Program-made: the position numbers and the translations under genes | Assembly: GCA_947479085.1 (NCBI GenBank) | Contig: CANJYB010000023.1 | Coordinates: 1-60,028 of the forward strand | DNA length: 60,028 nucleotides | Direction: 5' to 3' | Source of the DNA: Bacteroidota bacterium | GTDB taxonomy: Bacteria; Bacteroidota; Bacteroidia; 2-12-FULL-35-15 | The notes under the pieces: generated by a model | What the model was told of the DNA's origin: nothing | The model's input: the letters and a program-made list of their open reading frames with translations, nothing else | Database searches by the model: none | Shown here: positions 1 to 60,028 of the stretch, in pieces | How the letters are laid out: each line of letters begins with the position of its first letter | Numbering within the stretch: position 1 is the first letter of the stretch

Positions 1-1
1 A

Positions 2-175
2 GTTTGTATCTTTTGGCATGGGCACCGAAAGAGAAATAGTGTACAGCGAAGTGATTTTGGTGAAAGCGCTGTAACTAAGTTTCAGGTATCTGTTCTAGTA
101 AAAGCAAATTATACTGCAAAAAATAGGCAAGCGGATGTTAAAACGTATTTCCGTGTCCGGACTAATTTGGTATAA
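2..175 (+). CDS. 3' end of an upstream gene (partial, product unknown)
   Basis: The frame beginning at base 2 is open to a TAA at 173-175. From about residue 20 it reads like a real protein tail (GESAVTKFQVSVLV, then VKTYFRVRTNLV before the stop). The first third of this frame looks poor (WHGHRKRNS). The frame beginning at base 3 looks better there (SFGMGTEREIVYSEV) but stops at 72-74. Either the gene uses frame 2 throughout, or a frameshift near bases 50-56 joins the two. No family can be named. The following 284 bases to the next gene hold a repeat cluster and no gene. Confidence 0.4.
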   Translation, partial: VCIFWHGHRKRNSVQRSDFGESAVTKFQVSVLVKANYTAKNRQADVKTYFRVRTNLV

Positions 176-237
176 GGAGGACTTACTCTCTGGCAATATT
201 CGGAAGCGGTGTATCCGTAGTAATACTTTTCGGTTTC

Positions 238-374
238 TTCATTGCGAGGAAAAAAGCGTCATTGCGAGGAACGAAGCAATCTCTTAATTTGTTGAGATTG
301 CTTCATCCTGCGAAGAGGCGGATTCGCAATGACGAAACAACCCCTCCCGTCATTGCGAGGCACGAAGCAATCCC
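238..374. repeat. REP-like intergenic repeat cluster (CATTGCGAGG units)
   Basis: The unit GTCATTGCGAGG-A/C-ACGAAGCAATC occurs complete at about 258-283 and 349-374, partially at 238-251, and in inverted orientation at 294-333 (GAGATTGCTTC ... TTCGCAATGAC). The direct copy at 258 and the inverted copy at 294 can pair into a hairpin. Repeats of this type are scattered between genes in many bacterial genomes. There is no transposase here, so it is read as a dispersed palindromic element. Confidence 0.75.
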
Positions 375-430
375 ATAGCTTTTCTCCTTCTTTATTTAAG
401 TATTACAAAAACATTCTCATTACAAATGCC

Positions 431-438
431 TACCTTAG
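431..438 (+). promoter_or_regulatory. Weak -7 box before the PAP2 gene
   Basis: TACCTTAG matches the Bacteroidota -7 consensus TAnnTTTG at seven of eight positions and lies 21 bases before the ATG at 460. No convincing -33 TTG was found. Confidence 0.35.
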
Positions 439-459
439 CACGAAACGAAAGCCATAAAA

Positions 460-1383
460 ATGAGAACCCTCAAAATAACGGTACTAACCATAACATTATT
501 GTTTGCCTTTCGTCCTCTTTTTTCGCAAAGCGATTCGGTAGGTTTATATACCATGGATAGTCTCTTCTCCTTTCGTTCGCCAAAGGGATATGTGCCTTCC
601 CTGTTTCATAACCTGGGAGTGCAGGCCACAGCGCCTGTTCATTTTAAAACCAAGGAATGGATATTTACCGGTGCAGCCGTGGGCATTACTTTTTTATTAA
701 TTGAAAATGATAATAAGATAGAAAAATGGGCAGTGAACCAAAACGAACAATACAGCTGGGTGCACCTGGCAAGCCCCGAAGTAACCAAGTTTGGTGCTAC
801 TTATGGAGGCATAGCACTTGGCGGAATAGCTGTATTGAGTGCAGCTTTTAAACATAAAAAAGGAGTAGAAACCAGTCTGTTGGCTACTCAGGCATTAATA
901 ACCTCTGGTATCTGGATACGATTATTAAAGCTTGCAGCAGGCCGGGAGCGGCCTTATTCCAGCACCGCCACCGGCTCCGAAAGAGGCAAACAATGGTATG
1001 GACCTCTTCCATTATATGATAAAACATTTGTGGATAGAAAAGCCCTCGAAGCCTTCGATTCTTTTCCTTCCGGGCATACAGATGTGGCATTTTCCATTGC
1101 CACAGTGTTTGCAGAACAGTATAACGACACTCCGGTGGTACCCATTATCAGTTATTCTATTGCTACCCTCGTTGGTTTATCTCGCTTAACCGAACATCAA
1201 CATTGGTCGTCCGATGTTTTTGTTAGTTCTATAATAGGTTATGCCTGCGGCAAACAGGTGGTCAATCATTTTAAAAAAATGCAAGCGACACATCAAACAT
1301 CTGCTTCATTAAAAAGAAAAACAAAAACAACTTTTTCTCTTATTCAATATGGAAATCAGGTAGGAATAACCATGAAATGGTAG
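460..1383 (+). CDS. PAP2-family membrane phosphatase
   Basis: This 307-residue protein carries all three phosphatase motifs of the PAP2 (type 2 phosphatidic acid phosphatase) superfamily: KLAAGRERP at 157-165, SFPSGH at 201-206, and SR-x5-H-x3-D at 241-252 with His248 and Asp252. The family removes phosphate from lipid phosphates such as phosphatidate or undecaprenyl pyrophosphate at the membrane. The first ~22 residues look like a signal peptide ending near FSQS, and hydrophobic segments lie near 68-82, 115-130 and 225-240. The start is the only ATG near the -7-like box. It is monocistronic by spacing. The exact substrate cannot be told; the basic C-terminal tail (SLKRKTKT) is unremarkable. 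Confidence 0.88.
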   Translation: MRTLKITVLTITLLFAFRPLFSQSDSVGLYTMDSLFSFRSPKGYVPSLFHNLGVQATAPVHFKTKEWIFTGAAVGITFLLIENDNKIEKWAVNQNEQYSWVHLASPEVTKFGATYGGIALGGIAVLSAAFKHKKGVETSLLATQALITSGIWIRLLKLAAGRERPYSSTATGSERGKQWYGPLPLYDKTFVDRKALEAFDSFPSGHTDVAFSIATVFAEQYNDTPVVPIISYSIATLVGLSRLTEHQHWSSDVFVSSIIGYACGKQVVNHFKKMQATHQTSASLKRKTKTTFSLIQYGNQVGITMKW

Positions 1384-1437
1384 TTCAGATTAGTATAAAT
1401 ATCTGAAAATAAGAGAGAAGAAACCAAAAACAATGCG

Positions 1438-1445
1438 TAACTTTG
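1438..1445 (+). promoter_or_regulatory. -7 promoter box (TAACTTTG) before the GAF kinase
   Basis: A perfect TAnnTTTG lies 21 bases before the ATG at 1467. It contains the TTG at 1443 that could be mistaken for a start codon. No clear -33 element was seen. Confidence 0.6.
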
Positions 1446-1466
1446 GTTATCCAAAAACCAACTCCC

Positions 1467-2621
1467 ATGATAGACGAATCAATTAACCTCTTAGAAGAAA
1501 TCAATCATGCTTCAAAAATTCATCGGTTGCAACCGGATGATATTGATGGGCTAATGATAGAATTCGGAAAACGAATTTCATATACACTGCGTATAGAACG
1601 GATAAGCATCTGGCTATTTAACGAACAGCGCGATTCTATTGTTTCCATTGGCGAATACGATTTAGCTAAACGCGAATTTACAAAAGGTAAAACGTTACTT
1701 AAAAGCGCTTACCCCATGTACTTTAAAGCCATCAGTGAAAATAAAATACTGCTGGCGCCCAATATTATTACTAACGAAAACACCAGGGAACTTGCAAAGG
1801 ATTATTCCATACCCAATCATCTTATTTCTTTAATGGATATACCCTTGCGACTAGAGGGTGAATTAATAGGTGTTATTTGTTTTGAAAAAACTGGAACAGA
1901 GGAACGTATTTTTACTGACAATGAACAGATATTTGCCATGAGCATTGCCATGGTATTGGCTTCTACCCTTGAGGCAAGAAAAAGAAGAGCATTACAACAT
2001 CTACTGGAAGAAGAACTGAAAGAAAAAGAAATACTAATAAAAGAAATTCATCACCGGGTAAAGAATAACCTGGCGGTGGTTTCCAGCCTTATTAACCTGC
2101 AGGCATCCAAAGCGATGGATGGGTTTCATAAAATACTGTTTGATGAATGCCGAAATAAAATAAGCACTATTGCCAAAATTCATGAGGAAGTTTACAAATC
2201 CAATTTGTTCTCCTCTATTAACCTGCATGATTATTTTGAAAATGTGCTCGCGGATCTTCAAAGGTTTTATAGCAATAATGGTAAAGCAATAGAATTGGTT
2301 TATAAAGTAGAACCTGTAAACCTAGAGCCTAATCATGTGTTGCCATTATCGCTCATAGTAAACGAAGTAGTAACCAATTCGTACAAACATGCCTTTGCGG
2401 GAAGAGATAACGGCAAAATAGAAATAACCATAAAACTGGAAAACAAGAAAGTGGTGCTTACCATCAGCGATAATGGTATAGGGTTTAATGAAACTGTAGT
2501 AAAACCCGACTCGTTGGGAATTGAAATTATCAGGGGTCTGGCCGAACAGCTGAGCGCTGAATTCAACTACTATAATAATAAGGGTACTGTTTTTTCGTTG
2601 TCCTTTACTTTAGCGCATTAG
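1467..2621 (+). CDS. GAF-domain sensor histidine kinase (HisKA_2 type)
   Basis: An N-terminal GAF-like sensory domain covers about residues 20-170. It is followed by a short helix and a HisKA_2 dimerisation box with the phospho-acceptor motif IHHRVKNNL near 193-201. A HATPase domain (residues ~280-380) follows, with an N box around VNEVVTNSYKHAF and a G box at SDNGIGFN. There is no membrane segment, so it should be a cytoplasmic kinase sensing a small molecule or partner. The ATG at 1467 is preferred over an upstream in-frame TTG at 1443, which falls inside the -7 promoter box. No response regulator lies beside it, so it is an orphan; its partner is unknown. Confidence 0.87.
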   Translation: MIDESINLLEEINHASKIHRLQPDDIDGLMIEFGKRISYTLRIERISIWLFNEQRDSIVSIGEYDLAKREFTKGKTLLKSAYPMYFKAISENKILLAPNIITNENTRELAKDYSIPNHLISLMDIPLRLEGELIGVICFEKTGTEERIFTDNEQIFAMSIAMVLASTLEARKRRALQHLLEEELKEKEILIKEIHHRVKNNLAVVSSLINLQASKAMDGFHKILFDECRNKISTIAKIHEEVYKSNLFSSINLHDYFENVLADLQRFYSNNGKAIELVYKVEPVNLEPNHVLPLSLIVNEVVTNSYKHAFAGRDNGKIEITIKLENKKVVLTISDNGIGFNETVVKPDSLGIEIIRGLAEQLSAEFNYYNNKGTVFSLSFTLAH

Positions 2622-2684
2622 GTTCATAGTTACTTGCTTATGAGTGAAGCGACACCTGAAATTCATCATTTTTAAGGGCATAAA

Positions 2685-2717
2685 AAAAAGCATTCTGAAT
2701 TATTCAGAATGCTTTTT
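2685..2717. terminator. Bidirectional rho-independent terminator
   Basis: A near-perfect inverted repeat pairs AAAAAGCATTCTGAAT at 2685-2700 with its complement at 2702-2717, with A and T runs at the outer ends. It sits between the convergent kinase gene and the small lipoprotein gene and can serve both. Confidence 0.85.
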
Positions 2718-2737
2718 CCAGTTTCGAAAGAAATTAC

Positions 2738-2929
2738 TTATTTCTTTGCAGCAGTGTCAGGAACCATAGCAGTAGAATCTGTAGGCATAGCTTGACTTGC
2801 AGCATTGAATAAAGAATCAATTTTTGCTTTTGCTTCTGCTTCCATTTTTGCTTTTTCTTCAGCACTTGGTCCGCAAGACACGATGCTTAAAGCACCAGCA
2901 ACGAACATTAGGGCAACTAATTTTCTCAT
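2738..2929 (-). CDS. Small putative lipoprotein
   Basis: This 63-residue product starts with a classic lipoprotein signal (MRKLVALMFVAGAL, lipobox IVSC with Cys19). The mature part is a short charged helix rich in Ala, Glu and Lys (EEKAKMEAEAKAK) followed by a Ser/Thr/Pro-rich tail with TDSTAMVPDTAAKK. Such tiny Ala/Lys lipoproteins are common in Bacteroidota and have no assigned role. It has a well-formed promoter (2973-3002) and a shared terminator, which supports that it is a real, separately transcribed gene. It probably sits in the inner leaflet of the outer membrane or in the periplasm. Confidence 0.75.
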   Translation of the reverse strand: MRKLVALMFVAGALSIVSCGPSAEEKAKMEAEAKAKIDSLFNAASQAMPTDSTAMVPDTAAKK

Positions 2930-2972
2930 TTTGTTTTTGTTTGTTTTTTAATTAATAGTTAGTATCTGCCGA

Positions 2973-3002
2973 CAAATGTAAACAAAATTAGTAAGCGACA
3001 AA
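2973..3002 (-). promoter_or_regulatory. Promoter of the small lipoprotein gene
   Basis: On the minus strand a -33 TTTG (3002-2999) is followed after 18 bases by a -7 box TACATTTG (2980-2973). The leader to the ATG at 2929 is about 40 bases. The match to the Bacteroidota consensus is good at both elements. Confidence 0.7.
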
Positions 3003-3153
3003 ATTGACAGTCAGAATTTTAGCATAAATTGGCTAACAGGAATTTGTTGAAAACCCTTTTTGATAATTTAACAAGCATCACATTTCCCTGGCCATTTCCT
3101 TATTTCATCAGCCTTAGCTTGGCCATTAAAAGCACATTTTAAAAACGTTCTTT

Positions 3154-3186
3154 TTTGTTTTTATACTTATAAAATAACTACCTTTG
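3154..3186 (+). promoter_or_regulatory. Promoter of the superoxide dismutase gene
   Basis: TTTG at 3154-3157 and TACCTTTG at 3179-3186 are separated by 21 bases. The ATG at 3229 follows about 40 bases later. Confidence 0.65.
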
Positions 3187-3228
3187 AGATGAAAAAATAA
3201 AGTACTAACCTTATAAAATATTAATACA

Positions 3229-3834
3229 ATGGCTTTTGAATTACCAAAATTACCTTACGAGTACGCAGCGCTGGAACCACATATTGATGCCCGCACCATG
3301 GAAATACACCATAGCAAACATCACCAGGCGTATGTTACCAATCTGAACAATGCTATAGCAGGAACAGATGCTGAAAAATTAACCATCGAAGAAATCTGTA
3401 AAAACATTTCTAAATACCCAATGCCTGTGCGCAATAATGGTGGTGGGCATTTTAACCATTCCATGTTCTGGAGCATTATGGGACCAGCAACAGGCAGCGA
3501 ACCCGAAGGAGATTTACTGGCTGCTATAAACGCTTCGTTTACCTCTTTTTCTGAATTCAAGGCACAATTTGCTGCTGCTGCTGCCACTCGTTTTGGTTCC
3601 GGCTGGGCATGGCTTATTATGAAAGATGGAAAACTAGCTATCTCTTCTACTCCAAATCAGGATAACCCATTGATGGATGTGGCTGAAGTAAAAGGAACGC
3701 CTATCATGGGAATTGATGTATGGGAACATGCCTATTATCTTCATTACCAAAACAGACGTCCGGATTATGTGTCGGCTTTTTGGAATGTGATTAACTGGAA
3801 TGAAGTAGCAAAACGTTTTAAAGCTGCAAAATAA
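3229..3834 (+). CDS. sod: Fe/Mn superoxide dismutase
   Basis: This 201-residue protein converts superoxide to hydrogen peroxide and oxygen in the cytoplasm. Metal ligands are visible: His27 in [11 protein letters not shown], His77 in [11 protein letters not shown], and the Asp and His of [13 protein letters not shown] near the C-terminus. The GGGH segment and the Gln in STPNQDNP are typical of the Mn-type subgroup, although Bacteroidota enzymes of this family may accept either metal. Length is that of a normal cytosolic enzyme, with no signal peptide. It has its own promoter and terminator, so it is a single-gene unit. Confidence 0.96.
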
Positions 3835-3854
3835 TTGTAAATAATTTTATAATC

Positions 3855-3883
3855 GGGGATGTGTAACAGCATCCCCTTTTTTT
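3855..3883 (+). terminator. Terminator after superoxide dismutase
   Basis: GGGGATG (3855-3861) pairs with CATCCCC (3870-3876), followed by seven T residues. It ends 10 bases before the next start codon. Confidence 0.85.
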
Positions 3884-3893
3884 ATTTCATTAA

Positions 3894-4331
3894 ATGAAAA
3901 AATATTTATTCTCGCTTTTGTTTTTATCATTTTTACCTTGTTCCTTTTCTTTACTAAAAGCAAATGAGTTGGTAGAAATAAAACAAGTGCTTTTTTCCGT
4001 TCCTGATTCTCTACTTATTACAACCGATTCAAATTTGGTTCAGGTTTTGCTACTACCGACTGATTCGGTAAAACAAAATAATGGAACTTTAAAAAATGAC
4101 AATGTTAAAAAGAAAATCGTCTCTGCCTTTTTTGCATTTCCGTTTCCGTTTGGTTTTATGGGAGCACACCGGGTAATGTTGGGAACAAAGCCATGGGTGC
4201 CTATTATCTATGCAGCTACTTTTGGCGGTTGCTTTGGAATACTGCCCCTGATTGATTTTTGTGTTATTGTTTTCAGTAAGGATATAGAACAATACGAAAA
4301 CAATCCTAAGGTATTTATGTGGATGAAATAA
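3894..4331 (+). CDS. TM2-domain protein with signal peptide
   Basis: The 145-residue product begins with a strongly hydrophobic signal-like segment (residues 5-24) and a short polar linker of about 50 residues. It ends in a TM2 domain: a first hydrophobic segment SAFFAFPFPFGFMGAHRVMLG with the GAHR turn, then a second with GGCFGILPLIDFCVI. TM2 domains are short two-helix membrane units of unknown biochemical role. The gene follows a terminator closely and has no clear promoter, so it may depend on read-through or a weak signal. Confidence 0.75.
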   Translation: MKKYLFSLLFLSFLPCSFSLLKANELVEIKQVLFSVPDSLLITTDSNLVQVLLLPTDSVKQNNGTLKNDNVKKKIVSAFFAFPFPFGFMGAHRVMLGTKPWVPIIYAATFGGCFGILPLIDFCVIVFSKDIEQYENNPKVFMWMK

Positions 4332-4334
4332 TAA

Positions 4335-4405
4335 GTTGAAAGTTTTAAAGTCCAAAGTTCAAAGTTCATGATTCGTAAATTTGTAATCTGCAATTTGTAA
4401 TTTGA
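4335..4405. repeat. Simple A/T-rich intergenic repeat
   Basis: The stretch consists of near-repeats of AAGTTCAAAGTTC and GTAATTTGTAATTTGAAAT. Comparable filler sequence occurs at 23160-23198, 26429-26461 and 42549-42581. It carries no gene. Confidence 0.55.
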
Positions 4406-4415
4406 AATCATTAAT

Positions 4416-4994
4416 ATGAAAGTAGGTTTGTTTTTCGGTTCGTTTAATCCCATTCATGTCGGCCACATGGTTATCGCCAATTATATGCTGGAGTTTACCG
4501 ACCTGGAAAGAATATGGTTTGTGGTTTCACCTCAAAATCCATTGAAACAAAAAAGCAGTCTGCTGGATGAAAAACAACGTTTGCACATGGTCAACCTGGC
4601 TATAGGAGATTCGAACAAATACAAGGCAAGCAATATTGAATTTAAACTTCCTCAGCCATCGTATACTATTAATACATTAACTCATCTTCGTGAAAAATAT
4701 CCCCAACACCAGTTTGCATTAATAATGGGTGCCGATAATTTACAGAGTTTTCATAAATGGAAAAATTATGAAGAAATATTAAAGCACTATGAATTATACG
4801 TGTACCCAAGGGTAAACGGTAATGGCGGAGAATTAATGAATCATAAAAAAGTAAAGTTAGTGGGTGCTCCTTTGGTAGAAATTTCGTCTACAGAAATTCG
4901 CTCTGCTATTAAAGAAAAAAAAGACATGCGCTACTTTATGAATAGTGAAGTATGGGAATATTTAAAGTCAATGCATTTTTATGAAAATAAATAA
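4416..4994 (+). CDS. nadD: Nicotinate-nucleotide adenylyltransferase
   Basis: The enzyme adenylates nicotinate mononucleotide to deamido-NAD in NAD biosynthesis. The nucleotidyltransferase signature GSFNPIHVGH sits at residues 8-17, and the second family motif ISSTEIR near 155-161. The 192-residue length is normal. The ATG at 4416 is directly followed by the conserved KVGLFFG strand, so the start is secure. The next gene overlaps or nearly follows its stop codon. Confidence 0.95.
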   Translation: MKVGLFFGSFNPIHVGHMVIANYMLEFTDLERIWFVVSPQNPLKQKSSLLDEKQRLHMVNLAIGDSNKYKASNIEFKLPQPSYTINTLTHLREKYPQHQFALIMGADNLQSFHKWKNYEEILKHYELYVYPRVNGNGGELMNHKKVKLVGAPLVEISSTEIRSAIKEKKDMRYFMNSEVWEYLKSMHFYENK

Positions 4995-5058
4995 CAGAGA
5001 AGTTATTATTCTTCTTATTTTTGATTTCCTTAATTTAAAAAAAACGGGTACTGTGAAA

Positions 5059-5559
5059 ATGAAAAATGTAATCTTTATAATTATTTGTTGTCTTGTGTTT
5101 CGCAAGGAGAGTTCAGCGCAGGCTGTTTACATGAAAGGGTATGTAATACAATTAACAAACGATACTTTATGGGGAGAAATAAAAAAGAACACCAAAAGGG
5201 ATTACGGTAATTTTGTAAAAGTATCGTATCGTAAAACAGCCGGAAATGAAATAAAAACATTTGGGCCTAAAAAAATAAGAGGATATTGGGTAGATAGCCT
5301 TTCCTTTGTTTCAAGAATGATAGACGAAGAAATGGTGTTTGTTAAACGATTATCTGCGGATACCTCCACCACTGTGGTATATGAAGCACAAATGCAGTAT
5401 GACCAAATGGGAGATATAAAAGTAGGAACAGATTATTATGTGGAGAAACCTTCTAAAGAATTTACAAAAGTAAAATCAAAGAAAGCTCTTAAAGTGATTG
5501 AAGAGTACAAAGCCAAGCATAAAAAAATTGAAGCGGATGATTTAGCAAAGAAAGATTAA
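5059..5559 (+). CDS. Secreted protein of unknown function
   Basis: The frame is open from an ATG at 4981, inside the end of nadD. The ATG at 5059 is preferred because it opens directly into a signal peptide (MKNVIFIIICCLVF ... SSAQA) with a cleavage site near residue 20. The mature ~145 residues begin with MKGYVIQLTNDTLWGEI, a pattern I associate with uncharacterised Bacteroidota secreted proteins, and end in a Lys/Glu-rich helix. It is probably periplasmic. No catalytic motif is visible. It converges with tadA, only four bases apart. Confidence 0.7.
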   Translation: MKNVIFIIICCLVFRKESSAQAVYMKGYVIQLTNDTLWGEIKKNTKRDYGNFVKVSYRKTAGNEIKTFGPKKIRGYWVDSLSFVSRMIDEEMVFVKRLSADTSTTVVYEAQMQYDQMGDIKVGTDYYVEKPSKEFTKVKSKKALKVIEEYKAKHKKIEADDLAKKD

Positions 5560-5563
5560 TAAA

Positions 5564-6016
5564 TCAATTTCTCCTTTTCTGAAAAAATAATTTCATTATA
5601 TCACCACACTCTTCTTTCAAAACACCTGATATTACTTCTGTTTTAGGATGTAGTAAATTCCTTTCACTTACCAGGTGAAAACCCTTTTTAGTATCTGAAG
5701 CCCCGAAAACAAGTTTTGCAAATTGCGCCCAGGCTATTGCACCGGCACACATCACACAAGGTTCCAAGGTAACATAAAGAGTACATTCATTCAGGTATTT
5801 CCCTCCAAGGTAATTAGCAGCCGAAGTTATAGCCTGCATCTCGGCATGTGCTGTAACGTCATTCAGTCGTTCGGTAAGATTATGCGCCCTAGCGATAATT
5901 TTATTATTGCAAACCACTATTGCCCCGACAGGGATTTCATCCGCATCAAATGCACGTTGTGCTTCCTTAAATGCTTCGCGCATAAAATGCTCATCCGAAA
6001 AAACGCTTAGTTCCAT
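5564..6016 (-). CDS. tadA: tRNA-specific adenosine deaminase
   Basis: This zinc-dependent cytidine/adenosine deaminase fold protein is expected to convert adenosine 34 of tRNA-Arg(ACG) to inosine. The zinc site is complete: His57 and Glu59 in HAEMQAI, and Cys87/Cys90 in EPCVMC. The length of 150 residues fits TadA. A guanine deaminase or a general nucleoside deaminase is a less likely alternative, since the family is hard to split by eye. It is transcribed against the preceding secreted-protein gene. Confidence 0.88.
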   Translation of the reverse strand: MELSVFSDEHFMREAFKEAQRAFDADEIPVGAIVVCNNKIIARAHNLTERLNDVTAHAEMQAITSAANYLGGKYLNECTLYVTLEPCVMCAGAIAWAQFAKLVFGASDTKKGFHLVSERNLLHPKTEVISGVLKEECGDIMKLFFQKRRN

Positions 6017-6077
6017 GGGGTAAAGATAAATTAAAAACCAATTTGATGACAGCTGTCCTCAAACCCTTTCCTGTTTT

Positions 6078-6103
6078 TTGACACGATATTTTTCTTACCT
6101 TCG
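6078..6103 (+). promoter_or_regulatory. Possible purB promoter with TTCG-type -7 box
   Basis: TACCTTCG at 6096-6103 resembles the -7 consensus with TTCG instead of TTTG, as also seen before rplM. A TTG at 6078-6080 is only 15 bases away, shorter than usual. Confidence 0.35.
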
Positions 6104-6123
6104 TTCTTCTTTTTAAAAAAATT

Positions 6124-7470
6124 ATGAATCTATTAACAAAACTTACTGCCATCTCACCTGTAGATGGGCGTTATAGAAATACAACGGAGCCGTTGGCAAA
6201 CTATTTTTCTGAATCTGCATTGATAAAATATCGTGTACAGGTGGAGATAGAATATTTTATTGCATTGGTAGAATTACCATTGCCACAACTTAAAGGCATT
6301 GACAAATCAACATTTCCTGCACTAAGAAATATTTACAAAAGTTTTACCGAAGCCGATGCACAGAAAATAAAAGACATTGAAAAAATAACTAATCACGATG
6401 TAAAAGCGGTTGAGTATTTTATCAAAGAAAAATTTGAAGCATTGAACATCGTTGAACAAAAAGAATTTATTCACTTCGGATTAACCTCCCAGGATATAAA
6501 CAATACAGCCATTCCACTTTCTATAAAAGAAGCAATGGAGGCCTGTTTGTTTCCAATTTTACAAACCATTCTTGATACACTTTCCGGCTTAAGTAATGAA
6601 TGGAAGGATGTACCCATGCTTGCCCGTACTCACGGTCAATCAGCATCTCCAACCAGGCTTGGAAAAGAAGTGGCCGTTTTTTACGAACGCTTAAACACTC
6701 AATTAAATCAATTAAAAGCGGTGCCTTACAGTGCAAAGTTTGGCGGTGCCACAGGAAACATGAATGCTCATCATGTAGCCTATCCGGAAATTGACTGGAA
6801 ATTATTTGCAGAGAACTTTGTAAATAAAACGTTAGGATTGTCCCGCTCATACCCTACTACCCAAATAGAACATTACGACAACTTTGCTGCCTACTGTGAT
6901 GCATTGAAACGCATCAATACCATTTTTATTGATTTGAATCGGGATATATGGCAATACATTTCGATGGACTATTTTAAACAGAAAATAAAAGAAGGTGAGA
7001 TTGGCTCTTCCGCCATGCCGCATAAAGTAAACCCGATTGATTTTGAAAATTCGGAAGGTAATCTTGGTATTGCAAATGCATTGTTTGAACATTTTTCTGC
7101 CAAACTCCCTATCTCCCGCCTTCAGCGAGATTTAACCGATTCAACTGTTTTGCGAAATGTGGGTGTTCCGTTGGCACATAGTTTAATAGCTTATACCTCC
7201 TTGCTAAAAGGATTGAATAAATTAATTTTAAATAAAACGGCACTTGAAAAGGACCTGGATAATAACTGGGCCGTGGTAGCAGAAGCCATACAAACAGTGC
7301 TGAGAAGAGAAGGTTATCCGAAACCATACGAAGCTTTAAAGGAACTTACCCGCACCAATAGCCATATTACAAAAGAAAGTATATCCTCTTTTATAGATAC
7401 ATTAAACGTAAGTGCGGAAATAAAAAATGAATTAAAAAAGATTTCACCAGCTACTTATACAGGAATATAA
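6124..7470 (+). CDS. purB: Adenylosuccinate lyase
   Basis: The enzyme splits fumarate from SAICAR and from adenylosuccinate in purine synthesis. The fumarase/aspartase superfamily signature SSAMPHKVNP is at about residues 295-304, and the earlier conserved segments TSQDINNTA and ARTHGQSASPTRLGKE are present. At 448 residues it has the length of the E. coli-type enzyme. A lipoprotein gene begins one base after its stop codon and is probably co-transcribed. Confidence 0.96.
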   Translation: MNLLTKLTAISPVDGRYRNTTEPLANYFSESALIKYRVQVEIEYFIALVELPLPQLKGIDKSTFPALRNIYKSFTEADAQKIKDIEKITNHDVKAVEYFIKEKFEALNIVEQKEFIHFGLTSQDINNTAIPLSIKEAMEACLFPILQTILDTLSGLSNEWKDVPMLARTHGQSASPTRLGKEVAVFYERLNTQLNQLKAVPYSAKFGGATGNMNAHHVAYPEIDWKLFAENFVNKTLGLSRSYPTTQIEHYDNFAAYCDALKRINTIFIDLNRDIWQYISMDYFKQKIKEGEIGSSAMPHKVNPIDFENSEGNLGIANALFEHFSAKLPISRLQRDLTDSTVLRNVGVPLAHSLIAYTSLLKGLNKLILNKTALEKDLDNNWAVVAEAIQTVLRREGYPKPYEALKELTRTNSHITKESISSFIDTLNVSAEIKNELKKISPATYTGI

Positions 7471-7471
7471 C

Positions 7472-8905
7472 ATGAAAAAAATAAACTTACTTTTTATTTT
7501 CGTTTCCCTTTCACTTTTTTTCTCCTGCACTTCAGGCAGTGATAAACAAAAAGAAAATACAGCTAATCAAACTAAGGATACAGTTGTTCAGGAACCAAAA
7601 GAAAATTTTCCTAAAGGAGAAATAATTGAAAAAGTAATTTGCAAAATTGATGCATCACAAAGTTATGCTTTGTATTTACCATCTGGTTATTCAACCGATA
7701 AAACCTATCCAATTATTTATATTTTTGATGCGCATGGAACAGGCAAATTACCTGTTTCTATGTATAAAGACTTAGCGGAAAAATATGGGTATATCCTTGT
7801 AGGTTCTAACAACTCTAAGAATGGTAATTCCTGGGAAGAATCGATGAACATTGCTGATAAATTATTTACAGATGCACAAAACAGATTGTCAATAAATACA
7901 GAACGCATCTATTTATTGGGCTTTTCTGGTGGTGCACGTGTGGCAAACGGGTTAACTATTATGAACGGAGCCATTTCCGGAGTAATTTGTATTGGTGCAG
8001 CCGCTGCTTCCAGTAATTCAACTCATCCACGAAATAACTATACATGGATTGGAATTGCTGGTGAGGAAGATTTTAATTCTACCGAAATGCGTAAATATGA
8101 TAAAGTAGATCTGGCTGGTCATAATGTAAAACATACTTTAATCACCTTTGAAGGAAGACATGAATGGTGTAAAAAGGAAGTAATGGATGAAGCTTTCTGG
8201 TGGTTAGAATTATGTGAAATGAGAAAAAACATAAAAACTAAAAATGATTCGTTAATTAAAAAAAGAATTTCTCCGGAAATCAAGCTAATTGAAACGTATA
8301 TGCAACAAAAGAAATTTTACGAAGCTTATGTGTTGTGTAAAAAAACAATTAATTTTTATGATGGACTAACCGATTTGAGCTATTGTTTTTCCACCTATAA
8401 AACCTTAAAATCAAATGCTGTTGTGGATAAAGCCTTAACTGACGAAGAAGCTACGTGGGCAAAAGAGGAATCGTTGAAACAATTTTATATGAAAGGATTT
8501 GAGAGTGGTGATTTCGAAAAATGGAAAAGTGAAATTGCAAAACTTAATCAGAAAATTAGCAGTGGAAAAAATAAAAACGAAGTAATGATGAATAAACGGG
8601 TGCTTAGTTATTTGAGTTTAGTAGCTTATATGCAGGCATCAGGAGCTTTAAAACAAAACCAGGTACAGGCGGCAGATTACTTCTGCAAAATATATGTATT
8701 GGTTGACCCCACCAATAATGAAGCGCATTACTTAACAGCCGATGTAAATGCAAAAGAAGGCAATCAAAAGGAAGCAATTGCATCACTTAACAAAGCCGTT
8801 AAAAATGGCTTCAATGACTTACCTCGTTTGCAAAGCGATTCTTCTTTTATCTCTATGCAAAATTCGCCTGAATTTAATGAATTGATTAAGAAACTAAATA
8901 AGTAA
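7472..8905 (+). CDS. Alpha/beta-hydrolase-like lipoprotein with TPR-like tail
   Basis: A lipoprotein signal (lipobox FFSC, Cys19) is followed by an alpha/beta-hydrolase domain: a YALYLPSGY strand, IYIFDAHGTG, and the nucleophile elbow GFSGGARVAN near residues 148-157, where Ser is the likely nucleophile. A candidate His is in FEGRHEWC. This resembles polyhydroxybutyrate-depolymerase/feruloyl-esterase-like enzymes. From about residue 265 to the end the protein is helical, ending in a TPR-like unit (NNEAHYLTADVNAKEGNQKEA). It is probably anchored in the cell envelope. Substrate unknown. It follows purB by one base, an unusual partner, probably only a transcriptional link. Confidence 0.72.
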   Translation: MKKINLLFIFVSLSLFFSCTSGSDKQKENTANQTKDTVVQEPKENFPKGEIIEKVICKIDASQSYALYLPSGYSTDKTYPIIYIFDAHGTGKLPVSMYKDLAEKYGYILVGSNNSKNGNSWEESMNIADKLFTDAQNRLSINTERIYLLGFSGGARVANGLTIMNGAISGVICIGAAAASSNSTHPRNNYTWIGIAGEEDFNSTEMRKYDKVDLAGHNVKHTLITFEGRHEWCKKEVMDEAFWWLELCEMRKNIKTKNDSLIKKRISPEIKLIETYMQQKKFYEAYVLCKKTINFYDGLTDLSYCFSTYKTLKSNAVVDKALTDEEATWAKEESLKQFYMKGFESGDFEKWKSEIAKLNQKISSGKNKNEVMMNKRVLSYLSLVAYMQASGALKQNQVQAADYFCKIYVLVDPTNNEAHYLTADVNAKEGNQKEAIASLNKAVKNGFNDLPRLQSDSSFISMQNSPEFNELIKKLNK

Positions 8906-8985
8906 AAGGGGAAATACCATTAAATCTTTCTAAATAAATGACCACAAAAATTGTGACATATATTGCTTAAACAAATTACTACAGG

Positions 8986-9708
8986 TTAATCCCAACCTGA
9001 AGCCAATACATCACAGAGGTGCATCATTTTAACCGGGTTGTTTTTTGATTTGGCAATGCCATTCAAATGCATAAGACAGGAAACATCAGTTGAAATAAGG
9101 TATTCAGCATTAGTGGCCGCCACGTTTTCCATCTTTTGCTCGCCCATGCTTACCGATATTGGCTCTGTCTTTACAGCAAAAGTTCCACCAAAACCACAAC
9201 ATACATCGGTGTCTTTCATCTCACGCAACTCCAAGCCACGCACCTTTTCCAGCAAAACCCTTGGCTCCCTTTTAATTCCATATTCTCTCAAAGCAGCGCA
9301 GGAATCATGGTAAGTAGCCACGCCTTGTAGCTTTGCTCCCAAGTCTGTTATTTTTAAAACGTTTACCATAAAATCAGAAAATTCGAAAATGTTTTTCTGA
9401 ATTTGTTTGTACTGGTTATGAAGTACAGAATTATGAAACATTTCAGGATAGTAGTTCTTTATCATACCCACACAGGAAGCCGAAGGGCAAACAATATAAC
9501 GGTCATTCTGAAATTCGCGGATAAACTTTTCCCCCACCTGTTTACAATCATCCCAGTAGCCGGCATTAAAAGCAGGTTGTCCGCAGCAGGTTTGCTCGTG
9601 ATTATAATTTACGCCACATCCTACTTTTTCTAAAATCTTTACCATGTTAAATCCTGTATCAGGATAAATCTGGTCAATAAAACAAGGAATAAAAATATCT
9701 ACAATCAT
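8986..9708 (-). CDS. LutA-type (Fe-S)-binding oxidoreductase subunit
   Basis: The 240-residue protein has the two cysteine-rich CCG domains typical of LutA/YkgE and the related GlpC and HdrB proteins: CCGQPAFNAG with Cys41-Cys42, and CCGFGGTFAVK with Cys170-Cys171, plus HDSC at 134-137. In LutABC, LutA works in L-lactate oxidation in the cytoplasm. No LutB or LutC gene is next to it in this window, so the partners, if any, are elsewhere. The name follows the family only. Confidence 0.85.
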   Translation of the reverse strand: MIVDIFIPCFIDQIYPDTGFNMVKILEKVGCGVNYNHEQTCCGQPAFNAGYWDDCKQVGEKFIREFQNDRYIVCPSASCVGMIKNYYPEMFHNSVLHNQYKQIQKNIFEFSDFMVNVLKITDLGAKLQGVATYHDSCAALREYGIKREPRVLLEKVRGLELREMKDTDVCCGFGGTFAVKTEPISVSMGEQKMENVAATNAEYLISTDVSCLMHLNGIAKSKNNPVKMMHLCDVLASGWD

Positions 9709-9782
9709 ATAGTTTACTGATATCGAATCAGGAATAATTTACGAAACTGAATTTGTTCTGTCCGCGAAATTACGAATTAATA

Positions 9783-11075
9783 TTACTGAACATGTTTTGT
9801 TTTCGGAATAGTAAGCAAAACAATAAACCCAAGAATAAAAAATGTAATTAATGCCAGGATAGAATTACGCATACCCCCAGTAATTCCCTCTATCGCGCCA
9901 AACGAAAACATCCCGATAACAATTCCTATTTTTTCGCATACATCGAAAAAACTAAAAAAGGAAGCATTGTCTTCTGTTTCAGGTAAAAGTTTGGAATAAG
10001 TGGAACGGGATAAGGACTGTACGCCACCCATTACCAATCCTACTGCACCTGCTACTATATAAAATGCATTGGGAGTATAAACAAAGGCATAAGTGCCAAT
10101 ACAGATAAGTATCCAGATAAATAATGAAACCCCAAGTGCTTTGATATTTCCGATTAACTTAGAAAGGCGCGAAAATAAGAACGAACCAAGTATACCTACA
10201 AACTGAATAATGAGCACACTCACAATTAAATTACCATCATCTAGGCCAACAATTTCTTTTTTGGCAAACAAAACTGCCATTAACATGACAGTTTGCACTC
10301 CCATACTGTAGATAAAAAATGCAATTAAATATCTCTTCAGTTGTTTAATATGTTTTAATTCTAACCATACTTTTTGCAATTCTCTGAACCCTTTAAAGAT
10401 GATTCCTTTTTTAGGTGTTCCTGCATTTTTGGGATTGGGAAGTTTTGCAAAAGTGATTTGTGCAAAGCCAATCCACCAGATAGCTACTGAAATAAAAGAG
10501 TATTTTGCCGGCATGTGAAAACCTTTTATCAAAATCAGGTTAATAATCAGAAGGATTGAGCTACCAAAGTATCCCATCCCGAAACCTTTTGCACTTACTT
10601 TATCATGATCCTTTGGTTCAGCAATTTCCGGAAGATACGCATTATAAAAAACAAGGCTTCCCCAAAAACCAACACTGGCCAACAAAATGGAGAGCATACC
10701 CCATCCCAGATTTTCTTTATTGAAAAAGAATAAAGAGGCACAGGAAAAAGATCCAAGAAAACAAAAGAACTGCATAAAACGTTTCTTACTTCCGCTATAA
10801 TCAGCAATACCAGAAAGTATAGGGGACGACAACGAAACAATAATAAAAGAAATGGCCACTACATAAGAATACAATTCTGTATTAATAAATTCAATTCCAA
10901 ACAGATTCACCGTATCACTGATTACTTTCCCTCCGTCATCCTTTGTGCTCGTTACCGCTTCATAAAATATCGGGAAAATAGCCGTGGTAATTACAAGCGG
11001 ATAAGAGGAATTAGCCCAATCGTAAAACGCCCAGGCATTAATTAATTTCTTGTCACCTTTTTTTAATTGAGTCAT
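9783..11075 (-). CDS. MFS transporter, UMF1/Atg22-like family
   Basis: The 430-residue integral membrane protein opens with WAFYDWANSSYPLVITTAIFP, the characteristic N-terminus of the UMF1 group of major facilitator carriers that resembles yeast Atg22. About 12 hydrophobic segments can be followed. Conserved loop residues include GIADYSGSKKR between helices 2 and 3 and GGVQSLSRSTYSKLLPE in the second half. The substrate of bacterial members is not known to me; fungal Atg22 exports amino acids from vacuoles. It is monocistronic by spacing. Confidence 0.85.
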   Translation of the reverse strand: MTQLKKGDKKLINAWAFYDWANSSYPLVITTAIFPIFYEAVTSTKDDGGKVISDTVNLFGIEFINTELYSYVVAISFIIVSLSSPILSGIADYSGSKKRFMQFFCFLGSFSCASLFFFNKENLGWGMLSILLASVGFWGSLVFYNAYLPEIAEPKDHDKVSAKGFGMGYFGSSILLIINLILIKGFHMPAKYSFISVAIWWIGFAQITFAKLPNPKNAGTPKKGIIFKGFRELQKVWLELKHIKQLKRYLIAFFIYSMGVQTVMLMAVLFAKKEIVGLDDGNLIVSVLIIQFVGILGSFLFSRLSKLIGNIKALGVSLFIWILICIGTYAFVYTPNAFYIVAGAVGLVMGGVQSLSRSTYSKLLPETEDNASFFSFFDVCEKIGIVIGMFSFGAIEGITGGMRNSILALITFFILGFIVLLTIPKTKHVQ

Positions 11076-11159
11076 GGTATTTCAGTTTATTAGTTTATTC
11101 GTTCACCAAGCTGTTTATACTTCTTCATCCCTCATCGGATTCTTTTCATTCAACATCCG

Positions 11160-12278
11160 TCACTGTTTAATTATCACCATCTCTATCCTTCTGTTTTTTG
11201 CTCTGTTCTCGTCCGTATCATTTGGAGCTATGGGCTTTACACCTCCCAAACCTTTATAAGTAATAGGATTGGTAATGCCGTCTTTTTTCAGGTATTCATA
11301 AATTGCCTTTGCTCTTTCTTTTGAAATAGCCCTGTTGGTGGCTTCATTTCCTTTATTGTCTGTATAACCGTTCAATTGCACTTCCATAAAGGGATGATTA
11401 TTTAATACGCTTTCTAACTGACTTAATCCTTTTTCTGAAGTAATTTTCAACTTGGCTGTTCCACTTTCAAAATAAATGTTTTTTAAAATCACTACCTGGC
11501 CTGTTGTAAAATTATCAGGATATACCTTCTCTGCTTTAGGTTTTTTAACTGATGTTTTTGTTGGTTTAACAGGTTCTGTCGCTTTGGCAGTATCTGCTGC
11601 AATTAGCTTTTTTCTCAAACTAATGTCGTCCACAAAATAATAAGCTTCCTTTAAGCTGAAAAAATCCCATTTCTTTTTTTTGACAAAATCATCTTTCATT
11701 TTTGTTGCAAAATTTCCAAGAATAATATACTTCTCTCCTCCGCGTGCTTTGTAATTCCCTTGTATGGGTATCCAGTCAAAGGCACCCGAAATACCATTTT
11801 GATAAATAGTATCAATCAATCCTTCTTCATCAAATTTCATCCCCATTGCAAATGGTTCGTTCGAAAAATATACCCCCAATTCCTTAACCGTTACAGTACT
11901 TTCGGATAATAACCTTACAAACATTCTGAAAAAATAGGTTCTGTCTTTTTCCAGGGGTTCCAATAATTGTACAAACATATATTCCCTGTATTGTTCCTGA
12001 AATCTCAATCCTGCATAACAGGTTCCTTTGTGAGCACCCTTAAATTTGGTAGTATCAATTTTATCGGGTTTCATGTAAAAATCCACCGTGCCGGCACCTT
12101 TCCATGGAATTGCGTTTTTAATATCTTTTTCCGATTTGTTTTTATGGTCTTCAAAACCTGGATTCGGAACAAGGTTTTTTCCTTTGGTTTGAGCTATTCC
12201 CGAATGAAAGGAATACATGCAAACAAAAAGCAGGAATGCTTTTAGAAAAATGGTATTGCATGTACTCTTTATTATCAT
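11160..12278 (-). CDS. OmpA-family outer-membrane/peptidoglycan-binding protein
   Basis: After a signal peptide (cleavage near GIAQ, residue ~30) the protein has an N-terminal NLVPNPGFE segment, as in jelly-roll modules of Bacteroidota surface proteins. It ends in an OmpA C-terminal domain (about residues 260-372) with IYFESGTAKL, LNGYTDNKGNEATN and NRRIEM. This domain binds peptidoglycan. A Pro/Lys/Thr-rich linker joins the two parts. It starts six bases after hemE ends and is likely co-transcribed with it. Confidence 0.85.
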   Translation of the reverse strand: MIIKSTCNTIFLKAFLLFVCMYSFHSGIAQTKGKNLVPNPGFEDHKNKSEKDIKNAIPWKGAGTVDFYMKPDKIDTTKFKGAHKGTCYAGLRFQEQYREYMFVQLLEPLEKDRTYFFRMFVRLLSESTVTVKELGVYFSNEPFAMGMKFDEEGLIDTIYQNGISGAFDWIPIQGNYKARGGEKYIILGNFATKMKDDFVKKKKWDFFSLKEAYYFVDDISLRKKLIAADTAKATEPVKPTKTSVKKPKAEKVYPDNFTTGQVVILKNIYFESGTAKLKITSEKGLSQLESVLNNHPFMEVQLNGYTDNKGNEATNRAISKERAKAIYEYLKKDGITNPITYKGLGGVKPIAPNDTDENRAKNRRIEMVIIKQ

Positions 12279-12284
12279 TTTATA

Positions 12285-13310
12285 TTAAAACCGGAATTCC
12301 TGAATTGTATCTATAAAACATTTTACTTTATCCACCTCCAGGTCGGGATACAAACCATGCCCCAGATTGGCTATATGCCTGTGCGCTCCGAATTGATTCA
12401 ACATTTTTTTTGTTTCCTTTTTAATGGTTTCAAAATCGGAATATAGCAAACATGGGTCCATATTTCCCTGTAGGGTTTTATTGCTACCTATCAATGCTCT
12501 GGATTCTGCTATATCCATTGTCCAATCCAAACCAATGGTATCGCAGCTCAATTGTCCCATTTTTTTTCTAGCAAAATGTGCGTCCTTGGCAAATACCGTA
12601 AAAGGAACTTCAGAAACAGCATCACAAATTTGTGAAATATATTTTAATGCAAACTCATCATACTGAGCCGGAGACAATACTCCCGCCCAGCTGTCGAACA
12701 ACTGCAACATGTCGGCTCCTGCCGCTATTTGCCCTTTCAGGTAATTAATGGTGCTGTCTGTTATTTTTTGCAACAATACATGGGCCAGTTCTGGTTGAGT
12801 GTAAAGAAATTTCTTTGCCTTCGAAAATGTTTTGCTGCCACTTCCCTCTATCATGTATGAAAAAATAGTCCATGGAGCACCCGCAAAACCTATCAACGGA
12901 ACTCTGCCGTTCAATTCCTTTTTAGTAAGTTTTATTGCATCCATTACATAATGCAAATCCTCTGGTTCTGCAATTTTCAGCTTTGCTATATCATCCACTG
13001 TTTTAATTGTTTTTTCAAACCAGGGCCCTTTGGCTTCTATCATCTGGTAAGGCAAACCCATGGCTTCCGGTATTACCAAAATATCCGAAAAAATAATGGC
13101 TGCATCCACACCCAAAATATCAACCGGCTGAATGGTCACCTCACAGGCAAATTCAGGCGTTTCCACCAGTTGCTTAAATCCTCCCATTTTAGCACGCACT
13201 TCTCTGTATTCGGGCAATACTCTTCCTGCCTGCCGCATCAACCATACGGGAGTCCGCTCTACCTGTTCGCCCTTTGCTGCCCTTATTACTAAATCGTTTT
13301 TTTTTGCCAT
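12285..13310 (-). CDS. hemE: Uroporphyrinogen decarboxylase
   Basis: The enzyme decarboxylates the four acetate side chains of uroporphyrinogen III to give coproporphyrinogen III in heme synthesis. The family signatures [18 protein letters not shown] (near the N-terminus) and GFAGAPWT are present. The 341-residue length is normal. The ATG at 13310 is preferred; the in-frame TTG three bases upstream would add only one residue. Heme made here is needed for the cytochromes encoded later in the window. Confidence 0.96.
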
Positions 13311-13339
13311 CAATGTAAATTCTAAATCCCATAAACCTT

Positions 13340-13378
13340 TCCCCCATCCCTCTCCTTTAAAAAAGCGGAGGGGAACCC
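13340..13378. repeat. Imperfect inverted repeat upstream of hemE
   Basis: CCCTCTCCTTT followed by AAAAAGCGGAGGGG forms an imperfect hairpin. The type is a common dispersed intergenic element in Bacteroidota. It carries no gene. Confidence 0.4.
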
Positions 13379-13491
13379 GTACCTGAAATATGTTCCTGTT
13401 TAATTTTTTCTAATATCTAATTTTGGTAAAAATAGTAATAACAATTCGCCCTAAAACAGGTAGCAGAATAAATTATAATTGATTTTTCAAC

Positions 13492-13499
13492 TACCTTTG
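13492..13499 (+). promoter_or_regulatory. -7 promoter box (TACCTTTG)
   Basis: Perfect consensus, 14 bases before the ATG at 13514. A -33 TTG is not obvious. Confidence 0.6.
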
Positions 13500-13513
13500 G
13501 GGGAAAACTTTTT

Positions 13514-13879
13514 ATGACAATTAAAGAAAATACCGAAATAACGTTTAAATGGTTCGAAGCCTTTAACGAACATACTATTGAAAAACTCCTCGCCCTTTAC
13601 CATCCTGATGCAGACCATTACAGTCCAAAATTAAAAATCCGGCATCCCGAAACAAACGGGATAATAAAAGGAACTGAAGCTTTGCGCAATTGGTGGTGTG
13701 ATGCATTTAACCGCTTGCCCGATTTAAATTACGAAATTATCTCCCTGGGTGTGGATAAGGATTATGTAATGATGCGCTACAAACGCACTGTTTCAGGTGA
13801 AGAGGATATGGTGGTAAACGAAATGCTACATATAAAAGACGGATTAATTATTTCTTCGGCAGTAATAGAAAAGAAATAA
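13514..13879 (+). CDS. NTF2-like (SnoaL-type) protein
   Basis: The 121-residue protein shows the NTF2-like pattern: an N-terminal helix with WFEAFNEHTIEKLLALY, then HPDADHYSP, the segment IKGTEALRNWW, and a C-terminal beta sheet. The fold makes a conical pocket used by polyketide cyclases, isomerases and many binding proteins. No specific catalytic dyad can be assigned. It has its own promoter and is cytoplasmic. Confidence 0.75.
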   Translation: MTIKENTEITFKWFEAFNEHTIEKLLALYHPDADHYSPKLKIRHPETNGIIKGTEALRNWWCDAFNRLPDLNYEIISLGVDKDYVMMRYKRTVSGEEDMVVNEMLHIKDGLIISSAVIEKK

Positions 13880-14044
13880 CAGGCTTTTTTCATAATTGGC
13901 GAAGCCAATCGTCATACAACAAAATCCAGTGGTGAGGTTCGCTAAAATGACCCTTGTTTTTAAAAGATAAAATCATTTTTTATCTTCCCAATCAGTGTCA
14001 TCTGCGTTCCAATCCTTTTTGTTTAAGTTATCAAACAGGTGTAA

Positions 14045-14251
14045 TTACTCTACCTCCACTTTATTGCCGTTAAACTCCACCCTGTCTCCAATACGAATTT
14101 TATTCCGTTTGCGGTTTTCTGTTTCACCGTTTACTTTCACCTTGCTGTTTTCAATGGCAGCATTGGCATCTCCCCCATTTTCGCACCAGCCCAATGCCTT
14201 TAACAATTGATTTAAGTGAATATATTCTTCTTTTATTTTAAAGTTTTGCAT
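14045..14251 (-). CDS. S4-domain RNA-binding protein
   Basis: This 68-residue protein is almost entirely one S4 domain: YIHLNQLLKALGWCENGGDANAAI, then VKVNGETENRKRNKIRIGDRVEF. It matches the small YbcJ-like group. S4 domains bind structured RNA, often rRNA or tRNA; a precise target is not known. A -7 box lies 15 bases upstream. Confidence 0.85.
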   Translation of the reverse strand: MQNFKIKEEYIHLNQLLKALGWCENGGDANAAIENSKVKVNGETENRKRNKIRIGDRVEFNGNKVEVE

Positions 14252-14265
14252 GCAAATTATTTTTT

Positions 14266-14273
14266 CAAAGGTA
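14266..14273 (-). promoter_or_regulatory. -7 promoter box for the S4 gene
   Basis: CAAAGGTA on the plus strand reads TACCTTTG on the minus strand, 15 bases before the start codon at 14251. Confidence 0.6.
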
Positions 14274-14445
14274 AGATTTTTAATAAAAACGAAAAAAGAC
14301 CTTTTAAAGGCATAATTTTCACACTTAAAATTTTTTTAGTGATTCTTTCTTTTCGGTTAACAAATTGATTATACAACGAATTTTGGCCTAAAAGTACTTT
14401 TCGGGATTAAAAACTGGGCGTTTTCAAATAATCTTGGAACATAGT

Positions 14446-14592
14446 GTAACCATACTGGAGCTCAATTACATTATGCTGGAGTATAATGTAACCATGTTAG
14501 AGTATAACCTGGTTATTCCTCTGAAATAGTTACATCATGCTCCAGCATGGTTGCACTGTGAAGCAAAATAGTGTGATTGTATAGTAAAATAG
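14446..14592. repeat. Degenerate 21-bp repeat array in a 427-bp intergenic gap
   Basis: Seven consecutive 21-base units can be aligned (14446, 14467, 14488, 14509, 14530, 14551, 14572). Units 1-3 share the pattern GTAACCAT-n-TGGAG-n-ATAA. Unit 5 resembles the reverse complement of unit 2. Units 6 and 7 share GTGn6-AAAATAG. TTACATTAT (14466-14474) and ATAATGTAA (14483-14491) form a perfect 9-bp stem, and CATGCT-CC-AGCATG (14536-14549) a second palindrome. The frame starting at 14446 reads as heptads (VTILELN, YIMLEYN, VTMLEYN) but stops at 14527-14529 and has no good start. The rest of the gap (14274-14445 and 14593-14678) holds no gene. Confidence 0.65.
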
Positions 14593-14678
14593 TGTGAAAA
14601 CGATTAAAAATTGCTTTAAGTGATTTTGTGTTGAGAACTATTTTCTAAAAACAAAAGTAAAAGGAAATGTCCTTTTAA

Positions 14679-15080
14679 TTAACAATCCCCATAATAAACC
14701 GGGTCACCCTGTAATGGTTCAATGTCTTTTTTAAAACGTTCTATAATTGCGTTTTCTTCAGGGGTAACAGGCGGATAAGCTTTTGCAACCTTAGTCATTA
14801 CACTAATAAATGTTTCTTTCAGCTTGGGGCTTAAGTAATGGCTGTTCAGCTTTATTTCCTTCATGGCCCAGTTATAGGTGGTTTCCACATCCGAACTATG
14901 TTTATCCATCACCTGGAAAATGATTTCTGAAACATCAAAATTATAATCCTTCGATCTCAACTCTGCTTCCACTATGGAATGAAACCGTTGGCGTTCTTCC
15001 TCCTGAACAGTACCGTCAGCCAATGCCACAGCGTATGCCAGTTCTCCTAATGCTAAATGTAAACTTTGTAATGGACTCAT
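14679..15080 (-). CDS. TerB-like protein
   Basis: The 133-residue protein begins with ALGELAYAVALADGTVQEEER, the typical first helices of the TerB (tellurite-resistance B-like) fold. It continues with helical segments including VETTYNWAMKEI. No other ter genes are nearby, so a role in tellurite resistance is not implied; the fold is found in many stress and envelope proteins. A -7 box lies at 15109-15116, and the FNR-like palindromes of the divergent gene are a little further upstream, so shared control is possible. Confidence 0.75.
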   Translation of the reverse strand: MSPLQSLHLALGELAYAVALADGTVQEEERQRFHSIVEAELRSKDYNFDVSEIIFQVMDKHSSDVETTYNWAMKEIKLNSHYLSPKLKETFISVMTKVAKAYPPVTPEENAIIERFKKDIEPLQGDPVYYGDC

Positions 15081-15108
15081 TGATATTATAATTGAAATTT
15101 TTGTTCCT

Positions 15109-15116
15109 CAAAGGTA
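15109..15116 (-). promoter_or_regulatory. -7 promoter box for the TerB-like gene
   Basis: CAAAGGTA (TACCTTTG on the minus strand) lies 28 bases before the start at 15080. The divergent FNR-like sites at 15153-15186 lie upstream of it. Confidence 0.6.
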
Positions 15117-15151
15117 AGGGTATTTTAAATACCCAATTAAAATTCACAAAC

Positions 15152-15217
15152 CTGATATAAATCAGTTGTGAATGTGATTTACATCATATTTTTCAAATAA
15201 GTTAATCAGGAATTTTG
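15152..15217 (+). promoter_or_regulatory. Two tandem FNR/DNR-like boxes and a -7-like element
   Basis: CTGAT-ATAA-ATCAG (15152-15165) and TGAT-TTAC-ATCA (15175-15186) are centred 22 bases apart, two helical turns. The second is followed after 23 bases by GAATTTTG (15210-15217), a one-mismatch -7 box. With that box the proximal site would be centred near -41, the usual activator position of FNR-type proteins. The same arrangement occurs at 19931-19995 and, with one site, at 17556-17599. Confidence 0.7.
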
Positions 15218-15277
15218 TCGCATAATTCTTACGAAAAAAGGTGCGGGGTCAGCACTGTAATCACTGACGATAATAAA

Positions 15278-15769
15278 ATGAAAAACAAAAAACTGAAATT
15301 GCTTATAGCCCTCTTGCTGGGTTTGGCATTAACAAATGTACGAGCTCAGGAAGCAACAACAGCATCAGGAGGTGATGCGGCTGGTATCGGAGGTTCGGTG
15401 AGTTATTCCGTGGGGCAGGTTGCTTATACTACTTCTGACGGGGCAAATGGTTCTGTGGCTGCCGGAGCGCAACAACCTTACGAAATATCATTGGTAACAG
15501 GAGTGCAGGAAGCTAACGGAATTAGCCTTACATTTTCGTTATATCCAAATCCTACAAACGACATAATTAAGTTGGAACTTAAAAACGACACAGCAGAAAA
15601 TCTTACGTATCAACTTTTCGATGTTAATGGAAAACTATTAGAAAGTAAAAAAATAGAAAATACAGAAACAACAATTAGTATGAATAATTATATATCCTCT
15701 ACTTATTTTTTAAAAGTAATTGATAAAAACAAAGGATTAAAAACATTTAAAATAATTAAAAACAAATAA
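15278..15769 (+). CDS. T9SS-exported protein
   Basis: The start is taken at the ATG at 15278, which opens into a signal peptide (KLLIALLLGLAL ... VRAQ). An in-frame TTG at 15215 lies inside the promoter element. The mature part is short: a Gly/Ser/Ala-rich segment (GGDAAGIGGSVSYSVGQVAY) seen in Bacteroidota secreted proteins. It is followed by a type A T9SS sorting domain (FSLYPNPTNDIIKLEL ... GLKTFKI) of about 75 residues. It should cross the outer membrane through T9SS and be surface-bound or released. It is the first gene of a two-gene unit under FNR-like boxes. Confidence 0.8.
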   Translation: MKNKKLKLLIALLLGLALTNVRAQEATTASGGDAAGIGGSVSYSVGQVAYTTSDGANGSVAAGAQQPYEISLVTGVQEANGISLTFSLYPNPTNDIIKLELKNDTAENLTYQLFDVNGKLLESKKIENTETTISMNNYISSTYFLKVIDKNKGLKTFKIIKNK

Positions 15770-15791
15770 TAACTAATAAATAAATAAACAA

Positions 15792-17357
15792 ATGAAAAAA
15801 CTAATAACAATTTTAGCAGTAGTATTAATTACTACAAGCATGTTTGCTCAGGCACCTCAAAAAATGAGCTACCAGGCAGTAATTCGCGATGCAGGAAGTG
15901 TACTTGTTATCAACCAAAGTATAGGAATGCAAATAAGTATTTTGCAGGGTTCTGCATCAGGAACCCCTGTATATGTGGAGACACAAACGCCAACAACTAA
16001 TGCAAATGGTTTGGTAAGTTTAGAAATTGGCGCAGGAACAGTAATTACAGGAGCTTTTGCGTCCATTAACTGGTCTGGCGGACCTTATTTTATTAAAACC
16101 GAAACTGACCCTACAGGAGGAATAGCCTATTCTATATCGGGAACAAACGAACTGATGAGTGTGCCTTACGCATTGAATGCAAAAACAGCAGATAATATAA
16201 CCGGAGGAGTTATTGAAACCGACCCTGTTTTTGGTGCCTGGGACAAAAGTACCGGAATTAATATTACTTCTTCTCAAGTCAGCGACTTTGAAACAACTGT
16301 AACTAATAATGTTTCAATGTTGGCAAACACTGCAAAGCACAGCTATCCAACTGCTGATTCAATAAAATTGTTTAGCATAGAGGCAGGAGCTGAGGTAAAT
16401 GTAAATGCCGACTGGAACGCATCAAGCGGTGATGCACAAATATTAAATAAACCAAACATAGCAACAGGTAATAATTCAGGAGATATGCAATACTGGAATG
16501 GTACTGCCTGGGTGCTTGTACCGGTAGGACAACCGGGTCAGTTTTTACAACTCACAACATCTAATGTCCCTTCCTGGTCAGGACCAACATATCCAGTTGT
16601 TACTACAACGGCAGTATCTGCCATAACATTTACCACTGCAATGAGTGGTGGGAATGTAGTAAGTAATGGTGGTGGAGTTTTAACCGGAGTTGGAGTTTGT
16701 TTCGGGTTAAATCCTAATCCAACGTTATTAGATAACATAACTGTGGATGCTCTCGGAAGTACTTTTACAAGCTCAATATCCGGTTTGACAGCCAATACCA
16801 CTTATTATGTGAGAGCCTATGCAACCAATAGCGCAGGTGCAGCTTATGGAAATGAAATAAGTTTTGCAACCCCGCCACTTCCTTTAATTGGTAGTAGTTA
16901 TCAGGGAGGCATTGTGTTTTATATCTTACAACCCGGAGATCCAGGATATATTGTAGGAGAAACACATGGTTTAATTGCAGCTCCGGTTGATCAAAGTGCA
17001 TCTGCCGCCTGGGGCTGTTATGGAACATTGATAAGTGGCGCAGATGGAACTGCATTAGGCACCGGTGCACAAAATACATTTGATATAGTTGCCGGATGTA
17101 CAACTGTTGGAATAGCTGCCGAAATATGTTCCAGTTTAGTTTTGGGTGGTTATAGCGACTGGTATTTACCAAGTAAAGATGAGTTGAATTTACTTTATAT
17201 AAACAATGGTCCAATTGGTTTAGCTCCCCAGAATTATTGGTGTTCTAGCGAGTACGATTCTTTAAATGGCTGGAAACTTAATTTTGGAAATGGAAGTTGG
17301 AGTTCTAACAGCAGTAAATTGAATGGACGATATGTACGTGCCATTCGGTCATTTTAA
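15792..17357 (+). CDS. Large secreted protein with DUF1566-like C-terminal domain
   Basis: Signal peptide 1-19 (cleavage after MFAQ). Residues ~20-135 form a module frequent in Bacteroidota secreted proteins (PQKMSYQAVIRDAGSVLV ... MSVPYALNAKTA). A middle part includes a fibronectin-like segment ending LTANTTYYVRAYATNSAGAAYG. The C-terminal ~145 residues (GGIVFYILQPGDPGY ... GGYSDWYLPSKDELNLLY ... RYVRAIRSF) match the DUF1566/Fibrobacter major-paralogous type. No T9SS tail is visible. It lies 22 bases after the previous secreted-protein gene and probably shares its promoter. Function unknown; likely an envelope or surface protein. Confidence 0.75.
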   Translation: MKKLITILAVVLITTSMFAQAPQKMSYQAVIRDAGSVLVINQSIGMQISILQGSASGTPVYVETQTPTTNANGLVSLEIGAGTVITGAFASINWSGGPYFIKTETDPTGGIAYSISGTNELMSVPYALNAKTADNITGGVIETDPVFGAWDKSTGINITSSQVSDFETTVTNNVSMLANTAKHSYPTADSIKLFSIEAGAEVNVNADWNASSGDAQILNKPNIATGNNSGDMQYWNGTAWVLVPVGQPGQFLQLTTSNVPSWSGPTYPVVTTTAVSAITFTTAMSGGNVVSNGGGVLTGVGVCFGLNPNPTLLDNITVDALGSTFTSSISGLTANTTYYVRAYATNSAGAAYGNEISFATPPLPLIGSSYQGGIVFYILQPGDPGYIVGETHGLIAAPVDQSASAAWGCYGTLISGADGTALGTGAQNTFDIVAGCTTVGIAAEICSSLVLGGYSDWYLPSKDELNLLYINNGPIGLAPQNYWCSSEYDSLNGWKLNFGNGSWSSNSSKLNGRYVRAIRSF

Positions 17358-17381
17358 TACTCGAAAAAAGATTATACAATT

Positions 17382-17419
17382 ATAAAGCATTGTTGGTGAA
17401 AACATCAACAATGCCTTAT
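17382..17419 (+). terminator. Hairpin terminator after the secreted-protein unit
   Basis: A 17-bp imperfect stem is built on GCATTGTTG (17387-17395) and CAACAATGC (17406-17414) with a short loop. The T-run that follows is weak (TTATCTTTT). Confidence 0.65.
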
Positions 17420-17555
17420 AGTTATCTTTTCATTCATTACAACATTAGGTTTCCTACCAAAAAGCTTTCGGATTGAAATTTCCTATTTATCAAAACGAAG
17501 TTCATCTTTACCACTTTAAGTATTTTTCTTAATAAAAAATACGAAACTTTCCACA

Positions 17556-17599
17556 TGATATCTATCATATTTCACCAATAGCCCCGGTCTTTATCTTTG
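17556..17599 (+). promoter_or_regulatory. FNR/DNR-like box and -7 promoter of the kinase/regulator operon
   Basis: TGAT-ATCT-ATCA (17556-17567) is followed after 24 bases by a perfect -7 box TATCTTTG (17592-17599). The palindrome is centred about 30 bases before the -7 box, as in the two other promoters, and there is no -33 TTG. This suggests activator-dependent, possibly autogenous, control. Confidence 0.7.
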
Positions 17600-17625
17600 G
17601 AAGTTAAAATTCATATATCTTTACG

Positions 17626-18831
17626 ATGAAAAATTCAGGTATACATAAGATGGAAAGTAAAGAAGGCATTGATGCTCTTTTTCAGTATGCTACAGAAGGA
17701 ATTCTGGTTGCAAATGAAAATGGAGAAATAATAAACATTAATCCCAGTGGCGAAAAATTATTTGGATATGAGCATGGCGAATTGATTGGAAAAAAAATCG
17801 AAACCCTGGTGCCTCCCAATTATTTGCACAAACATGAAAAGGTAAGGAGTAACTACAACGAAAACCCCCATGCCCGCTCCATGGGAACAGGCAAAGACCT
17901 TTTCGGGTTAAAAAAAGATGGCACACAAATTCCGGTCGAAATTAGTTTAAGCCCCTATTCAAGTGATAATGGAAAATTTGTTATTGCCTTTATTATAGAT
18001 ATTACTATACGGAAACAGGCAGAAGAGAAATTAAAAAACTATTCTACAGAATTAGAAAATCAGGTTGGGAAAAGAACAATGATTTTAGAAGAAGCCATAG
18101 GTGAATTAGAACAAACCAAAACCGAATTGAACGAAGCCCTTGAAAAGGAAAAAGAACTGAACGAATTAAAGTCACGTTTTGTTTCTATGGCTTCTCACGA
18201 ATTCCGAACACCACTTGCTACCATTATGTCTTCACTTTCCTTGGTAAAATCTTATGGCGACCGGAACGATAAGGAAAAACAAAATACCCATATCAATAAA
18301 ATAAAATCTTCCATTCATAACCTTACGGATATTTTAAATGATTTTCTTTCGGTAAGCAAGCTGGAAGAAGGCAAGATAGAAAAGGTGATGGAACAATTTG
18401 ATATTACTGAATACATAACAGATATCATTTCGGAAATGAAACCACTGGCTAAAAATGGACAGGAATTTATTTATAACCATACAGGAGAAAAGGTAGTTAA
18501 ACTGGATAAAAAACTACTGACCAACATCTTTTTTAATTTGATTTCTAATGCCATAAAATTTTCTCCTGAAGAAAAACCAATTATCATAACTACTATTGTT
18601 AGCCCGGCTTCCATCAAAATTTCCATTGAAGACAAAGGAATGGGTATTTCAAAAGAAGACCAGGAACACCTGTTTGAAAGGTTTTTCAGAGGAAACAATG
18701 CAACACATATACAAGGAACCGGACTGGGATTAAATATTGTAGTAAAATATTTAGAACTGATGAACGGTACTATTAATTTTGAAAGTAAAGAAAACCAAGG
18801 AACAACATTTAATATAACATTACCACAATGA
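17626..18831 (+). CDS. PAS-domain sensor histidine kinase
   Basis: A single PAS domain (about residues 12-130, with YATEGILVANENGEIININPS and LIGKKIETLVPP) is followed by a coiled coil (about 132-185). The HisKA box SHEFRTPLATI follows, with the phospho-acceptor His near residue 191. A full HATPase domain completes it (N box NLISNAIKF, G1 EDKGMGIS, G2 GTGLGLNIV). No membrane segment is present, so the signal is cytoplasmic; no heme- or Fe-S-binding motif is obvious in the PAS domain. It overlaps the next gene by four bases (ATGA), so kinase and regulator are translationally coupled partners. Confidence 0.9.
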   Translation: MKNSGIHKMESKEGIDALFQYATEGILVANENGEIININPSGEKLFGYEHGELIGKKIETLVPPNYLHKHEKVRSNYNENPHARSMGTGKDLFGLKKDGTQIPVEISLSPYSSDNGKFVIAFIIDITIRKQAEEKLKNYSTELENQVGKRTMILEEAIGELEQTKTELNEALEKEKELNELKSRFVSMASHEFRTPLATIMSSLSLVKSYGDRNDKEKQNTHINKIKSSIHNLTDILNDFLSVSKLEEGKIEKVMEQFDITEYITDIISEMKPLAKNGQEFIYNHTGEKVVKLDKKLLTNIFFNLISNAIKFSPEEKPIIITTIVSPASIKISIEDKGMGISKEDQEHLFERFFRGNNATHIQGTGLGLNIVVKYLELMNGTINFESKENQGTTFNITLPQ

Positions 18832-19886
18832 GAAAAATTTTATTGATAGAAGATAACAAGGATATGCGCGAAAACACCGCAGAAATTCTTGAGTTGGAAG
18901 ATTACAAAGTGATAACTGCTGCCAACGGAAAAGACGGGGTGGCATTGGCTAAAAAAGACAAGCCGGATTTAATAATATGCGACATTATGATGCCGGTAAT
19001 GGATGGATATGGCGTACTTTCCCAACTTTCAAAAGATGAGGAAACGGCATGGATACCTTTTATTTTTCTTACTGCCAAAGCCGAAAGGAGCGACCTCCGG
19101 AAAGGAATGGAGATGGGAGCAGACGATTATTTAACAAAACCCTTTGATGCGGAAGAATTAATAAAAGCTATAAATACCCGTTTCAAAAAATCAGGTCTGA
19201 TGAAACAGGAGTTTTCGAAAAACATTGAAGGTCTTAATGATTTTTTAAGTTCTGCCAAAGGTATAGAACCCTTAAAAAAGCTTTCGGAACTGAAAGAACT
19301 AAAAGATTTAAAAAAGGGAGACGTTATTTATAAAGAAGGAGCATATCCAAACGGGGTATTTTTTGTGGTGGAAGGAAAAATAAAAACCTACAAAACAAAT
19401 TCTGATGGAAAGGAGTTCATCACCGGTCTTTTTAAAAAAGGAGATTTTTTTGGTTACCTCGAAATGATTGATGACCACAAACATTCCGATACTGCAGAGG
19501 CTTTGGAAGGTGCAACAGTTTGCCTTATCCCAAAAGAAGAGTTTTTCTCCATTCTTTATTTGAATACAGAAGTATCTCAACGGTTTATTAAAATGCTGGC
19601 AGATAACATAAAGGAAAAAGAAGAACAACTACTGAAACTTGCATACAACTCTTCCAGAAAAAGAGTGGCAGAAGCCATTCTTACACTTTACAGACGTTAT
19701 AAAACCGAAACAGATGCTCTTTTTTCCATGGATGTTTCACGCGAGGATTTGGCCAACTTATCTGGTAACTCATACGAAAATACCATCAGGACGCTTCATG
19801 ATTTTAAGGAAGAAGGGTTAATAAAAATCGAGCAAAAAAATATTACCATTCTGGAATTAGAAAAACTCCTGAATCTGAAAAACTAA
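18828..19886 (+). CDS. Receiver-CRP/FNR fusion response regulator
   Basis: An N-terminal receiver domain (1-125) has the acidic pocket, phospho-acceptor Asp52 in IICDIMMP, Thr82 and Lys104 (YLTKPF). A linker leads into a cyclic-nucleotide-type sensor beta roll (~150-255; GDVIYKEGAYPNGVFFVVEGKIK, GDFFGYLEM), a dimerisation helix, and a CRP-type helix-turn-helix (SREDLANLSGNSYENTIRTL, about 303-322). The recognition helix has Glu and Arg spaced as in FNR (E-x3-R), which fits the TGAT-N4-ATCA boxes nearby. There is no N-terminal Cys cluster, so unlike FNR it should be switched by phosphorylation from the overlapping PAS kinase. Confidence 0.9.
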   Translation: MRKILLIEDNKDMRENTAEILELEDYKVITAANGKDGVALAKKDKPDLIICDIMMPVMDGYGVLSQLSKDEETAWIPFIFLTAKAERSDLRKGMEMGADDYLTKPFDAEELIKAINTRFKKSGLMKQEFSKNIEGLNDFLSSAKGIEPLKKLSELKELKDLKKGDVIYKEGAYPNGVFFVVEGKIKTYKTNSDGKEFITGLFKKGDFFGYLEMIDDHKHSDTAEALEGATVCLIPKEEFFSILYLNTEVSQRFIKMLADNIKEKEEQLLKLAYNSSRKRVAEAILTLYRRYKTETDALFSMDVSREDLANLSGNSYENTIRTLHDFKEEGLIKIEQKNITILELEKLLNLKN

Positions 19887-19930
19887 CAGGTTCAAAACCC
19901 GAGAGGTTCTGTAAACAGGGGCTATTCATC

Positions 19931-19995
19931 TGATAAAAATCATATCCAGGTATGATTTACATCATATTTTATTCTTTCACATTGTCTTAATTTTG
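19931..19995 (+). promoter_or_regulatory. Two tandem FNR/DNR-like boxes and -7 promoter before the 126-residue protein
   Basis: TGAT-AAAA-ATCA (19931-19942) and TGAT-TTAC-ATCA (19953-19964) are centred 22 bases apart, exactly as at 15153-15186. The proximal box has the same core sequence as there (TGATTTACATCA). A perfect -7 box TAATTTTG (19988-19995) begins 23 bases after it. Confidence 0.75.
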
Positions 19996-20018
19996 TCAGG
20001 AATTTTAGACAAAGTACA

Positions 20019-20399
20019 ATGAAAATAGCTATTAACGACAAACGGAAAATTTTCGTTATTCAGGAAGAATTTAATCAACAATTTCCATTTCTGAAGATTG
20101 AATTTTATTCAAAGCCGAATACAAAAGATGGCCCCCCGTCAAAAAAATTAATTAAACATCACAACAAAACCCTGAACGAATGTAGAACCATTCATAAAGC
20201 AGGAGCTATTAATATCACCCCGCAAATGACCGTTTCCAACCTGGAACATCATTTGAATGATATTTATGGCTTATCTGTTCAGATTTTCCGCAAATCCGGC
20301 AGAGTGTGGCTGGAAGCAACCGTTACTGATGGATGGACATTGGAAGAGCAGAACCATCAGGGAGAAATGTTAAGCAATCCGGTATCTAAAACAGCTTAG
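20019..20399 (+). CDS. Conserved-looking protein of unknown function
   Basis: This 126-residue, mildly basic, soluble protein has no signal peptide or membrane segment. Visible features are FNQQFPFLKIEFYSKP near the N-terminus, ITPQMTVSNLEHHLNDIYGLSVQIFRKSGRVWLE in the second half, and a C-terminal WTLEEQNHQGE. The part from residue 65 reads as alpha-beta. I do not recognise a named family, though similar short proteins occur in Bacteroidota. Two FNR-like boxes directly upstream make it a likely target of the adjacent receiver-CRP regulator. A strong terminator follows, so it is a single-gene unit. Confidence 0.7.
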   Translation: MKIAINDKRKIFVIQEEFNQQFPFLKIEFYSKPNTKDGPPSKKLIKHHNKTLNECRTIHKAGAINITPQMTVSNLEHHLNDIYGLSVQIFRKSGRVWLEATVTDGWTLEEQNHQGEMLSNPVSKTA

Positions 20400-20422
20400 C
20401 TCCCAACTTCGAATTAATACAC

Positions 20423-20460
20423 AGAAAGCCCGATTTCATAAATTATGAAATCGGGCTTCT
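20423..20460 (+). terminator. Terminator (long perfect stem)
   Basis: AGAAGCCCGATTTCATAA-type arms pair across 20423-20441 and 20443-20460; the core GCCCGATTTCATAA is perfect. Flanking A and T runs are short. Confidence 0.75.
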
Positions 20461-20545
20461 TCAAATAAAGGAGCCCTTCTTTCAAAAATCCTTAATCCTC
20501 TTTAATACAAATCAGTTTCCTGCTCTCAGAATAAAAAGCGAATGG

Positions 20546-20553
20546 TACATTTG
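20546..20553 (+). promoter_or_regulatory. -7 box TACATTTG very close to a start codon
   Basis: The perfect consensus ends only five bases before the ATG at 20559. If real, the transcript would begin at or next to the start codon. Confidence 0.4.
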
Positions 20554-20558
20554 CTGCC

Positions 20559-21008
20559 ATGAACTTAAAACAGAAAACCTACCAACATTGTCTTCAACTA
20601 ATTAATATTCGCATTACCGAATTAAAAAAAGTACTGGACGAATTAAGCGAAGGAATAAAAAACGATTCTAAAAGTTCGGCTGGCGACAAACACGAAACCT
20701 CCCGTGCAATGGCACAGATAGAGCAGGAAAAGATAAGCCGGCAACTTGCCGAAACGCTGGAACAAAAGGCAGTACTCGAAAAACTGGAACACATTCTTCC
20801 TTCTCCCAAAATAATAAAAGGCAGCCTGGTAAAAACCAATACACTAACTTTATATATAAGTATTCCCCTGGGAAGGATGCTGGTGGACAACACTCCCGTC
20901 TTTGCCATCTCTCCCCAATCACCTTTAGGTGCTCAACTCATGGGATTAGAACCCAAAGACTCCACCCGGATAAACGGGGTAAACTATTTTATTGAAAGTA
21001 TTGAATAA
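20559..21008 (+). CDS. GreA/GreB-like protein
   Basis: The 149-residue protein has an N-terminal antiparallel coiled coil (about 8-85, rich in Glu, Lys, Leu). It is followed by a small beta domain with SPQSPLGAQLMGLEPKDSTRING, which resembles the C-terminal domain of Gre transcript-cleavage factors (SPIARALIGKEEGD type). The acidic tip residues expected of an active Gre factor are not evident in the coiled-coil turn (SSAGDKHETSRAM), so it may bind RNA polymerase without cleavage activity. Relatives are sometimes labelled 3-oxoacyl-ACP synthase, which the sequence does not support. Confidence 0.65.
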   Translation: MNLKQKTYQHCLQLINIRITELKKVLDELSEGIKNDSKSSAGDKHETSRAMAQIEQEKISRQLAETLEQKAVLEKLEHILPSPKIIKGSLVKTNTLTLYISIPLGRMLVDNTPVFAISPQSPLGAQLMGLEPKDSTRINGVNYFIESIE

Positions 21009-21015
21009 ATTATTT

Positions 21016-21023
21016 TAGTTTTG
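21016..21023 (+). promoter_or_regulatory. -7 promoter box (TAGTTTTG)
   Basis: Perfect consensus 21 bases before the ATG at 21045. It contains the TTG at 21021 that opens the longer reading frame. Confidence 0.55.
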
Positions 21024-21044
21024 TGGTATCAAAAACCAGCTCCT

Positions 21045-21440
21045 ATGAAAAAACTATTTTTTATTCTCACACTATCCACTTTGATTTCGTGCACAGGCGA
21101 AAAACTGGATATGAATGCAGCCCGCAAAACGGCCGAAACAGCCATTCAGCTAATTGGCGATCAGAAATTCAAAGAGGTTTCCAAATTGTATTCCCCCGAA
21201 TTTATGGAAGGGGAGCCGGCTGAAGTAAGAGAAAACAAGTTTTCGAAAATCATTGAGGTCATCGGCAACACAGAAGAATTTTCTATTCTCGACAGCAGCC
21301 GTCTTAATTCTGAAGAAATAAACAGGATTGTTTTAAAATACAAAGTAAAACATTCCAATGCCACCACTACCGAAACGTATACCATTGTTAAGGAAGAAGG
21401 GAATTACCTTTTGGCCGATATTTTTATTACCAATCAATAA
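21045..21440 (+). CDS. Putative lipoprotein of unknown function
   Basis: From the ATG at 21045 the 131-residue product has a lipoprotein signal (KKLFFILTLSTLISC, Cys16). The mature domain of about 115 residues mixes a helix (MNAARKTAETAIQLI) with beta strands ending in YTIVKEEGNYLLADIFI, like small DUF4878/NTF2-type periplasmic lipoproteins. Starting at the upstream TTG would place extra polar residues before the signal and would begin inside the promoter. The next gene starts nine bases after it. Confidence 0.75.
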   Translation: MKKLFFILTLSTLISCTGEKLDMNAARKTAETAIQLIGDQKFKEVSKLYSPEFMEGEPAEVRENKFSKIIEVIGNTEEFSILDSSRLNSEEINRIVLKYKVKHSNATTTETYTIVKEEGNYLLADIFITNQ

Positions 21441-21449
21441 AAAAATTAT

Positions 21450-23156
21450 ATGTCTAAAAAAGTACAACAACAGCACAAACCACAACAACAAGCAAAAAAG
21501 ACCACTTCCGGTTCTGCCAACAGGGGATTATTGGATAATCTCAACGATTGGCTGGAAGCAAGAGACAAAAAAGTTTTTTATACTTTATTAATACTTTCCT
21601 CCATTTTTTCTCTTTTATTATTCGATTCCAAAGTAACCCTTGGTGGCGATGATTCCAGCTATATCGAGCGTGCATGGTCCTTTCTCAAAGAAGGAAAATT
21701 TCCTTATTTCCAGGGTCCCGGGTATCCCGTATTCCTTTCCCTGTTTGTAAAAATGTTCGGTATAAATGTAGTAGCCTTAAAGTTTGTTTCCGTGTTTTGC
21801 CAGTTGGGTTTTGTTTGGGTTACCTATTTAACCTTCCGTAAACGCATTCCTTACCTCGTTCTCTTTGCATTAATTTCCTTTATCTCCTTCAATGCTTTTA
21901 TCCAGTATTACGCCAGCCAAACCTTTACCGAAACCTTTTTCCTGTTTATCCAATCCATTTGCTTATACATCACTTTTAATATCATTGACAACATCAACCC
22001 GGAGGATAGCCTAGTGGAAGGATTTAAAAACAGTTACAAACAATGGTTGCTTTTCGGACTAATGTTTTTAATTCTTACCATTTCCAAAAGTATTGCCTTT
22101 GTTGCCATTGCCGGGGTATTTCTTTATTTCATATTCTACAAAAACTTCAAGCAAGTACTGTATGCACTTATTGCATTTGTTGTGTTCCGGTTATTATACA
22201 TGGGCATCACCACTGCTGCTTTCGGGGCCAACGAAACCAACCAGCTCGAAATGATGCTTCGTGTGGATTTATATAAACCACAGGGCGCACACGTAGATTT
22301 CTCCGGAATGATGGACCGATTTTTTACCAATTTCAATACCTACATTTCATGGCATATGTACCGTATTCTTAACCTTCGCCTGGTAACAAATCTGAATGTG
22401 CTCGATAACGATACCATTGTTCCGCTGCCGGCTCTTTCTTACATTTCAACTATTGTGGTAGGTATATTTACCTTCCTTAGTTATAAACGAAACAAGTTTG
22501 TTTTCTTTTCCAGCATATACCTCATAGTGCTTATAGGTGGAGTGTTTCTTGGTGTTCAGGAAAACAACATGCAGTCCCGTTTAATTATTATTGCCATGCC
22601 GCTTATCTTTTTAGTATTGTTTTATGGGGTGTACGAACTGGCAAAGCGCAGTTCCATGATTCAGTTTCCGCTCATACTCTTTGCTATTATTATGCTCATC
22701 ATCACCATCGGCAAGTCCACCGTTACTGCCAAACAAAACTTCATTTCCCTGAAACAAAACATGGCAGGAAATAAGTTTTATGGTTACACCCCCGACTGGG
22801 AAAACTTTTTGAAAATGAGTATGTATTGTGCCGACAGTTTGCCCGACAGCGCACAGGTGCTTTCACGTAAACCAGCCATGAGTTTTATTTATGGCCATGG
22901 TAAAAAATTCGTTGGCCAGTTCGATGCACCCAATAAACCTGATGCAGACAGTGTGTTGATGGGTTGGAAAAAGAACAACGTAAAATACATAATACTCGCC
23001 ACACTGCGACAGAACCCAAAGAAAAACAACGGCCATGTGATAAATAACATTCACCGGATGTTACAACCCATAGCACAAAAATATCCTCAGAAATTAAAAC
23101 TGGTAAAAACAATCGGTACAGACGAAGCATGTGAATTATACCAGATAGATTATTGA
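21450..23156 (+). CDS. GT-C (PMT/ArnT-like) membrane glycosyltransferase
   Basis: The 568-residue protein has a Gln/Lys-rich N-terminus. About 10-12 membrane segments follow, with the first large loop carrying GGDDSSYIERAW, the Asp-Asp motif typical of lipid-phosphate-sugar-dependent GT-C enzymes (glycosyltransferase family 39-like). A soluble C-terminal domain of about 130 residues (from SMYCADSLPDSAQVLSRKP) faces the periplasm. It probably moves a sugar from a lipid carrier to a protein or glycan at the outer face of the inner membrane. The acceptor is unknown. It is probably co-transcribed with the lipoprotein gene before it. Confidence 0.8.
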   Translation: MSKKVQQQHKPQQQAKKTTSGSANRGLLDNLNDWLEARDKKVFYTLLILSSIFSLLLFDSKVTLGGDDSSYIERAWSFLKEGKFPYFQGPGYPVFLSLFVKMFGINVVALKFVSVFCQLGFVWVTYLTFRKRIPYLVLFALISFISFNAFIQYYASQTFTETFFLFIQSICLYITFNIIDNINPEDSLVEGFKNSYKQWLLFGLMFLILTISKSIAFVAIAGVFLYFIFYKNFKQVLYALIAFVVFRLLYMGITTAAFGANETNQLEMMLRVDLYKPQGAHVDFSGMMDRFFTNFNTYISWHMYRILNLRLVTNLNVLDNDTIVPLPALSYISTIVVGIFTFLSYKRNKFVFFSSIYLIVLIGGVFLGVQENNMQSRLIIIAMPLIFLVLFYGVYELAKRSSMIQFPLILFAIIMLIITIGKSTVTAKQNFISLKQNMAGNKFYGYTPDWENFLKMSMYCADSLPDSAQVLSRKPAMSFIYGHGKKFVGQFDAPNKPDADSVLMGWKKNNVKYIILATLRQNPKKNNGHVINNIHRMLQPIAQKYPQKLKLVKTIGTDEACELYQIDY

Positions 23157-23159
23157 TGA

Positions 23160-23198
23160 ATCAATTTGTCAATTTGACAATATAGCAATTTGACAATT
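23160..23198. repeat. Simple A/T-rich intergenic repeat with inverted CAATTTGTCAATTTGACAAT units
   Basis: CAATTTGACAATATAGCAATTTGACAATTT repeats a short core three times and is partly self-complementary. It is similar in kind to the filler at 4335-4405. Confidence 0.5.
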
Positions 23199-23205
23199 TA
23201 ATACT

Positions 23206-24453
23206 ATGAAACTAAAAAAGCCAAGTCTTTTAGTACAGATATTCCTCGGCATGGTGCTGGGAATTATCGTAGGGTATTTCTGGAAAGATGTTGCTGTTAA
23301 CCTCCATATCCTGAGCGATATTTTCATGCGGTTAATCAAAATGATTATCGCTCCATTGGTATTTTCGGTATTGGTGGTGGGCATTGCCAAGGTAGGCGAT
23401 TTTAAGTCGGTAGGGCGTATAGGAATAAAAACCCTTCTCTATTTTACCACAGCAGCCATCATTGCTTTATTATTAGGTTTATTGCTGGTCGATTTATTCG
23501 AACCCGGAAAAACCATGCTCATCACCCTTCCCGGTGCTGCCGAAGCCACAGGGCTGGAAGCGGCCAAAGGTTTTGATGCCAAAACATTTATCGAACACCT
23601 CATTCCTTCCAGCATTGCCGATGCTATGGCTAAAAACGAAATCCTACCCATTGTTATTTTCGCTTTGTTCTTTGGGGTGGCTGCTGCATCCATTGGTAAA
23701 AAAGGAAAAGAAGTAGTCAGCTTTTTTGATGCTGTATCTCATATCATGTTTAAGGTAACCAATTACGTCATGGCTTTTGCTCCGCTTGGCGTATTTGGTG
23801 CCATAGCTGCAGTGGTGGCCAAGCAAGGCATTGGAGTCCTTACCGGTTATGTTTATTTAATTTCAGAGTTCTACCTGGGCCTTATTCTGTTTGTTTTTGT
23901 TATACTGTTTTCAGTATGTGCGGCTTTCAAAATAAACTTCATCAGTTTATTGTCCCATATCAAAGAACCGGTATTATTAGCCTTCAGCACCGCCAGCTCG
24001 GAAGCTGCAATGCCAAAAACCATTGAAGCATTGGAGAAATACGGCTGTTCCAACCGCATTGTAAGTTTTGTACTTCCCCTGGGGTATTCCTTTAACCTCG
24101 ATGGAAGTATGATGTACATGACCTTTGCCACTGTATTTATCGCTCAGGCTTACGGAGTGCCAATGACCGTCAGCCAGCAGATTACCATGTTATTGATTTT
24201 ATTAATTACCAGCAAAGGCATTGCCGGCATTCCCCGTGCATCCTTAGTAGTCATTGCCGGTATGCTCGATTATTTCCACATCCCTGCTGCAGGTCTCCTC
24301 CTCCTCCTTGGCATCGACCAGGTGCTGGACATGGGTCGCGCTGCCACCAATGTGGTAGGTAATGCAGTAGCTACTGCCGTTGTTTCCAAATGGGAAGGGG
24401 AGCTGCATACCCATAAAATTGATAAGGATATTGATGAGGTGAAGTTGGATTGA
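23206..24453 (+). CDS. Dicarboxylate/amino acid:cation symporter (DAACS family)
   Basis: The 415-residue carrier has the glutamate-transporter fold. Diagnostic segments are AFSTASSEAAMPKTIEAL (the serine-rich re-entrant hairpin), GYSFNLDGSMMYMTFATVFIAQ (family motif in helix 7), SKGIAGIPRASLV (second hairpin) and GIDQVLDMGRAATNVVGNAVA in helix 8. It imports C4-dicarboxylates or acidic amino acids with protons or sodium through the inner membrane. The Arg in DMGRAATNV is at the position often linked to acidic substrates. Which substrate cannot be settled by eye. Confidence 0.92.
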   Translation: MKLKKPSLLVQIFLGMVLGIIVGYFWKDVAVNLHILSDIFMRLIKMIIAPLVFSVLVVGIAKVGDFKSVGRIGIKTLLYFTTAAIIALLLGLLLVDLFEPGKTMLITLPGAAEATGLEAAKGFDAKTFIEHLIPSSIADAMAKNEILPIVIFALFFGVAAASIGKKGKEVVSFFDAVSHIMFKVTNYVMAFAPLGVFGAIAAVVAKQGIGVLTGYVYLISEFYLGLILFVFVILFSVCAAFKINFISLLSHIKEPVLLAFSTASSEAAMPKTIEALEKYGCSNRIVSFVLPLGYSFNLDGSMMYMTFATVFIAQAYGVPMTVSQQITMLLILLITSKGIAGIPRASLVVIAGMLDYFHIPAAGLLLLLGIDQVLDMGRAATNVVGNAVATAVVSKWEGELHTHKIDKDIDEVKLD

Positions 24454-24830
24454 GTTTTTAGCGCGTCAGCAATTCCCCTCTATGATAGGAACAGGGCTAG
24501 AAGTCCCGGGTTATTCGGGAGTGATACGAATTAATCTCCCCGGTCCTCTGCGTAATTCTCCGTTTCCTCTGCGGTAAAAAACCCTAAAACCTTAAAAAAC
24601 GATAAAAAAACTTCTCAATTCCCTCTTCCAAAACCACCCAAAAACAAAAAAATCGGACCCCTCGCCTGTCACTCACAGGCAAAAACGACCGCTTAACTGC
24701 CCAAAACGACCAAACTCTCAAACTGCCCCCTTTTTCTCGAAATTAATTTGGAACTTTGCAACGCGTAAGATTCAATATTAATTAATCAATAAACTTAAAA
24801 TATAAATTTTACCATTTAAAATAGATTTAG
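24454..24830. other. Intergenic region without a gene
   Basis: About 380 bases, C/A-rich on the plus strand. It contains a small hairpin GCCTGT-CACTC-ACAGGC (24664-24680) and, on the minus strand, two direct copies of GGGCAGTT-n-GGTCGTTTT spaced about 21-25 bases. A CTCTGCG-type remnant lies near 24545-24575. No open frame with a start is convincing. A small RNA cannot be excluded but there is no clear promoter for one. Confidence 0.4.
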
Positions 24831-24838
24831 TACGTTTG
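24831..24838 (+). promoter_or_regulatory. -7 promoter box of the ExbB-TonB operon
   Basis: TACGTTTG is a perfect consensus match, followed by an A-rich leader of about 75 bases before the ATG at 24916. Confidence 0.6.
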
Positions 24839-24915
24839 TTGCCCGAAAAAAAATAAGTAATAATTAATATAAAAAATAGTAATAAAAATAAATAATTTAA
24901 AACCAAAAAATCAAT

Positions 24916-25713
24916 ATGAGTAATCAAAAAACAACAAAAGGCGGATTCAACTTTATGTCTGCATTAGTAGCAATTGTAGTTTCAATTGTAGTAGGTATCG
25001 TTATTTACAGCGTAGTATTGGGTGCTGCCGGAAATTTTGATGCGGAAGGGCATCCGAAACCGGGAAATTACCTTGGAATGATGTACAAAGGAGGTTTCAT
25101 TGTGCCTTTGTTAATCGGAATTTTGATTATCGTTGTTACTTTTTCTATCGAGCGTATCATCACCATTGCCCGTGCTAAAGGAAAAGGAAACACTACCACA
25201 TTTGTAAAAAACATCAAAGCAATGATTGCTGCTCATCAATACAATGATGCTATTGCAGCTTGCGACAAACAACAAGGTTCATTGGCTAACGTGGTACGTG
25301 CCGGAGTGGAAAAATTAAAAGCAATCCATGATGATGGAAGCATGAACAAAGAAACAAAAGTGGCTGCTTTGCAAAAAGAAATTGAAGAAGCTACTTCTTT
25401 GGAATTACCAATGTTATCTAAAAACCTGGTAATTATCTCTACTTGTGCTTCTATTGCTACACTTTGGGGACTAATCGGAACAGTATTAGGGATGATTCGT
25501 TCATTTGCCGCTCTTGCTGCTGCAGGTGCTCCTGATACCAATGCGTTATCTCAAGGTATCTCTGAGGCTCTTATCAATACCGCTTTAGGTATTACCGCTT
25601 CCGTTATCGGAATCATCATGTACAACTATTTCTCTACCCGTGTAGATGCTATTACTTATAGTATGGACGAAGCAGGATTTACCATTGTACAATCTGTTAG
25701 TGCTGCTGAATAA
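24916..25713 (+). CDS. exbB: ExbB/TolQ-type proton channel protein
   Basis: The 265-residue inner-membrane protein has three membrane segments: near residues 15-37, 55-75 as GGFIVPLLIGILIIVVTFSIER, and two closely spaced ones in the C-terminal half (IISTCASIATLWGLIGTVLGMI, ALINTALGITASVIGIIMY). The MotA/TolQ/ExbB signature GLIGTVLGMIRSF is clear. With ExbD it forms the proton-driven motor that powers TonB. It is the first gene of an eight-gene operon. Confidence 0.92.
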   Translation: MSNQKTTKGGFNFMSALVAIVVSIVVGIVIYSVVLGAAGNFDAEGHPKPGNYLGMMYKGGFIVPLLIGILIIVVTFSIERIITIARAKGKGNTTTFVKNIKAMIAAHQYNDAIAACDKQQGSLANVVRAGVEKLKAIHDDGSMNKETKVAALQKEIEEATSLELPMLSKNLVIISTCASIATLWGLIGTVLGMIRSFAALAAAGAPDTNALSQGISEALINTALGITASVIGIIMYNYFSTRVDAITYSMDEAGFTIVQSVSAAE

Positions 25714-25756
25714 TTTTTTCAGAAGTAAAATTAATATTTAACCAATAAAATAAGAT

Positions 25757-26419
25757 ATGCCTAAAATAAAACTGCCGAAAGGCAACCCATCACTTGATAT
25801 GACTCCAATGGTGGATTTGGCGTTCCTTTTGGTTACTTTCTTTATGCTTACTGCATCTGTTCGTATGACAGAGCCTGTTATTGTTGATACTCCCGATTCT
25901 CATTCCGATAAATTATTACCTGAAAATGTAATTTTATTGTCGGTCGATAAACGTGGAAAAGCATTTTTCAATATCAGTAATGCAGAAGTGAGAGTAAAAA
26001 CACTGGAAAGAATGGGCAAAGAATACAACATGACATTTACACCTGCCGAAATAAAAGCTTTTGGTAAAATGACCAGCTTTGGGGTGCCGATGAAACAGTT
26101 GAAACAATTCATTGCCATGAGTGAAAAGGAAAAAGAAAAATTCAATTCACCCGGTGTACCATTAGATTCGCTGGACAATCAATTATCCAACTGGATACGA
26201 TACGGACACATACAGGAACGTACATTAGCCAAACAGGCGCAGGACAAAGCAAAAAGCCTTGGCCGTGAGTTTAAGGATACCCCTTTGCGTTTTGCTATTA
26301 AAGCAGATGCTCAGGCCAATTTCCTGAATGTAAGAGATGTAATAAAGGTACTTACCGATAACGACATTTATGTGTTCAACCTCATCACCAACCTTGAAAA
26401 AGGGGATGATGTAAAATAG
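25757..26419 (+). CDS. exbD: ExbD/TolR-type protein (first copy)
   Basis: One N-terminal membrane helix (about 16-35) carries the essential Asp in MTPMVDLAFLLVTFFMLTAS. The remaining periplasmic part is longer than in E. coli ExbD (220 versus ~140 residues) because of an insert of mixed helices between about 80 and 165. The C-terminal segment RFAIKADAQANFLNVRDVIKVLTDNDIYVFNLIT is the usual ExbD beta-alpha-beta unit. It pairs with ExbB in the energy-transducing complex. The second ExbD downstream may form mixed dimers with it. Confidence 0.92.
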   Translation: MPKIKLPKGNPSLDMTPMVDLAFLLVTFFMLTASVRMTEPVIVDTPDSHSDKLLPENVILLSVDKRGKAFFNISNAEVRVKTLERMGKEYNMTFTPAEIKAFGKMTSFGVPMKQLKQFIAMSEKEKEKFNSPGVPLDSLDNQLSNWIRYGHIQERTLAKQAQDKAKSLGREFKDTPLRFAIKADAQANFLNVRDVIKVLTDNDIYVFNLITNLEKGDDVK

Positions 26420-26428
26420 TACAATACT

Positions 26429-26461
26429 AACTTTAGACTTTAAACTTTTTAACTTTAAACT
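26429..26461. repeat. Simple intergenic repeat (ACTTTAAACTTTTTAACTTTAAAC)
   Basis: Short near-repeats of ACTTTAAAC between two exbD genes. No gene. Confidence 0.45.
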
Positions 26462-26467
26462 AATAAT

Positions 26468-27127
26468 ATGGCAGAAGTAAATACCGGTGACGGTGGCGGG
26501 CATGGCAAACATGATAAGAAGAGGGCCAAAAAGTCTTCTACCCGAATAGACATGACACCCATGGTGGATTTAGCGTTCCTGCTCCTTACGTTCTTCGTAT
26601 TGACATCCACCTTCAGCAAATCAAAGGTGATGGAGATACCTTTTCCAAAAGATCCTAAGGATTTGAAAGTACAGCAAAAAGTAAACAATGCGATTACCTT
26701 TTTATTGACCAAAGACAATAAAATATTTTATTACAACGGAGCGTTTTATCTTCCCGGAAACAAAGAAGGGAAACCGGAAACCACCATTACAGAAAAAGAT
26801 TTTTCAGCCAAAGGAATTCATGAATTATTGTTGGACAGAAACAAACCAACAATAGACGCTATCAAAAAGCTGGAAGAACAGTATAAAAATAAAACCATTG
26901 TTGCAGATACTTTTAAGGTAAGAGCTTTAAGAGAACAAGGCAGAAAAGCAGTTCCTGAAAAAGGAATCCCTGCTGCATTAACCGTTCTTATTAAAACAGA
27001 CGACCAGGCAGTTTACAAAAATGTGGTCGACCTGATAGACGAGGTAAAAGTATGTAACATTGGTATTTATGCCATTGTAGACATGATGCCAAGCGAGAAA
27101 AAACTAATTGACGAGAAAGTAAAATAA
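26468..27127 (+). CDS. exbD: ExbD/TolR-type protein (second copy)
   Basis: It has the same plan as the preceding gene: a basic/Gly-rich cytoplasmic start, the helix with Asp in IDMTPMVDLAFLLLTFFVLTSTF, a long periplasmic part, and the C-terminal unit ALTVLIKTDDQAVYKNVVDLIDEVKVCNIGIYAIVDM. The 219-residue length matches the first copy, but sequence identity outside the helix is limited, so the duplication is old. Two ExbD genes next to one ExbB are common in Bacteroidota TonB systems. Confidence 0.92.
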   Translation: MAEVNTGDGGGHGKHDKKRAKKSSTRIDMTPMVDLAFLLLTFFVLTSTFSKSKVMEIPFPKDPKDLKVQQKVNNAITFLLTKDNKIFYYNGAFYLPGNKEGKPETTITEKDFSAKGIHELLLDRNKPTIDAIKKLEEQYKNKTIVADTFKVRALREQGRKAVPEKGIPAALTVLIKTDDQAVYKNVVDLIDEVKVCNIGIYAIVDMMPSEKKLIDEKVK

Positions 27128-27142
27128 TTTAAGAGATACAAC

Positions 27143-27955
27143 ATGCCGGAAAAAACATTATTTAATGAATGGACAGATGTGGTAGCCGAAGGCCGTAATT
27201 CCCTTGTTTTTGAAGAAAGAAACAAGACCTACGGAGCTTTTGAACTGCGCAGAACATACAATCGTACGGTTACCATTGCGCTTACCATAGCGGTAGCCTC
27301 ATTTATATTATTGGTAAGTATTCCCAAAATCATGGAACTGATAGAAGGAATGAAAACGGAAGAGGTAAAAAATGTGGAAATTACTTCTGCAGATTTAACA
27401 CCTCCGCCATTGGATGACCAGTTACCACCACCACCACCACCACCACCGCCACCACCGGTTGAGCAAACCATTAAGTTTACTCCTCCTGTAGTTACTGACG
27501 AGGTAGTGGTAGATCCGCCACCTGTAATTACCGAAGATTCTCCTAAGATAAGTACAGAAACACACGAAGCCACAGGCGACCAGGACATTGTTATTCCTGA
27601 AGAAACCAACGTGGTGGTAGCACCTAAAGAAGATGAGATATTCTTAGTGGTGGAGCAGCCTGCCGATTTTCCGGGAGGAGTAAATGAAATGTATAAATTT
27701 ATCCAGAAAAGTGTACAGTATCCGCAGGTGGAAAAAGAAGCCGGAATTACCGGAACCTGTTACGTATCCTTTGTGGTAGAGAAAAACGGAAGTATAACCG
27801 ATGTAACCATTGCCCGCGGAGTTTCCGGAGGCCCTGGATGTGATAAAGAAGCAATGCGTGTGGTAAAAGCTATGCCGGCCTGGAAACCAGCCCGTCAGGC
27901 AGGTCACGAGGTGCGTTGTCGTTTTACTTTGCCTATTAAGTTCTCGATAAAATAA
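27143..27955 (+). CDS. tonB: TonB energy transducer
   Basis: It has a cytoplasmic N-terminus (~45 residues), one membrane helix (TVTIALTIAVASFILLVSIP) and a periplasmic linker with eleven consecutive prolines (encoded near 27424-27456) plus further PPV/PPP motifs. The C-terminal TonB domain is about 95 residues (PADFPGGVNEMYKFIQKSVQYP ... GTCYVSFVVEKNGSITDVTI ... MPAWKPARQAG). It carries energy from ExbBD to outer-membrane receptors. The YP and W/PA motifs of the C-terminal domain are intact. Confidence 0.93.
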   Translation: MPEKTLFNEWTDVVAEGRNSLVFEERNKTYGAFELRRTYNRTVTIALTIAVASFILLVSIPKIMELIEGMKTEEVKNVEITSADLTPPPLDDQLPPPPPPPPPPPVEQTIKFTPPVVTDEVVVDPPPVITEDSPKISTETHEATGDQDIVIPEETNVVVAPKEDEIFLVVEQPADFPGGVNEMYKFIQKSVQYPQVEKEAGITGTCYVSFVVEKNGSITDVTIARGVSGGPGCDKEAMRVVKAMPAWKPARQAGHEVRCRFTLPIKFSIK

Positions 27956-27960
27956 TAGCA

Positions 27961-28191
27961 GTGTTTACCGGAAGTAATCCTGCTTTTGATAAATTACGCC
28001 TCTATTCCAGTTATGTTATGGTGGTGGTGTATCTTACACTCGGGATAATATTCTTTTTTACTGATATAGCCGAAACTACTTTCCCGTCTTACAGAAAAGA
28101 AATCGGCTGTACAATGATGATTTACTCGGTAATCAGATTTTTTTTAACCTTTAGAAAAAATAGAAGAGAAAAAGATGAGTTTTCGGATTAA
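27961..28191 (+). CDS. Small two-helix membrane protein, copy 1
   Basis: The 76-residue product starts at GTG 27961, five bases after the tonB stop. An alternative ATG start at 28018 would cut into the first helix. It has two membrane segments (YVMVVVYLTLGIIFFFTDI and IGCTMMIYSVIRFFLTF) and a very basic tail (RKNRREKDE). The next gene is a paralogue, overlapping by 17 bases. No function is known; the position suggests it belongs to the TonB complex. Confidence 0.7.
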   Translation: MFTGSNPAFDKLRLYSSYVMVVVYLTLGIIFFFTDIAETTFPSYRKEIGCTMMIYSVIRFFLTFRKNRREKDEFSD

Positions 28192-28456
28192 AATAAAACA
28201 TACATGGAACATGATTCGCTTTTACCTGAGCTTCATGTTGCTGTCTTTTTATTTAACCGTAGCTTTTCTTTTCCTTTTCACAGATATGTGGAAAGACCTT
28301 ATTCCAAACGGAAGAGGTTTAATAGGCATCATTCTTCTGTTGTTCGGAGCCTTCCGCTTTTTTGTAGCATACCGAAGGTTTAAAACCAAAAAAGCCCGCA
28401 TCCTTGCTATCAAATCTTTCAAAAAAGAAACTCCAAAAGAAACTACCGTTGAATAA
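28175..28456 (+). CDS. Small two-helix membrane protein, copy 2
   Basis: The 93-residue paralogue of the preceding product has the same layout: FYLSFMLLSFYLTVAFLFLFTDMW, a short loop (PNGRGLIG), then IILLLFGAFRFFVAYRRF, and a basic tail. The shared pattern is a Tyr/Leu-rich first helix ending in FFFTD/FLFTD, a turn, and a second helix ending in an aromatic-Arg motif. The gene overlaps its neighbours on both sides, which implies translational coupling with the PstS-like gene. Confidence 0.75.
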   Translation: MSFRIKIKHTWNMIRFYLSFMLLSFYLTVAFLFLFTDMWKDLIPNGRGLIGIILLLFGAFRFFVAYRRFKTKKARILAIKSFKKETPKETTVE

Positions 28457-29369
28457 ATACATCATTATACTATTTGTTTCTGTTCTTATTTATGCCTGTG
28501 CCGGCACATCCAATGAACCAACCGATACAGCCACTTCGGGAGAAGTAAGCATTCGGGTGGATGAATCGTTTCAGCAATTATTCGATACCCAGATTTATAC
28601 CTTCGAAAGTTTATATCCCAATGCACATGTAAAAGCAAGATACATGTCCGAAACCGATGCCCTGCAACAAATGATTGATGATTCCTGTAAAGTGGTGGTG
28701 ATGTGCCGCGACCTGACAAAAGACGAACGCAAATCATTCGAACAGAAAAACATTTATCCTATTTCCACCAAAATAGCCGAAGATGCGATTGCTTTAATAG
28801 TAAACCCGGAAAACACAGATTCTACTTTAACCATCGACAGAATAAAGTCCATCCTGTTGGGCACCGATAGCTTATGGAACCAGGTGGACCCGAAAAGTAA
28901 TCTGGGAAAAATAAAAGTAGTGTTTGACAATGCCGGTTCGGCCAACGAACGCTATATGAAAGATACCGTATTAATGGGAAAAGAATTTGGTAAAAACACA
29001 TTTGCTGTTAAATCAAATCCGGAAGTGATAGATTTTGTGAGTAAAAACAAAAATGCCATCGGTTTTTTAAGTGTAAACTGGATAAGCGACAGAGATGACA
29101 CCGTGGCACTTAATTTCCTTAAAAAAGTGAACGTTTTAGCCATTAAGAAAAACGATACTGCCGAAGCCTACCAGCCTTACCAGGCATATATTAAAACCAA
29201 GGATTATCCCTTCTGCAGAGACATATACACCATCAACCGCCAGACAAGAAATGGTCTTGGTATGGGATTTGTATCCTTTGTAGCCGGAGAGAAAGGTCAG
29301 TTGATGATTTTGAAGGCAGGATTGGTTCCGGCCATTGCTCCCACCCGAATGGTGAGAATAAGTTATTAA
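28449..29369 (+). CDS. PstS-like phosphate-binding lipoprotein
   Basis: The frame opens at TTG 28404, but the TTG at 28449, overlapping the previous stop codon, begins right at a lipoprotein signal (NKYIIILFVSVLIYAC). The ~290-residue mature part is a PBP-like (type II periplasmic-binding) domain: VSIRVDESFQQLFDTQIYTF, DSCKVVVMCRDLTKDE, DAIALIVNPENTDSTLT, NAGSANERYMKD and the final GLGMGFVSFVAGEKGQLM. The family binds phosphate for the PstCAB importer, but no permease genes are here. Sitting in a TonB operon, it may instead be a surface or periplasmic sensor or scaffold. Confidence 0.8.
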   Translation: MNKYIIILFVSVLIYACAGTSNEPTDTATSGEVSIRVDESFQQLFDTQIYTFESLYPNAHVKARYMSETDALQQMIDDSCKVVVMCRDLTKDERKSFEQKNIYPISTKIAEDAIALIVNPENTDSTLTIDRIKSILLGTDSLWNQVDPKSNLGKIKVVFDNAGSANERYMKDTVLMGKEFGKNTFAVKSNPEVIDFVSKNKNAIGFLSVNWISDRDDTVALNFLKKVNVLAIKKNDTAEAYQPYQAYIKTKDYPFCRDIYTINRQTRNGLGMGFVSFVAGEKGQLMILKAGLVPAIAPTRMVRISY

Positions 29370-29394
29370 ACAAAATAAAACGAGAAAAGACGAA

Positions 29395-30990
29395 ATGAAA
29401 AAAGTGAGATTATTTTTTAGTGCGAGTATGTTAATATCCTCTGCATTGTTTTCACAAACCTTAAACGATGCCATTAAGCAAACCACCAACGAACAGTTTG
29501 AGCCGGCAGAAGCTACCTTTAAATCATTGGTACAGTCGAACCCAACCAGCGGAGAAATCTACTTTTATTACGGTGAGAATTTTTTCAGAAATGATAAAAA
29601 AGACCAGGCTGCGCCATTATATAACAAAGCAGTGGAAGTAAATGCTACCAGTCCTTTTGGTTATATCGGTCAGGGAAAAATATTATGGGAACAGGGAAAA
29701 CAAACGGAGGCAAAAGCAAGTTTCTATAAAGCACAAACCCTTTCCTCAAATAAAAATGCAACCGTATTGATGAAAATTGCAGAAGAATACATCAATGCGG
29801 AACAGAAAAACCTGGTAGATGCTTTTACATTGCTGGATCTTGCTGCCAAACTGGAACCTAAAAATCCGGAAGTATTTGTGTTGATGGGAGACGCTTTCCT
29901 TGAACAGAACAATGGTAACAAAGCCATTGAAAATTATGAAAAAGCTGCTGCCCTTGACCCAAAATCGGTGAGAGCAACCCTTAAACAAGGTCAGTTATGG
30001 AACAGAAGCCGTAATTATGAAAAAGCATTGGAATTTTATAAAAAAGCAAAACTTATCGACTCTTCCTTTGCTCCTGCTTATCGCGAATTGGCAGAGATTT
30101 ATTTCCGTGCAGGACAATACAAAACTGCTTCTGCTCAATATAAGCGTTACCTGGAGCTGAATCCGAACTGCAGTGCAAAAGCACGTTATGCAGGTTTCCT
30201 TGAAGAGGCTAAGCAATATGCTGAATCTGTTGAAGCTGCTAAAGAAGCTTTAAAATGTGATTCTAACAATGTGTTTTTATATCGCTACTTAGCTTTTGAC
30301 TATTATTTCCTTAAAAATTACGAGGATGGCATGAAAGCAAGCAAGAAGTACTTTGCGAAAAAAACGCCTGATGTAAAAGAGATTCCTCAGGATTATGAGT
30401 ACCGTGGTAAATTTTATGCTCAGACCGGTAGCGATTCATTAGCCATTATTGATTTCAAAAAGGCAATGGAAATGGATACTACCCGTAAAGAATTAAATAA
30501 CGATATTGCCGGGATTTACATGAAACTGAAAAAATTTAAGGAAGCTATTGAAATTTATCAGCGTAAAATTAAAGCCGGAAAAGGAAATGTGAACGATTCA
30601 CTTGCTATTGGTCGTGCTTATTATTACTCTAAGGATTATGTAAATGCAGATACTACTTTTGCTGATGTTATTCGTTTGCGTCCTTCCTTTTACCAGGGTT
30701 ATTTGTGGAGAGCCAAAACGAATGTGCAAATGGACCCTGACCCGAAAACAAGTGGTAAATGGGCTGCAAAATCCTATTACGAAGGGTTTATTGCCAAGTT
30801 GAAACCGGAAGATACCGAAAAGCAAAAGACTTTTATTATTGAAGCTTATAATTATCTTGGGTTTTATAACCTGAACAAAAAGGAATACTGTACTGCCAAA
30901 TCTTTTTTCCTTTTAGTCTTTAACCTGGATCAAACCAATGCTACTGCAAAAAAAATATTGGATAGCCCGGAAAGTAAAAAGTGTCAGTAA
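29395..30990 (+). CDS. TPR-repeat periplasmic protein
   Basis: Signal peptide 1-22 (cleavage after LFSQ). The mature 509 residues are built from about ten tetratricopeptide units, for example NNGNKAIENYEKAAALDPKS, NYEKALEFYKKAKLIDSSFAP and QYKTASAQYKRYLELNPNCS. TPR proteins act as scaffolds. It is the last gene of the ExbB-ExbD-TonB operon and ends 20 bases before a strong terminator, so it probably assembles or couples that system in the periplasm. Several Cys residues near the C-terminus (YCTAKSFF, KKCQ) could form a disulphide. Confidence 0.85.
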   Translation: MKKVRLFFSASMLISSALFSQTLNDAIKQTTNEQFEPAEATFKSLVQSNPTSGEIYFYYGENFFRNDKKDQAAPLYNKAVEVNATSPFGYIGQGKILWEQGKQTEAKASFYKAQTLSSNKNATVLMKIAEEYINAEQKNLVDAFTLLDLAAKLEPKNPEVFVLMGDAFLEQNNGNKAIENYEKAAALDPKSVRATLKQGQLWNRSRNYEKALEFYKKAKLIDSSFAPAYRELAEIYFRAGQYKTASAQYKRYLELNPNCSAKARYAGFLEEAKQYAESVEAAKEALKCDSNNVFLYRYLAFDYYFLKNYEDGMKASKKYFAKKTPDVKEIPQDYEYRGKFYAQTGSDSLAIIDFKKAMEMDTTRKELNNDIAGIYMKLKKFKEAIEIYQRKIKAGKGNVNDSLAIGRAYYYSKDYVNADTTFADVIRLRPSFYQGYLWRAKTNVQMDPDPKTSGKWAAKSYYEGFIAKLKPEDTEKQKTFIIEAYNYLGFYNLNKKEYCTAKSFFLLVFNLDQTNATAKKILDSPESKKCQ

Positions 30991-31010
30991 TCAATCTTTA
31001 TAAAAAGTAT

Positions 31011-31049
31011 AAAAGCTCCCTGGCGTTTCAGGGAGCTTTTTTTTTATTA
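31011..31049 (+). terminator. Terminator of the ExbB-TonB operon
   Basis: AAAAGCTCCCTG (31011-31022) pairs with CAGGGAGCTTTT (31029-31040), followed by a run of T. It is a textbook hairpin. Confidence 0.95.
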
Positions 31050-31246
31050 GAATTTGAGTTGCATCTGCCCGAATTTTCATTTTTGTCGCTTTTTTTGATT
31101 TTTTATGCAATTTTAAGGCAACCTTTTTGAAAAATGGCGTAGTATAAATGAGACGATTGTATTTTATGGGGTGAGGCAAAATGGTAGAGATGTGTTTTTG
31201 GTGGGATGGTTGCCTAAAAAAAATAATTTCGCTTGTAAAAAAAATT

Positions 31247-31254
31247 TACTTTTG
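31247..31254 (+). promoter_or_regulatory. -7 promoter box before the T9SS gene cluster
   Basis: TACTTTTG is a perfect consensus match 41 bases before the ATG at 31296. No TTG at proper -33 spacing was found. The rest of the 255-base gap upstream holds nothing else recognisable. Confidence 0.55.
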
Positions 31255-31295
31255 TTGCTCATTTTAAAAATATTAAAAACTTAAACTCTTACACT

Positions 31296-32372
31296 ATGAA
31301 AAAAACTTTACTCTTTATTTCTCTTGTTGCTTTGTCGGTTTTTTCGGCATCTGCTCAGATTACTATTACTTCTGCGGATATAGTAACTCCTAACCATGTA
31401 ATATATCAGGCGAATGATACATTGCCGAATATTTCTGAGGGTACGGCTGGTGCTACTTCTCAAATATGGAATATGACTGCATTGGCACAGCATACTACTG
31501 ATACCTTGAATGTTATTCCTTATGCATGGCAACCTAATGTTAATTTCCCTTCTTCGAATATTGTTTTGAAACAGGGATGGCAAAATCAGTATGCTTTTGG
31601 TTTGAATAATGCGTCTTCGTTTAGTTTTCTGGGGAATGGTGGTTCCGGCAATATAATGGGAACTAATGTTGTTATAAACCAGGTAAATACTCCTGCTGAA
31701 ATAGCTGCGACTTTTCCTTTTACCTTAAATTCGAATTTTGTGAATGATTACACAAGCCGTGCGCAATTTTATTATGGTCAAACAGTTCAGGGTTTGCAGG
31801 TGGATTCAGTAAGAAGTAAATCGATTGTTCATAAAACAGTGGTGGTGGATGCCTGGGGAAGTTTGACTACTCCGCTGGGTACTTATTCTGTTATCAGAAG
31901 TAAGGAAACCAAAATTACTACTGATTCTTTAGATGCTTATATTATAATTGTAGGATTTGGCAGCTGGAATAATGTTCAGGCGAGTATGGATTCTGTGACT
32001 ACTTATTCATGGTGGGCTAATGGGATTGGACTTCCTTTGGTGACTGCTACCATGGATTCGATAGGAGATGTTAATAGAGTATCCTGGTTACAACAATTGC
32101 CTGCTGTGGGTATTAATGAATATACTGAGGGTGGTATGGAAAGTGTGTTTCCTAATCCTGCAGAAAACGAGATTAACTTTGTCGCTGATGCATCAAAACA
32201 ACAATCAATTCAGATTTTTGATATTGCCGGAAGGATGATTGATTCTTTTTTGATTACTAATGAGAAAACTACCGTTAATACTTCGGCTTATTCTAATGGC
32301 TTGTATACTTATAGTGTGATTGGAAAAGATAATTCTGTTATCAACAGAGGTAAATTCACAGTAAATAAATAA
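31296..32372 (+). CDS. T9SS-exported protein, tandem copy 1
   Basis: This 358-residue protein has a signal peptide (KKTLLFISLVALSVFSASAQ), a beta-rich mature domain, and a type A T9SS sorting domain (VFPNPAENEINFVADASKQQ ... NRGKFTVNK). The mature domain contains TVVVDAWGSLTTPLGTYSVIRSKETKI, identical in layout to the following gene. It is expected on the cell surface or secreted. Function unknown. Together with the next two genes it forms a run of three secreted proteins in one transcription unit. Confidence 0.85.
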   Translation: MKKTLLFISLVALSVFSASAQITITSADIVTPNHVIYQANDTLPNISEGTAGATSQIWNMTALAQHTTDTLNVIPYAWQPNVNFPSSNIVLKQGWQNQYAFGLNNASSFSFLGNGGSGNIMGTNVVINQVNTPAEIAATFPFTLNSNFVNDYTSRAQFYYGQTVQGLQVDSVRSKSIVHKTVVVDAWGSLTTPLGTYSVIRSKETKITTDSLDAYIIIVGFGSWNNVQASMDSVTTYSWWANGIGLPLVTATMDSIGDVNRVSWLQQLPAVGINEYTEGGMESVFPNPAENEINFVADASKQQSIQIFDIAGRMIDSFLITNEKTTVNTSAYSNGLYTYSVIGKDNSVINRGKFTVNK

Positions 32373-32378
32373 TATTAT

Positions 32379-33458
32379 ATGAAGAAAACAATACTATTTT
32401 TATCTGCATTTGGCATAGCTACTTTGGGTGCGGATGCTCAGATTACAATTACTACTGCTGATGTGGCTGTACCCACTACCACCTTGTACCAGGCTACTGA
32501 TACTTTGCCTACGATTTCGGTAGGTGCAGCGGGAACTAACCAAATCTGGAACATGACCGGATTGGCAACTAACTTTACAGATACGTTGACTTTTCTTTCT
32601 TATGCAAGTGCTCCTAATCCTTTATTTTCAACTTCCAACTTAGTGGTTAAACAAGGCTGGCAAAACAATTATGCGTATGCCGTTAATAATGCGTCTTCGG
32701 TAAGCATTATTGGTAATGCTGGAACTTTTAACCTGATGGGGACAAATGTTAACGTTAATCAGTCATTTACCCCTGAAGAAAAGCTTGCTGATTTTCCTTT
32801 TACTTATACTTCTAATTTTGTGAATACCTACAGAACTTTTTCAAAGTTCTATTTTGGTCAAACGGTAATGGGTTTTCAGATTGATTCTATCAGAGATCAT
32901 TCTACTACAGTAAAAACTGTTGTGGTAGATGCCTGGGGAACACTTACAACTCCCTTGGGAACTTATTCTGTAATTAGAAGTAAAGAAACCAAAATTGTAC
33001 ATGATACTATAGATGGCTACATAATTATTTTTCCTCCTTTCGGAGGCTGGCAAAATGCAGTAAGTACTTCTGCAGATTCTACTACTTCTTATACCTGGTG
33101 GGCAAACGGACTTGGGTTTTCGCTTGCAACAGCAACAATGGATTCGACCGGTGGTGTAAAAAGAGTACAATGGCTGATGGACCAGACTTCCGTTGGTATT
33201 AATGAATATACGAACTCATCAATTGAAAATGTATATCCTAACCCGGCACAAAATGAAATAAATATTTTGGCTGATGCAAGTAAACAAAAATCGGTGGAAG
33301 TATTTGATGTTACCGGACGATTTGTTGCTGCATACTCTATTACATCAAACCTTACTAACATTAACACTACTGATTACTGCAACGGAATGTATCTGTTTAA
33401 CCTTGTAGGCAAAAATAATACAATAGATAACAGAGGAAAATTTACTATAACTAAATAA
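32379..33458 (+). CDS. T9SS-exported protein, tandem copy 2
   Basis: The 359-residue paralogue of the preceding product is alignable along its whole length: ITITTADVAVPTTTLYQATDTLPTIS against ITITSADIVTPNHVIYQANDTLPNIS, and the shared VVVDAWGTLTTPLGTYSVIRSKETKI. Signal peptide and T9SS tail (YPNPAQNEINILADASKQKS) are intact. It starts six bases after copy 1, a tandem gene duplication with both copies kept open. Confidence 0.85.
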   Translation: MKKTILFLSAFGIATLGADAQITITTADVAVPTTTLYQATDTLPTISVGAAGTNQIWNMTGLATNFTDTLTFLSYASAPNPLFSTSNLVVKQGWQNNYAYAVNNASSVSIIGNAGTFNLMGTNVNVNQSFTPEEKLADFPFTYTSNFVNTYRTFSKFYFGQTVMGFQIDSIRDHSTTVKTVVVDAWGTLTTPLGTYSVIRSKETKIVHDTIDGYIIIFPPFGGWQNAVSTSADSTTSYTWWANGLGFSLATATMDSTGGVKRVQWLMDQTSVGINEYTNSSIENVYPNPAQNEINILADASKQKSVEVFDVTGRFVAAYSITSNLTNINTTDYCNGMYLFNLVGKNNTIDNRGKFTITK

Positions 33459-33483
33459 TTATAAACACGAAAAAAACAAAAAA

Positions 33484-34437
33484 ATGAAAAAACTATTACT
33501 AACAATTTCCGCATCATTGCTTTTGGCAATTGGTGCAAATGCACAAGTTGACTTGGGTCTGGATACTTGGGTAAATAATCAATACGGTTCTCTTCAGGAT
33601 GTTCAGGGCTGGACAAGTTTCAATACTGCATCTTTTGGTGTAGGAATGGCACAAACTGTTTATAAAATAACAAACAGTCCTGCTTTTGGATCGGCTGCTG
33701 CAAAAGTAGTAACGCAAAAAACTCCTTCGGCTGTGCAGGTTCCTAATCCGTTGAGACCGTTTCATAATTTTGATACGGTAGGTTTGATGTGTTTGGGAAA
33801 TATTCATGTATTGCCTACTGTGGGTTTAACATTTGGACAGCCAATAAGTATCAATCGTCCTACTTACTTAACTTTCTCTTCAAAGGATTCTGTTGTTCCT
33901 GGCGATACATCTTTCGTTCTTGCATTTTTAACAAAATGGGGAATGCCTGTTGCAGGTAAACTTGATACCATTGCCAGTGGGAAATGGGCAGAAGTAGGAG
34001 ATGGAACTCAGCCATGGGCAAGCCATACCATTACTATGACTTACGCGCCAGGTACCACAGGAATTGTGCCTGATTCGCAACAAATATTTGTCTCTTCAAG
34101 TATTTATTCTCATGGTGGAGCTAAAATGGGAAGCGCTTATTATGTTGATGCATTTTGCTGGCAGTGTACAGCTGGGGTTGATGATATTCAAAACAATGAA
34201 AGTATTGTTTCTGTTTCTCCTAATCCAGCAACTACCGAAATTAATTTCACTTCTTCTCTAAATGCAAATTTTATTGAAGTATCTGATATTACTGGTCGTA
34301 AGGTTGGAATGTATACAATGCAGAATAATAAAGTAAAAATACAAACTGAGAGTTTTACTCCAGGCTTTTACTTATATAACGTATTAAATTCTAAAAAAGA
34401 AGTCATAAACAGAGGAAAGTTTGAGATTGCGAAGTAA
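33484..34437 (+). CDS. T9SS-exported protein
   Basis: The 317-residue product has a signal peptide (KLLLTISASLLLAIGANAQ), a mature domain with GLDTWVNNQYGSLQDVQGW and GSAYYVDAFCWQCTAG, and a type A T9SS tail (VSPNPATTEINFTSS ... NRGKFEIAK). The mature part differs from its two upstream neighbours but resembles the carbohydrate-binding-like jelly-roll modules of Bacteroidota secreted proteins. It ends before a strong terminator. Confidence 0.82.
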   Translation: MKKLLLTISASLLLAIGANAQVDLGLDTWVNNQYGSLQDVQGWTSFNTASFGVGMAQTVYKITNSPAFGSAAAKVVTQKTPSAVQVPNPLRPFHNFDTVGLMCLGNIHVLPTVGLTFGQPISINRPTYLTFSSKDSVVPGDTSFVLAFLTKWGMPVAGKLDTIASGKWAEVGDGTQPWASHTITMTYAPGTTGIVPDSQQIFVSSSIYSHGGAKMGSAYYVDAFCWQCTAGVDDIQNNESIVSVSPNPATTEINFTSSLNANFIEVSDITGRKVGMYTMQNNKVKIQTESFTPGFYLYNVLNSKKEVINRGKFEIAK

Positions 34438-34463
34438 AATAAAAACAAACCTTTAACATACCT

Positions 34464-34497
34464 AAACGCCTCGCAAAAATGCGGGGCGTTTCTTTTT
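34464..34497 (+). terminator. Terminator of the T9SS cluster
   Basis: AAACGCCTCGCA (34464-34475) pairs with TGCGGGGCGTTT (34480-34491), one mismatch, followed by CTTTTT. Confidence 0.85.
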
Positions 34498-34542
34498 ACA
34501 TCAATTGAAAAACGTTTGGTACTTTTACAAAAAGAAATTGCT

Positions 34543-35565
34543 TTGAACACCAGGATAACAGACGGATTAAACTATTTTTCAAAACTCTCGCCAAGAAGGT
34601 TATGGAATGCCACCAAAGTGGTGAGTAGTTTCTATTTATCTAAATGGAGTAAAAAGCCCATTCAATGGGGGATTCCCATTAGCATTACATTCGAGCCGAC
34701 CACATCCTGCAACCTTCGTTGCCCTGAATGTCCTTCAGGCTTAAGGGAATTTACACGCCCTACCGGTATGTTGAATAATGATTTCTTTCAAAAAACATTG
34801 GATGAAGTGTACAAAGAAATTTCTTACTTAATATTTTATTTCCAGGGCGAACCATTTCTTAATCCAAAGTTTTTGGAGATGGTGAAATATGCAGCTATGA
34901 AAAATATTTACACTGCCACTTCTACCAATGCTCATTACCTGAACGATACCAATGCAAGAAAAACAGTAGAAAGTGGTTTGGACCGATTAATAATATCCAT
35001 TGATGGCACCACACAGGAAACCTATGAACAATACAGGATTGGTGGTGATTTAAAGAAAGTAATTGAAGGAACGGAGAATATTATTAAATGGAAAAAGGAA
35101 TTGAAATCGAAAACACCTCATGTTATTTTTCAGTTTTTAGTGGTAAAGCCGAATCAGCACCAAATAAAGGATGTGGAAGTATTAGCCAAAAAACTGGGAG
35201 TGGATGAAGTGCGTTTTAAAACCGCACAGATGTATGATTATGTTAATGGCAATGCGCTCATTCCAACCATCGAAAAATATTCCCGTTATCAACAACAATC
35301 CGATGGAACATATGCAATCAAAAATGAAATGCTGAACCATTGCTGGAGATTATGGCATTCGACTGTTATTACCTGGGACGGGTTGGTGGTACCTTGTTGT
35401 TTTGATAAAGATGCGAAACATCAATTAGGTGATTTAAAAAACACTTCCTTTAAACAACTCTGGAAAGGCAATAAATACAATAACTTCAGGGCATCCGTTC
35501 TGCGCTCGCGTTCTGAAATTGATATTTGCAAAAACTGTACAGAAGGTACAAAAGTCTGGGCATAA
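34543..35565 (+). CDS. Radical SAM protein with SPASM-type C-terminus
   Basis: The 4Fe-4S/SAM motif CNLRCPEC (Cys about 56, 60, 63) follows TFEPTTSCN. The C-terminal part has CCFDKDAKHQLGDL and ICKNCTEG, the Cys pattern of SPASM auxiliary clusters. The frame is open from TTG 34516, but TTG 34543 gives the more natural N-terminus (NTRITDGLNYFSKLSPRRLW); either way a TTG start is needed. Radical SAM/SPASM proteins often mature peptides or modify enzymes; no precursor peptide is visible next to it. Substrate unknown. Confidence 0.82.
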   Translation: MNTRITDGLNYFSKLSPRRLWNATKVVSSFYLSKWSKKPIQWGIPISITFEPTTSCNLRCPECPSGLREFTRPTGMLNNDFFQKTLDEVYKEISYLIFYFQGEPFLNPKFLEMVKYAAMKNIYTATSTNAHYLNDTNARKTVESGLDRLIISIDGTTQETYEQYRIGGDLKKVIEGTENIIKWKKELKSKTPHVIFQFLVVKPNQHQIKDVEVLAKKLGVDEVRFKTAQMYDYVNGNALIPTIEKYSRYQQQSDGTYAIKNEMLNHCWRLWHSTVITWDGLVVPCCFDKDAKHQLGDLKNTSFKQLWKGNKYNNFRASVLRSRSEIDICKNCTEGTKVWA

Positions 35566-35592
35566 AAAAACTCCGCAAAGCTGCAGAGTCTT
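35566..35592. terminator. Possible weak terminator between convergent genes
   Basis: ACTCCGC (35570-35576) and GCAGAGT (35583-35589) pair with one mismatch and are flanked by an A run and a short T run. It lies between the radical SAM gene and frr. Confidence 0.4.
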
Positions 35593-35614
35593 TACTATTC
35601 AATTCACTCTCCAA

Positions 35615-36178
35615 TTAAACAGTCATTATCTCTTTTTCTTTTATTTCTAAATGCTTGTCGCATTTCAAAACAAATCCGTCAATCATAATCTGAACCTTTC
35701 CTTCTGCTTCTTTTATATCATCTTCGGGGGTTCCATTTTTCTGTAGTTTCTTAAGCTCTTCGTTGGCCTCTTTGCGGATGGTTCTTAAACTAACTTTTCC
35801 GTTTTCCACTTCCGATTTTGCTTTTTTTACCAGGTCCTTTCTTCTCTCTTCTGTTAATGCAGGAACCAATATACGAATCAACACCCCATCATTCTGAGGA
35901 TTCAAACCAAGGTTAGCAGCCATAATTGCTTTTTCAATAGGTGTCAGCATTGATTTTTCCCAGGGTTGAATTACCAAAGTACGGGCATCGGCTGTATTCA
36001 CATTCGCTACCTGGTTTAAAGGTGTACGTGTTCCATAATAATCAACTGAAATACTTTCCAGCATGGTAGGACTTGCCTTACCTGCACGTACTTTGACTAA
36101 TTCCGCCTCAAGATGCGAAACAGCCTTTTCCATTTGTTCTTTGGCATTGTCCAGTATAAATTGAATTTCTTCGTTCAT
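35615..36178 (-). CDS. frr: Ribosome recycling factor
   Basis: The 187-residue protein splits post-termination ribosomes together with EF-G. Typical sequence: KVRAGKASPTMLESISVDYYG, TPLNQVANVNTADARTLVIQPW, IRILVPALTEERRKDLVKKAK. Length is normal. It follows pyrH in the usual frr-pyrH-tsf-rpsB neighbourhood. Confidence 0.97.
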   Translation of the reverse strand: MNEEIQFILDNAKEQMEKAVSHLEAELVKVRAGKASPTMLESISVDYYGTRTPLNQVANVNTADARTLVIQPWEKSMLTPIEKAIMAANLGLNPQNDGVLIRILVPALTEERRKDLVKKAKSEVENGKVSLRTIRKEANEELKKLQKNGTPEDDIKEAEGKVQIMIDGFVLKCDKHLEIKEKEIMTV

Positions 36179-36283
36179 AATTATAGTATTGAGATGTGAG
36201 TATTTTTATATGATTCTGCTACAAAGGTAATTTTTTCTTTTTACTTTTCTTTGCGTGTTTTACCTCTTTGCTGAAATAATTTT

Positions 36284-36991
36284 CTAAAACTCTACCAATG
36301 TTCCTATAGGTTCCCCCTGCATTATCTTTTTCAGGTTGCCGGGTTTATTCATATCAAAAACGATGATTGGTAATTTGTTTTCTTTACAAAGCGTAAACGC
36401 AGTCATATCCATCACTTCCAGTCCTTTTGCATATACTTCATCAAAAGAAATGGTATCATATTTTGTTGCCGTTTTATCTTTCTCCGGGTCTGCAGTATAT
36501 ATTCCATCCACTCGGGTCCCTTTCAAAACCACATTTGCTTCAATTTCAATTGCCCGTAAAGTACCAGCCGTATCTGTTGTAAAGTAAGGGTTCCCGGTAC
36601 CTGCCCCGAAAATCACCACTCTGTTTTTTTCCAAATGACGTACCGCTTTCCTTCTGATAAAGGGTTCGCATATTTGTTCCATTTTAATAGCAGATTGCAA
36701 ACGTGTTTCCACTCCTGCTTTTTCCAAAGCTGATTGTAAAGCCATCGAATTAATAACAGTAGCAAGCATTCCCATATAGTCGCCATGTACTCTGTCCATA
36801 CCGCCTTCTTCCGCCTGTATTCCCCTGAAAATATTTCCTCCTCCAATAACCACAGCAACCTGAACTCCCATATCGGAAATTTCCTTTATCTGTTGGGCAT
36901 ATTGTGAAATACGTTCGTTATCAATACCAAATTGTTTGTTCCCCATCAGTGATTCACCACTAAGTTTCAAGAGAATGCGTTTATATTTCAT
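36284..36991 (-). CDS. pyrH: UMP kinase
   Basis: The bacterial-type UMP kinase (amino acid kinase fold, 235 residues) phosphorylates UMP to UDP. Motifs: [13 protein letters not shown] at the N-terminus, [11 protein letters not shown], and [21 protein letters not shown]. The C-terminal segment ends in [10 protein letters not shown], as in other members. Confidence 0.97.
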
Positions 36992-37020
36992 AGTAATAAT
37001 TTAATGTTATTTAAAGGGCA

Positions 37021-37050
37021 AAAAAAAGTCCCGATTAAATCGGGACTTTT
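37021..37050 (-). terminator. Terminator after tsf
   Basis: AAAAGTCCCGATT (37024-37036) pairs with AATCGGGACTTTT (37038-37050); on the minus strand it ends in a U-run. Confidence 0.85.
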
Positions 37051-37064
37051 AAAATAATAATGAA

Positions 37065-37901
37065 TTAACTCAATGCGATTCGTTTAAAGCCTGTTACTGT
37101 CAAGCCTTTTTCTGAATCGTTCATATATTGTGCAATTGTTTTTTTATTGTCTTTAATAAACTCCTGGTTCAGCAAAGTAGATTCTTTGTAGAACTTGTTC
37201 AGTTTACCCATTGCAATTTTTTCAAGCATATCCTCAGCTTTTCCTTCTGCGCGTGCTTGTTCTTTACCAACTTCTATTTCTCTTTGAATGGTTTCTGAAT
37301 CAACATCTCCTTTATCAACAGCTACCGGAGCCATTGCAGCAACCTGCATTGCTACATCTTTAGCAACTTCTGCACTCACAGTTTTAGAACTGAATCCAAC
37401 TATGTTTGCCAATCTGTTTCCTGGGTGGTTATAAGCAGTTACAAATGGAGCTTCAACGATTTCGTATTTAGTCAATTCGATTTTTTCTCCGATAACTCCT
37501 GTCTGTTCAATTAACTTTTCTCCGATAGAGATTTTGTCATCATAAACTAATGCTTTCAAATCATCAGCAGTCTTTGGGTTTTTAGCAATAGCAATATCAA
37601 GAATGTTATTTGCAAATTGTTGATACGCTTCGTTTTTTGCAACGAAATCTGTTTCACAATTTACTGCCAATACCACACCTCTGGTATTATCACCTGTTGT
37701 TTTTGCAACCACCACACCTTCTTTTGAATCACGGTCGCTACGGTTAGCTGCTACTTTTTGTCCTTTTTTACGCAATTCATCAATTGCTTTTTCAAAATCA
37801 CCTTCCGCTTCTGTTAAAGCTTTTTTGCAGTCCATCATACCTGCACCTGTCATTTGTCTTAGCTTGTTAATGTCTGCTGCTGTAATCGTCATTGTTGTCA
37901 T
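37065..37901 (-). CDS. tsf: Elongation factor Ts
   Basis: The 278-residue nucleotide-exchange factor for EF-Tu carries the N-terminal UBA-like module with the signature LRQMTGAGMMDCKKAL, the core with VLAVNCETDFVAKN, and HPGNRLANIVGF in the second subdomain. It lies just downstream of rpsB, as usual. Confidence 0.97.
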   Translation of the reverse strand: MTTMTITAADINKLRQMTGAGMMDCKKALTEAEGDFEKAIDELRKKGQKVAANRSDRDSKEGVVVAKTTGDNTRGVVLAVNCETDFVAKNEAYQQFANNILDIAIAKNPKTADDLKALVYDDKISIGEKLIEQTGVIGEKIELTKYEIVEAPFVTAYNHPGNRLANIVGFSSKTVSAEVAKDVAMQVAAMAPVAVDKGDVDSETIQREIEVGKEQARAEGKAEDMLEKIAMGKLNKFYKESTLLNQEFIKDNKKTIAQYMNDSEKGLTVTGFKRIALS

Positions 37902-37921
37902 TTTATTATAAGTTATGTATT

Positions 37922-37953
37922 AAAAAAATGTCCCGATTTTATCAGGACATTTT
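37922..37953 (-). terminator. Hairpin between rpsB and tsf
   Basis: AAAATGTCC (37925-37933) pairs with GGACATTTT (37945-37953) on a stem extended by further pairs. On the minus strand it follows rpsB and ends in U residues, so part of the transcripts may stop here. Confidence 0.75.
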
Positions 37954-37958
37954 AAAGA

Positions 37959-38813
37959 TTATTTTTTTTCAGTTACTGTTTTTCTTTTTCGTCCTGCAGT
38001 GGGAGCTTTTTTAGTGCCATCCTCTTCATCACTTGCCGATGTGAATTTTTCACCATCTGCCATGTTCGAAGCATCTCCACTGGTTTTTGTTCCTTCTTTT
38101 TCGTCCTGTGCAGTTTCTTTGTCCACTTTACGTTCTGACAAACCTTCTTCAATTGCTTTTGTAATAATACCTGTAATCAAAGCAATGGAAGTTGAAGCAT
38201 CATCATTTGCAGGGATTGCATAATCCACTAAGTTTGGATCTGAATTAGTATCAACGATAGCAAATGTTGGAATGTTCAGACGTTTTGCTTCTGCCACAGC
38301 AATATGTTCTTTAGAAATATCAACTATAAATAATGCAGCCGGTAAACGGGTTAAATCTGCAATACTTCCTAAGTTGGTTTCCAGTTTCGCTCTAACACGT
38401 GAAATCTGTAATTTCTCTTTTTTAGAAATATTATTGAAAGTTCCATCAGTTGCCATTTTATCAATGGTAGCCATTTTACGAACTGCTTTACGGATAGTTG
38501 CAAAGTTGGTAAGCATACCACCGGGCCAACGTTCAGTAACATAAGGCATATTTACTGCTTTTACTTTTTCAGCAACGATATCTTTTGCTTGTTTTTTAGT
38601 AGCAACAAATAATATTTTTTTACCTGATTTTGCAATTTGTTTCAAAGCATTTGCTGCTTCGTCAATTTTCACAACGGTTTTATTCAAATCGATGATGTGA
38701 ATACCGTTTTTTTCTGTGAATATATATGGAGCCATTGCCGGGTTCCATTTTCTTTTTAAGTGTCCGAAATGTGATCCGGCATCTAATAACTCATTAAAAC
38801 TTGTTCTTGGCAT
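37959..38813 (-). CDS. rpsB: 30S ribosomal protein S2
   Basis: Starts with the S2 sequence SFNELLDAGSHFGHLKRKWNPAMAPYIF and continues through YVTERWPGGMLTNFATI and NIPTFAIVDTNSDPNLVDYAIPANDDA. It is 284 residues long; the last ~55 are a low-complexity tail of Lys, Glu, Asp, Ser and Thr, beyond the conserved S2 domain. Confidence 0.97.
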   Translation of the reverse strand: MPRTSFNELLDAGSHFGHLKRKWNPAMAPYIFTEKNGIHIIDLNKTVVKIDEAANALKQIAKSGKKILFVATKKQAKDIVAEKVKAVNMPYVTERWPGGMLTNFATIRKAVRKMATIDKMATDGTFNNISKKEKLQISRVRAKLETNLGSIADLTRLPAALFIVDISKEHIAVAEAKRLNIPTFAIVDTNSDPNLVDYAIPANDDASTSIALITGIITKAIEEGLSERKVDKETAQDEKEGTKTSGDASNMADGEKFTSASDEEDGTKKAPTAGRKRKTVTEKK

Positions 38814-38852
38814 TTATTATTTTTTAATATTAATTTATAGTTTATAAAATGA

Positions 38853-39239
38853 TTAACGTTTACTGAATTGGAAACGTTTACGAGCTTTCTTCTGACCCGG
38901 TTTCTTACGTTCAACCATTTTAGGATTTCTTGTCATCAAACCTTCTGCTTTTAACAGTGGTTTATGATTTGCATCCATTTCTACTAAAGCACGGGCAATT
39001 GCTAAACGTACAGCTTCTGCCTGACCTGTTACCCCGCCCCCTTTTACAGTTACCTTTACATCATATTCACCCGATGTTTTTGTAACACCAAATGCCTGAT
39101 TAACTTTGTACTGTAAAACAGATGTTGTGAAATAGGTTTTGTAATCTTTATTATTGATTACAACTTCACCAGTTCCTTTTTGCACATATGCACGTGCTAC
39201 AGCGGTTTTTCTTCTACCAAGAGTATTTACTACTTCCAT
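38853..39239 (-). CDS. rpsI: 30S ribosomal protein S9
   Basis: The 128-residue protein has the S9 signature GGGVTGQAEAVRLAIARAL and the basic C-terminus KKPGQKKARKRFQFSKR, which reaches the ribosomal P site. It starts four bases after rplM. Confidence 0.98.
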   Translation of the reverse strand: MEVVNTLGRRKTAVARAYVQKGTGEVVINNKDYKTYFTTSVLQYKVNQAFGVTKTSGEYDVKVTVKGGGVTGQAEAVRLAIARALVEMDANHKPLLKAEGLMTRNPKMVERKKPGQKKARKRFQFSKR

Positions 39240-39243
39240 TTAT

Positions 39244-39699
39244 TTATTTAATTGAATTTATTTTGATTTCTTTAGGTTGTTGTGCCGTATGAGGATGTTC
39301 TGCACCTGCATAGATATAAACGTTACGTCTTAACGCATCGCCCAATCTGTTTTTTGGCAACATTCCGCTTACTGCTTTTCTGATAACATCAGAAGGATTT
39401 TTTGCTAATATCTCTTTTGGAGTAGCAAAACGCTGTCCGCCCGGATAACCAGTATGGCGTACATATTCCTTATCGGTTAATTTTTTTCCGGTTAATTTTA
39501 CCTTTTCCGCATTGATAACAATAACATTGTCACCAGTATCTACGTGAGGAGTAAAATTGGTTTTGTTTTTCCCTCTTAAAATAAAGGCTACTTCAGATGC
39601 CAAACGACCTAATACTTCGTTTTCTGCATCAATGATTACCCATCCTTTGTTTACAGTTTCCTTACTTGCTGAAACTGTTTTGTAACTGATTGCTTCCAC
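39244..39699 (-). CDS. rplM: 50S ribosomal protein L13
   Basis: The 151-residue protein has the L13 core: WVIIDAENEVLGRLASEVAFILRGK, FTPHVDTGDNVIVINAEKVKLTG and VRKAVSGMLPKNRLGDALRRNVYIY-type residues. It is the first gene of the rplM-rpsI pair and has its own promoter (39755-39785). Confidence 0.98.
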   Translation of the reverse strand: MEAISYKTVSASKETVNKGWVIIDAENEVLGRLASEVAFILRGKNKTNFTPHVDTGDNVIVINAEKVKLTGKKLTDKEYVRHTGYPGGQRFATPKEILAKNPSDVIRKAVSGMLPKNRLGDALRRNVYIYAGAEHPHTAQQPKEIKINSIK

Positions 39700-39754
39700 T
39701 ATTCTTTTATATTAATTTATATACTTTTTTAATCCGCTTTTTTAAAACGGGGTG

Positions 39755-39785
39755 CGAAGATAGACAACTTTTTATTCCTGACAAA
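39755..39785 (-). promoter_or_regulatory. Promoter of the ribosomal protein genes
   Basis: On the minus strand, TTTG (39785-39782), 19 bases, then TATCTTCG (39762-39755). The -7 box has TTCG in place of TTTG, like purB, and the spacing is ideal. Confidence 0.6.
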
Positions 39786-39885
39786 ATAATTAACAAAATA
39801 AATGTTGAAAACTAAAACAATACGTGGGATTGTTGCCGTTCTTATTATGTATGAAAAAGCCAGGTATTGAAAACTATTCGCCCTG

Positions 39886-40809
39886 CTAAACAAGGGAAAT
39901 ATCAAATTGAACCAAATCAATAAATTCCTGAACACGGTCGTCTACCTGTTCCTGGCTAAGTCCCACAAGGTTTTCCGTACCGAATTTCTCAACGCAAAAA
40001 GAGGCTGTTGCCGAACCGAAAATAATAGCTCTTTTCATGTTTTCAAAGGAAATATCTTTTGTTTGAGCAAGGTAACCAATAAATCCTCCGGCAAATGAAT
40101 CTCCTGCACCGGTTGGATCAAAAACTTCCTCCAGAGGCAAAGCCGGAGCAAAAAACACCTGGTCTTTATTAAATAACAAAGCTCCATGTTCTCCTTTCTT
40201 AATAATAAGGTATTGTGGTCCCATCGACAGAATTTTCTGAGCTGCCTTTACTAATGAGTATTCTCCCGAAAGCTGGCGGGCCTCTCCGTCATTCACTGCA
40301 AGCACATCCACCTGGCTTATTATTTTCATCAAATCAGGCAAAGCAATGTCCATCCAGAAGTTCATAGTGTCTAACACTATCAGCTTAGGGCGGGTTTTTA
40401 ATTGTGCCAATACTCTTAGTTGCACTTGCGGACTTAAATTACCTAACATTAACAGTTCACAGTCCTGGTATGCTTCAGGAACTATCGGGTCAAATGTTTC
40501 CAGCACATTTAATTCGGTGGTTAACGTATCACGTGTATTCATATCATTATGATATTTACCGGACCAAAAAAAGGTTTTTCCCTCTTTTATAATTTGCAAC
40601 CCATCTGTATTAATATGATGCCTGTTCAGCATATTTATATTTTCTTTCGGAAAATCACCCCCAACCACCGACACTAAATTGATATCTTTGGTAAAGTAAG
40701 AAGCCGCCAAACCTATATAGGTAGCGGCTCCGCCAAGTATTTTATCTGTTTTTCCAAAAGGGGTTTCTATAGCATCAAACGCAACAGTTCCAACAACCAA
40801 TAAACTCAT
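39886..40809 (-). CDS. PfkB-family sugar kinase
   Basis: From the ATG at 40809 the 307-residue protein starts SLLVVGTVAFDAIETPFGK. It shows the ribokinase fold: GGAATYIGLAASYF near the N-terminus, NDGEARQLSG in the middle, and the catalytic PfkB motif DPTGAGDSFAGGFIGYL. The family phosphorylates sugars or nucleosides with ATP. The upstream in-frame TTG at 40866 lies in the -33 element and is rejected as start. Which sugar is used is not evident. It is a single-gene unit. Confidence 0.87.
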   Translation of the reverse strand: MSLLVVGTVAFDAIETPFGKTDKILGGAATYIGLAASYFTKDINLVSVVGGDFPKENINMLNRHHINTDGLQIIKEGKTFFWSGKYHNDMNTRDTLTTELNVLETFDPIVPEAYQDCELLMLGNLSPQVQLRVLAQLKTRPKLIVLDTMNFWMDIALPDLMKIISQVDVLAVNDGEARQLSGEYSLVKAAQKILSMGPQYLIIKKGEHGALLFNKDQVFFAPALPLEEVFDPTGAGDSFAGGFIGYLAQTKDISFENMKRAIIFGSATASFCVEKFGTENLVGLSQEQVDDRVQEFIDLVQFDISLV

Positions 40810-40836
40810 AAATAAATTATTTTTAAAATTTTTGCA

Positions 40837-40866
40837 CAAATATATTGCATATTTCAATTGAACCAA
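40837..40866 (-). promoter_or_regulatory. Promoter of the PfkB kinase gene
   Basis: TTG (40866-40864), 19 bases, then TATATTTG (40844-40837), about 27 bases before the ATG. Both elements fit the consensus. Confidence 0.7.
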
Positions 40867-40898
40867 CTACTTTCGCACTCCTTTTTAAAAAAGGTCAT

Positions 40899-40972
40899 TC
40901 TTCCTTAGCTCAGTTGGTTAGAGCATCTGACTGTTAATCAGAGGGTCGCTGGTTCAAGTCCAGCAGGGAGAG
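40899..40972 (+). tRNA. tRNA-Asn (anticodon GTT)
   Basis: A full cloverleaf can be drawn. The acceptor TCTTCCT (40899-40905) pairs with AGGGAGA (40965-40971). The D arm is GCTC/GAGC, and the anticodon arm is TCTGA-CTGTTAA-TCAGA with anticodon GTT. The T arm is GCTGG-TTCAAGT-CCAGC, with discriminator G at 40972. The CCA end is not encoded. A strong terminator follows. Confidence 0.97.
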
Positions 40973-40982
40973 CAACAAAGAC

Positions 40983-41019
40983 AAGGGTTTCAAGCTATCA
41001 ACGTTTGAAACCCTTTTTT
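40983..41019 (+). terminator. Terminator after tRNA-Asn
   Basis: AAGGGTTTCAA (40983-40993) pairs with TTGAAACCCTT (41005-41015), followed by T residues. Confidence 0.9.
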
Positions 41020-41085
41020 ATTTTTATTCAATTGGGTCGAAAAAAATACAAAAGTATACATATTGAGTATGTTTCGATTTATCAC

Positions 41086-41199
41086 AAAAAATGATTTTTG
41101 CTTTTTAAAATTGGAATTAAGATAAAAATGGATGTTATTCTGGAAACATATTCTTAATTATCCAGGCTAAAATCATAATTCCAAACATAATCATTTTTT
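41086..41199. repeat. Nested inverted repeat (114 bp), possible MITE remnant or structured RNA
   Basis: Outer arms AAAAAATGATT (41086-41096) and AATCATTTTTT (41189-41199) are perfect complements. Inside them TTGGAATTA (41111-41119) matches TAATTCCAA (41176-41184), and further in AATTAAGA (41115-41122) matches TCTTAATT (41152-41159), which competes with the second pair. No ORF lies within. The remaining bases of the 41020-41235 gap show nothing else. Confidence 0.5.
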
Positions 41200-41235
41200 A
41201 TTATCTTACATCCTTCATATCCGTGTACCTGTTTA

Positions 41236-41904
41236 TCATTTCACCCATTTACTTTTCGGGAAAAAATATTTATAAATCTCAGAATAGTAAATCAGCAGTT
41301 TAAAGGCATATATTGGAGAAGTAAACTTTTGATTTAACTTTCGCTGAGAGGTAACCATAAACCGATATCCCATATCAGCACCTATACCCACCCATTTTAT
41401 TGGTTTATACTGAATGGATACTGCCGGCTCATATACAAAATTCAAATTTTCTCCCACTCTTCTGCTCACGCCATCAATCGAATACTTAAAATAGGTATCC
41501 CCAACTCCTATTTGCAAAGGCAAACTTAGTTCCCAGTGTTTGGTCTGATAAAAAATGTATTCAGCGCTCAATGATATATAATAGAGTTTCAAATGCTCTA
41601 TAACACTATCCTTTCTGCCATATTGGTTAATATAATATCTTTTTTCATCAAAATTGGTAGTAGGCGGATACAGCTGGTTATAGCCCAATCCAATCATTAC
41701 CCTTTTACCATAGTTGACTCCGGCCACTATTCCAAATATCCGTGCACGGCTATGTTCAATAAACGAATCGCGATTATCAAATTTAAAAAACAACTTTGGT
41801 TTCTGGGTAAGGCAATACTGAATGGTATCCAGTGTAGGTTGCGATTTGAGTGTTGCAACAAACAGAATAAGAAGAAATGAAAGTCTTGCTTTGCGTTTAA
41901 TCAC
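41236..41904 (-). CDS. Probable outer-membrane beta-barrel-like protein
   Basis: The 222-residue product has a signal peptide (KARLSFLLILFVATLKSQ). It is followed by alternating polar/aromatic strands: IFGIVAGVNYGKRVMIGLGYNQL, LYYISLSAEYIF, HWELSLPLQIGVGDTYFKY, FVYEPAVSIQYKPIKWVGIGADMGYRF. This is the pattern of small outer-membrane barrels of Bacteroidota. No family motif is recognised and the C-terminus lacks a typical closing Phe. It is a single gene facing the repeat ORF upstream. Confidence 0.65.
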   Translation of the reverse strand: MIKRKARLSFLLILFVATLKSQPTLDTIQYCLTQKPKLFFKFDNRDSFIEHSRARIFGIVAGVNYGKRVMIGLGYNQLYPPTTNFDEKRYYINQYGRKDSVIEHLKLYYISLSAEYIFYQTKHWELSLPLQIGVGDTYFKYSIDGVSRRVGENLNFVYEPAVSIQYKPIKWVGIGADMGYRFMVTSQRKLNQKFTSPIYAFKLLIYYSEIYKYFFPKSKWVK

Positions 41905-42008
41905 TGTGCAAAGATATTGGTTTAATGAAGAAAGTAAAAATAATACAACTAAAAGCCTAAGTTTAGATCAAAGGAAAAAAGGCATGTATAAATAAGGGAG
42001 AGAAACAA

Positions 42009-42320
42009 ATGAAGAAAGAAACAATGAAAAACAAGAGAATGGGAGCAGGAATCATAAGTATGGAACCAGGATTCATGAAAGAGGGACCCGGAGTTATGAG
42101 AATTGGACCCGGATTCATGAAAGAGGGACCAGGAGTCATGAAAGCTGGATCCGGATTCATGAAAGAGGAACCAGAAGTCATGAGAGTGGAACCCGGAGTT
42201 ATGAAAGCTGGACCCGGATTCATCAAAGCTGGTCCAGGAGTAATGAAAGCTGGACCCGGATTCATGAGATTGGAACCCGGAGTCAAGAGAATGGGACCCA
42301 GAGTTATAAAAGGGTACTAA
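42009..42320 (+). CDS. Short basic protein made of thirteen heptad repeats (doubtful gene)
   Basis: The 103-codon frame starts at an ATG with a purine-rich stretch before it (GGGAGAGAAACAA). After ten residues (MKKETMKNKR) it consists of thirteen exact 21-base units encoding x-[G/E]-P-G-[F/V]-[M/I]-[K/R], then GY and stop. F and V alternate in many adjacent units, giving a 42-base higher order. The predicted protein is very basic with Gly-Pro-Gly turns and no signal peptide. The opposite strand is open over the same units, which can result from the repeat alone. No consensus promoter is seen. It may be a real small repeat protein or an intergenic array that happens to be open. Confidence 0.4.
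   Translation: MKKETMKNKRMGAGIISMEPGFMKEGPGVMRIGPGFMKEGPGVMKAGSGFMKEEPEVMRVEPGVMKAGPGFIKAGPGVMKAGPGFMRLEPGVKRMGPRVIKGY
42039..42311. repeat. 21-bp tandem repeat array (13 units)
   Basis: Units begin at 42039 and every 21 bases to 42291, with no gaps. The most frequent forms are GCTGGACCCGGATTCATGAAA and GAGGGACCAGGAGTCATGAAA with a few changes. Most units keep GGA/GAA, CC, GGA and ATGA. The palindrome TTCATGAA recurs in several units. The array shares its 21-base period with that at 14446-14592, though not its sequence. Confidence 0.9.
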
Positions 42321-42511
42321 ATAATAAAAAATGCGATTAAAAAACCTATACTAACACCAGCTAAAGCTTTAAAATGCAGGCATAGCAGCATTTGCGCATA
42401 TGCAAAGAAGGTAAGAATTTTACAGGTAGAAGAATATTGATAAAAAATACTTCTGAAAAAGCAACGTATAGAACCGTAATTAAGGCATAAAGCGCAAGCT
42501 CTTTTAAAAGC

Positions 42512-42546
42512 AAAAAAATCCCTGCTCCATCAGAAGCAGGGATTTT
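42512..42546 (-). terminator. Terminator of the act-cox operon
   Basis: AAAATCCCTGCT (42515-42526) pairs with AGCAGGGATTTT (42535-42546). On the minus strand the hairpin is followed by a U-run, 37 bases after the coxA stop codon. A simple repeat (CCGAAATC units) lies at 42549-42581. Confidence 0.9.
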
Positions 42547-42582
42547 CTAATCCGAAATCAAAATTCCGAAATCCGAAATTCT

Positions 42583-44400
42583 TTAATGCCCTCCACCATC
42601 TATCTCACCCTCTTCCAATGGAACAGTTTGAGGAACAAAATCCTGAGGTTTGCCAGGTTTGCTATAGTCATAAGGCCAACGGTGAACTACCGGTAATGCG
42701 CCCGGCCAGTTTCCATGTGTATTTGCCATAGGCGTTGTCCACTCCAGTGTGTTTGCTCCCCACGGGTTTTGTTCCGATTTCGGTCCTCTGAACATAGAGT
42801 AGAAGAAATTGAAAAGGAAAACCAATTGAACAATTGCCGCTAATATTGCAAAGCAGGTAATAAATATGTTAATGTCCACCAAATTGTCAAACATCGGGAA
42901 AGCCGAGTTAGAGTAATACCTACGAGGTACACCAGCCAATCCTAAAAAGTGCATCGGGAAAAATACTCCGTAAGCAGAGATAAACGTTCCCCAGAAATGG
43001 ATATAACCCAGCTTCTTATTCATGTGACGAAGGAATAACTTCGGATACCAGTGATAAACACCTGCCAACATACCAAGAATAGCCGATACACCCATTACTA
43101 TATGGAAGTGAGCTACCACAAAGTAGTTATCGTGAATAGGAATATCCAAAGCTGAATCTGCAAGGATGATACCTGTTAATCCTCCTGAAATAAAGGTAGA
43201 AACCAACCCGATAGCAAATAACATTGCCGGGGTATAACGGATATTTCCTTTCCATAGCGTTGTAATATAGTTGAACGCTTTAACAGCTGAAGGAATAGCA
43301 ATAAGCAATGTAGTGAACACAAACACGGAACCAAGGAATGGATTCATACCGGTAATAAACATATGGTGACCCCACACAATAAAGGATAGGAAACCGATTG
43401 CCATAATGGAACCAATCATCGCACGATATCCAAAGATAGGTTTACGCGCATTAACCGAAATAACCTCTGAGGTAATACCCAAGGCAGGCAACAAAATGAT
43501 ATACACCTCCGGGTGACCAAGGAACCAGAATAAATGCTCATATAAAATAGGGCTACCACCGGTTTGTTCCAATGCCTGTCCACCAATATAAATATCAGAT
43601 AAATAAAACGATGTTCCAAGACTTCTGTCAGAAATCAATAATAAAGCTGCTGAGAATAATACCGGAAAAGAAAGCACTCCAAGAATAGCAGTTATAAAGA
43701 ATGCCCAAATGGTTAATGGTAAACGGGTCATCGACATACCTTTGGTACGCATGTTAAGAATAGTAACAATGTAGTTCAAGCCAGCAAGTAAGGAAGAAAC
43801 GATGAATAAACTCATGGAAATTAGCCATAAAGTCATCCCCATTTTCGATCCGTCCATCGCCTGTGGTAATGCGCTTAATGGAGGATAAACCGTCCATCCG
43901 CCCGATGCAGGACCTGTTTCGGCAAGGAAACCTGATAACATAAAAATGCTGGAAAGGAAGAAAAACCAATACGATAACATATTTAAAAAACCAGAAGCCA
44001 TATCTCGTGCTCCAATCTGGTAAGGAATAAGTAGGTTACTGAATGTTCCTGACAATCCTGCCGTTAACACCATAAACACCATGATGGTACCATGTATAGT
44101 AACCAATGCCATGTACATTCCCGGGTCAAGAATTCCGTCTTTACCCCATTTATCGCCCAAAATAAAATTAATAACCGCAAATTTTTCTCCCGGCCATGCT
44201 AATTGCAAACGAAACAGGAAAGACATTCCCATTGCAAGCGTTGCCATTATCACCGCAGTTATTAAAAACTGGCGGGAAATGACTTTGTGATCCATACTGA
44301 AAATGTATTTGGATACAAACGACTCTTCATGGTGATGGTCATCGTGAGCGTCATGGTGACCTGCGTGAGCTTCGTGATGGATGTGTGCTTCTGCTGACAT
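42583..44400 (-). CDS. ctaD: Cytochrome c oxidase subunit I
   Basis: The catalytic subunit (605 residues, 12 membrane helices) of a heme-copper oxidase reduces oxygen to water and pumps protons. Key segments are HPEVYIILLPALG (CuB His, cross-linked Tyr, and the Glu of the A-type D-channel), GHHMFITGMNP, and HDNYFVVAHFHIVMG with heme and CuB ligands. The N-terminus is unusually His-rich (HIHHEAHAGHHDAHDDHHHEE). It is the last gene of the operon; subunit III is not in this window. Confidence 0.96.
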   Translation of the reverse strand: MSAEAHIHHEAHAGHHDAHDDHHHEESFVSKYIFSMDHKVISRQFLITAVIMATLAMGMSFLFRLQLAWPGEKFAVINFILGDKWGKDGILDPGMYMALVTIHGTIMVFMVLTAGLSGTFSNLLIPYQIGARDMASGFLNMLSYWFFFLSSIFMLSGFLAETGPASGGWTVYPPLSALPQAMDGSKMGMTLWLISMSLFIVSSLLAGLNYIVTILNMRTKGMSMTRLPLTIWAFFITAILGVLSFPVLFSAALLLISDRSLGTSFYLSDIYIGGQALEQTGGSPILYEHLFWFLGHPEVYIILLPALGITSEVISVNARKPIFGYRAMIGSIMAIGFLSFIVWGHHMFITGMNPFLGSVFVFTTLLIAIPSAVKAFNYITTLWKGNIRYTPAMLFAIGLVSTFISGGLTGIILADSALDIPIHDNYFVVAHFHIVMGVSAILGMLAGVYHWYPKLFLRHMNKKLGYIHFWGTFISAYGVFFPMHFLGLAGVPRRYYSNSAFPMFDNLVDINIFITCFAILAAIVQLVFLFNFFYSMFRGPKSEQNPWGANTLEWTTPMANTHGNWPGALPVVHRWPYDYSKPGKPQDFVPQTVPLEEGEIDGGGH

Positions 44401-44448
44401 ATTCTTTCTTATATTATTTTTTAATTCTGAATTCTGATTGTTTATTTT

Positions 44449-45456
44449 CTATTGATTTGCCGCTACCGGTTTTGCTTCCGCTGCAGCTCCTGCACTCTTA
44501 TGTGTTTTTTGAGTTTTTAACCATGCATTATAATCTGCCTCAGTATCCACAACAATGGTCATTTGCATGTTATAGTGACTTACACCACAAATTTTATTAC
44601 AAAGCAAAATATAATCAAACTTAGGATTGCCAATTTTTTCACGCATTTGAGCGGTGGTAATAATTGGCGTAAAGTGCATCATAGTCGTCATACCCGGTAC
44701 ACAGTTCATTTGAGCTCTGAAGTGTGGCATATACGCACTGTGAATAACATCACGTGAATTCAATTTAAACTCAACTTCTTTTCCCAATGGAATATGAAAT
44801 TCATTTCTAACAATGATATCATCATCCCCTTTTTTATCTGTATCATCCATTCCAAGTGGATTTTCACCAGTTATCAGTTTGTAATTGGAATCTCCCAACT
44901 CATTGTCCTTTCCAGCATAACGCGCAGTCCAGTCAAATTGTTTAGAATACAATTGAATAATAATTGCATCTTTTGAAGCAGGAGCAGTAATTTTATTCCA
45001 TGCTTTTAATCCAAAAATGATAATAACAGCAAGAACAATAGCAGGTATAACTGTCCATATCATCTCCAGTTTATTGTTGTGAGGGAAATAAGTCGCTGTA
45101 TTTCCTGTGCGACCATAATATTTATAAGCAAAATAAAATAAGAAAATATGAGTGATAGTAAAAACAAAAAACAAAATTGCCATGTTGAAATTAAACAACC
45201 AGTCTAACCCCACTCCATGTTCCGAAGCTGATTCAGGAAGCATTTTTGGTACATATTCTACCAAATTCCAAATAACAAATGCAAAGAAAACAAACAGAAA
45301 AGTAAGCATAATTTTACCCATCATTCTATTGTCACTATCAGTAACTTCATGCTGCTTTTTCCCCTTCAGGTTCGCAGCCAACTCATATACTTTTACCAAA
45401 TAGCCGATTGCAAATACTGCTAAAATAATGGCAACGTAAACTAAAATCTTTATCAT
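44449..45456 (-). CDS. coxB: Cytochrome c oxidase subunit II
   Basis: The 335-residue protein carries the CuA site in LLCNKICGVSHYNMQ (two Cys, His and Met in the usual spacing), with the upstream ligand His in DVIHSAYMPHF. Membrane segments are near the N-terminus, at 48-70, 90-112 and 133-155, more than the usual two. The final part is a low-complexity Ala/Lys tail. It takes electrons from cytochrome c and passes them to subunit I. It lies 48 bases before ctaD. Confidence 0.95.
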   Translation of the reverse strand: MIKILVYVAIILAVFAIGYLVKVYELAANLKGKKQHEVTDSDNRMMGKIMLTFLFVFFAFVIWNLVEYVPKMLPESASEHGVGLDWLFNFNMAILFFVFTITHIFLFYFAYKYYGRTGNTATYFPHNNKLEMIWTVIPAIVLAVIIIFGLKAWNKITAPASKDAIIIQLYSKQFDWTARYAGKDNELGDSNYKLITGENPLGMDDTDKKGDDDIIVRNEFHIPLGKEVEFKLNSRDVIHSAYMPHFRAQMNCVPGMTTMMHFTPIITTAQMREKIGNPKFDYILLCNKICGVSHYNMQMTIVVDTEADYNAWLKTQKTHKSAGAAAEAKPVAANQ

Positions 45457-45514
45457 ATCTTTCTAAATTGTTATATTGTTATCTGCTTTATTGTTTTTAC
45501 TGACAATACTAATT

Positions 45515-46729
45515 TTAATACTCATGGTGCAAACTTTCATCCAGGTAAGGATGTTTTTGCACTGTTAATGGTGCTTTTGCAAGCGATTTATGAACCACAA
45601 ATATTAATAATCCTACAAATCCTAAACAAGTCCCTATTTCAATCCAACCCAGATGATGCTCTCCCTTAACAGTTGCTGGCATGACCATATTGTAAACATC
45701 TAACCAGTGACCTATAAGAATAACTGTTCCTACGATGACAAGGAAATAGTAGTTTCTTTTTGCATCGCGGCTCATTAACAAAATCATTGGAAATAAAAAG
45801 TTCATAAAAAATACAGTCCACATTAGCCCCATATAACCATAGTTATGCAAACGGTCCTGGAAATAAATAATTTCTTCAGGAATGTTGGTGTACCAGATTA
45901 ACATAAATTGGCAGAACCAAAGGTAACTCCAAAGGAAACTTACTGCGAACATCCATTTTCCTAAATCGTGAATATGACTTTGATTTACATTTGGTAAATA
46001 TCCTTTACGTTTCAGGAATAAAGTAGTAAGCAAAATGGTAGTCATTGCAGAAATCCACATTCCGGAGAATGCATACCAACCATACATGGTACTGAACCAG
46101 TGAACATCTAATGACATCATCCAATCCCATGCTGAAGTAGAAGAAGTAACCGCAAAGAATACAAGAAACAATGCACCTTTACCCATGTTTTTATAATGAA
46201 TAGCAGTACCTCCCTGTAAATCTTCTTCCAAAGAACGTTTTCGGAAACCTCTTTGAAACAAACTCCAGATAACAAGGTAAGCAAGAGTTCTGATCCAAAA
46301 GAAAGCCGGAGCAAAATAACCGTGCTTATGTGTAATTAATTCATCGTATTTAGGAGAAGTTTTGTCATAAACAGCAGGGTCCATCCATTGATACAAATGA
46401 TGAAGATGTAATTGACCTGCTAATAATATCAGGAACATAACAGTAGCACCAACCGGTAAATAACATGAAACTGCTTCGTACACTCTTTTTACCGCAACCG
46501 ACCATGCAACTTCCGCAGCATATTGCAAAGCCATGAAAAAAGTAGCCAGCAAACCTATTCCCATAAAGAAATAACCGTTTACCAAAAGGTTAGCCCACAT
46601 CCTTGTATGCTGATCTTCCGGAGCAGTAGGTTGTGCAAAACCAGCTATTATTGCAATTAAGCCGATTGCCATCAAAGCAAAAGTAAAATTTCTGGTTTTA
46701 TTCGTAAATGTATAAGTTTCGTTATTCAT
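45515..46729 (-). CDS. actF: Alternative complex III subunit ActF
   Basis: The 404-residue polytopic membrane protein has about ten helices, related to ActC/NrfD but without Fe-S motifs. Segments such as VNGYFFMGIGLLATFFMALQYAAEVAWSVAVKRVYEA, PAFFWIRTLAYLVIWSLFQRGFRKR and SAWDWMMSLDVHWFSTMYGWYAFSGMW are the recognisable family sequence. It belongs to the membrane part of the quinol:electron-acceptor oxidoreductase. Its place between actE and coxB is typical for Bacteroidota. Confidence 0.93.
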   Translation of the reverse strand: MNNETYTFTNKTRNFTFALMAIGLIAIIAGFAQPTAPEDQHTRMWANLLVNGYFFMGIGLLATFFMALQYAAEVAWSVAVKRVYEAVSCYLPVGATVMFLILLAGQLHLHHLYQWMDPAVYDKTSPKYDELITHKHGYFAPAFFWIRTLAYLVIWSLFQRGFRKRSLEEDLQGGTAIHYKNMGKGALFLVFFAVTSSTSAWDWMMSLDVHWFSTMYGWYAFSGMWISAMTTILLTTLFLKRKGYLPNVNQSHIHDLGKWMFAVSFLWSYLWFCQFMLIWYTNIPEEIIYFQDRLHNYGYMGLMWTVFFMNFLFPMILLMSRDAKRNYYFLVIVGTVILIGHWLDVYNMVMPATVKGEHHLGWIEIGTCLGFVGLLIFVVHKSLAKAPLTVQKHPYLDESLHHEY

Positions 46730-46779
46730 ATTTCTTAATATTGTTATATTGCTAACTATTAATCTATTGGCTTTTACTG

Positions 46780-47442
46780 TTACTTACCTTTTTTTGATTT
46801 TTCCTTTACTTTTACTTCTTTAGCTGCAACAGAATCAGCTACAGGTGCAGGCATTCCGTCAGGATGTTGTAAATGCTGAACATACAATACCAGTTTCCAT
46901 CTTTCATCAGCTGTTAATAAAGAAGAATGTGGCCCCATCAATCCTTTTCCATAAGCAATGATATGGAAAAGTTCACCTTCCGTCATATTAATCTTATCAG
47001 GTGCAGTATATGGTGGTGGTGGTCCAGGAAGTTTTCCTCCTACTAATCCATCTCCTTCTCCGGTAGCACCATGACAGTGAACGCAATATTTTCCGTACAA
47101 CTCTTCCCCTTGTTTGGTATTCATGTCATTTCTTTCTAAAGGGTTATGAGCATTTAGTTTTGCCAATTCATATCCTTCAGGCGTATTCGCATAAGGAAAT
47201 GGCATAAAACCCCTGGCAATAGTTCCGGCAACCGGTAATCTGTTGGTTTCGATGGTATCAAATGAACCATCAGCATTCGCAACAATTGAAAAGGAATTAG
47301 TTTCCAACGATGGAGAACGATACATATCGGGCATATATTCCACTCCCGGACTGTTTGCATCATGCTTTGAACAAGATGTAACGGCAACGGTCACACATCC
47401 GAAAACTGCCATTAGGGAAATTATATTTGTTATTTTTTTCAT
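46780..47442 (-). CDS. actE: Alternative complex III cytochrome c subunit ActE
   Basis: The 220-residue lipoprotein (lipobox VTSCSKH) begins its mature part with the VEYMPDMYRSPSLE segment typical of ActE. One heme c site, CVHCHGATGEGDG, lies at about residues 118-122, and a Met ligand may come from the segment GLMGPHSS. The C-terminus is Lys/Glu-rich. It passes electrons from the iron-sulfur subunits toward the oxidase, at the periplasmic side. Confidence 0.93.
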   Translation of the reverse strand: MKKITNIISLMAVFGCVTVAVTSCSKHDANSPGVEYMPDMYRSPSLETNSFSIVANADGSFDTIETNRLPVAGTIARGFMPFPYANTPEGYELAKLNAHNPLERNDMNTKQGEELYGKYCVHCHGATGEGDGLVGGKLPGPPPPYTAPDKINMTEGELFHIIAYGKGLMGPHSSLLTADERWKLVLYVQHLQHPDGMPAPVADSVAAKEVKVKEKSKKGK

Positions 47443-47495
47443 ATCTGCTTATTAATTCAAAATTCTAAACGACATCGTGTACCTTTATTCAAGGA

Positions 47496-48032
47496 CTAAT
47501 TCCTGTACTTAAAGTTATTATTGTTTATTTCAATAGCTCCATCTTTTCTCAACATAGACTCCACATTGCTTCTGTTTTCTTCCTTTAATTCAATTACCAT
47601 CATAAACTTATCGTCAGTAGTACGTGGATCCGGATTTTTAGGTTTAGCTCCCGGTACTAACCAGCATCTTAAATAGAAAGTAATGGCCATACCATGAGCA
47701 GCACAAAGAACAGTACTTTCAAAAGTAATAGGAATAAATGCAGGTACGTTCATAAAATAAGCCATGCTTGGTTTACCACCTATATCGGTTGGCCAGTCAT
47801 GAATCATCATGTACCACATCATTAATGTAGCCAGGCAGGTACCGGTTATTCCATAAATAAAAGCAGTAATGGCTATCCAAGTTCTTGGTAAACCAATAGC
47901 TGCATCAAGTCCGTGAACAGGAAATGGAGAAAACACATCCTTAATTCTTACCCCATTGGAACGAAGTGTTTTTGCACTTGCCAACAATGGTACTTCATCA
48001 TCAAATATTGCGTGAATTGTTACGTTACTCAT
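47496..48032 (-). CDS. actD: Alternative complex III subunit ActD (DUF3341)
   Basis: The 178-residue protein has two membrane helices (ITAFIYGITGTCLATLMMWYMM and PITFESTVLCAAHGMAITFYL) after the DUF3341 segment VPLLASAKTLRSNGVRIKDVFSPFPVHGLDAAIGL. The middle loop has WPTDIGGKPSM. It is a structural subunit of the complex and lies in the usual actC-actD-actE order. Confidence 0.93.
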   Translation of the reverse strand: MSNVTIHAIFDDEVPLLASAKTLRSNGVRIKDVFSPFPVHGLDAAIGLPRTWIAITAFIYGITGTCLATLMMWYMMIHDWPTDIGGKPSMAYFMNVPAFIPITFESTVLCAAHGMAITFYLRCWLVPGAKPKNPDPRTTDDKFMMVIELKEENRSNVESMLRKDGAIEINNNNFKYRN

Positions 48033-48077
48033 CTGTTATATTGTTAAATTGCCTTATTATTAAATTGACTATTTTTA

Positions 48078-49463
48078 TTAATGTGCGTGATGTTTTGCAA
48101 GGTCTTTATGTTCCTGTCCTGATGATTTCACGATTGATTTCAACTCAGCCTGCGCAATTACAGGGAAATAACGTGTAAATAAAAGGAAGAAAGTAAAGAA
48201 CATACCGATAGTTCCTGTAAAAATACCGATATCAATAAATGTTGGATGATACATATTCCAGGTAGAAGGTACAAAGGTTCTACATAGTGTTGGAACAATG
48301 ATTACAAAACGCTCGAACCACATACCAATATTTACTACGATTGACATAACAAACGTAAAGGCAAGATTGGTTCTTAATTTCTTCACCCAAAATACCTGCG
48401 GAGAAACCACATTACAGGTCATCATGGCAGCATAAGCCCACCAGTACGGTCCGGTTGCTCTGTTCAGGAACGCATATTGTTCGTATTCCACCCCTGAATA
48501 CCATGAAATGAATAACTCAGTAAGATATGCCACACCAACAATAGAACCCGTTACAATAATAATAATGTTCATGTATTCAATGTGCTTAATAGTAATGTAG
48601 TTTTCCAAATGATATACCTTACGCATAATCAGCAATAGGGTTAACACCATAGCAAATCCGGAGAAAACCGCTCCCGCAACGAAGTAAGGAGGGAAGATGG
48701 TAGTATGCCAACCCGGAACAACCGATGTTGCAAAGTCCATGGATACAATAGAGTGAACAGAGAATACAAGTGGAGTTGACAAACCTGCCAATACCAATGA
48801 AACTTCTTCGAAACGGCTCCAGTGACGTGCACTTCCGCCCCAGCCCATACTTAATAACGTATACATTTTTTTAGCGAAAGGCTTAACAGCTCTGTCGCGA
48901 ATCATTGCAAAGTCAGGAACCAAACCGGTGTACCAGAATACCAATGATACCGAGAAATAAGTAGATACCGCAAAAACGTCCCATAATAAAGGGGAGTTAA
49001 AGTTTACCCATAAAGAACCAAATTGATTTGGCAATGGAAACAACCAATAATCTAACCATGGACGGCCTGTGTGTAATGTAACAAATATTGCTGCACACAT
49101 TACGGCAAAGATAGTCATCGCCTCGGCAGAACGGTTAATTGCCATTCTCCATTTCTGACGGAACAACAACAATACAGCCGAAATAAGTGTACCCGCGTGA
49201 CCGATACCAATCCACCATACAAAGTTGGTGATATCCCAAGCCCAATCTACTCCGTTATTTGAACCCCACACCCCAATACCTGTTCCGATGGTGTAACACA
49301 AACAGCCTATTCCCCACAAAAAGCAGATAGTTGCTAATGTAAGTAGCATATACCATTGCTTGGTGGCTTTTCCTTCAATTGGTTTAACAATATCTTCACT
49401 GATCTGATGATACGTTTTCTTACCAAGAATTAGAGGGTCTCTTATTTCCGATTCTGCGTGCAT
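48078..49463 (-). CDS. actC: Alternative complex III subunit ActC (NrfD/PsrC-like)
   Basis: The 461-residue membrane subunit has ten predicted helices, related to NrfD and PsrC. Recognisable segments are NFVWWIGIGHAGTLISAVLLLFRQKWR, MTIFAVMCAAIFVTLHTGRPWL and SSFAM-like quinol-site helices around SIVSMDFATSVVPGWHTTIFPPYFVAGAVFSGFAMV. It binds the quinol that is oxidised by the complex. A conserved ending near FERFVIIVPTL is present. Confidence 0.94.
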   Translation of the reverse strand: MHAESEIRDPLILGKKTYHQISEDIVKPIEGKATKQWYMLLTLATICFLWGIGCLCYTIGTGIGVWGSNNGVDWAWDITNFVWWIGIGHAGTLISAVLLLFRQKWRMAINRSAEAMTIFAVMCAAIFVTLHTGRPWLDYWLFPLPNQFGSLWVNFNSPLLWDVFAVSTYFSVSLVFWYTGLVPDFAMIRDRAVKPFAKKMYTLLSMGWGGSARHWSRFEEVSLVLAGLSTPLVFSVHSIVSMDFATSVVPGWHTTIFPPYFVAGAVFSGFAMVLTLLLIMRKVYHLENYITIKHIEYMNIIIIVTGSIVGVAYLTELFISWYSGVEYEQYAFLNRATGPYWWAYAAMMTCNVVSPQVFWVKKLRTNLAFTFVMSIVVNIGMWFERFVIIVPTLCRTFVPSTWNMYHPTFIDIGIFTGTIGMFFTFFLLFTRYFPVIAQAELKSIVKSSGQEHKDLAKHHAH

Positions 49464-49506
49464 ATTTTTCTTAATAATTATAAATTGTTATTTCCTTCCT
49501 TTTAAA

Positions 49507-52500
49507 TTATGCTTTTTCTGCTTTTGCTTCTTCTTTAGCTTCTTCCTTATCCTCCACTTCCAACTCACAGTTTCTTACTTTAGTCAAATAAGATACTGTA
49601 GGTTTAATTCCAAGTTCTTCAAGGATAAAATAATTACGCTCGTCTCCTTTTCTTAATTTGGAAATCGCACTTTCCTCATCATTCAAATCACCAAATAAAA
49701 TAGCATTGGTAGGACAAGCCTGTGCACAAGCTAATTTAATATCTCCGTCTTTTAGTTTACGCTCTGCTTTTTTAGCTTCCAGTTTACCTGCCTGAACGCG
49801 TTGAACACACATAGAGCATTTTTCCATAACACCGCGTGAGCGAACTACTACATCAGGATTTAATACCATACGACCTAAATCATCCTGAGTAGGATTGAAT
49901 TTAAAGTCCGGGCTTTCGTTATAGTTAAACCAGTTGAAACGTCTTACTTTAAAAGGACAGTTGTTTGCACAATACCTGGTTCCTACGCAACGGTTATAAG
50001 CCATTGCATTCAATCCTTCTGTACTGTGGTTAGTTGCCAATACCGGACAAACTGTTTCGCACGGAGCATGGTTACAATGCTGACACATTATAGGTTGGAA
50101 TACTACTTTCGGATTTTCTACCGAAGGATTCTCCATATCAAGATACATGTCTATCGCGCCAACCCCTTTTTCATCCGCTTTCTCTTTTGCTTCTTTTACT
50201 TCCGATGGCCAGTTGGTTGAATAATATCTGTCTATACGCAACCAATGCATTTCACGGGTATTCATCACCATTGCTTTACCAACCACAGCTACGTTATTTT
50301 CTGCAGTACAACTTACTACGCAAGAACCGCAACCGATGCAGGAGTTCAAATCAATGGTCATACCCCAACGATGACCCAGTTTTTCATGCTCATTCCATAA
50401 ATCCAAAGTATTTGGATTTACTTTACCTGAATTGGTATACATCATTTCAGGATGGTTACCTGCTGTAGGGTCTTTTTTATAATTTTCTAAAGAAGTTACT
50501 TTTACAATTTCACGACCCATCATGGTATGATGAAGCTGAGTTCCAGCCATCTCAGTAGTTTCGTTAGCCGATTCTATTTTGGCATCTAATGCGCCATACA
50601 TCATGGTGCCATTCATTACCTGAACAAACGGATATACATTCTGACCTACTACTCCTGTTTGCGTGCTCAATTTTCCGGCTTTATCTCTTCCGTATCCAAC
50701 AGCAATACCTACTGTTCCTTTTGCCTGACCTGGCTGAGGAACCACAGGAAGTTTTACAGTTACACCATTTACAGTAACATTCACCAAAGATGCTTCTCTG
50801 TCCTGGCGCTCCATTAAATGGTATTTACCTTTCATGTCAGCCGGTGACATAGTAACATAGTTATCCCAGGTTATTTTTGAAATAGGATCAGGTAATTCCT
50901 GCAACCAAGGATTGTTTGCCTGGTTACCATTACCAATACCTGTTTTTTCATATAAAGCAAGTTCAAACTCTCCACCTTTTGCAGAGTTGATTTTTTGAAC
51001 TGCTGCACCTAAGTCAACCTTAGATACTTCTTTTTCTTCTTCTTTTTTATCTTCTTTCTTCTTGTCGTCCTTCTTTTTATCTCCCTTTTTATCCTCCTCT
51101 TTTTCCAATTTCACTTCACCCAAAGATACTTCTATAGCACCATCATGCAAAGAGTTATTCCAGAATTCACCAAACATCATGTATTTCCCTTGCATAGGGA
51201 ATACTTTTTCGTTCCAGTTCTTTTGAATATAAGAGTGGTAATCCATAGTATTTCCGGACCAAAGCAATAATGTTTCCTGTGCCTGACGGGTACCTTCGTT
51301 GCGCGGTTGAGCAAACAAAGGAGAAATGGTTGGTTGAGATAAACTATAATGAGCTCCTTTAGGATTAAAATCGTTCCATGACTCTAAGTAATGATGGTCA
51401 GGACAAATATAAGTTGCCATTGAAGCCGTTTCATCTGCTCTGTCAGCAAATGATATTTTTAAACCTACTTTATTATAAGCTTCTGCAAATTTTAATGCTG
51501 CAGGAGCGGTGTAAACAGGGTTAGTATTGTAAGTGATAATTGCGTCCACTTTTCCGGAAGCCATTTCGCTTACTAAATCAGCAAATGCTGCATCATTACC
51601 CTGGTGGGTGTACATTGAATTTTCATAATCAATGGTTTTTTCATCAGCTGCCTTGCCATAATTATCAAGCATCTGGTTAATACCATTTACTACTAATTGA
51701 ACATTAATATCGTTTGAACCTGAAATAATTAAAGATTTTCCTTTATTAGCTGCAAGGTCTTTCGCTGCCTTTGTAATGGTTGCATCGCAAGCCAAAGCAG
51801 AAGAAGGTAATGTGTTTCCTCCAACAATTTTAGCTACTGCATTGTATAAGTTTACTGCTACTTTTCCTTGTTCCGAAACTTTTACCGGTTCGCGCTCATC
51901 TGCGTTTGCACCAGTCAATGAAAGATTGGATTCAAAATGATAATGTTTCGACATCTTAGCATGTTCTTTGCTAACTCTGCGGCCCATTGCATATTGCTTT
52001 GCATATTCTATTGGAGACAGCCAATTGGCAAGGAAATCTGCTGCTATACTTACAATAACTTCTGCCTTATGAAAATTATAAGAAGGAATCATTTCTTTCC
52101 CGAATGATTGTTCATTTGCTTTTGCCATTCCAGAGTAAGACACTGCATCATACATTACCAGTTTGGTAGTTGGGTATTTTGCTGTGAAATCTGCTATAAC
52201 TGCTTTAGTGGAAGGACTGATAATGGTAGAAGATAATATTCTGATATTTCCTCCTTTTGCAGCAATTGCTGCCAATTTACCTCCTATTTCTTTATCCACA
52301 GATGACCATGTTGCAGAAGCACCATTTGCCATTGGTCCGGTAATACGTGACGAATCATATAAAGAAAGAACAGATGCCTGAATACGTGCATTTGTTCCAC
52401 CCATTGAAACTTTAGACAAGTCATTACCTTCAATCTTGATAGGACGCCCTTCACGGGTCTTAACTAAAACTGATGCATAGTCATTTCCATCATAAAAAGT

Positions 52501-52788
52501 AGAAGCATACCAGTTTGCAATTCCAGGTGTAATTTCTTCAGGACGTACAACATAAGGGATAGCTTTATTTACAGGAGTTTCGCAGGCAGCCAATGAAGCA
52601 GCGGTAACACTGAAACCAAGAAATTTAAGAAAATCTCTACGGTTTGTTCCATTGTCTTTTGTCAGATTATTATCTCCTAAAAATTCCTCTACAGGTATTT
52701 GTTCAGCAAATTCATTATTCGCTTTTTGAACAAATTCAGGACTATTGTTTAACTCTTCTAATCCTTTCCAATATTTTGTTGTTGCCAT
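49507..52788 (-). CDS. actB: Alternative complex III Fe-S/molybdopterin-like subunit ActB
   Basis: The 1093-residue fusion has an N-terminal half like a molybdopterin oxidoreductase (probably without cofactor) and a C-terminal half like the four-cluster Fe-S subunits. A Tat-like motif RRDFLKFLGF is at about residues 50-59. The Cys clusters are in CIGCGSCVVSCTAENN, CQHCNHAPCETVCPV, CVGTRYCANNCPF and CSMCVQ ... CAQACPTNA. Residues ~561-588 form a Lys/Glu/Asp-rich insert before the second half. The tail is rich in Lys and Glu. It connects quinol oxidation to the hemes. Confidence 0.95.
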   Translation of the reverse strand: MATTKYWKGLEELNNSPEFVQKANNEFAEQIPVEEFLGDNNLTKDNGTNRRDFLKFLGFSVTAASLAACETPVNKAIPYVVRPEEITPGIANWYASTFYDGNDYASVLVKTREGRPIKIEGNDLSKVSMGGTNARIQASVLSLYDSSRITGPMANGASATWSSVDKEIGGKLAAIAAKGGNIRILSSTIISPSTKAVIADFTAKYPTTKLVMYDAVSYSGMAKANEQSFGKEMIPSYNFHKAEVIVSIAADFLANWLSPIEYAKQYAMGRRVSKEHAKMSKHYHFESNLSLTGANADEREPVKVSEQGKVAVNLYNAVAKIVGGNTLPSSALACDATITKAAKDLAANKGKSLIISGSNDINVQLVVNGINQMLDNYGKAADEKTIDYENSMYTHQGNDAAFADLVSEMASGKVDAIITYNTNPVYTAPAALKFAEAYNKVGLKISFADRADETASMATYICPDHHYLESWNDFNPKGAHYSLSQPTISPLFAQPRNEGTRQAQETLLLWSGNTMDYHSYIQKNWNEKVFPMQGKYMMFGEFWNNSLHDGAIEVSLGEVKLEKEEDKKGDKKKDDKKKEDKKEEEKEVSKVDLGAAVQKINSAKGGEFELALYEKTGIGNGNQANNPWLQELPDPISKITWDNYVTMSPADMKGKYHLMERQDREASLVNVTVNGVTVKLPVVPQPGQAKGTVGIAVGYGRDKAGKLSTQTGVVGQNVYPFVQVMNGTMMYGALDAKIESANETTEMAGTQLHHTMMGREIVKVTSLENYKKDPTAGNHPEMMYTNSGKVNPNTLDLWNEHEKLGHRWGMTIDLNSCIGCGSCVVSCTAENNVAVVGKAMVMNTREMHWLRIDRYYSTNWPSEVKEAKEKADEKGVGAIDMYLDMENPSVENPKVVFQPIMCQHCNHAPCETVCPVLATNHSTEGLNAMAYNRCVGTRYCANNCPFKVRRFNWFNYNESPDFKFNPTQDDLGRMVLNPDVVVRSRGVMEKCSMCVQRVQAGKLEAKKAERKLKDGDIKLACAQACPTNAILFGDLNDEESAISKLRKGDERNYFILEELGIKPTVSYLTKVRNCELEVEDKEEAKEEAKAEKA

Positions 52789-52842
52789 ATTTTTTTTGAA
52801 ATTCTAAATTCTAATACTTAATTCTAATTGCGTTTTAAATGC

Positions 52843-54117
52843 TTAGTAGTGACATTTTCCGCACTCAATACCACCCATTTTAGCAACAGTAATTACTTGC
52901 TCCTCTTTTGGCAGGTTTTTGAATTTTTCCTTCAATTTTGCGTGTAAACTTTCATAGTAAGGATTGTCTTTCATTCCCGGTACTTCTGTTTTTCTGTGAC
53001 AATCAATACACCAACCCATAGTTAAAGGGCTTACCTGCTGAACGGTGGTCATCGTTTTAACATCACCATGACAGTTAGCACAATCCTGTTTACCCACTTT
53101 TACGTGTTGAGCGTGACTAAAGAAAACAAAATCAGGAAGGTTATGAACTTTTGTCCAGATAATCGGACGTTGAGGTTTAGTATAAGCCCCTTTATCAGGA
53201 TCCCAGCCAGCTGCTGCATAGATTTTAGCTATTTCAGCTGTTCCTTTCTCTCCGGAAGGTCCTTTGGAAATCCCTTTATGACAATTCATACAAACGTTTA
53301 CAGTTGGTATACCTGCCGTTTTACCTTTTTCTACTCCTGAGTGACAGTATTGACAGTTAATTGCATTGTCTCCAGCGTGGATTTTATGAGAGAAAGCGAT
53401 TGGTTGAGAAGGGTGATATCCTTCGTAAACACCAATTCCCATTAATGCATCCCATGTAGCAGATAAAACTCCACCTAATACGAACAACACAATAAGAGCC
53501 ATGGTACGTTTGTGAGTTCCCATCCAAATCTTCAATTCTCTCCAAACTCCAACCTGTTCTATTTCTTCTAAACCTGATTTTTCTCTTTGTAGGTTTTTTA
53601 ATGAATGAGATACTCCACGTAATACTCCTACTATTATAATAAGAAATGCAATAACTCCGATTAAAATGGCTAATGGGTTAACTCCTTTTTCTTCCGGTGC
53701 AGCTCCACCACCATCTGCATTCGTCACAACGGGTTTAACTTCTACCGGTGGTGCTTTAATGTAAGCTACTATCGCCTTTAATTCTTCGTCTTTTAAATCA
53801 GCAAAAACGGTCATTTGTGCACCATTGTTTTCTGCTAATATCTTGGTAGCGTAAGCATCACCACTTTTAATAACTTCATTATTGTTCTTAATCCATTTCA
53901 TCAACCAGGCATCTCCGGGAGCACGGGAAGCAATACCTGCCAATCCGGGACCGGTTAATTTATTTGTGCCTAAACTGTGACAAACTGCACAGTTTTGCTT
54001 AAATAATTTTGCACCGTCTTGTGCCGAAACCGAATTAATACTAAAAATTATTGATAAAAACAGGAAGGAAAAAATTACCGGAATTTGTTTTTGCGACTTG
54101 GTGCACAGTGTATCCAT
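52843..54117 (-). CDS. actA: Alternative complex III multiheme cytochrome ActA, with N-terminal monoheme fusion
   Basis: The 424-residue protein has six CxxCH heme sites: CAVCH at 43-47 in an N-terminal cytochrome c domain after a signal peptide, then CQYCH, CMNCH, CANCH, CIDCH and CGKCH near residues 253, 277, 343, 371 and 420. Two membrane segments (AILIGVIAFLIIIVGVL and LIVLFVLGGVLSATWDALMG) separate the domains. The canonical ActA has five hemes, so the first domain is an added monoheme cytochrome. It is the first gene of the operon. Confidence 0.92.
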   Translation of the reverse strand: MDTLCTKSQKQIPVIFSFLFLSIIFSINSVSAQDGAKLFKQNCAVCHSLGTNKLTGPGLAGIASRAPGDAWLMKWIKNNNEVIKSGDAYATKILAENNGAQMTVFADLKDEELKAIVAYIKAPPVEVKPVVTNADGGGAAPEEKGVNPLAILIGVIAFLIIIVGVLRGVSHSLKNLQREKSGLEEIEQVGVWRELKIWMGTHKRTMALIVLFVLGGVLSATWDALMGIGVYEGYHPSQPIAFSHKIHAGDNAINCQYCHSGVEKGKTAGIPTVNVCMNCHKGISKGPSGEKGTAEIAKIYAAAGWDPDKGAYTKPQRPIIWTKVHNLPDFVFFSHAQHVKVGKQDCANCHGDVKTMTTVQQVSPLTMGWCIDCHRKTEVPGMKDNPYYESLHAKLKEKFKNLPKEEQVITVAKMGGIECGKCHY

Positions 54118-54184
54118 ATTGCTTTTTAACTATTTATCTCAGATGAAACCCTCTATTTTTGAGAGCGTTTTTTTTATTTGGGGG

Positions 54185-54192
54185 CAAATTTA
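54185..54192 (-). promoter_or_regulatory. -7 promoter box of the act-cox operon
   Basis: CAAATTTA on the plus strand reads TAAATTTG on the minus strand, about 68 bases before the actA start. No -33 TTG at standard distance was found. Confidence 0.5.
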
Positions 54193-54440
54193 TAAGAAAC
54201 ATCAATTGTTAATGATAAAAAGTAGATTTATTTATCAAAAATAACTAATTTATAATTATTCTAAATAAGGAAAGGCTTTAAATACCAAAGCTGATGAGAT
54301 GTTTGGTATTTTCATTATTTAATATTCCTCTTTCTACTGATAGTTAATTATTTAAATAGTTTTTAATAAATTTTCAGGTTTAAATCTTCGAAAAAGAAAA
54401 AAGTGATAAGTTTCGATTGTTCTTTTCAAACTAAAAAAAC
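54193..54440. other. Intergenic region with a perfect 10-bp hairpin
   Basis: AAATACCAAA (54280-54289) pairs perfectly with TTTGGTATTT (54302-54311) around a 12-base loop. The region is A/T-rich with no gene. The hairpin lies between divergent units (actA and the fragment at 54503), so it does not look like a normal terminator. Confidence 0.5.
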
Positions 54441-54472
54441 TTGTTGGCTGATTTATTTATTTAATATATTTG
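54441..54472 (+). promoter_or_regulatory. Promoter before the truncated adhesin leader
   Basis: TTG at 54444-54446 (or 54441-54443) and TATATTTG at 54465-54472 are separated by 18 (or 21) bases; the ATG at 54503 follows 30 bases later. It is one of the best promoter matches in the window. Confidence 0.7.
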
Positions 54473-54502
54473 CCCTAACAAACTTAGTATTAATCTAAAA
54501 CT

Positions 54503-54685
54503 ATGAAAAAAAATCACACAAAAATTACTTTTGCCGCTCTGTTATGGATTGGCTCAAGTTTCTCAACAGAGCTTAAAGCTCTGTGTGCGGCACCATCTGC
54601 GCCCACTGCCCCTGACGTATCAGCAACCTACGGAAGTGGTGAGACAGAAAGTAGTGGTCTCCAGATAAATACTTCTCGTTTTTAA
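54503..54685 (+). pseudogene. Truncated copy of the adhesin N-terminus (signal peptide plus ~35 residues)
   Basis: The 60-residue product is clearly homologous to the first ~55 residues of the following gene: signal sequence KITFAALLWIGSSFSTELKA against NITLAALLLIGSSISTGLKA, then APSAPTAPDVSATYGSGE against APGAPTAPDVSATCGSGA. It then departs and ends at a stop, followed at once by a strong terminator. The Cys of SATCGSG is Tyr here. It is probably a remnant of a tandem duplication, but its intact promoter, signal and terminator leave open a small secreted peptide. Confidence 0.7.
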
Positions 54686-54694
54686 TTTTAAAAT

Positions 54695-54730
54695 GAGGAA
54701 CCTTTCCTGCGAAAGGTTCCTCTTTTTTTT
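54695..54730 (+). terminator. Terminator after the truncated fragment
   Basis: GAGGAACCTTTC (54695-54706) and GAAAGGTTCCTC (54711-54722) are perfect complements, followed by eight T residues. Confidence 0.95.
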
Positions 54731-54786
54731 GCATACTTTTATTATCTTATTAACATTATTGTTTTTAAAATTTAAACAAAAAGATT

Positions 54787-54816
54787 TTGAACGGACTTTA
54801 ATTATTCTTAATATTA
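54787..54816 (+). promoter_or_regulatory. Promoter of the 924-residue adhesin
   Basis: TTG (54787-54789), 19 bases, TAATATTA (54809-54816), then 34 bases to the ATG at 54851. The -7 box departs from TTTG, but the same TTG-N19-TAATATTA layout precedes the paralogue at 57750. Confidence 0.45.
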
Positions 54817-54850
54817 CAACATCAAAACAACAAAACTAAACTTATAAACT

Positions 54851-57625
54851 ATGAAAAAAAACTACACAAACATTACTCTTGCCGCTCTATTGTTGATTGG
54901 CTCAAGTATCTCAACAGGGCTTAAAGCTCAGTGTGTGGCACCTGGTGCACCCACTGCCCCTGACGTATCGGCAACCTGCGGAAGCGGGGCAACACTTAAT
55001 GCATCGGGTTCTTCCGGAACCTATGAATGGTATGATATGCCAAGTGGCGGAACATTATTAAGCAATAACGCTACTTATGTATCAGCTCCCTTAACAACTG
55101 CCGCTACCTATTATGTAGCAGCCACAACCTCTTCAGCAGAAACCATGATGCCTCTTCCTGCCCAGGGAACAACCTTTACAGGAAACGTAAGAGGGTATTA
55201 TTTTACTGCTCCAGTTAATTTTACCATTACAGGGTTAAAAATCCCAGCTGATAATGCAGGACTGCAGAACATAGCAGTAGTAAGGTTCACTGCAGGTGCT
55301 CCTCCTTTATTTGCCACCACCACCAATTCGTTTAATGTTCTTTACATTACTCAAAACAATCCTTCCACCAGTATTCTTCCGGTAAGTATTGCAGTTACTG
55401 CGGGTGATATCATTGGAATACTTGGTAGTGCTGGTACAACTAATTCTTATGCTGCTTCTCCTGTCGGTTCAACAATAGCAGGTATGCCTATAACACTTGC
55501 CCGACTTGGTATGCAGTTTCCGCTTAACACCACTGCACCTCAGGACTTATGGACTGAAGCATCTGGAAATATCTCAAGAGTGGAAATGTATTATACCACC
55601 ACCTGCCTCAGCCCTGTAACCACTGTAAATGTTTCCATTGACCCGATTCCTGTAGTAGCTACGTCTCCTTTAGCAAATGTATGCCTTGGAACAGGAACAA
55701 CACTTACAGGAGCTGGTGCCACCACTTTTAACTGGATGCCGGGAAATCTATCCGGAACAAATGTTTCTGTTCTTCCACTTACTGCTACCACCTATACCGT
55801 TACCGGAACTGATCCATCAGGATGTTCGAACACCAATACTATTACCATAGGAATTAATTCATTGCCTGTAGTTTCTGCAGGAGCATCCATGAGTCCTATT
55901 TGTGAGGGGGATATGGAAACGCTTACAGGTAGCGGTGCTGCAACACTTAGCTGGGATAACGGAGTTACAGATGGAGTACCTTTTGCTGCAACTACCACCA
56001 CCACTTACGTGGTTACCGGAACAGATGGCAATGGCTGTGTTAACTCAGCTTCCACCACAGTGGTTGTAAATACATTACCTGCCGTTTCTGCCAGTGCTTC
56101 TGCAACCACATTATGTGCCGGAGATATGGAAACCCTTACAGGTGGCGGGGCCAATTCTTACACCTGGACAAATGGGGTGAATGATGGTGTTGCCTTTGCT
56201 GCTTCTTCCACCACCACTTATACAGTAACCGGAACGGATGGTAACGGATGTATGAATACTGCTACTACCACAGTTAACGTTAATCCGCTTCCTGTGGTTT
56301 CCGGCTTTGCTTTATCTCCTGCAATATGTACAGGAGACGATGCAATACTTGTAGGAAGTGGAGCTAATACGTACACTTGGGATAACGGTGTGATGGACGG
56401 AGTGCCTTTTACTCCTGCTGCTACTGCTACTTATATGGTTACAGGTACTGACGGAAACGGTTGTGTAAATACAGCCACCACTACTGTTACTGTAAATTCT
56501 TTACCAACTATTACCATCAATGCCATTAACCCAATTTGCATTGGCGATATGGAAACGCTTTCAGGCGCTGGTGCAGCTTCTTATGTTTGGGATAACGGTG
56601 TAACAGACGGAGTAGCTTTTGCTGCTACTTCCACTAATACCTACATGGTTACCGGTATCGATGGAAATGGCTGTGTAAACACTGCCTCTACTACAGTTAC
56701 TGTAAATTTACTTCCAATAGTGTCTGCCAATTCATCTAATAGCACACTTTGCGAAGGAGATATGGAAACACTTACAGGAGGCGGGGCTGCTTCTTATGCA
56801 TGGGATAATGGTGTAACAGACGGGGTGGCTTTTGCAACTACCTCTACCACTACCTATATGGTGACCGGTACGGATGTTAACGGTTGTATGAGTACTGCGA
56901 CTGTTGCTGTTACTGTTAATCCTTTACCAATTGTTGGTGCCAATGCTACTGCTAGTTCACTTTGTACTGGCGGAAGTGTAACACTTACCGGTAGCGGTGC
57001 TTCGGTATATTCATGGGACAACAGTGTTATGGACGGGGTAGCTTTTACTCCTGCAAATACCAATACTTACACAGTAATGGGTATGGATGGTAACGGCTGT
57101 ATGAACACCGCTTCTGCAACAGTAACCGTTAATTCATTGCCAACTGTTACTTATTCTGAAACAATGACAATGGCTTGTGTTAACTGGGCTGCTTATACTT
57201 TAGCTGCGGGTTCTCCTGCTAACGGGGTGTACAGCGGTATGGGTGTTATGGGAACTTCTTTTGACCCTTCTATGGCTGGTGCCGGAACCTATTATGTTAC
57301 TTATACCTTCACCGATGCTAACGGCTGCACAAGTGCTGATTCTTCTGCTATTACGGTAGATGCTTGTACAGGAATTCAAAACTTAACCAATACTTCTGCT
57401 TTAACAGTGTATCCTAACCCTAACAATGGTCAGTTTACCATCACTGCTGATGCAGAGGGTGTTTATGCCATTGTTAACCAATTGGGACAAACCATAAAAT
57501 CGGTTCAGTTAACGGCTGCTAATAGCTATACCATGAACCTGGACGGTATCAGTAATGGTATTTACTTTATTACCGGAATTAATGGAAATAAAGTAGTAAG
57601 ACAAAAAGTAGTGGTTACCAAATAA
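54851..57625 (+). CDS. Repetitive T9SS-exported adhesin-like protein
   Basis: This 924-residue protein has a signal peptide (about 1-25) and a ~200-residue N-terminal part with beta-rich sequence (TGLKIPADNAGLQNIAVVRFTAGAPP). Next come one divergent and six good repeats of about 70 residues (roughly 270-770). Each repeat reads C-x-GDMETLTG-x-GA-x-SY-x-WDNGV-x-DGV-x-FA ... TGTDGNGC-x-NTA-x-TV-x-VN. The C-terminus is a typical T9SS type A sorting domain (VYPNPNNGQFTITADAEGVY ... KVVRQKVVV). Two Cys per repeat suggest a disulphide in each unit. It is expected at the cell surface in adhesion or matrix formation. Function is inferred from architecture only. Confidence 0.85.
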   Translation: MKKNYTNITLAALLLIGSSISTGLKAQCVAPGAPTAPDVSATCGSGATLNASGSSGTYEWYDMPSGGTLLSNNATYVSAPLTTAATYYVAATTSSAETMMPLPAQGTTFTGNVRGYYFTAPVNFTITGLKIPADNAGLQNIAVVRFTAGAPPLFATTTNSFNVLYITQNNPSTSILPVSIAVTAGDIIGILGSAGTTNSYAASPVGSTIAGMPITLARLGMQFPLNTTAPQDLWTEASGNISRVEMYYTTTCLSPVTTVNVSIDPIPVVATSPLANVCLGTGTTLTGAGATTFNWMPGNLSGTNVSVLPLTATTYTVTGTDPSGCSNTNTITIGINSLPVVSAGASMSPICEGDMETLTGSGAATLSWDNGVTDGVPFAATTTTTYVVTGTDGNGCVNSASTTVVVNTLPAVSASASATTLCAGDMETLTGGGANSYTWTNGVNDGVAFAASSTTTYTVTGTDGNGCMNTATTTVNVNPLPVVSGFALSPAICTGDDAILVGSGANTYTWDNGVMDGVPFTPAATATYMVTGTDGNGCVNTATTTVTVNSLPTITINAINPICIGDMETLSGAGAASYVWDNGVTDGVAFAATSTNTYMVTGIDGNGCVNTASTTVTVNLLPIVSANSSNSTLCEGDMETLTGGGAASYAWDNGVTDGVAFATTSTTTYMVTGTDVNGCMSTATVAVTVNPLPIVGANATASSLCTGGSVTLTGSGASVYSWDNSVMDGVAFTPANTNTYTVMGMDGNGCMNTASATVTVNSLPTVTYSETMTMACVNWAAYTLAAGSPANGVYSGMGVMGTSFDPSMAGAGTYYVTYTFTDANGCTSADSSAITVDACTGIQNLTNTSALTVYPNPNNGQFTITADAEGVYAIVNQLGQTIKSVQLTAANSYTMNLDGISNGIYFITGINGNKVVRQKVVVTK
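55877..57150 (+). repeat. Six ~70-residue (207-213 bp) repeats in the adhesin gene
   Basis: GATATGGAAAC-type landmarks recur near 55909, 56122, 56543 and 56756, with variant units at 56333 (GACGATGCAATA) and 56968 (GGAAGTGTAACA). Spacing is 207-213 bases. A more divergent unit precedes them at about 55660. The repeats are similar enough to those of the neighbouring gene to allow recombination. Confidence 0.85.
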
Positions 57626-57650
57626 ACAAACCTTTTTAAATAATCTCTTC

Positions 57651-57689
57651 GAGCCCCCCTTTCAAATGAAAGGGGGGCTCGCTTTTTTT
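57651..57689 (+). terminator. Terminator of the adhesin gene
   Basis: GAGCCCCCCTTTC (57651-57663) and GAAAGGGGGGCTC (57668-57680) are perfect complements, with seven T residues shortly after. It is the most G/C-rich stem of the window. Confidence 0.95.
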
Positions 57690-57749
57690 CCTTCTCTCTC
57701 TTTTGTTTGTTATTAACATTTGCCTTTTGAAACTTATTTCAAATAAAAA

Positions 57750-57779
57750 TTGACCCCAAAGTTATATTGCTTAATATTA
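57750..57779 (+). promoter_or_regulatory. Promoter of the second adhesin gene
   Basis: TTG (57750-57752), 19 bases, TAATATTA (57772-57779), ATG 34 bases later at 57813. Same layout and distances as in the paralogue at 54787. Confidence 0.45.
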
Positions 57780-57812
57780 CCAAACTGATTCATAAACCTA
57801 AACTCCTAAAAA

Positions 57813-60028
57813 ATGAAAAAAACTTTACAAAAATTATTTTGCTCCATTGTGATAGTTGGTGCATTATTTCCATCTAGGCAGATGTCGGCACAGTGCGCTT
57901 TAGCCAATTATGCGGGGATAAGTGTACCAAGCAATGGCGGAGTTACAACAAATGGTATCTCCATTGGCACATCGTCTAACTACAGTCCGGGAACTTACAC
58001 CTGGATGCCCGTTTTAGCCGGTGGAAGTTATGGAATATCCACTTGTGGTGCAGGTATGGATACCCAACTTTCTATTTATGACCCTTCTTCAACGTTGATT
58101 ATATATAATGACGATAGTGGTCCTTTGTGTGCAGGACTCCAAGCTTCTGTTGATAATATTGTCCCCAACTTTACTGATTTTATCTCCGTACAGGTATCGC
58201 AATACAGCTGCCTTCCCGGAGGGACTGCTTCTATTAACGTGTATTTTCGTCAGAACGACAATCTTGCTTTTACTTCTTCTGCTGCTCCTTTGTGTTCGGG
58301 ACAAACACTCTCTCTGTCAGCCACACCTGTTAATGTTGGCAGTATCCCGTTAGGATATGGAGACGCGGGTACATTTTCAGGAACCGGTGTTTCAGGTACT
58401 GTTTTTACAGCTCCTTCGGTAGGTGTTCCTACCAATTTTACCATTACTTATACCTTTGGTTATGTTGCCCACACTCAAACCATAACTGTTAATCCATTAC
58501 CTTCGGTTGTTGCCAACGTTTCTGCTTCGGCTGTTTGTATAGGAGATATGGAAACACTTACCGGTGGAGGGGCTTCTTCTTATACATGGGACAATAGCGT
58601 AACAGACGGAGTGGCTTTTGCACCTGCTGCCACTGCTACTTACATGGTTACAGGGACGGATGGAAATGGTTGTATCAATACAGCTGCTACCACCGTTACT
58701 GTTAATTCACTTCCTGTTGTTTCTGCCAATGCTTCTGCCTCAACTGTATGTGCCGGAGACATGGAAACATTAACCGGAAGCGGGGCTAACTCTTATATAT
58801 GGGATAACAGTGTAACGGATGGAGTGGCTTTTGCTCCTGCCGCCACTGCTACTTATATAGTGACAGGTACTGACGGAAATGGTTGTATCAATACTGCTAC
58901 GACAACGGTAACTGTTAATTCTCTTCCTGCTGTTTCTGCTATTGCTTCCATGGGTACAGTATGTCAAGGAGATATGGAAACTCTCACAGGTAGCGGTGCT
59001 AATTCATACATCTGGGATAACAGCGTAACAGATGGGGTTGCTTTTGCTACTACTGCTACTACTACTTATATAGTGACAGGTACTGATGGAAACGGATGTA
59101 TGAACACCGCTACAACAACTGTAACAGTTAATTCACTTCCTTCTGTTTCTGCCAATGCTTCTGCAGCCGCTCTTTGTATGGGTGATATGGAAACACTTAC
59201 TGGTAGCGGTGCTAATTCCTACACCTGGGACAACAGCGTAACAGATGGGGTGGCTTTTGCTCCTGCTGCCACTGCTATTTATATGGTAATCGGTACAGAC
59301 GGAAACGGATGTATGAATACGTTTACTATTATGGTTCCGGTTAACTCTTTACCTACTATTTTTGTTAACACTACTGCTATGTCTATTTGTATGGGCGATA
59401 TGGAAACACTTACAGGTGGCGGTGCTACTTCTTATACTTGGGACAATAGTGTAACAGACGGAGTGGCTTTTGCTCCTGCTGCCACTGCTACTTATATGGT
59501 AACGGGAACTGACGGAAACGGTTGTATCAATACCGCAACAACAACAGTTACTGTTAATTCACTTCCAATAGTTTCTGCTAATACCACAGCAAATGAAATA
59601 TGTTTTGGAGATATGGTAACATTAACCGGTGGGGGCGCAACTACGTATTCATGGGATAATGGAGTTACTGATGGTGTTGCATTTGCTCCTGTTTCTGCTA
59701 CTTTAATTACCTATACTGTAATGGGGATGGATGGAAACGGCTGTATGAACACAGCAACTGTTAACGTAAATGTTAATCCTTTACCAACTGTTGGTGCCAA
59801 TACTACTGCTAATTCTCTTTGTACTGGCGGAAGTGTAACACTTACCGGTAGCGGTGCTACTTCTTACTCATGGGACAAAAGCGTAACGGATGGAGTAGCT
59901 TTTGCTCCTGCTGCAACTGCTACTTACATGGTAACTGGAACTGACGGAAACGGATGTATGAACACCGCTTCTGCAACTGTAACCGTTAATTCATTGCCAA
60001 CTGTTACTTATTCTGAAACAATGACAAT
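57813..60028 (+). CDS. Second repetitive adhesin-like protein (3' end missing)
   Basis: The frame from the ATG at 57813 is open without stop to the last base, giving at least 738 residues. It begins with a signal peptide (KKTLQKLFCSIVIVGALFPS ... SAQC). A PPC-like domain of about 130 residues follows (GISIGTSSNYSPGTYTWMPV, STCGAGMDTQLSIYDPSS, YNDDSGPLCAG). From about residue 230 it carries seven repeats of the GDMETLTG-GA-SY-WDNSVTDGVAFAPA type found in the gene before it. It is cut off in LPTVTYSETMT, the point where the paralogue leaves its repeats, so about 150 residues with a T9SS tail are expected beyond the window. Confidence 0.85.
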   Translation, partial: MKKTLQKLFCSIVIVGALFPSRQMSAQCALANYAGISVPSNGGVTTNGISIGTSSNYSPGTYTWMPVLAGGSYGISTCGAGMDTQLSIYDPSSTLIIYNDDSGPLCAGLQASVDNIVPNFTDFISVQVSQYSCLPGGTASINVYFRQNDNLAFTSSAAPLCSGQTLSLSATPVNVGSIPLGYGDAGTFSGTGVSGTVFTAPSVGVPTNFTITYTFGYVAHTQTITVNPLPSVVANVSASAVCIGDMETLTGGGASSYTWDNSVTDGVAFAPAATATYMVTGTDGNGCINTAATTVTVNSLPVVSANASASTVCAGDMETLTGSGANSYIWDNSVTDGVAFAPAATATYIVTGTDGNGCINTATTTVTVNSLPAVSAIASMGTVCQGDMETLTGSGANSYIWDNSVTDGVAFATTATTTYIVTGTDGNGCMNTATTTVTVNSLPSVSANASAAALCMGDMETLTGSGANSYTWDNSVTDGVAFAPAATAIYMVIGTDGNGCMNTFTIMVPVNSLPTIFVNTTAMSICMGDMETLTGGGATSYTWDNSVTDGVAFAPAATATYMVTGTDGNGCINTATTTVTVNSLPIVSANTTANEICFGDMVTLTGGGATTYSWDNGVTDGVAFAPVSATLITYTVMGMDGNGCMNTATVNVNVNPLPTVGANTTANSLCTGGSVTLTGSGATSYSWDKSVTDGVAFAPAATATYMVTGTDGNGCMNTASATVTVNSLPTVTYSETMT
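58500..60028 (+). repeat. Seven ~213-bp repeats in the second adhesin gene
   Basis: GATATGGAAACACTTAC-type landmarks recur at about 58543, 58756, 58969, 59181, 59394 and 59607, and the variant GGAAGTGTAACACTTACCG at about 59828. The last unit and the following 71 bases match the paralogue closely. Units 1-5 are more alike to one another than the units of the first adhesin are. Confidence 0.85.

Follow-up and report, generated by a model that had tools for sequence, protein, structure and literature searches.

FixJ couples a receiver to a LuxR/GerE type helix-turn-helix (HTH) and FixK is a stand-alone CRP-type protein that lacks a receiver, with the two acting in series in the rhizobial FixL-FixJ-FixK cascade, where FixJ brings its own DNA-binding domain. 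The heme-PAS-like kinase and the low-oxygen logic of that cascade have likely counterparts, read here from sequence, at the locus described below. In the available part of PMC4999443 the CRP-family activator of the rhizobial cascade is one without an iron-sulfur cluster, as appears to be the case here, and in that of PMC7888657 the fixNOQP cbb3 oxidase is a FixK-dependent target, with cbb3 genes also among the targets predicted here. The same partial sources (PMC4999443, PMC7888657) describe the hFixL-FxkR-FixKf system, in which an oxygen kinase leads to a FixK-type protein, as we propose for this locus; that system differs in that its three proteins act in series, its kinase is a hybrid, and its response regulator-binding site is of another kind.

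Within the 60,028-bp window, by which we mean the whole stretch of DNA analysed, a 401-residue PAS histidine kinase (PAS_9, HisKA, and HATPase_c; 17626–18831, forward strand) is the proposed oxygen sensor, and its reading frame overlaps by 4 bp the start of a gene (18828–19886, forward strand) encoding a 352-residue regulator, hereafter REC-CRP. The receiver domain of REC-CRP (residues 4–116), which FixK lacks, leads into cNMP_binding (PF00027, 1.5e-22) and HTH_Crp_2 (PF13545, 1.8e-14) domains, in contrast to the LuxR/GerE HTH of FixJ. With receiver and CRP-type activator in one polypeptide, one transcriptional step is skipped relative to FixJ/FixK. We propose, with a probability of roughly 0.7, that this pair is a FixL-FixJ-FixK-like, two-component oxygen switch, in which the kinase would control a fused receiver/FixK-like activator on boxes at -41.5. 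At low oxygen the heme-PAS kinase would phosphorylate Asp52 of the receiver, phosphorylated REC-CRP would bind DNA as a dimer, and its recognition helix (E317 and R321) would read TGA-N6-TCA-type boxes centred at -41.5, making REC-CRP a class II activator at promoters with a TAnnTTTG -7 element and no -33 element. Some of these promoters would be strengthened by another dimer bound 22 bp, or roughly two helical turns, further upstream. The predicted targets comprise genes for the cbb3 oxidase and for its maturation, hemN, further redox genes, three promoters of the window, and the operon of the switch itself.

As in FixL, a PAS domain with a histidine in the ligand column is joined here to a histidine kinase, suggesting that the domain binds heme. 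The best PDB matches of the kinase PAS domain are DosP (1.4e-14) and FixL (3.8e-12), with His70 (codon 17833–17835, forward strand) aligned with the histidine known as the heme ligand of DosP. The ligand-aligned histidine is present in 36/36 usable kinases encoded beside REC-CRP, two of 38 having been dropped (L112, truncated, and L127, without a PAS domain). The distal arginine of FixL contacts oxygen, and the equivalent FixL/DosP column holds Lys in this kinase and Met (14), Arg (13), or another residue (9) among the 36 kinases. These features bear on a different account, which we regard as unlikely, whereby REC-CRP does control a genuine regulon but the kinase responds to redox state, NO, or some ligand other than oxygen itself, the cbb3 link then reflecting respiratory state. 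Such an account draws on the heme binding of the PAS domain being a prediction, on the distal Lys and its mixed counterparts in relatives, and on the presence among the predicted targets of the oxygen-using desaturase, PaaE-like reductase, and HgmA_N protein families. Furthermore, one of the three other PAS regions of the genome (L246, 28% identity) has a histidine aligned with His70, beside a three-residue gap, so that a histidine in the ligand column is not in itself unique to oxygen sensors. Against a non-oxygen ligand stand the closest solved relatives of the PAS domain, which are both oxygen sensors, the invariance of the histidine, and the occurrence of cbb3 genes and hemN among the targets.

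In the REC-CRP receiver, Asp52 (codon 18981–18983, forward strand) is the presumed phospho-acceptor and is invariant in 22/22 aligned sequences, together with E8, D9, T82, and K104. The sequence-only reading had suggested that the HTH keeps Glu and Arg at the FNR spacing, and this is borne out by the recognition helix E317-N-T-I-R321 (codons 19776–19790, forward strand), with E317 and R321 (E-x3-R) invariant across the same 22 sequences and position 320 occupied by Ile in 19 and Ser in three. In an AlphaFold model, the CRP part matches the structures of CRP and of FNR; this part alone was used, as the domain arrangement of the full model is unreliable (pTM 0.40). A cNMP_binding domain followed by a CRP-type HTH, the E-x3-R helix, and the matching fold place REC-CRP in the CRP/FNR superfamily. 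Resemblance to FNR/ANR extends to the recognition helix, to class II promoters, which FNR likewise occupies at -41.5, and to respiratory targets; REC-CRP differs in that its input presumably arrives via the receiver domain. The NCBIfam Fnr model matches residues 150–350 (1.5e-26) at 93 bits, short of the 228 that it demands, and the sole cysteine kept in the alignment is C51 of the receiver (22/22), so that REC-CRP has no conserved cluster cysteines for a [4Fe-4S] cluster and is not a classical FNR. Nor do its boxes match the FNR box TTGAT-N4-ATCAA at the outer bases: of 68 sites, 17% carry the left T and 5% the right A, the usual right-hand base being T (80%). The suggestion of an FNR/DNR-like regulon thus stands as regards the regulon and an FNR/FixK-like mode of action, but not as regards FNR itself. 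Additionally, cAMP-responsive CRP carries an Arg before Ser in its phosphate-binding cassette, and Arg is found at the corresponding position 221, a column matched by eye, in 0/22 sequences, on which ground we reject cAMP-CRP membership. REC-CRP shares superfamily and phylum with the Bacteroidota CRP/FNR proteins MalR and P. gingivalis 2gau, the latter being among the fold matches of its CRP part (31% identity over the aligned part). Carbon sensing has been proposed for homologues of Flavobacteriales and Saprospiraceae in the available part of PMC8510549, with the word "receiver" absent from the main text of that paper.

The window contains five exact TGATN4ATCA boxes (TGATNNNNATCA), all on the forward strand and distributed over three promoters as first proposed, with no sixth anywhere in the window. 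Promoter 1 has a distal box (15153–15164) and a proximal box (15175–15186), the latter 23 bp ahead of the -7 element GAATTTTG (15210–15217), which has one mismatch to TAnnTTTG; the distal box lies in the same register as in relatives. The kinase/regulator operon has a single box (17556–17567), 24 bp ahead of its -7 element TATCTTTG (17592–17599), and promoter 3 has distal (19931–19942) and proximal (19953–19964) boxes, the proximal one 23 bp ahead of TAATTTTG (19988–19995). Both pairs are spaced by exactly 22 bp, start to start. The gaps of 23, 24, and 23 bp agree with the 23–24 bases claimed by the sequence-only reading, and its remark that the promoters have no -33 TTG is in keeping with the base composition of 68 gap-23 sites, which shows no -33 TTTG. 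Its judgement that five boxes would be unlikely by chance also holds, with 1.37 expected (sd 1.15) in 100 dinucleotide shuffles, of which none reached five (maximum four).

Genome-wide, TGATN4ATCA occurs 124 times, compared with 46 for the reversed pattern. Perfect 22-bp tandem pairs number three, two of them in this window, against 0 in the reversed control, with a smaller excess when up to three mismatches are allowed (41 versus 21). The box followed by TAnnTTTG at 17–30 bp is found ten times compared with one in the control; at a gap of 23 and with up to two mismatches the counts are 62 and 28–29, so that about half of these loose sites are expected by chance. Eight of the 21 best sites of this genome fall within open reading frames. 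The box alone is a weak predictor, whereas box and spacing with few mismatches form a strong one. Chance palindromes in AT-rich intergenic DNA might account for the abundance of the bare box and for the share of loose matches that the control explains, yet the unreached window count, the reversed-pattern controls, the class-wide excess over control, and above all the peak of gaps in relatives refute this idea, to which we assign next to no weight.

The arrangement recurs in the genome, order, and class, with the same box 23 bp, sometimes 24 bp, before TAnnTTTG and a second box often 22 bp further upstream. Among 142 sites, drawn from those listed for 17 genomes together with those of this genome (searched over a narrower gap range; three listed G406 sites omitted), the gap is 23 in 47 and 24 in 18, with 21 gaps possible (p ~1e-26 for gap 23 if gaps were spread uniformly). 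Around REC-CRP genes at 45 loci, which are kin and so do not give independent counts, intergenic boxes lie at gap 23 in 26 cases (18 loci) and at gap 24 in six, and no other gap between 8 and 40 holds more than two. TGA and TCA are kept in 97–100% of the 68 gap-23 sites. In the class, box-N23-TAnnTTTG is present in 227/395 genomes, with a reversed-control match in seven rows of that search. These comparisons covered both box frequency elsewhere and conservation in relatives, two of the three points on which the regulon idea could have failed, and neither refutes it. In F. psychrophilum, TAnnTTTG is placed at -12 to -5 in the available part of PMC9723704, and with a gap of 23 the box centre would fall at -41.5, a class II position. 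The class II activation near -41.5 that had been proposed for this organism is thus supported, by analogy with F. psychrophilum and by the gap conserved in relatives.

The direction of regulation is not readable from sequence, and CRP/FNR proteins can repress, so a role for REC-CRP as repressor or dual regulator at the boxes has been weighed; we judge it improbable, as promoters that depend on an activator call for just such a constant -41.5 position in the absence of a -33 element, and a repressor requires no single fixed distance. Similarly improbable is the binding of the boxes by another regulator, with REC-CRP acting elsewhere. Besides the predicted nature of REC-CRP binding, this idea has in its favour the stand-alone CRP-type proteins that occur in relatives and the class genomes that carry the promoter architecture but have no REC-CRP. 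REC-CRP is detected in 97/198 class genomes (best E below ~1e-60; these include G057, where a stop splits the gene, and G155, where it meets a contig edge). Of the 101 class genomes without it, 47 have at least one box-N23 promoter (mean 0.82), suggesting that the arrangement serves other regulators in other genomes. However, such promoters are more numerous in the 97 with REC-CRP (mean 1.96, at least one in 69; p 1e-5 for the difference), in line with the attribution to REC-CRP. In addition, the genome studied here (99.4% complete) has one HTH_Crp_2 and one cNMP_binding match, both of them REC-CRP, with no other CRP/FNR-family protein found in searches with PF13545 and PF00027 alone, and the boxes at 23–24 bp cluster around the REC-CRP genes of relatives. 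The sole CRP-family protein found and the conserved spacing uphold the original attribution of the boxes to the kinase/REC-CRP pair.

Autoregulation, also proposed at the outset, is likely in this genome, judging by the box before the operon of the switch, and fits the order, with a box at gap 22–24 preceding the gene or operon of REC-CRP in 18/31 loci and absent in 13/31. It is not borne out as a general feature, as such a box precedes REC-CRP in 1/13 distant loci and is absent in 12/13, some of which have little upstream DNA (165 bp for L167, for example). These counts omit L112 of the 45 loci, and with L127–L130 they include the second REC-CRP copy of genomes that they also contain through a first one.

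The first gene after promoter 1 encodes a 163-residue protein with a T9SS type A sorting domain (15278–15769, forward strand; PF18962, 6.7e-13), and is possibly co-transcribed with the following gene for a 521-residue protein (15792–17357, forward strand), whose weak Lcl_C match (PF07603) scores 34.6 bits, just below the cut-off of 34.9. The gene of promoter 3 (20019–20399, forward strand) encodes a 126-residue protein of unknown family with no matches in Pfam or NCBIfam and a structure model of mean pLDDT 47 built from three sequences. Homologues of this protein, 66% and 78% identical, lie behind REC-CRP at L100 and L101 in a comparison of ten loci; the proteins at the other eight are 9–20% identical in the alignment, so that no one conserved gene follows REC-CRP in all relatives.

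Outside the window, boxes precede the cbb3 oxidase locus as well as other oxygen-linked genes. The third perfect tandem pair precedes a 75-residue gene and ccoI, and a pair with one mismatch per box precedes ccoS, followed by ccoNO, ccoP, ccoG, ccoH, and hemN; no denitrification genes, which are typical targets of the NO-sensing DNR and NnrR, were noticed among the targets examined. Of 11 relatives in which ccoI lies near REC-CRP, four have a box at gap 22–24 before ccoI, one of these boxes being weak. Targets differ greatly between relatives, with a target in common with this genome at three of 20 sites, these being listed sites that form part of those in four genomes. The rhodanese promoter of this genome is identical in G403, where it precedes a rhodanese 92% identical.

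We found no prior description of this kinase/REC-CRP switch among the papers listed by searches of the open-licence PMC literature and, as far as the literature searched shows, oxygen sensing and cbb3 induction in aerobic Bacteroidota are little described. In F. psychrophilum, genes for cbb3 and for heme biosynthesis rise strongly when oxygen is limiting, according to the available part of PMC9723704, the main text of which does not contain the terms fnr or crp. It is slightly better than an even bet that a large share of the class, probably Bacteroidia, controls low-oxygen life by a one-step form of FixL-FixJ-FixK, with receiver and FixK-like activator fused into one protein that reads TGA(T)N4(A)TCA-T boxes held at -41.5 (and -63.5) in TAnnTTTG promoters lacking a -33 element. 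With candidates for sensor, regulator, box, and fixed promoter geometry now named, the switch is open to testing in a single organism and to searches in further genomes. If true, it would supply a promoter design that depends on an activator and is ready for use in a phylum with promoters unlike the E. coli type.

Exactly five TGATNNNNATCA boxes occur in the 60-kb window, at 15153-15164 and 15175-15186 (promoter 1), 17556-17567 (promoter 2, that of the kinase operon), and 19931-19942 and 19953-19964 (promoter 3), precisely where the sequence-only reading had placed them, and its judgement that such a cluster is improbable by chance is confirmed, with this count reached in none of 100 shuffles. 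The proximal box ends 23, 24, and 23 bp before the -7 element (TAnnTTTG) in the three promoters, in agreement with the 23-24 bases claimed, with one mismatch in the -7 element of promoter 1 and a distance of 22 bp start to start within both box pairs. A 33-nt direct repeat (73%) lies in the intergenic segment at 14428-14548, as does an imperfect inverted repeat of 30 nt (83%, loop 16).

The window is contig C23 of a 4.28-Mb host genome (50 contigs, 99.4% complete), which T9SS sorting domains, TAnnTTTG promoters, and the regulator's named relatives assign to the Bacteroidota by inference. Across this genome the box alone is a poor predictor, since it occurs 124 times compared with 46 for the same pattern reversed. 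A box followed within 17-30 bp by TAnnTTTG occurs 10 times against 1 in the reversed control, and when the distance to TAnnTTTG is set at exactly 23 bp and as many as two mismatches are allowed, there are 62 matches compared with 28-29; the spacing, rather than the bare box, carries the signal. Among the matches listed for 14 genomes of the order encoding the receiver-CRP regulator REC-CRP, own-genome matches included, 47 of 142 have a gap of 23 and 18 a gap of 24, with 21 gaps possible, and among those listed for four order genomes lacking REC-CRP, 4 of 15 have a gap of 22-24. A comparison of 45 REC-CRP loci took in the window, 31 loci from the order, and 13 named loci from further away. Among their intergenic boxes that deviate at no more than one position and stand before an exact -7 element, a gap of 23 is seen in 26 cases (from 18 loci) and of 24 in six, any other gap within 8-40 occurring no more than twice. 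The exact box-N23-TAnnTTTG arrangement is present in 227 of 395 class genomes, with control matches in 7 rows, and perfect tandem boxes in 69 of the 395. In the scan of relatives proposed from the sequence, the spacing thus proves conserved. One of these 69 genomes, G318, contains 19 tandem TGATAATTATCA-type pairs together with 60 reversed-control matches on each strand, apparently an unrelated dispersed palindromic repeat.

A consensus drawn from 68 gap-23 sites (no more than one mismatch in the box and a -7 score of at least 5/6) retains TGA and TCA at 97-100%, despite a mismatch being permitted at any of the eight positions, with the fourth T of the box at 79% and the opposite A at 69%. The base 3' of TCA is T in 80% of sites, and that 5' of TGA in just 17%. 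Precisely 22 bp further 5', a second, weaker box is apparent (T 64, G 52, A 54 ... T 69, C 54, A 66%), and no -33 TTTG is visible in the base table of these sites, bearing out the absence of this element noted earlier. In F. psychrophilum TAnnTTTG is placed at -12 to -5 (PMC9723704), and a gap of 23 therefore centres the box at -41.5, which fits the class II placement suggested previously; on the same scale a gap of 24 corresponds to -42.5, and the second box to -63.5.

REC-CRP (352 aa, 18828-19886, + strand) comprises a receiver, a cNMP_binding domain, and HTH_Crp_2, and is the only CRP/FNR-superfamily candidate found in the host genome because it is the single match there to PF13545 and likewise the single match to PF00027 (E 0.001). 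It is present in 28 of 36 order genomes and, by our reading of the matches, in 97 of 198 class genomes. All 22 relatives compared carry E8, D9, D52, T82, K104, E317, and R321, in line with the Glu and Arg noted in the helix-turn-helix; at position 320, where FNR has Ser, 19 have Ile and 3 Ser. In the AlphaFold model each domain is predicted with confidence but their mutual arrangement is not (pTM 0.40), and the CRP part matches CRP and FNR structures. Cys51 is the only cysteine invariant across the 22 relatives, none of which has Arg at the column of the cAMP-binding Arg of CRP, as aligned by eye; input should therefore presumably come through the receiver.

The kinase (401 aa, 17626-18831, + strand) contains PAS, HisKA, and HATPase_c domains and overlaps the regulator gene by 4 bp, with a related kinase directly upstream of REC-CRP in 38 of the 45 loci. 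The best PDB matches of its PAS domain are DosP and FixL, with His70 aligning to the DosP histidine known as heme ligand. Excluding one kinase cut by a contig edge and one without a PAS domain, the His70 column is His in 36 of 36 kinases, the adjoining residues varying. The distal position is Lys in the host kinase; across the 36 it is Met 14 times and Arg 13 times. Two of the three other PAS regions matched by the search in the host genome lack His in this column, and the PAS region L246 has one next to a 3-residue gap.

With up to one mismatch, 21 gap-23 sites are found in the host genome. Of these, 8 fall within ORFs longer than 70 codons; of the 13 that do not, 12 have an ORF start 24-98 bp downstream. 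The predicted targets are a cytochrome-like protein (one CxxCH; PF13442 at 25.9 bits, cut-off 27), a rhodanese, a 126-aa protein, a lone receiver, a doubtful 109-aa ORF, a 75-aa protein with ccoI, ccoS with the remainder of the cco locus, an HgmA_N-domain protein (far under the NCBIfam cut-off of the homogentisate dioxygenase model), a PaaE-like reductase (379 bits, cut-off 421), two T9SS-tail proteins, one behind promoter 1 of the window, and a fatty-acid desaturase. Further predicted targets, with gaps of 24-25, are the kinase operon and the genes for a cation P-type ATPase and a 128-aa protein. The cco locus (L131; G000:C5, about 164,593-175,850) has two boxed promoters and runs 75 aa, ccoI, ccoS, ccoN-ccoO fused in one 712-aa ORF, 60 aa, ccoP, ccoG, ccoH, DsbD-like, PTPS, and hemN, the last scoring above its cut-off. 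A perfect tandem pair precedes the 75-aa gene, and the pair ahead of ccoS has one mismatch per box; we infer a single transcript from ccoS onward. The 75-aa protein (L016 1605-1832) and a 73-aa protein (L109 11439-11657, - strand) match no family and are 33% identical (2.5e-12); the gene of each has a boxed promoter and directly precedes ccoI or its relative.

In 20 fetched regions from four order genomes with such promoters, the target is shared with the host genome at three sites. Proteins of 128-130 aa (L032 1573-1956, L258, L264), the counterparts in G403 and G220 being 78% and 71% identical to the host protein, lie behind gap-23 or gap-24 boxes in three genomes, with no Pfam match for the one searched (L032), and represent a conserved predicted regulon member. 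The G403 rhodanese (L259 882-1235, - strand) is 92% identical to that of the host, with promoters identical over 43 bp, although their REC-CRP proteins share 67% identity; the near-identical gene and promoter may reflect transfer or contamination. Other sites precede a cytochrome-like protein in G403, behind a perfect tandem pair, and an enolase in G220, the same 431-aa protein by sequence being found at a G193 site. In G064 the genes behind such sites encode a thiolase-like protein, a 6-hydroxycyclohex-1-ene-1-carbonyl-CoA dehydrogenase scoring above its cut-off, and subunits resembling 2-oxoacid and indolepyruvate oxidoreductases, which score below theirs. The targets differ among relatives, and the regulon therefore turns over. 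Gap-23 boxes of G064 (L248, L249, L250, L255) stand ahead of genes seemingly of anaerobic aromatic and 2-oxoacid metabolism.

Autoregulation, considered likely from the sequence, remains likely for the host, whose kinase operon is boxed, but is not general: of 44 loci, 19 have a gap-22-24 box ahead of the REC-CRP operon or gene, and these comprise 18 of 31 order loci and only 1 of 13 distant ones. Such a box precedes ccoI in 4 of the 11 loci with ccoI nearby. Salinimicrobium L172, Aquimarina L173, and Arcticibacter L171, three of the 13 distant loci, have a gap-23 box and an exact TAnnTTTG ahead of the gene after REC-CRP, with weaker boxes of this kind at L164 and L174. Boxes with gaps of 23-24 also occur near stand-alone CRP-type ORFs (G335:C7:1686297, G391:C5:19201, and G399:C49:1984), the -7 element ending 93-119 bp ahead of the matched part of the ORF; CRP proteins that lack a receiver seem to share this promoter design.

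On the simplest reading, a FixL-like kinase would act on one protein in which a FixJ receiver is fused to a FixK activator. In the rhizobial cascades, as described in PMC4999443, FixL-, FixJ-, and FixK-type proteins are separate, whereas here receiver and activator form one protein. Induction of cbb3 is described in a flavobacterium, with the regulator unnamed in the available passages (PMC9723704). No published description of this switch was found in searches of an open-licence library, although absence is not thereby proven. The proposed fused switch is therefore called a variant of the known FixL-FixJ-FixK logic.
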